Positions 1 through 20,360 of a stretch of DNA of 20,360 nucleotides are shown here, piece after piece. The DNA is from a virus. The position numbers were made by a program, and so were the translations under genes. Position 1 is the first letter of the stretch. Every line of letters starts with the position of its first letter. The notes under the pieces were generated by a model, which was given only the letters and a program-made list of their open reading frames with translations, ran no database searches and was not told where the DNA came from. Location of the stretch: positions 1 to 20,360 of the IMG/VR virus record IMGVR_UViG_3300022725_000134; one strand, given 5' to 3'.

Positions 1-1406
1 AGCGCTGTCCCTTCCGTACCTGGGCGGAGGGGCGCCTGGGCGCGCCGGGCGAGGACGAGCCGCCCGCCTGGGTGCGGCTCGTGCGCGCGCTCCGCGCGCG
101 AAGCCGCTGGAGCGCCGCCGACCTGCGGGCATTGGCGCCGGAGCATCCCGAGGCGGCCGCCTGGCTGGACACGCACGCCGACACGCTGGCGGGGTTCACC
201 TTCGGGGTGCCCCTCCGCGACGAGGAGAGCGGCGTTGAAACGCGGCTGGACGCCGCCCGCCGGGGGGATGGGCGGTCGGTGCTGGTGCGCTTCACTGGGG
301 AGATGCAGCCGGGGGTGACCCTGCGGGATCTGGTCCATGCTATTCCCTATGTGGCGATCCAGAAGGGGTTATTGACGGTGGACTCCAAGACCAAAAAGAA
401 CATCTTCGCCGGACGGATTATGGAGATCGAAGGGTTGCCGGATCTGAAGGTGGAGCAGGCGTTTGAGCTGACGGACGCTACAGCGGAGCGATCCTGTGCT
501 GGATGCACCATCAAGTTGGGGGTGGAGACGATCTCAGAGTCTCTCCGGTCCAATATCGCGCTGCTCAAGAACATGGTGGCGCGGGGCTACCAAGATGCCC
601 GCACGATCCTGCGACGGGTGGCCAAGATGGAGGAATGGCTGGCTAATCCGCAGTTACTGGAGGCGGATCCGGACGCGGAGTATGTGGAGATCTTGGAGAT
701 CAACCTCAATGAGATCACCGAGCCCATTGTCTGTGCCCCCAACGATCCAGATAACGTCAAGAGCCTGTCGGAGGTGGCGGAACTGCCGGGCCTCGGCGAG
801 GCGAATCTGATCCTCGGGTCCGGGCGCAATCAGCGCGGCCTGCCGGTCAATGCGTACGTGTCGACGGCGCAGGAGCTGAATCTCGACACGCCGGCCGCGC
901 TGCGAGACGCCATGGACGCTTCGCCGCACATCCGCGGCGTGGACCTGGCCGCCGCCGCGGGGATCCACCCCACCGAGGTGTCCCACCTGCGCCGCGGCCG
1001 CGGATCCGTGCACAACTACCCGCGCGTCCTGGGCGCGCTCGCCACCCTGCGCGACGCCGAGCCGCCCGCCGCGAGGCCCGAGAGCCCGGCCCGCGTCGAG
1101 GGCGCCATGCTGGAGCGCGTCGACGCGCGCCCCGTCGCACCCCCGGGCCGCCAAGCAACAAGACGCCCGGCCCCCGCACCCACGCGCCCCGCCCGAGGAC
1201 GAAGCCCTCGCCCCCGCACGGGGACGAAGCCCCCGCCCCCGCCCGGCGGGCGCTTCTCGGCCGACCGCCAACGCCTGGTCTACCCGCGCCCGGCCTTCGG
1301 AGAGATCACGCTCGACGACTGCGCCGCGAAGCGCCACGAGGGCGCGCGCCCGTGCCGCACCTGCCCGGGCCTGCGCACGCTCATGGAGGGCCCGCATGGC
1401 GAGTGA
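1..1406 (+). CDS. Chimeric phage ORF with HTH and zinc-finger-like motifs, interrupted by an aconitase fragment (5' partial)
   Basis: The frame is open from the left edge (it reads through base 3 with no stop), so the true start lies outside the window; the first usable start inside is GTG at 72. Three parts are visible, in residues from GTG 72. Residues 1-67 are Arg/Ala-rich and unrecognised. Residues 69-236 match aconitase B (separate entry). Residues 237-444 contain a helix-turn-helix-like stretch (about 273-330, with [20 protein letters not shown]), a Pro/Arg-rich linker, and a C-terminal Cys/His cluster ([17 protein letters not shown]) that could bind zinc. The outer parts are about 77% G+C. 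Its stop overlaps the next gene by 11 bases, so it heads a short operon. The outer parts probably formed one DNA-binding phage protein before the insert, but I do not recognise its family. Whether the fusion is real or an assembly chimera cannot be decided from sequence alone. Confidence 0.6.
276..779 (+). pseudogene. acnB: Internal fragment of aconitate hydratase B (AcnB), in frame inside a phage ORF
   Basis: The translated segment carries long signature strings of bacterial aconitase B, including [68 protein letters not shown] and [10 protein letters not shown]. AcnB is a TCA-cycle enzyme (citrate/isocitrate) of roughly 860-870 residues; only about 168 are present. They come from the catalytic part and stop just before the family's GSCMTNIGH motif, so the three cysteines that hold the 4Fe-4S cluster are all missing and the piece cannot be an active aconitase. 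Base composition changes sharply: 64 of 120 bases are G or C at 361-480 against 46 of 60 in both 121-180 and 901-960, and codons such as TTA, TAT and AAT appear that are rare in neighbours. It is therefore foreign to this phage. Boundaries are set where the AcnB match begins (SVLVRF) and ends (LSEVA) and may be off by a few codons. Confidence 0.9.
1197..1246 (+). repeat. Two tandem copies of a 25-bp GC-rich repeat
   Basis: Two head-to-tail units start at 1197 and 1222, each beginning GGACGAAGCCC and continuing through a run of C and G; they differ at 2 of 25 positions. The repeat lies in the Pro/Arg-rich linker of the first gene. Because 25 is not a multiple of three, the two copies are translated in different frames, so a duplication here would have shifted the downstream frame. 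Confidence 0.75.
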
Positions 1407-2136
1407 GCGACGCAGCAGCGCGGACCGGATTCTCCTCGACTACGTGGCGGCCCAGGCGCAGCGCACCGGCGTCCCCTCGGTCGACTTCGTGGCCACGCGC
1501 GGAACCCGCTGCGCCTACCGCGACTGTGGCACCGGCCGCTCGAGCACCATCCCGAAGGCCCGCTTCCGCGGCAAGGTGACCGGGCTCGACCCGGCCGAGC
1601 ATCCGAGCCTCTTCAAGACCGTGTGCAGCGACTGCAACCGCGAGTGGAAGCCCCGGAGCGTGCTCCAGGGAAAGATCACGTCCGCACCGCCGCGCCACGA
1701 TGGCCCGACGACCGGCCGCCGCATCGTCACGGGTCATCGCGACGCGCGCCCCCCGCGACAGACCATGAGCAGCCACCCGACGCGCCCCGCGCCAGCGGCC
1801 CCGCCGACCGAGCGCGTAGTGGACCGCGCCATGCAGCTCGGCCAGGTGATCGAGCCCACCCCGCCGGACCTCGCCCCCGACGACTGGGCCTTCTGCCTGA
1901 GCGCGCTCTTCGCGCGCGTCCACCTCGACGCCATCGCCTGTCGCTACGGCGTATCCTGGCCGCCGCGAAAGGGCGAAAGACCGCCGGCGCTGCCGCTCAT
2001 CGCACGGTGGGGACAGGAGCATCGACCGGAGTTCGTCTGGACGGACCACCGGATCCGGTGGGGGATCCGGCGGGCGCGCGAGGTGATCGAGGCGCGGCTC
2101 GGGGAGTCGGCGCCGGAAAGGAGGAGTGCACGGTGA
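1396..2136 (+). CDS. Hypothetical phage protein with a four-cysteine zinc-ribbon-like motif
   Basis: This 246-residue protein is not one I recognise. The ATG overlaps the previous gene's end by 11 bases, which fits translational coupling. The N-terminal half has a Cys pair at residues 39 and 44 (CAYRDC) and another at 77 and 80 (CSDC), spaced like a treble-clef or zinc-ribbon site. A Pro/Arg/Thr-rich linker (about 95-135) follows, and then a second globular part (about 140-240) with alternating hydrophobic helices ([20 protein letters not shown]) and a basic end. It could be two fused or once-separate genes, because an in-frame ATG sits at 1765 before the second part, though without a good ribosome binding site. 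Its place in an operon with two HTH-bearing proteins suggests nucleic-acid binding, perhaps regulation of the late genes; that is inference only. Confidence 0.65.
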
Positions 2137-2510
2137 AACCCACCGACCTGGCCCGCGAGCTCGGGGTGACCGCGAGCTACCTGCACAAGCTCGTGAAGCG
2201 CCACAGCCTGAAGACCCAAGAGCGCGGCCTGCCGGGTGCCGAGCGCAAGACCTACGACTTCCCGCCGGAGACCGCATGCCAGCTCCGCGAGCACGTGGAC
2301 GCGGCGCGCCGCGCGGACGGGGGCATGGCGGCGCGTGCCGCTCTGGAGGTGCTCGCCATGGCGCTCCACGAGCGGGGCGGCAACAGCCTGCGCGCCTGGT
2401 CTCGCCTCCAGCCGGACGAGCGCAGGGCCTACCGGGCGGAGGCCCTGCGCCTGGTGGAGGAGTCGTCGGCCGCGCCCCTGGACGAACTCCGGTGCGAGTC
2501 AGAAAGCTGA
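2133..2510 (+). CDS. Small helix-turn-helix protein
   Basis: A GTG start at 2133 overlaps the previous stop in a GTGA arrangement and is preceded by a good Shine-Dalgarno (GGAAAGGAGGA ending 9 bases upstream), which decides the start. The 125-residue product begins with a likely helix-turn-helix (residues about 3-26, TDLARELGVTASYLHKLVKR), followed by a basic segment with KTYDFPPE that resembles the wing of MerR/excisionase-type domains. The C-terminal half is helical and Ala/Arg-rich. It is short for a repressor and could be an activator of the following packaging operon, a terminase-associated DNA binder or an excisionase-like protein. A strong hairpin follows 16 bases after its stop. Confidence 0.75.
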   Translation: MKPTDLARELGVTASYLHKLVKRHSLKTQERGLPGAERKTYDFPPETACQLREHVDAARRADGGMAARAALEVLAMALHERGGNSLRAWSRLQPDERRAYRAEALRLVEESSAAPLDELRCESES

Positions 2511-2525
2511 GCGATTTCGCGGGTT

Positions 2526-2555
2526 ACGGACTGGGGTTGCGAATACCCCGTCCGT
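2526..2555 (+). promoter_or_regulatory. Strong intergenic hairpin (possible terminator or attenuator)
   Basis: The left arm ACGGAC-T-GGGGT (2526-2537) pairs with ACCCC-GTCCGT (2545-2555): eleven base pairs with one bulged T at 2532 and a 7-base loop (TGCGAAT). It lies in the 105-base gap between the HTH gene and the Z-like gene. No run of T follows, so it is not a classical intrinsic terminator; it may be an attenuator, a processing site, or protein-bound DNA or RNA. Confidence 0.5.
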
Positions 2556-2615
2556 GGGGCAAGAATGTCCATGCTGCCCCTTCTCCCCGCGGACCCCGCC
2601 CGAAGGGCTGTACCC

Positions 2616-3251
2616 ATGCCGAGCCGTCATACCGAGCGCACGCTCCAACGCCTGGAGCGGGCGGGCAAGGGCGTCCTGGCGCAGATCGTGGCGGACGGCC
2701 TGAACCGGACGGGCTTCGAGGTCCTCGACGCCGAGAAGGCACACGTCGGAGGAGTCTTCAAGGCCAAGGGATCGGCGGCGAACTTCCTGCGCCGCAGCCT
2801 GATCCTCCGCAAGGCCTCACCCAGGCACCTGGTAGTGCGCATCCTGATGCGCGAGAAGGGCGCCAAGGTCGTCCGGGATCACATCCGGGGCGGTGCCATC
2901 GAGGCCGACGCGCGGCGTCTCACCTTCGGCGACAAGCTGGCGGTGCCGGTAGGCGTGAAGCGCAGCGCACGCGGCCGCGTAGCGAAGCGCATGCGCCCGT
3001 CCGAGGTGGTGAAGCCCGGCCGCGGCGGGTTCGTGAACCGGAGCGGAACGGCGATCCTGCGGCGCGTGGGGGGCAAACGATCCCCCCGGCTGAAGGTGCT
3101 CTACGCCCTCGTGGAGCGCGCACACCTTGAGCCGCGGTTCGACTTCTTCGGCGTGGCAGCGCGCAAGGCGAAGCGCAAGCTCAAGGATCGGATGCGCCGG
3201 GCCTTCGAGAAGCGAGCGTCGGCCAGCCGAGCACGCCCCAGCGGTACGTGA
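2616..3251 (+). CDS. Minor tail protein Z-like (tail completion)
   Basis: The 211-residue, strongly basic protein starts at ATG 2616 (MPSRHTERTL); the same frame is open upstream to ATG 2565, but that adds 17 Pro/Leu-rich residues of gap sequence. The layout follows lambda gpZ: an N-terminal part with ADGLNRTG then a segment ending FLRRSLILRKASP (gpZ: an AINR helix, then LVKERARLKRA), a middle region of short strands and basic turns, and a C-terminal ILRRVGGKRSPRLKVLYAL followed by a long amphipathic basic helix (KAKRKLKDRMRRAFEKR). In gpZ the matching region reads VMQRVAGKNRYPI and then a similar helix. GpZ-family proteins act in tail completion and head-tail joining. The position upstream of the terminase is unusual; lambda Z lies between FII and U, a slot empty here. 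The match is by eye, so family assignment is moderate. Confidence 0.55.
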   Translation: MPSRHTERTLQRLERAGKGVLAQIVADGLNRTGFEVLDAEKAHVGGVFKAKGSAANFLRRSLILRKASPRHLVVRILMREKGAKVVRDHIRGGAIEADARRLTFGDKLAVPVGVKRSARGRVAKRMRPSEVVKPGRGGFVNRSGTAILRRVGGKRSPRLKVLYALVERAHLEPRFDFFGVAARKAKRKLKDRMRRAFEKRASASRARPSGT

Positions 3252-3353
3252 CGCGCGCGGGTCCTTCCTCAAGGTCTAGCCTGCGGGTACGCGCGGCGCG
3301 CAGACTGCGATTAGTGGTAAAACCCCCATAGGGTTCCGAAAGTCAGGGGCGCG
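3252..3353. other. Non-coding gap before the small terminase gene; candidate cos/terminase-binding region
   Basis: This 102-base gap holds a GC-rich near-palindrome (GCGCGGCGCGC, 3291-3301) and an inverted repeat AACCC/GGGTT with a 5-base spacer (3321-3335) in a locally AT-richer patch. Phages with a lambda-type terminase often have cos just upstream of the small subunit gene, so this is the natural place to look. I see no sequence that proves a cos site. A weak ribosome binding site (CAGGGGCG) precedes the ATG at 3354. Confidence 0.3.
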
Positions 3354-3926
3354 ATGCCCACCCACGGCCCGGACCTCACCGAGCTCTCGATCACCCAGCT
3401 CGCCGCGCTGACGGGCTGCGCGAAGGCCACGACCAGAAGCCGCCTGAACGCGAAGGGCGTGAAGCCGGTGCGCGAAGACGGCCGGACGCTCTACTACCAC
3501 CCGCCCACGGCGTTGCCGGTGATCCTCGGCCAGGGCGAGGGACTGAACCCGCAGGCCGAGAAGGCCCGCCTGGACCGCGTCTCGGCAGATCTGAAGGACG
3601 AGGAGCTGAAGCGCATCCGCGGCGAGACCGCGACGCGCGCCGAGTGGGAGGCCGCGACGGTGGCGCTGGCCTCCGCCCTGCGCGCCCGGCTCCTGGCCGT
3701 CCCGGCCCAGATCGCGGCGGAGGTGGCGGCCGCTGGCGGCAAGCCCGCGGAGTGCCATGCGATCATCGAACGCGCGCAGCTCGAAGCGCTCGGCGGCCTC
3801 GCGAAAGCGACCCCCGAAGCCGCGCCTCGCCGCCGTGCCCGCAAGTCCGGTGGTGCGGGAGGCGCTCGCGGTCGCGCTCGCAAGTCTCAAGCCGCCGCCA
3901 AGAAGAAGCGCAAGGGAGTGGGCTGA
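3354..3926 (+). CDS. Terminase small subunit, Nu1-like
   Basis: The small terminase subunit recognises the packaging site on phage DNA and hands it to the large subunit. The 190-residue protein has an N-terminal winged-helix-like DNA-binding segment (residues about 9-50, SITQLAALTGCAKATTRSRL then KPVREDGRTLYY). A helical linker follows with the Nu1/DUF1441 hallmark of DPxxERARL type (here LNPQAEKARLDRVSADL, about 64-80), then ETATRAEWEAA and long helices for oligomerisation (about 97-150). The C-terminus is highly basic (RRRARKSGG to AAKKKRK). Length fits lambda Nu1 (181 aa). The large subunit follows at once, with an overlap. The family call rests on the HTH, the ARLDR motif and the neighbour. 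Confidence 0.85.
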   Translation: MPTHGPDLTELSITQLAALTGCAKATTRSRLNAKGVKPVREDGRTLYYHPPTALPVILGQGEGLNPQAEKARLDRVSADLKDEELKRIRGETATRAEWEAATVALASALRARLLAVPAQIAAEVAAAGGKPAECHAIIERAQLEALGGLAKATPEAAPRRRARKSGGAGGARGRARKSQAAAKKKRKGVG

Positions 3927-5778
3927 GCAGGAGCGCTACGTCGAGTCCGGACCGGAGCAGGGCCGGTGGAAGACGAAGCCCTACCAGGCGGCGGTCCTCG
4001 AGGCCGCCTCCGACCGGACGCTCGAGGGCGTGGTCTTCGTCGCAGCCAGCCAGGGCGGAGGCAAGACCGCCGTCTCGCTGAACGTCGCCGGCTACCACAT
4101 CGACGACGAGCCGTCGCCGATCCTGGTGGTGACCCCGACGCTCGACAGCGCGAAGGCCTGGTCGAAGGACCGGCTCGCTCAGATGATCCAGAAGACGCCG
4201 GCACTGCGCGGAAAAGTGCGGCCGGCGCGAGCCCGCGACTCCGACAACACGGTCCTCCACAAGGTATTTCCGGGCGGCCACGTCACGCTCGTCGGTGCGA
4301 ACAGCGCCGCGGGACTGGCCATGCGGCCCATCCGGGTCGTGATCTTCGACGAGGTCGACCGCTACCCGCCCTCGGCGGGCAGCGAAGGCGACCCGGTGAA
4401 GCTCGCCGAGGCGCGCACCGAGGCGTACCTATGGAACGCGGTCAAGTTCTACGCGAGCTCGCCAGGCGACAAGCGCACCAGCCGGCTGCTCGACCTGTGG
4501 AAGAAGACGGACCAGCAGGAGTGGTTCGTCCCCTGCGCGGACTGCGGCCACTGGCAGTTCCTGAAGTGGGCCCAGGTCCAGTGGGAGAAGGACGAGGAGG
4601 GCGAGCACCAGCCGGAGACGGCCGTCTACGTCTGCGAGCGCTGCGGGGTCACGTGGGACGACGTGGCGCGCTGGGCGGCAAGTCGCGCGGGTCAGTACCG
4701 CCCCCGCGCGCGCTTCCGCGGCTGGCGGGGCTTTCGGCTTCCGGGCATGGCCGTCCTCGGGCGCCCGCTCGCGCGGATGGTCGAGGAGTGGCTCGATGCC
4801 CAGGGCAACCCCGAGCAGCTCAAGACCTTCGTGAACACGAAGCTCTGCGAGTGGTGGGAGGACGTCTCCGCCGAGGCCCTGGACGAGCACGAGCTCATGG
4901 CCCGCCGCGAGGACTGGACCCCGCTGCTCGTGAACGGTGCGACGGCACCGCCGGGCGTGCTGGTGCTGACCCTCGGCGTCGACGTCCAGGCAGACCGTCT
5001 CGAGTACGAGCTCGTGGGCTGGGGGCGCGGAGAGGAGTCGTGGTCGCTGGCCTACCACCAGCTTCCGGGCGACATCCGCAAGGACCCAAACCTGCTGGCC
5101 GAGCTCGACCGGGTGCTGGCCGAGCCCTGGCAGATCCCGAGCGGCCACGAGCTCTACATCCGGGCCGCGTGCATCGACTCAGGCTTCGCCACCGAGGAGG
5201 TGTACCGCTGGGCAAAGCCGCGGCTGCGCCGGCGGCTCCCGGACGGCTACAGCCAGTTCGTCTTCGCGGTGAAGGGCAAGGCCGAGCCGGGGCGTCCGGT
5301 CTGGCCGGACCGGCCGGGTCGCGGCAAGAAGATCACAGCCCAGGTGTGGACGATCGGCGTCGATGCCGCGAAGGACCAGGTCGTGGCGCGGCTCGCCCTG
5401 GCCGGGCGCGACGCCGAGGGCCGTCCTGTACCGGGCGCGGGTCCGGGGGTCTGCCACTTCCCGGCTGGCCGCGGCCAGTGGTTCTTCGAACAGATCACCG
5501 CCGAGCAGCCGGTGACCCGCTACCGCATGGGGCGCCCGTACCGGACGTGGGAGCTGCGGGGATCCGGCCGACGCAACGAGGCGCTCGACTGCCGGGTCTA
5601 CGCCTACGCGGCCATCGCCGGTCTCCAGGCGGCTCCGTTCCTGCTTGACCTGGAGCAGGAGGCCGCAAGGATTCAAGCGCCGCCGACGGACCCAGCACCC
5701 GCCCAGCGAAGGCCGCCCGCGCGGGCCCCCAGCGGGCCGAGCTGGATCGACGAGCGCGAGGACTGGCTGCGGAGGTGA
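3835..5778 (+). CDS. Terminase large subunit, GpA family (packaging ATPase and nuclease)
   Basis: This is the DNA-packaging motor and cos-cutting nuclease of the lambda gpA family. Numbered from an upstream ATG at 3757 (673 residues), the Walker A-type loop ASQGGGKT is at 97-104, Walker B VVIFDE at 194-199, and the coupling motif FYASSPG at 231-237. A zinc-type pair of CxxC (CADC at 260, CERC at 293) is typical of GpA proteins, and acidic nuclease residues lie in LGVDVQ (D409) and ACIDSG (D474). Family similarity begins around VVREALAVALASLKPPPR, so I place the start at GTG 3835. ATG 3757 is possible but would overlap the small subunit by 170 bases and add a basic tail in a shadow frame; GTG 3850 or 3853 are alternatives. 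The C-terminus is Pro/Ala-rich, ending ERE DWLRR. Overlap with the small subunit gene implies coupled translation. Confidence 0.95.
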   Translation: MPASPVVREALAVALASLKPPPRRSAREWAEQERYVESGPEQGRWKTKPYQAAVLEAASDRTLEGVVFVAASQGGGKTAVSLNVAGYHIDDEPSPILVVTPTLDSAKAWSKDRLAQMIQKTPALRGKVRPARARDSDNTVLHKVFPGGHVTLVGANSAAGLAMRPIRVVIFDEVDRYPPSAGSEGDPVKLAEARTEAYLWNAVKFYASSPGDKRTSRLLDLWKKTDQQEWFVPCADCGHWQFLKWAQVQWEKDEEGEHQPETAVYVCERCGVTWDDVARWAASRAGQYRPRARFRGWRGFRLPGMAVLGRPLARMVEEWLDAQGNPEQLKTFVNTKLCEWWEDVSAEALDEHELMARREDWTPLLVNGATAPPGVLVLTLGVDVQADRLEYELVGWGRGEESWSLAYHQLPGDIRKDPNLLAELDRVLAEPWQIPSGHELYIRAACIDSGFATEEVYRWAKPRLRRRLPDGYSQFVFAVKGKAEPGRPVWPDRPGRGKKITAQVWTIGVDAAKDQVVARLALAGRDAEGRPVPGAGPGVCHFPAGRGQWFFEQITAEQPVTRYRMGRPYRTWELRGSGRRNEALDCRVYAYAAIAGLQAAPFLLDLEQEAARIQAPPTDPAPAQRRPPARAPSGPSWIDEREDWLRR

Positions 5779-5781
5779 CCC

Positions 5782-5979
5782 GTGACGGCATGGACCCAGG
5801 CCGAGTACGACGCCCTTCGCAAGGCCATCGCCTCGGGGGCGCTTCGGGTGAGCTATGCGGACCGCACCGTCCAGTACCACTCGCTCGCGGAGATGCGCTC
5901 GCTCCTAAAAGACATGGAGAGGGCGCTCGGAATCGAGACCGACGATCGCTTCAGCCGGACCAGCTTCGACCGTGGCTGA
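5782..5979 (+). CDS. gpW-like head-tail connector protein
   Basis: The 65-residue product (GTG start with GGAGG 6 bases upstream) has the length and sequence style of the lambda gpW family: TQAEYDALRKAIASGALRVSYADRTVQYHS, then SLAEMRSLLKDMERALG. GpW proteins are small alpha+beta proteins that join the head after DNA packaging and let the tail attach. It sits between large terminase and portal, the classical W position, and its last 8 bases overlap the portal gene start. Confidence 0.85.
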   Translation: MTAWTQAEYDALRKAIASGALRVSYADRTVQYHSLAEMRSLLKDMERALGIETDDRFSRTSFDRG

Positions 5980-7456
5980 CGCCACCTGGCTCGACCGAGC
6001 CATCGGATGGTGGTCGCCCCAGCGGGGGGTCCGCCGGGCCACGGCGCGCATGGCGCTCGAGAGCCTCGGCTACGAAGGCGCACGGCAGGGGCGTCGGACG
6101 GAGGGGTGGCAGGCGGTCGGGACTTCCGCGGACGCCGCCGCGCAGCCGGTCGTGGGGACTTTGCGGAACCGGGCCCGCGATTTGGTGCGCAACAACCCCT
6201 ACGCCGCGCGCGCCGTGGACGTGAAGACCTCGCACACCATCGGCACCGGGATCACGGCCGAGGTCCGCAACCGAGGCCTCGCCCGCATGTGGGAGGACTT
6301 CGTCGGCAAGTGCGACGCCGACGGCCATACCGACCTGAACGGACTGCTGGCGCTCATGGAGCGATGCCGATTCGAGTCCGGGGAATGCCTGGTGCGCTTC
6401 GTTCGCACGGGCAGTCTCCGCGACACGCCGATCCCGACGCAGATCCAGGTGCTCGAGCCCGACTACCTCGACAGCTCTCGGGACACGCTCACGATCGACC
6501 AACACGGACGGCAGACACGACACGGGATCGTCTACGAGGGCCCTCGGGTCGTGGGCTACTGGCTCTTCCGGGAGCACCCCGGCGAGGCCTACAGCATGAC
6601 GCGGGGCGGTTCGCCCGGCTTCTACAGCGAGCTCGTCCCAGCCGAGGACGTGATCCACGTCTACCGAACGCTGCGCCCCGGGCAGATGCGGGGCGTGACC
6701 GAGCTCGCGCCGGTCATGATGCGCATGCGCGACCTCGACGACTGGCAGGACGCGAAGCTCATGCGCGCGAAGGTGGAGGCGTGCCTGGCGGCGCTGGTGA
6801 CCCGACCCGAAGGTCCCGCAGCCGGCATCGGCGAGGTCTCGACCGACGCCAAGGGCCGCGTGGAGAAGCTCTACCCCGGGATGGTCGGCTACCTGAACCC
6901 GGGCGAGCAGATCGACTTCCTCGACCCCAAGACGGCCTCGGCCAGCGACAGCGGATTCAACCGCGACAACCTTCTGGCGGTCGCCGCCGGGACGGGCATC
7001 CCCTACGAGCTGCTGACGAGCGACCGCAGCGAGGTGAACTACACGAGCATGCGCGGGGGTCTCATCGACTTCCGCAAGCGAATCCAGCAGGACCAGTGGC
7101 TCGTCTACATCCCGCAGGTGTGCCGGCGAATCGAGCAGCGCTTCCGGGAGGATCTAGCCCGGATCCGACCCGGAACGAACGCCCGCACGGCCTTCGAATG
7201 GACCCCGCCGAAGTACGAGCTCATGGATCCGCTGAAGGAGACCCAGGCGTCCCTCGAGGCGGTCCTCGCAGGCTTCGCGCCGTGGGACGAGATCGCCCGC
7301 GAGCATGGCTGGAACGGAGATGATCTGCTCGACGCCATCGCGGCATGGTTCAAGAAGCTCGACGATCGTGGGATCACGCTGAAGAGCGACCCCCGCACCG
7401 GCATGAGGGCCACGCCGGCGCCCCCGGACGACGCAGAGGACGAGGAGGCCGCCTAG
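5972..7456 (+). CDS. Portal protein, lambda gpB family
   Basis: The portal is the dodecameric ring at one head vertex through which DNA is packaged and to which TerL and the connector bind. The 494-residue product (lambda gpB 533) shows the family features: an early LDRAIGWWSP segment, LRNRARDLVRNNPYAARAVD (about 62-82), SHTIGTGI, ESGECLVRF (about 133-141), QIQVLEPDYLD (about 156-166), PAEDVIHVYR, RGVTELAPVM (about 237-246), the LNPGEQIDF strand (about 307-315) and a TGIPYELLTSDRSEVNYTSMRGGLIDFRKRI core (about 343-373). It ends in an acidic tail (DDAEDEEAA). The start is the GTG at 5972, overlapping the gpW-like stop. The stop is directly followed by the ATG of the protease-capsid gene with no gap. 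Confidence 0.95.
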   Translation: MADATWLDRAIGWWSPQRGVRRATARMALESLGYEGARQGRRTEGWQAVGTSADAAAQPVVGTLRNRARDLVRNNPYAARAVDVKTSHTIGTGITAEVRNRGLARMWEDFVGKCDADGHTDLNGLLALMERCRFESGECLVRFVRTGSLRDTPIPTQIQVLEPDYLDSSRDTLTIDQHGRQTRHGIVYEGPRVVGYWLFREHPGEAYSMTRGGSPGFYSELVPAEDVIHVYRTLRPGQMRGVTELAPVMMRMRDLDDWQDAKLMRAKVEACLAALVTRPEGPAAGIGEVSTDAKGRVEKLYPGMVGYLNPGEQIDFLDPKTASASDSGFNRDNLLAVAAGTGIPYELLTSDRSEVNYTSMRGGLIDFRKRIQQDQWLVYIPQVCRRIEQRFREDLARIRPGTNARTAFEWTPPKYELMDPLKETQASLEAVLAGFAPWDEIAREHGWNGDDLLDAIAAWFKKLDDRGITLKSDPRTGMRATPAPPDDAEDEEAA

Positions 7457-9532
7457 ATGAAGAGCAAGGCCCGTCGAGAGACCCGATCCCTCCCGCCGAT
7501 CCGCGGGAGTGCGCAGCTCCAGGCCGAGACCCTCGACGAGGAGAGCCGGACCGTCGAGGTGACCTTCTACAGCGGGGCCCCGGTCCTCCGGATCCCGATG
7601 TTCGACGAACCCTACGAGCTCGAGTTCGAGGTGTCCGAGCAGGCCGCGGATCTCTCTCGGCTGAACGGCGGCGCGTCGATCATCGACAGCCATCGCACCT
7701 ACGCGGGAGTGTCCGGGATCCTGGGCGTGGTCGAAGAGGCCTGGCTCGAGAACGGCGGCGGACGCGCCCGGCTCCGCTTCTCGGCACGCGAGGAGGTCGC
7801 GCCCGTCTTCCAAGATGTTCGAGACGGCATCGTTCGGAACGTCTCGATGGGCACCTACATCCTCGCCATGGACGAGGTGACGAAGAAGGGCGCCGAGCTG
7901 AAGCGCTTCCGGGCGACCGCCTGGCAGCCCTACGAGATCAGTTTCGTCGCCGTGCCGGCCGATGCCGGCGCCCAGGTGATGCAAGCCGCCGACGAAGAGA
8001 AGGGGCCCTGCACGATCCAGTTCAGCGCATCGGCCGAGGCGGCCGGGGCGCCCAGCCGGGCCGGTGCGCCCAAGGGGGAAACCATGAAGATCAAGGTGCG
8101 ACTCCTGGCGAACGTCGAGGACGTCGGGAAGCTCGGCGACATCGTCGAGATCGAGGAGGCGGACTTCGACGAGACGCTCCACACGAAGGACCTGACGCCG
8201 CCGGCGCCCGAGGTTTCTTCCGAGGGGCTGATCGCCCAGCAGCTCGCGGCCGACAAGAAGCGCCGGACCGACATCCGCGAGATCGCGACCTACTACGACC
8301 TCGACGAGGTCTGGTCCGAGGCGCAGCACCAGTCCGGGATCCCCATCGAGCAGGTGCTCACGCGCGCCGAGGCCGAGCGCAAGAAGCGGGCGCCCGAGGT
8401 GCGACCCAACGCGATCGGCATGGGGAACGACTACGAGTCGAACGTCTTCAAGCAGGAGCAGATGGCCGCGGCCCTGGCCGCCCGCGCCACCGGGAAGCCC
8501 GCACCCGAGCCGGCACGGCCCTACGCGCGGATGTCCTTCGGGGACGTCGCGCTCGCCTGCCTGGAGGCGCAGGGCAAGGGGCGAGGGCTCGATCCGCGGT
8601 GGGACCGGGCCGAGATCTTCAGCGCGAACTTCGCCCTGCACACCACGAGCGACTTTCCGCTGGTGCTGGCCAACACGCTCAACAAGGTGCTCCTCCCGGA
8701 GTACGAGAACCGGGCCCCGACCTACCGGATGCTGGCGGCCCGCCGGGAGTTCCGGGACTACCGGGTCCACGACTTCGACCGCGCCGGGGACTTCCCGGTG
8801 CCGCTCCAGGTGGGCGAGCACGGGGAGTACCAGTACGGGACGATGGGCGAGAACCGAGAGCAGGTGACGCTGGCCAAGTACGGGCGCATCCTGGCGATCT
8901 CCCGGGAGACCCTGGTCAACGACGACCTCGGGGCCTTCGCCATGCTGGCCATGAAGGCGGCGCGGCGGGTCGTGGACTTCGAGAACGCGACCTGGTACAG
9001 CGTGTGCATCCTGCCGAACGCCGGCCTGGGCCCGAACCTCTCCGACGGAAACCCGGTCTACGATGCCGCTCACAGCAACGTGCTGTCGGGCGGCGTCCTG
9101 GCCACGGCCCGCCTGGACGAGGGGCGGCAGCTCATGATGGACCAGGAGTCCATCGACGGCCTGAAGCTGAACGTGAACCCGCGCTACGCGCTCACCTCGC
9201 CGGCCTCGGCGGGGCTGTCCGAGCGCCTGGTGGCGCCCCAGTCGATGCTGATCGGCCAGGGCGCCGACGCCGCGCCCGTCCCGGACGCCAACAACTGGGC
9301 CGGGCGCCTGACCCCGGTGGCCGACGCGAATTTGACGGGGGCGCGGTACTACCTGCTGGCCGATCCGGCCGAGCTGGAGCAGTACATCTACGGCTACCTC
9401 CAGGGGCAGGCGGGGCCGCGCACCGAGGTGCGCAACGGCTTCCAGACCGACGGCGTGGAGTTCAAGCTCGCCCTCGACTTCGGGTGCGGTGCCATCGAGT
9501 ACCGCGCGGGCGTGACGGGCGCCGGCTCCTAG
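7457..9532 (+). CDS. Prohead protease / major capsid protein fusion
   Basis: One 691-residue frame joins two head functions. Residues 1-175 look like an HK97-type S78 prohead protease, with a DSHR motif (His79), RNVSMGTYI (Ser130) and YEISFVAVPADAGA (Glu160) in the order expected of the catalytic residues. Residues 210-330 are charged and form the likely scaffold/delta segment, including a short strand-rich part KIKVRLLANVEDVGKLGD. Residues about 385-691 are an HK97-fold major capsid protein of the type with TSDFPLVLANTLNKVLL, EYQYGTMGENRE and KYGRILAISRETLVNDDL. Such protease-MCP fusions are a known class in tailed phages. Cleavage by the protease would release mature capsid protein. An in-frame ATG with a strong ribosome binding site at 8084 could additionally make a 482-residue form lacking the protease. 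No separate scaffold gene is visible. Confidence 0.92.
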   Translation: MKSKARRETRSLPPIRGSAQLQAETLDEESRTVEVTFYSGAPVLRIPMFDEPYELEFEVSEQAADLSRLNGGASIIDSHRTYAGVSGILGVVEEAWLENGGGRARLRFSAREEVAPVFQDVRDGIVRNVSMGTYILAMDEVTKKGAELKRFRATAWQPYEISFVAVPADAGAQVMQAADEEKGPCTIQFSASAEAAGAPSRAGAPKGETMKIKVRLLANVEDVGKLGDIVEIEEADFDETLHTKDLTPPAPEVSSEGLIAQQLAADKKRRTDIREIATYYDLDEVWSEAQHQSGIPIEQVLTRAEAERKKRAPEVRPNAIGMGNDYESNVFKQEQMAAALAARATGKPAPEPARPYARMSFGDVALACLEAQGKGRGLDPRWDRAEIFSANFALHTTSDFPLVLANTLNKVLLPEYENRAPTYRMLAARREFRDYRVHDFDRAGDFPVPLQVGEHGEYQYGTMGENREQVTLAKYGRILAISRETLVNDDLGAFAMLAMKAARRVVDFENATWYSVCILPNAGLGPNLSDGNPVYDAAHSNVLSGGVLATARLDEGRQLMMDQESIDGLKLNVNPRYALTSPASAGLSERLVAPQSMLIGQGADAAPVPDANNWAGRLTPVADANLTGARYYLLADPAELEQYIYGYLQGQAGPRTEVRNGFQTDGVEFKLALDFGCGAIEYRAGVTGAGS
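8072..8086 (+). promoter_or_regulatory. Internal ribosome binding site and start codon within the protease-capsid gene
   Basis: AAGGGGGA (8072-8079) lies 4 bases before an in-frame ATG at 8084, exactly between the end of the protease domain and the scaffold/capsid part. Initiation here would give a 482-residue scaffold-capsid product without the protease. This is comparable in logic to the nested scaffold start in lambda C/Nu3, though here the nested product would be the capsid precursor. Confidence 0.5.
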
Positions 9533-9535
9533 CCG

Positions 9536-9781
9536 ATGCCCGTCGTCCGAAGCAAGGGCCCCGGCGACCTGACCGTCTGGTACGCCGACCGCATCCTCCG
9601 AATCGGCCGGGACTGGTGTCGCGTGACCGCGGACCAGCTCCGGTGCCTTCGCCACAAGGCGGAGGGCAGGTTCGAGGTGCGGCGCCGGCGTGGCGGTCGC
9701 CGCGGGAGACCGAGTCGAGAACGGAACGAGCAGGGGACCGCCCGGAGCGAATCCGCGCGGTCCCCTGCCAGCACCGCCTAG
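9536..9781 (+). CDS. Small hypothetical head-region protein (first of a related pair)
   Basis: The 81-residue product starts at ATG 9536, three bases after the capsid stop, with no good Shine-Dalgarno, so it probably depends on re-initiation. Its first 40 residues (VVRSKGP, LTVWYADRILRIGRDWCRVT) clearly resemble the start of the gene at 9791 (VRSKGPELVVRYAGRRLRIPDHW), which points to an ancient tandem duplication. The rest is very basic (RRRRGGRRGRPSRER), unlike the acidic tail of its partner, and its 3' end is taken up by a 12-bp inverted repeat. Function unknown; position suggests a head accessory role. The basic tail may be a decayed copy, or may bind DNA. Confidence 0.6.
   Translation: MPVVRSKGPGDLTVWYADRILRIGRDWCRVTADQLRCLRHKAEGRFEVRRRRGGRRGRPSRERNEQGTARSESARSPASTA
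9730..9768 (+). promoter_or_regulatory. Large perfect hairpin after the capsid gene (attenuator or partial terminator)
   Basis: GCAGGGGACCGC (9730-9741) and GCGGTCCCCTGC (9757-9768) are perfect 12-bp reverse complements. Inside the loop a further CGG/CCG pair (9743-9745 with 9753-9755) closes a 7-base loop AGCGAAT. The element sits at the 3' end of the small gene at 9536 and ends 12 bases before the strong AGGAGG ribosome binding site of the gene at 9791. No T-run follows. It resembles the partial terminators or mRNA-stabilising hairpins often found downstream of capsid genes. Confidence 0.65.
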
Positions 9782-9790
9782 GAGGTCCAG

Positions 9791-10063
9791 ATGGCCACCG
9801 TGCGCAGCAAAGGACCGGAGCTCGTCGTCCGGTACGCGGGACGCCGCCTCCGCATTCCGGATCACTGGGTCGAGATCGACGATGCCGCGATGGAGACCCT
9901 ACGCAGAGAGCTCGGAGAGCGTCTCGAGGAGCGCGAAGGCGCGTCGCTTTCCACTCCCCGGGTCGAGGAGACCGGGGCGGTCCGCCCGACCAAGACCGAC
10001 AACCCGCCCACGTCCGAGCGTGGGGAGAGCCGCCCCGACGAAGACGCGGGCGAGAAGCAGTAG
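9791..10063 (+). CDS. Small hypothetical head-region protein (second of a related pair)
   Basis: This 90-residue protein starts at ATG 9791 behind a textbook AGGAGG (9780-9785) that overlaps the previous stop. Residues 1-45 form a short strand-rich part (TVRSKGPELVVRYAGRRLRIPDHWVEIDD) similar to the product of the gene at 9536. The remaining half is low-complexity and charged (SERGESRPDEDAGEKQ), likely disordered. It lies between the capsid and cement protein genes, so a role in head assembly or decoration is plausible, but I recognise no family. Confidence 0.7.
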   Translation: MATVRSKGPELVVRYAGRRLRIPDHWVEIDDAAMETLRRELGERLEEREGASLSTPRVEETGAVRPTKTDNPPTSERGESRPDEDAGEKQ

Positions 10064-10069
10064 GGACCC

Positions 10070-10414
10070 ATGGCCAAGAACTTCGTGCAGGAGGGGAAGA
10101 GCGTCACCGTCGTCGCGCCCGGCGGCGGCGTCAGCTCCGGCGACCCGGTGATGATCGGGACGCTCTTCGGCGTGGCTCTCCACGACGCCACCGCCGGCGC
10201 AAGCCTCGAGATCGCGACCTGCGGGGTCTGGACGCTCCCCGCCGACATCGCGCTCTCGATCGACGCCGGCGACCGGGTCTTCTGGGACTCCGGGAACGGC
10301 TGGGTGGACGAGACCGCGACCGCGCAGCAGTGCGTCGGCGTGGCGGTCGAGGACCAGGACGAGGTGGCCGAGACCGTCAAGGTGCTGCTCGGCCCCGTCA
10401 CCCCGACCGAGTAG
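10070..10414 (+). CDS. DUF2190-family capsid cement (decoration) protein
   Basis: The 114-residue product matches the DUF2190 pattern: MAKNFVQEGKSVTVVAPGGG, VSSGDPVMIGTLFGVALHDA, an Ala-rich turn, ATCGVWTLP, then GDRVFWDSGNGWV and CVGVAVE near the end, in regular short beta-strands. DUF2190 proteins bind the outside of HK97-fold capsids as trimers and stabilise them against the pressure of packaged DNA. Its place just after the capsid gene pair fits. Length is typical for the family (about 110 residues). Confidence 0.85.
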   Translation: MAKNFVQEGKSVTVVAPGGGVSSGDPVMIGTLFGVALHDATAGASLEIATCGVWTLPADIALSIDAGDRVFWDSGNGWVDETATAQQCVGVAVEDQDEVAETVKVLLGPVTPTE

Positions 10415-10432
10415 TCGGGACCCGTCGTCACG

Positions 10433-10744
10433 ATGGCAAGCGCGATCTTCGACAACGCCTTCGGCGCCCTCCGGGACACCCTGGGCGAAAAGGTCACGCT
10501 CACGCCCATCGGCGGGTCCGGGGAGACGGGGAAGGGCATCTTCTCCGTCGACCCGGACCCGGGCGTCGAGGTCGAAGGCGTTCGCGTCACGATGCCCGAG
10601 CTGGGTCTCGCGATCCGCCTCGCCGACTTCACGACCCCTCCGCAGCAAGGCTCTCGCGCCACCGTGCGCGGCGTCGAGTACGTCGTGGAGGACGTGCGAG
10701 AGGATGGCCACGGCAGTGCCATGTTGCAGCTGAAGCGGCCGTGA
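10433..10744 (+). CDS. Head-tail joining protein, FII-like
   Basis: This 103-residue protein begins with a family-type helix (ASAIFDNAFGALRDTLGEKVTLTP) and continues as a beta-barrel-like run of strands (GVEVEGVRVTMPELG, then GSRATVRGVEYVVEDVREDGHGSAMLQLKRP). That layout is typical of lambda FII-type and related head-tail attachment proteins, which sit at the bottom of the connector. It follows the cement gene and its stop overlaps the next gene in a GTGA. The assignment rests on size, fold pattern and position. Confidence 0.7.
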   Translation: MASAIFDNAFGALRDTLGEKVTLTPIGGSGETGKGIFSVDPDPGVEVEGVRVTMPELGLAIRLADFTTPPQQGSRATVRGVEYVVEDVREDGHGSAMLQLKRP

Positions 10745-11157
10745 CCCACCGCCGCACCGAGGTGCGCCACAAGGTCCTCGCTGCGTTGCAGGGCGTCGCG
10801 TCCGCGTCGGGCAACGTCCACCCGACCCGTGAGCGAGCGATCCAGAGCGATCGCTTCCCGGCGCTCGTCTTCGATGAGGTCGACGAAGCCCGAGAGCGGA
10901 TCTCCAAGGACCCGGAGTGGCAGCGCACCTACCGCTTGCGGGCGGTGATTCTGGCCACAAGCCGGGACGAGCGCGACCAGGTCGAGCTCGAGCTCGAGCA
11001 GGCCCTGGCCGGAATCGGACTCACCCCGCGGCAGGGCGGAGAAGCCAGCACGGGCTTCGACACCGAGACCAGTGGCGAGCGAGCGATCTTCTCGGCCACC
11101 GTCGACTGGAACCTCATCTACAGCACCCAGATCCACGCGCCGGACCAGGGCGTCTAG
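10741..11157 (+). CDS. Tail terminator, gpU-like (tail completion)
   Basis: A GTG at 10741 overlaps the previous stop (GTGA). The 138-residue product has the tail-terminator pattern: RRTEVRHKVLAALQGVASASGNVHPTRERAIQ, a FPALVFDEVDEARERIS strand, a strand RTYRLRAVILATS, a helix DERDQVELELEQALAG, and a final beta-hairpin ERAIFSATVDWNLIYST. GpU-type proteins cap the tail tube when it reaches full length and join it to the head. The order joining protein, terminator, tube fits lambda FII-(Z)-U-V with Z missing. An alternative is a generic HK97 gp10-like tail completion protein. Confidence 0.7.
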   Translation: MTHRRTEVRHKVLAALQGVASASGNVHPTRERAIQSDRFPALVFDEVDEARERISKDPEWQRTYRLRAVILATSRDERDQVELELEQALAGIGLTPRQGGEASTGFDTETSGERAIFSATVDWNLIYSTQIHAPDQGV

Positions 11158-11211
11158 GCGCGCATCACCACCTGACGACGCGGGGCCCCTGGGCCTCGGA
11201 GGGGGAGGTCC

Positions 11212-11613
11212 ATGCCCGATCCGATCACTGGCAACAAGACCCTGTTCTCGATCGAGGTCGATACGGACGTCTGGGTCGTCCTCGCGCGTCAGCGCAACGC
11301 CCAGGTCCAAGGACAGAGCCAGCGGATCAACGCCTCATCCAAGGACGACGGCGCCGACGGCACCTTCCTGACGGGCCAACGCACGAGCACCCTCACCCTC
11401 GAGGGTCTCTTCACGATCGGCGACCCGGCGCTCCAGAAGCTGAAGGACGCCCAGGCCGCGCAGACCGAGGTGAACGTCCGCCGGGTCCAGGACAGCGTCG
11501 AGATCGAGCAGGCCACGTGCGTGGTCGAGGACGTCTCCGAGAACCACCCCGACAACGAGGTGGCCACCGTGTCGGTGACCCTCCCCCTGAAGGGAGGGTG
11601 GAGCGCGATCTAG
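11212..11613 (+). CDS. Major tail tube protein
   Basis: A GGGGGAGG site lies just upstream of ATG 11212. The 133-residue protein has the tail tube style: an N-terminal GNKTLFSIEVDTDVWVVLARQRNAQV, a central loop DDGADGTFLTGQRTSTLTLEGLF, a helix DPALQKLKDAQAAQ and C-terminal strands NEVATVSVTLPLKGGWSAI. Tube proteins stack as hexameric rings around the tape measure. It follows the terminator and precedes the chaperones and tape measure, the V position in lambda. Its stop TAG lies within the palindrome CTAG (11610-11613), which also supplies the stop of the convergent lipoprotein gene. Confidence 0.85.
   Translation: MPDPITGNKTLFSIEVDTDVWVVLARQRNAQVQGQSQRINASSKDDGADGTFLTGQRTSTLTLEGLFTIGDPALQKLKDAQAAQTEVNVRRVQDSVEIEQATCVVEDVSENHPDNEVATVSVTLPLKGGWSAI
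11578..11599. terminator. 8-bp perfect hairpin at the convergent gene junction
   Basis: ACCCTCCC (11578-11585) and GGGAGGGT (11592-11599) are perfect reverse complements with a 6-base loop. The hairpin lies in the last codons of the tail tube gene and starts 10 bases past the stop of the reverse-strand lipoprotein gene, so it is well placed to end the leftward transcript. No T-run follows on either strand, so termination would be inefficient or need a factor. Confidence 0.4.
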
Positions 11614-11804
11614 TTCCCCGGCTGCGTGCCCTTCAGGTACTCCATCTGGAGGGGCCAGCCCTGTCCGGGCTGCGTGGCCGACTCGATGACGGTCCGCCCG
11701 ATCTCGCGGCCATCGGCATCGAACTGCACCTCGACCGTGCGGGTGTAGGTCGTCTGGACGCAGCCCAACAGCCCCGCCCCAACCAGCGCAAGAACGATTC
11801 GCAT
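11610..11804 (-). CDS. Small reverse-strand lipoprotein, probable moron
   Basis: This is the only gene I accept on the minus strand. The 64-residue product has a basic start (MRI), a hydrophobic core and the lipobox LLGC with Cys15, the mark of signal peptidase II processing. The mature protein is about 50 residues (CVQTTYTRTVEVQFDADGRE and onward), Thr/Val-rich with two likely beta-strands. Residue +2 is Val rather than Asp, which in enterobacteria would favour the outer membrane. A GGGAGG site lies 6 bases before the ATG, and a possible promoter lies further upstream. It shares the CTAG stop with the tail tube gene. An independently transcribed gene placed against the flow of a late operon is the usual form of a moron. 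By analogy with phage lipoproteins such as Cor and Llp it might block superinfection, but I see no sequence match to them. It is not an Rz1 spanin: no overlapping Rz gene and few prolines. Confidence 0.75.
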   Translation of the reverse strand: MRIVLALVGAGLLGCVQTTYTRTVEVQFDADGREIGRTVIESATQPGQGWPLQMEYLKGTQPGN

Positions 11805-11830
11805 CGTGGACCTCCCGTCCGAGCCCAGCC

Positions 11831-11859
11831 ATCTGCCATGACGCGGGCCCCGAGGTCAA
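11831..11859 (-). promoter_or_regulatory. Candidate promoter for the reverse-strand lipoprotein gene
   Basis: Read on the minus strand, TTGACC (11859-11854) matches 5 of 6 bases of the sigma-70 -35 box. It is followed after 17 bases by GCAGAT (11836-11831), a poor -10 box. Transcription would start near 11824, about 20 bases before the ATG. The weak -10 keeps confidence low. Confidence 0.35.
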
Positions 11860-11909
11860 GCCCGATCCCCGCGCCGCTTCCCCGCACCGTAGAAAGCACG
11901 AGGAATCCC

Positions 11910-12386
11910 GTGACCTTACCGACCCAGCGCTACGTGCGGTTCGACGTGGCGGACACCCCCTTCTGCCTTCGCTTCGACGTGAACGTCCTGTGCGAGCTCG
12001 AGGAGCTGCTCAGCGCCCCTGCCCATGTGCTGCTCCAGCGCATCGCGCCCCCGCCGGGCGTGACGGCAACGGCGGGGTATCGCGAGTGGCGCGCCTTCTT
12101 GTGGGCGGGGCTGCGGGGCTACGTGCGCAGCTACGGCGGGACCGAGCGCACGCTCGACCAGGCCGGAGACCTGCTGGGCGAGTACGGCGTCGAATCCTTC
12201 GCCGGACCGATCACCGAGGCGCTCATCTTGGCGATGCCGGCCCACCGATCCGGCAACGGGGACGCGAAGGAGGAGGACGCCGCCGAGGGGGAAGCCGGGC
12301 GCCGGCCGGGGGAGACGAGTGGTGGCGCCGCCTCCTCGTCCGAGCCCTCGAAGCCGGCCTCGACCACGACGGCTTCGCCCGCCTGA
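11910..12386 (+). CDS. Tail assembly chaperone, G-like
   Basis: A GTG at 11910 has GAGGA 6 bases upstream; an ATG at 11838 in the same frame would add 24 Pro/Arg-rich residues and overlap the lipoprotein promoter, so I prefer GTG. The 158-residue product has a compact N-terminal domain (VRFDVADTPFCLRFDVNVLCELEELL, then EWRAFLWAGLRGYVRSYGGTERTLDQAGDLLGEYGVESFAGPITEALILAM) typical of GTA/siphovirus tail chaperones that keep the tape measure soluble. A charged, low-complexity tail follows (KEEDAAEGEAG and SSSEPSKPASTTT). A second domain in the -1 frame follows at once, as in lambda G/GT. Confidence 0.75.
   Translation: MTLPTQRYVRFDVADTPFCLRFDVNVLCELEELLSAPAHVLLQRIAPPPGVTATAGYREWRAFLWAGLRGYVRSYGGTERTLDQAGDLLGEYGVESFAGPITEALILAMPAHRSGNGDAKEEDAAEGEAGRRPGETSGGAASSSEPSKPASTTTASPA
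12285..12314 (+). other. Probable -1 programmed frameshift region (G to GT)
   Basis: Between the G-like and T-like frames lie two runs of five G in the zero frame, GAG-GGG-GAA (12285-12293) and CCG-GGG-GAG (12306-12314). Either lets the peptidyl tRNA slip one base back on GGG, but neither is a perfect X-XXY-YYZ heptamer. The downstream T-like domain has no start codon near its beginning, so frameshifting is the simplest way to make it. Confidence 0.5.
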
Positions 12387-12592
12387 CGCTCCGAGAACTC
12401 GACCAGCACCTCGAGGCCTACGATCGTCGCACCACGCGCCTTGCCTGGGCCATTGCCCGCATGGTCTGGGACGGCGGCCAGAAGCCGCTGGAGGAGATCC
12501 TCGAGGCGCCCGCCAGCCCCGGCGCTGAAGAGATCCGGCAGGAGCAGGACCGGGTCCGCCGCATCCTCACCGAAGGGAGGCGTCTCACGTGA
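12290..12592 (+). CDS. Tail assembly chaperone C-terminal domain, T-like (made by -1 frameshift)
   Basis: In the -1 frame relative to the G-like gene, roughly 100 residues encode a well-formed helical domain: DEWWRRLLVRALEAGLDHDGFARLTLRELDQHLEAYDRRTTRLAWAI, then ARMVWDGGQKPLEEIL. The FARLTLRELDQHLEAY stretch resembles the LTPREL motif of the DUF2376-type tail chaperones. In frame, the first ATG is at ARMVW, too late to make the domain, so it is probably produced only as a G-T fusion (11910 to about 12290 in the zero frame, then this frame). The stop at 12590-12592 overlaps the tape measure GTG. The 5' limit given is the approximate slip point, not a start codon. A sequencing indel is the alternative explanation. 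Confidence 0.65.
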   Translation, partial: GSRAPAGGDEWWRRLLVRALEAGLDHDGFARLTLRELDQHLEAYDRRTTRLAWAIARMVWDGGQKPLEEILEAPASPGAEEIRQEQDRVRRILTEGRRLT

Positions 12593-14550
12593 GCAGCCCC
12601 CTCTTCATGGGTGATCTCGAGGTCGAGCTCCGCGCGAAGAGCGACAAGCTCACCCGCGAGCTCCGGAGCGCGGCCGCCCGCGCCCGCCGCGCGACGACCG
12701 AGATGGAAGGTGGCTTCAGCCGGGTCCAGTCCCGTGTGGCGGCGGTCGCCGGCTCGCTGCGCGCGGTGAAGTTCGCGGCCGCGGGCATTGGGGTCGGGGC
12801 GCTCCTCTTCGGGCTGGCTCGCGGCTTCCAGCGGGCTACCGAGCAGGCCGCCGGGCTCCTGACAGCGAGTCAGCGATTGGGTATCGGCGTGGAGGCGCTC
12901 CAGGAGTGGCGCTTCGTCGCCGACCAGGCAGAGATCGGCACCAACACGCTCGATCAGGCAATTCAGCGCTTCGGCCGGCGCGTGGGCGAAGCGTCGATCG
13001 GCACCGGCGAGCTGCGGGATGCCATCGACCGGCTGAGCATCGACATCCGCGACCAGAATGGGGTGCTGCGCGACACCGACACCCTCCTGGTCGAGTACCT
13101 GGACGCACTGGCGGGAATCGAGAACGTCCAGCTCCGCAACGCCCTCGCGATGAAAGCCTTCGACTCCGAAGGTCTCCGCCTGATCCAGGTCCTGGGCGAC
13201 GGCACCACGAGCTTCCGAGATCTCCGGGAAGAGGCGCGACGTCTCGGCGTCGTGCTGAACCGCGAGACCCTCGTCACGCTCACCGAGGCCCGCTCGCGAA
13301 TGCAGGCCCTCTCCCGCGTCGTGAGCGCGCAGTTCACCCGCTCCATGGCGACCCTGGCACCGACGATCGAGGCCATGACGCTGGCCATGCTCGACGCAGC
13401 GGTGGCGGTGGGGAGCTTCCTCGACAGCGTGGCGCCCGACCGGCTCCAGAGCCTGCCGTCGCTGCGTCGCGAGCTCGCCGAGACCCGCGAGGAGCTCGAG
13501 CGCCTTCAGGCGCTCCCCGAGCCGCGGACGAGCGGCATCGCCCGCGCCGCCCGTTCGGGGCAGGAAACGACTCTCGAGGCGCGAATCGCCGAGCTCGAGG
13601 GGCTGATCGACGAGCGGCAGAGCCGCCTGAATCGGCTGCGGCGGGAGTCCCAGGCGGTTCTCTCCGAGGGCCAGCGGGATGCCCTTGTGGGGCAGGTGAC
13701 CGACCTCGAACGCTCGGTGACGCGCGCCACGGCCCAGGCCATCGACGCCCGCACCGCACTGATCGAGCTCGAGTTCCGAGACCGGCTCGACCAGATCGAG
13801 GAGGTCCGCAAGGAGATCGAGGAGAACATGGGCTCGCTGTCCGGAGGCGAGTTCGAAGATCTCCGTCGCCGGCTCGACGAGGCCGAGACCCAGGCCCGAC
13901 GTCTGCGCAGCTCGGCGCTCGCCGACGAGATCCGCGGCGAGGGCGGGGGCTTCTTGGGCCAGCTCCGCACCGAGCTCGATGCGATCCCGTCGCTGGGCGC
14001 CCTGGCGCTCTCCTCGATCGACGCACTGGGCCAGGGCCTGGTGGACGCGGCCAGCTCGGGCGGCAACGCCATGGAGCGCCTCAAGGCCACCGTCGTGACG
14101 CTGATCCAGCAGCTCGCGGCGGCCGCCATCAAGGCGATCGTCCTGCGGGCCATCATGGGCGCCTTCGGGGGGGGTGGGCCGAGCGGTGCGCTGCCGGGCA
14201 TTCCCTCGCCGTTCCCCAATGTCAACGTCTCGCAGAGCCCTGTCCCGTCGATTCCGAGCCCGATTCCGCGTCAGCGCGGCGGCTCCGTCTTTCCGGGCAG
14301 CATGTACCTCGTCGGCGAACGGGGCCCGGAGTTCTTCTCGCCCGGCCAGGCCGGTGCCATCACGCCCGCCGGAGGGGTCGTGGTGAACGTAATCGAGCCG
14401 CCGGCGCGGCCCGAGGTGACCGAGCGCGTGGGGCTCGGCGGACGCCGCGAGATCGACATCCGCTTCGACGGGATGCTCGCCCGGCGCGCCCGGGCGGGAG
14501 GCGTGGCCACGCAGGCGATCGAGCAGCCGCGCCCGGTGCGCAGGAGCTAG
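12589..14550 (+). CDS. Tape measure protein
   Basis: Tape measure proteins run inside the tail tube, set its length and are ejected with the DNA. The start is GTG 12589, in a GTGA overlap with GGGAGG 8 bases upstream. The 653-residue protein opens with DLEVELRAKSDKLTRELRSA, a pattern common to tape measures, and has an Ala/Gly-rich hydrophobic segment (about 62-80). Long helical regions with coiled-coil character follow (about 290-340 and 395-445, for example LRRELAETREELERLQ). A second hydrophobic part lies at about 504-530, and the common C-terminal GGSVFPGSMYLVGERGPEFF motif at about 563-583. At about 1.5 angstrom per residue this length would give a tail near 100 nm, an inference from the usual rule. 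Confidence 0.93.
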   Translation: MSSPLFMGDLEVELRAKSDKLTRELRSAAARARRATTEMEGGFSRVQSRVAAVAGSLRAVKFAAAGIGVGALLFGLARGFQRATEQAAGLLTASQRLGIGVEALQEWRFVADQAEIGTNTLDQAIQRFGRRVGEASIGTGELRDAIDRLSIDIRDQNGVLRDTDTLLVEYLDALAGIENVQLRNALAMKAFDSEGLRLIQVLGDGTTSFRDLREEARRLGVVLNRETLVTLTEARSRMQALSRVVSAQFTRSMATLAPTIEAMTLAMLDAAVAVGSFLDSVAPDRLQSLPSLRRELAETREELERLQALPEPRTSGIARAARSGQETTLEARIAELEGLIDERQSRLNRLRRESQAVLSEGQRDALVGQVTDLERSVTRATAQAIDARTALIELEFRDRLDQIEEVRKEIEENMGSLSGGEFEDLRRRLDEAETQARRLRSSALADEIRGEGGGFLGQLRTELDAIPSLGALALSSIDALGQGLVDAASSGGNAMERLKATVVTLIQQLAAAAIKAIVLRAIMGAFGGGGPSGALPGIPSPFPNVNVSQSPVPSIPSPIPRQRGGSVFPGSMYLVGERGPEFFSPGQAGAITPAGGVVVNVIEPPARPEVTERVGLGGRREIDIRFDGMLARRARAGGVATQAIEQPRPVRRS

Positions 14551-14553
14551 GCG

Positions 14554-14913
14554 ATGCCCGACGGCGCATGGCCCTCTGCCCTCCCGGACTCGGCGCTCGT
14601 GGCAGGTCTCCGGCACCAGACCGGCGAGAGCGTGGTCCGCACCACGATGGAGGTGGGGCCGCGGAAGCAGCGGAAACGCTCAGCCGCGGTGCCCCATGCC
14701 GAGACGGTGGCGATCCTGCTCGAGACCGACAGCCAGGTCGAGATCCTCGAGAGCTTTTACGCGACCCAGGGAGCCGAGCCCTTCACCGGGTTCCGGTGGT
14801 CCGTGGGGAGCGACCCGACGGCGCGCCTGCGCTTCACGGCCCCGCCCGAGTTCGCCTTCGTCGACAAGCGCCAGGTCTGGCGCGCCACCCTCAGCGTCGA
14901 GGTCCTCCCGTGA
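14554..14913 (+). CDS. Minor tail protein, M-like
   Basis: The ATG at 14554 follows an AGGAG site overlapping the tape measure end. The 119-residue product (lambda gpM is 109) begins WPSALPDSALVAGLRHQTGE and has alternating strands ending in PPEFAFVDKRQVWRATLSVEVLP. The closing W-x3-L-x-V-x-LP strand is common in small tail-tip proteins that sit between tape measure and L-like proteins. The position, immediately after the tape measure and before a DUF1833 (L-like) gene, supports an M-type tail tip role. Family recognition is by layout rather than strong motifs. Confidence 0.6.
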   Translation: MPDGAWPSALPDSALVAGLRHQTGESVVRTTMEVGPRKQRKRSAAVPHAETVAILLETDSQVEILESFYATQGAEPFTGFRWSVGSDPTARLRFTAPPEFAFVDKRQVWRATLSVEVLP

Positions 14914-15395
14914 GATCGGTCTCAGGCGCCTTCCAGCGCACCGTCTTCGCCCAGGAGGTGAACGACGACTACATCCCGCTCGTCACCGTCTCCTGGAACG
15001 ACCCCGTCGTGGGCAGCGGAACCCTCCGCTTTGCCCGGGCGCCCGAGGACGTGACGAGTCGCGCGAGCACGTACACGGCATGGGCCTTCGAGATGGAGCT
15101 CGGATCGCAGACGGACCACGAGGTCCCGACGGCGCGTCTGGTCTTCGACAACGTGGACCGAGTGCTCGTCCAGCAGCTCGAGACGCTGAACACCCCAGCC
15201 ACCGTGGTCCTGGAGGTCGTCCTCGACAGCGCGCGGGACGATGTGGAGGTCTCGCTCGAGGGGACGGTGCGCTTCGTGAACTACGACGCCCGCACGATCG
15301 AGCTGGAGATCGAGGTGCTGCCCCGCTTCGCAAACCGCTCCTTCTGCGGCTACCGCTTCCGGACCTCAGATGGATTCAATGCGATTCGGCCCTGA
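14910..15395 (+). CDS. DUF1833-family minor tail protein, L-like
   Basis: A GTG start overlaps the previous stop (GTGA). The 161-residue protein has the DUF1833 signature: FAQEVNDDYIPLVTVSW, RFARAPEDVTSRASTYTAWAFE, a VPTARLVFDNVDRVLVQQLETL centre and TVVLEVVLDS, then VEVSLEGTVRFVNYDARTIELEIEVLPR. DUF1833 proteins occupy the gpL position in tail tips of lambda- and GTA-like phages, between M-like and NlpC/P60 proteins, as here. They help build the tail tip before the central J protein is added. Unlike lambda gpL I see no Cys-rich iron-sulfur C-terminus; only one Cys is present, in SFCGYRF. Confidence 0.8.
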   Translation: MRSVSGAFQRTVFAQEVNDDYIPLVTVSWNDPVVGSGTLRFARAPEDVTSRASTYTAWAFEMELGSQTDHEVPTARLVFDNVDRVLVQQLETLNTPATVVLEVVLDSARDDVEVSLEGTVRFVNYDARTIELEIEVLPRFANRSFCGYRFRTSDGFNAIRP

Positions 15396-15798
15396 GCCCC
15401 CGGATCTCCGTGCGTACATGGGCATCCCCTACGTCGATGGCGGCCGCGAGCCGACCCGCGACGGCGGGCTGGACTGCTGGGGCGCGCTGCGCTGGATCCG
15501 GGGCGACGAGGTGGGCCACTGGCTGCCGGCCTATGGCGATGACTACGCAAGCTCAGAAGATCGCGCGGCGACGAACGCGACCGTGCTGAGACGCCAGCCG
15601 GAGTACGAGCGCGTGGGCACCCCGGGCCCCTGGGACATCGCGCTCTTCCGCATCGGCGGCGAGGAGTGCCACGTGGGGCTCGTCGTGGCCCCGAACCGCT
15701 TCGTGCACACCCGGAAGGCCTCGGGGATCGAAGTGCCGCGCTTCACCGATCCCGCCTGGAGGAACCGGCTGGATGGCTTCTACCGTCCCTTCGCCTAG
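15370..15798 (+). CDS. NlpC/P60 tail-tip peptidoglycan hydrolase, gpK-like
   Basis: The 142-residue protein carries the C40 cysteine peptidase pattern: GLDCWGALRWIRG with catalytic Cys36, EECHVGLVVAPNRFVHT with catalytic His101, and a polar third residue (His112 or Asn108). Such proteins are carried on the tail tip and cut stem peptides in peptidoglycan during DNA entry. Two in-frame starts, ATG 15370 and ATG 15379, both overlap the end of the DUF1833 gene by up to 26 bases. It lacks the N-terminal JAB domain of lambda gpK, giving the short GTA-type form. The next frame starts inside its last 26 bases. Confidence 0.88.
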   Translation: MDSMRFGPEPPDLRAYMGIPYVDGGREPTRDGGLDCWGALRWIRGDEVGHWLPAYGDDYASSEDRAATNATVLRRQPEYERVGTPGPWDIALFRIGGEECHVGLVVAPNRFVHTRKASGIEVPRFTDPAWRNRLDGFYRPFA

Positions 15799-16012
15799 CT
15801 GCCGGGTCACGGGCTTCCGACACCCGATGGGAATCGGCCGTGTGAACGCCGAGATCCCGGTGGGCGGGACGCTGGAGGACGTCCTCCTGGCGGCGGGCTT
15901 CGAGCCCCGGCCGCGATTCCGGGTGGCGGTGACGACGTCGAGGCGGTGGACGGCCAGCCCGTCCCGACCGAGCAGCTCGCCATGGTGGCCCCGGACCCGG
16001 GCGAGCTCGTGA
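15773..16012 (+). CDS. Out-of-frame N-terminal (ubiquitin-like) segment of the J-like tail tip protein
   Basis: From ATG 15773, with GGAGG ten bases upstream, the frame reads CRVTGFRHPMGIGRVNAEIPVGGTLEDVLLAAGF and on to RFRVAV, which looks like the beta-grasp start of TipJ-type tail proteins. After about 15931 this frame turns into Ser/Arg/Trp-rich shadow sequence and stops at 16012. At the same point the frame one base back takes up the expected continuation VDGQPVPTEQLAMVAPDPGELVTARYVP. The real protein therefore seems to switch -1 near 15931. Either a frameshift exists (programmed, mutational or a read error), or this is a separate small protein of about 79 residues, which I think less likely. 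Confidence 0.5.
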   Translation: MASTVPSPSCRVTGFRHPMGIGRVNAEIPVGGTLEDVLLAAGFEPRPRFRVAVTTSRRWTASPSRPSSSPWWPRTRASS

Positions 16013-19000
16013 CGGCCCGCTACGTCCCGCGGGACCCGATCTCGATCTTCACGGCGATCTCCGCGGCCGTGGCCGCGACGAGCACCGCGGCGAGCGTCGG
16101 TGCTGCCATCGGCGTCTCGGCCGCGACGATCGGCGCCGTGGTGGCCGGCGTGGCCACGGCGGCGCTCTTCATCGGCGGCGCCTTCCTGCTGAACTACGCC
16201 GCGTCCGCCATCGCCGGCGACGGCGCCGGCGTCGATCTCGACGACACCCAAGGACCCAGTCGAAGCCCGACGCTGAACGGTACCCGCAACCAGATCCTGC
16301 CGGACCGGGTCGTCTGGAACGTCTACGGCACGCACCGAGTGACGCCGCCGCTCGCCGCGCGCCCGTTCACGGAGATCAGCGGCGGCACGCAGTTTCTGCG
16401 CATGGTGGTCGTCCCGACCATGGGCCAAGCCGAGCTCTCGGAGATCAAGATCGACGAGACCCCGGTGGGATCCTTCTCAGGCGTCACGACCGAGGTCGTG
16501 GAGGGCACCCCTGGCGCCGCTCCGCCCAACCTGATTCCGGGAGCAGGCTTCCAGGACTCCGTCGGGGTCACCTTCGAGGCCCGCTACGCAAGCCAGCCGA
16601 CCCATCGACACGTGATGTCCGAGGACGCCGAAAACGTCTCCCTCGAGATCGTGATGGGGGGCCTCAAGCGCATCAACGAGCATGGAAAGCCTCGATCTCG
16701 CAGCGAGCGGATCCAGGTCCGCTACCGCGACGCGGACGGGATCTACGCCGGCGGCGCGTGGCAAACGAACTTCTTCTCGTCCGCGAGCGTGAGCATCCGG
16801 GCGGTCAGCGTGACGGGCGTCGGCGGAAAGCTGCTCACCTTGGTGGGGAGCACCACCGATCAATTCCTCATCGGGATCCAGCGAACCATGCCAGAGCGGC
16901 GGAAGTGGGAGATCGAGGTCTCCCGATCCCCGACCGATCCCCCGAACGCCTACCCGACCAGCCGCGGTGGCAACGGGGATGACGCGACGACGGTCTTCGG
17001 CGACTGGACCTGGAACAGCGTCCGGGGCCTGCGCTTCGAGCCGGTTTACGACTTCGCCCCGGGTCTCACCGCCCTCGGGCTGCGCATCAAGGCCACCGAC
17101 CAGCTCCAGGGCCAGGTGGACACGCTCAACATGGTGGCGGAGCGCAAGCTCCGCACGTGGGACCCCGGAAGCGGCTTCTCGGCGCCCGTGAAGACTCGGA
17201 ACCCCGCTTGGGCGCTGCTCGACATCCTGACGGGGCTCCCGAACCCGGCCCCCCTCGACGACACGGACCTCGTGATGCTCCAGAGCATCAAGGACTTCGC
17301 GGACCACTGCGAACCGACGCCCGGCACCTACGTTCACACCTTCGACGCGGTCTTCGACTTCGACACCACATGGCAGGAGGCAGCCCAGCGCGCGGGCGCC
17401 GCGGGAAACGCGAGCGTCTCCTACGTGGACGGCTCAGTGGTGGTGGTGATCGACAAGGCGCGCAGCACCCCGGCGCAGCTCATCACGCCCCGCAACATCA
17501 TGAGCTTCCGGGCAAACCGCAGATGGGACGACCTCCCGCACGGCTTGAAGATGGAGTTCGTCGACGAGACGAACGGGTGGATCCGAAACGAGCGCGTCGT
17601 CTACGCCGACAAGCTGACGGGCGGCCAGTATTCCGAGGTCGATGCGACGATCTTCGAGCGCATCCAGACCTTCGGAAAGACCCGTCCGGACGAGATCCAT
17701 CAGCTCGGTCGGTTCACGCTCGCGGCGGGCCGCCTGCGGCCGCGCACCTTCGAGGTGGAGATGGACTGGGAGCACCTGGTGGCCACTCGGGGCGACCTGG
17801 TGGAGCTCCGGCATGACGCGCCGCTCCTCGGTCTGGCCCAGGGGAGGATCCGCGACCGAGACGAGGGGGGAGGCCTGGTCTCGGGCGTGCAGCTCGACGA
17901 CGAGACCGAGATCGGTGGGGCCGACTACGCGCTGAAGATCCGAGCCGTGGACGCCGGTGGCGCGCTACGCACCACCCAAGCCACCATCGACAAGCCGGCG
18001 ACCGCGACCCTCCGTGACGCCAAGGGCGATGATCGCTGGATCGCCTTCGACACGCCGATTTCCGAGGACCTGGCGAACGTGGGCGACCTGGTCGCCTTTG
18101 GGGAGGCGGGTCTCGAGACGCGGGACTGCCTGGTGCAGCGCATCGACTACGGAGAGGATCTGCGGGCGCGGCTCGCCCTGGTGGACTACAGCCCGGCGAT
18201 CTACGACGTGGGCCAGGAAGCGATCCCGCCCTTCGATCCGGGGATCACCCACCCGAGCGAGCTGGAGAAGGTCCCGCCGCCGGCCCCGACAGTCCCCTAC
18301 GTGCCCCTCGCGGACGGCGCCAGCACGGGCGCCCTGACCCTCCAGGCCGTCGAGAGCACGCAGAAGTTCGTGCGGACGGCCGGGAGCTTCGTGACCGACG
18401 GGTTCGCGGCCGGCCAGAGCATCCTGGTCCGCGGCTACGGGGACCCAGACCAGCCGCTGAATGGCCTCTACACCGTGGCCAGCGCCTCGGCGCTGGAGCT
18501 CGTCGTGGACGAGGCCGTCGCGCAGGACTCCGCCGGAGCCGGGACGGAAGAGGTCGTCCAGGCGCGCCCCGCGGCCACCGTCCAGGTGCGCGGCCGGTCC
18601 GACCTGGGCGACGAGGTGCGGGCCTGGGTGCGAATTCCGGTGCAGCCGGGCCAGGGCGACGTGGCCACGGCGTTCTTCGAGGGCCAGTGGCGCTTCGCCG
18701 GGGGCGACTGGCAGAGCCTCGGCACGATCGAGCCCCAGGAGGGAGTCTTCGAGGTCGGGCCCACGGCGGCGCTGATCTTCGCGGACCTCGACCAGGCCGA
18801 GGGCGCCGTGGCCCGGGGAATCGACTTCCGGGTCCGCGCCATCGGAGGCGGCGGCGCGCTCGGGCCCTTCACGACGGTGCACGGCATCGAGGTGGTGGCG
18901 GCCACGCAGCCGCCCACGGACGTGACCCTGGCCTACGCGGCGGGGGGAACCTTCGACGGATCCCCACGACTCCGCCTCACATGGACCGCGCCCGCGGGCG

Positions 19001-20360
19001 AAGTCCTGGGATGGGTCGTCCGCTGGAGGGTGCGGGGACTCGACGGACAAGAGAGCGCCTGGAGCACCTTGCCGGGACTCCCGGGGAGTCAGAGCGAGGC
19101 GTTCATCGCGGCGACGCAGCTCGGGGCCTACGAGGCGGAGGTCCAGACGATTCGGCTGGACGGCGGCCTCTCCGATCCCGCGCCGGCCGCGTTCGTGGTC
19201 GATCCGGTAGCGGCGATCGCGGCCTTCGTGCCGTCGGGGCTCGAGGTGGATGGGCGTGGCAACGCACCGACCTTCCTCGGCCCGGATGCGACCTTCACGG
19301 TTCGTCGGCCAAGCTTCTTCCTCGCGCCCGAGCTGGGCCAGGAGCCGTTTGGCGGGGATTCCGGCGAAGACGGCGGACTCTTCCGAGACTGGGAGTGGAA
19401 GGTCTGGACGAAGCACCCTGTCCAGCATCCCGAGACGGCGGTGCTGCTTCGCGAGTCCCACACGATCGACGAGCGCTTCGACTACATGCTTTCCAAGAAC
19501 AAGAACGACCAGGAGCTGGCGCTCGGGCCCGATTCGCTGCCGCTGCGGGCGTTCACCGTGGGCGTGCGCATGCGCTCGACGATCCAGGCCGCCGTCTCGA
19601 GCTGGGCGTTTCTCGCGGTGAGCAATCCCGCGCCCCTTCTTCCGGAGGCGGCGTCGCGCCCGGGAGCAGGACTCCTCTTCCTCGACCTGGTGCGTCGCGA
19701 CCGCGACCTGGACTTCGCGAAGATCCTCGTCTGGGCCCGCCCGACCGCCGACCTGGGAGGCGGCGGCTCGCTGCTGCCCGACACGGACCTCGTGGACCAA
19801 TACCTCGTCTACTCGGGGTCGGATCTGGCGGTGTCCTTCAAGGGGGACGAAGGGGCGGAGTACGCGATCCGATACGCCGCGGCGGACGCCTTCAGCGAGG
19901 ACCCCGCGGACCTGATCGTCTCCGACACCCTCCACGAGACGGCTGGACAGTTCTCGGAGTTCATGCTGGCCACGGGCGCGGTGGACGAATCGACCCCCGG
20001 CTGGAGCCAGGTCTACACGATCGGGCTCGGATCTGGCGAGCTGACAACCCGGTGGCGAGCCTACTGGGACGCCTTGGCCACGATTGATCTTCGCGCCGCA
20101 TCCGCGGACCAGGACTGGCTGATCGACGTGATCGCTCGCCAACTCCTCGCGGTCGATGGAGGCGGCACGTTCCACCAGTCGGCACCGAGCCAGCGCACGA
20201 CCACGCCCGAGGGGCTCTACCTCGTCGAGTCCGCAGCCGTCGGCGACGACGATCCGATCGCCGGCACGGTGCTCTTCCGATTCGACGGTGAGTCGAGCCC
20301 GACCGGCGACCAGTTTCGCCGCGAAAAGAAGGACGGAGGGGTGATCTACACCGTCGGCGC
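15946..20360 (+). CDS. J-like central tail tip / host specificity protein (3' partial)
   Basis: The frame is open from 15799 to the window end with no stop, giving at least 1471 residues from GTG 15946; ATG 15982 is another possible start, and neither has a good ribosome binding site because the true N-terminus appears to lie one frame away. Features numbered from 15946: a VDGQPVP lead-in; a long Ala/Gly/Val-rich hydrophobic stretch (about 33-90) usual in TipJ proteins; NQILPDRVVWNVYGTHRVTPPL; beta-rich baseplate-hub-like parts; DLPHGLKMEFVDETNGW (about 528-545) and RPRTFEVEMDWEHLVATRGDLVEL (about 597-620), both typical of lambda J/GTA host specificity proteins. A probable fibronectin type III domain lies at about 985-1086 (PPTDVTLAY, RLTWTAPAG, WVVRWRV). 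The last 380 residues are probably a receptor-binding part and unrecognised. J forms the central trimer of the tail tip that contacts the host receptor. Confidence 0.88.
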   Translation, partial: MDGQPVPTEQLAMVAPDPGELVTARYVPRDPISIFTAISAAVAATSTAASVGAAIGVSAATIGAVVAGVATAALFIGGAFLLNYAASAIAGDGAGVDLDDTQGPSRSPTLNGTRNQILPDRVVWNVYGTHRVTPPLAARPFTEISGGTQFLRMVVVPTMGQAELSEIKIDETPVGSFSGVTTEVVEGTPGAAPPNLIPGAGFQDSVGVTFEARYASQPTHRHVMSEDAENVSLEIVMGGLKRINEHGKPRSRSERIQVRYRDADGIYAGGAWQTNFFSSASVSIRAVSVTGVGGKLLTLVGSTTDQFLIGIQRTMPERRKWEIEVSRSPTDPPNAYPTSRGGNGDDATTVFGDWTWNSVRGLRFEPVYDFAPGLTALGLRIKATDQLQGQVDTLNMVAERKLRTWDPGSGFSAPVKTRNPAWALLDILTGLPNPAPLDDTDLVMLQSIKDFADHCEPTPGTYVHTFDAVFDFDTTWQEAAQRAGAAGNASVSYVDGSVVVVIDKARSTPAQLITPRNIMSFRANRRWDDLPHGLKMEFVDETNGWIRNERVVYADKLTGGQYSEVDATIFERIQTFGKTRPDEIHQLGRFTLAAGRLRPRTFEVEMDWEHLVATRGDLVELRHDAPLLGLAQGRIRDRDEGGGLVSGVQLDDETEIGGADYALKIRAVDAGGALRTTQATIDKPATATLRDAKGDDRWIAFDTPISEDLANVGDLVAFGEAGLETRDCLVQRIDYGEDLRARLALVDYSPAIYDVGQEAIPPFDPGITHPSELEKVPPPAPTVPYVPLADGASTGALTLQAVESTQKFVRTAGSFVTDGFAAGQSILVRGYGDPDQPLNGLYTVASASALELVVDEAVAQDSAGAGTEEVVQARPAATVQVRGRSDLGDEVRAWVRIPVQPGQGDVATAFFEGQWRFAGGDWQSLGTIEPQEGVFEVGPTAALIFADLDQAEGAVARGIDFRVRAIGGGGALGPFTTVHGIEVVAATQPPTDVTLAYAAGGTFDGSPRLRLTWTAPAGEVLGWVVRWRVRGLDGQESAWSTLPGLPGSQSEAFIAATQLGAYEAEVQTIRLDGGLSDPAPAAFVVDPVAAIAAFVPSGLEVDGRGNAPTFLGPDATFTVRRPSFFLAPELGQEPFGGDSGEDGGLFRDWEWKVWTKHPVQHPETAVLLRESHTIDERFDYMLSKNKNDQELALGPDSLPLRAFTVGVRMRSTIQAAVSSWAFLAVSNPAPLLPEAASRPGAGLLFLDLVRRDRDLDFAKILVWARPTADLGGGGSLLPDTDLVDQYLVYSGSDLAVSFKGDEGAEYAIRYAAADAFSEDPADLIVSDTLHETAGQFSEFMLATGAVDESTPGWSQVYTIGLGSGELTTRWRAYWDALATIDLRAASADQDWLIDVIARQLLAVDGGGTFHQSAPSQRTTTPEGLYLVESAAVGDDDPIAGTVLFRFDGESSPTGDQFRREKKDGGVIYTVG

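Follow-up and report, generated by a model that had tools for sequence, protein, structure and literature searches.

The tail operon of this phage carries, on the reverse strand between its tail-tube and tail assembly chaperone genes, a real gene of 64 codons that is predicted to encode a small lipoprotein. We propose that this gene probably represents a horizontally acquired, moron-type envelope lipoprotein carried as prophage cargo, most likely modifying the envelope of its carrier. The analysis covered a whole virus record of 20,360 bp, without a host assembly behind it, which we call the window. Features are collected in Table 1.

Table 1. Coordinates of the lipoprotein gene, its signals, its flanking genes and its bacterial homologues
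Feature	Position	Strand	Details
Lipoprotein gene	11610..11804	-	64 codons, ATG 11804 to TAG 11610; translation, codon signature, shuffles, homologues
Predicted signal peptide II region MRIVLALVGAGLLGC with lipobox LLG-C	11760..11804	-	Read from the translation
Shine-Dalgarno-like GGGAGG	11811..11816	-	6 nt before the ATG
Weak promoter-like pair TTGACC (11859-11854), 17 nt, GCAGAT (11836-11831)	11831..11859	-	7/12 matches
Tail-tube (major tail) protein gene	11212..11613	+	PF06199, E 3.4e-9; PHROG 1407, E 9.5e-15
Tail assembly chaperone gene	11910..12386	+	PHROG 2115, E 2.2e-13
Homologue in Caballeronia sp. M1242	NZ_CP071131, 77012-77155		Degenerate copy, lipobox lost
Homologue in Caballeronia G873	G873:C5:1153442-1153630		Intact lipoprotein gene, unannotated

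A real gene with a lipobox

The open reading frame (ORF) translates as MRIVLALVGAGLLGCVQTTYTRTVEVQFDADGREIGRTVIESATQPGQGWPLQMEYLKGTQPGN. Its N-terminus reads MRIVLALVGAGLLG, followed by the predicted cleavage site and CVQTTYT..., with LLG directly before the cysteine. Hence, MRIVLALVGAGLLG-C displays the pattern by which lipoproteins are recognised: a basic n-region, a hydrophobic core and a lipobox cysteine within about 30 residues. Processing is predicted to remove residues 1-14 as the signal peptide, leaving a mature protein of 50 residues that starts with a lipid-modified Cys15, which is its sole cysteine, and contains three prolines. The preliminary description had proposed a 64-residue gene on this strand with a lipobox LLGC and its own ribosome binding site. 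The gene has exactly that position, strand and length, the lipobox is present in the translation and recurs at the same place as LLSG-C in one of the Caballeronia homologues (G873), and GGGAGG precedes the start codon. This anatomy supports the assignment of the ORF as a lipoprotein gene, lipidation itself being a prediction.

High GC gives rise to many long antisense ORFs in this window, as would be expected if the frame were merely open by chance on a non-coding strand. Codon usage tells against such a reading. The GC content at codon positions 1, 2 and 3 (0.66, 0.46 and 0.89) is like that of the flanking and structural phage genes of the window, and the log-odds score for codon use amounts to 0.29 per codon, where pieces of true genes range from 0.11 to 0.54 (5-95%) and the 95th percentile of antisense frames is at most 0.17. 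In addition, none of 3000 dinucleotide shuffles of the interval gave an ORF of at least 55 codons in which a basic n-region and a hydrophobic core precede a lipobox, and the joint occurrence of lipobox and Shine-Dalgarno sequence was absent from them as well. The gene is the window's sole lipobox ORF of this type. The significant homologue with an aligned lipobox, described below, already refutes a chance origin unless the match itself is an artefact. On the codon score, the shuffles and the homologue we reject the chance ORF, the probability of which is practically negligible, and conclude that this is a real gene with the codon signature of this phage's genes.

The signals for its transcription are less pronounced. 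The preliminary description had pointed to a possible TTGACC promoter. This hexamer is present and matches five of the six positions of a -35 element, but the promoter would be weak: the best -10 hexamer at a 17-nt distance, GCAGAT, matches only 2/6 of TATAAT, and a promoter scan reported no site at this pair. Hexamers with at least 5/6 matches to TTGACA are scarce in the window, with only 46 on both strands (0.11 per 100 nt). As for the moron trait of an own promoter and terminator, the gene lies on the opposite strand with its own Shine-Dalgarno sequence, the promoter-like pair is weak, and no terminator-like site was found for it. Compared with shuffled sequences, an RNA hairpin at the gene junction shows no excess stability on the lipoprotein strand (z -1.4); the plus strand gives z -2.5, though mostly within coding DNA.

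Insertion into a lambda-like tail module

The window contains a lambda-like morphogenesis module, with a GpA terminase, a lambda portal, a 691-codon capsid-region gene, a cement protein, Phage_attach, a tape measure, NlpC/P60 and a GpJ-like tip. No integrase or repressor was recognised within this 20-kb fragment. The lipoprotein gene is convergent with the tail-tube gene and divergent from the chaperone gene. Both flanking genes had been named as such in the preliminary description, and the profile matches in Table 1 agree; a further match of the chaperone to PF11836 was under the cut-off. The tail-tube and lipoprotein genes have 4 bp in common, the palindrome CTAG (11610-11613), in which both stop codons lie, and the 296-bp gap between the tail-tube and chaperone genes is filled by the lipoprotein gene.

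Some other peculiarities were observed in this module. The chaperone frame stops at 12386, while the -1 frame runs on to 12592 (...WWRRLLVRALEAGLDHDGFARLTLRELDQHLEAYDRRTTRLAWAIARM...) as a plausible GT-type extension; a programmed -1 frameshift might occur at the sequence CCG GGG GAG at 12306, a possible slip site. The capsid-region gene is followed by two neighbouring small ORFs (9536-9781 and 9791-10063) whose starts, MPVVRSKGPGDLTVWYADRILRIGRDW and MATVRSKGPELVVRYAGRRLRIPDHW, are similar, pointing to one small gene duplicated in tandem. Meanwhile, the otherwise phage-like ORF 72-1406 contains, at about 278-790, an in-frame piece of aconitate hydratase B (168 residues; PDB 1l5j, E 1.9e-71) with a GC content of 0.59, against 0.78 and 0.75 in its flanks. 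This segment is either an assembly chimera or a captured host fragment.

To place the junction among related phages, chaperone relatives were collected with a three-sequence alignment, yielding 36 viral contigs in which the distance between tail-tube and chaperone genes is -1 to 126 bp, against 296 bp here. In a locus from Ancylobacter (L008), the two genes, assigned by position and length rather than by profile, overlap by 20 bp. No small lipobox ORF with a Shine-Dalgarno sequence, nor any comparable reverse gene, was present in these 37 related loci. Junctions of -20 to 126 bp devoid of such a gene indicate that the insertion is specific to this lineage, and the gene thus displays the moron trait of an extra gene absent from syntenic relatives (the 36 viral contigs and the Ancylobacter locus). 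The moron-like insertion on the reverse strand of the tail operon, as first described, is supported by this comparison together with the codon signature and the shuffles, and the reading as a moron-type accessory gene is well supported by the anatomy.

The sequence of the nearest relative recovered, L004, which reaches 67% in the capsid-region gene, breaks off short of the tail-tube/chaperone junction. Its copy of the morphogenesis module has an extra gene of another type, namely a Sulfotransfer_2 domain gene (PF03567, E 3.4e-8; about 3200-3778) directly after the cement gene. The Ancylobacter locus lies inside a 1-Mb bacterial contig, indicating that the lineage includes prophages; from this relative, the present phage may also be temperate.

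Homologues in Caballeronia

The preliminary description had named a lack of conservation of the reverse frame in related phages as a refutation, and on this point the outcome is mixed: the frame is absent from every related phage locus, yet two Caballeronia genomes outside these phages have conserved the protein. The first relative emerged from a tblastn search of PLSDB, which matched Caballeronia sp. M1242 with an E-value of 3e-7 in 7.3 Gb (51% over 46 aa). This copy lies between LysR and MFS genes, in an interval that has no annotation in the PLSDB gene table (which is itself incomplete), and its N-terminus, MKACTQPSLALRC-PYTKSV, is without a lipobox. When 379 genomes of the family were searched with a profile, an intact homologue was found in a second genome, G873, whose group was taken as Caballeronia from its genus-mate G839, the carrier of the M1242 sequence. 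The encoded protein, MVLTPCAISVLLSG-cleavage-CVSTTYTKSVSVRKDADGKIIERIETESVTQPNQSGWPIKLKHLKGVQS, would use a TTG or GTG start. It shares 29 of 51 residues (57%) with the phage protein, in an alignment that begins at the lipobox, reaches the C-terminal end and contains a single gap (pairwise E-value 1e-20). The signal peptide and lipobox were thus lost in M1242 and kept in the related G873, a case of decay in one of two close species.

The phage and Caballeronia genes share their length, the lipobox (LLSG-C in G873), the CV-TTYT mature start, and the motifs DADG, ES-TQP-Q, GWP and LKG. They differ in that the bacterial gene is chromosomal, without phage genes nearby, and in the missing lipobox of the M1242 copy. 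Nucleotide identity between the phage and G873 genes is 0.70, 0.70 and 0.45 at codon positions 1, 2 and 3. Third positions diverge most, as expected under selection on the protein, which suggests that selection acts on the lipoprotein sequence. Among 58 Caballeronia genomes, two carry the homologue, both at one chromosomal locus with LysR/MFS-type neighbours and no phage genes, so that its distribution is sporadic there too. Loci L081 (1495-1686) and L058 (7960-8147) are copies of the Caballeronia homologue. By its sequence, the phage gene belongs to a small, sporadic and apparently horizontally moved lipoprotein family common to this phage and Caballeronia.

Other searches returned no relatives. 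The lipoprotein had no family match in Pfam, PHROG, NCBIfam or PADLOC, no sequence match in the PDB, and no relative in exact-peptide and alignment scans of IMG/VR, and tblastn against phages gave chance matches only (E at least 4). The preliminary statement that the sequence resembles nothing familiar is thus true for phage and family databases, but relatives exist in Caballeronia. A scan with the degenerate pattern GC-xx-TTYT returned 11 loci and no lipoproteins. About 60 weak matches in Burkholderiaceae were rejected as chance, lying mostly within larger open frames; among three that were inspected, two match only a DNDGQIFE[RK]IVIESIT-like stretch and the third has no match there. Matches in wider samples (399 genomes of Burkholderiales, 399 of Pseudomonadota, 181 of Alphaproteobacteria, and 147 of the order of G003) were also judged to be chance, since the alignments inspected (L061, L063, L065, L066, L068, L073 and L113) were poor, short or interrupted by stop codons. 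A match in Deinococcus (E 0.5) was not accepted as a relative.

Possible roles of the lipoprotein

In the absence of a functional family match, any function proposed here is an inference. AlphaFold2, run without an alignment, predicted a beta-hairpin (residues 19-28 and 34-44) with a block pLDDT of 93-94; the model is floppy outside the hairpin, with a mean pLDDT of 69. Foldseek against the PDB returned nothing similar (best E 1.3). In enterobacteria, Asp at position +2 retains a lipoprotein in the inner membrane. The mature protein has Val at this position, and by the enterobacterial rule it should go to the outer membrane.

We envisage a lambda-like siphophage with an accessory gene placed in reverse orientation at its tail-tube/chaperone junction. 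The gene product would be exported by Sec, lipidated by Lgt on Cys15, cut by signal peptidase II and, with Val at +2, sorted by Lol to the outer membrane. There, the beta-hairpin and the conserved TQPxQ-GWP-LKG tail would face the periplasm or, with lower probability, the cell surface. In a prophage or uninduced cell, where late transcription is off, the weak leftward promoter could serve the gene, and during lytic growth rightward late transcription over it would silence it. The anchored lipoprotein would then change the envelope of the carrying cell, a form of conversion. The small size, sporadic occurrence and horizontal movement of this family, and its solitary presence in a few Caballeronia chromosomes, make modification of the carrying cell's envelope its most likely effect.

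Several known systems resemble this arrangement. In Salmonella prophage transcriptomes, a position antisense to lytic genes has been described as characteristic of moron loci, such as STMMW_20121 of ST64B (PMC7067206). Like those loci, our gene runs against the lytic operon and independent transcription is expected; transcription was shown there and is inferred here, and the products are unrelated as far as tested. Lambda Bor is also a small lipoprotein moron of a lambda-like phage, and its expression from the prophage has been noted (PMC9928086). However, no Pfam or PHROG match connects the two, and with no Bor model among the matches we rejected an assignment to Bor. T5 Llp and Cor are, like the product of this gene, small phage proteins with a lipid anchor, presumably located on the inner side of the outer membrane. 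They exclude phages, which for the lipoprotein described here would be a candidate role, and it has no match to them in sequence or fold (PHROG, Pfam, PDB).

One concrete version of the envelope reading is exclusion in the manner of T5 Llp, with the lipoprotein binding an outer-membrane receptor from inside. As superinfection exclusion proper, it would bind an outer-membrane protein from the periplasm or cell surface and block adsorption or DNA entry of the same kind of phage. This role would suit a small, lipid-anchored, beta-rich protein encoded outside the lytic programme, and small phage lipoproteins with such action are known: T5 Llp, which binds FhuA (PMC9586334), and Ltp of Streptococcus thermophilus (PMC3952083). 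Yet the protein matches no exclusion lipoprotein in sequence or fold, it is missing the second cysteine with which Llp forms its Cys11-Cys58 disulphide (PMC9586334), and the stand-alone chromosomal copies in bacteria show no obvious link to phage defence. We regard exclusion proper as unlikely, though deserving of consideration, and a role as a new exclusion factor as possible but unproven. It is distinctly speculative that the conserved pattern (CVxTTYT...DADG...TQPxQ-GWP-LKG) defines a new family of lipoproteins, carried by phages for exclusion or conversion, which target an outer-membrane protein from the periplasmic side through a hairpin-plus-tail module unrelated to Llp, Cor or Bor, with the Caballeronia copy domesticated as a stand-alone protection gene.

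The gene might instead be a functionless passenger, a bacterial lipoprotein gene captured not long ago and tolerated by a permissive junction, as its lineage-specific insertion, its weak promoter, the aconitase B piece in the same contig and the degenerate copy in M1242 would allow. The intact frame, the good Shine-Dalgarno sequence and the conservation at the protein level make this improbable, and codon use that fully matches the phage argues against a recent capture. We consider it very unlikely that the leftward RNA is the working product, which past 11610 would be antisense to the tail-tube mRNA and would exclude superinfecting relatives or tune late expression, the protein being secondary. 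The antisense location in the late operon, the overlap of the gene's end with the tail-tube stop codon, and the antisense RNA that mediates superinfection exclusion in prophage BTP1 (PMC7067206) speak for such an RNA, but the protein is conserved in Caballeronia with no tail gene near, and third codon positions are the most divergent. Finally, an Rz1-like outer-membrane spanin, or another lysis or virion lipoprotein of the lytic cycle, would be of similar size and location and is hardly credible here: the gene runs against the late operon, its neighbours encode the tail tube and the chaperone, and three prolines in 50 mature residues contrast with 9.5-26% in Rz1/LysC proteins of Burkholderia phages (PMC3091744). 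With no inner-membrane partner (i-spanin) gene adjoining and a protein that is not proline-rich, we rejected the Rz1 assignment.

The moron-type envelope lipoprotein thus remains our best reading. Recognising an accessory gene within a morphogenesis module from its sequence is difficult; in this case, support came from codon use, the insertion relative to related phages and a distant bacterial homologue. Small genes of this kind are easily missed by annotation, as exemplified by the M1242 copy. The lipoprotein gene defines a small, undescribed family common to a phage and Burkholderiaceae, and is a compact candidate, open to testing, for a role in modifying the envelope or excluding phages.
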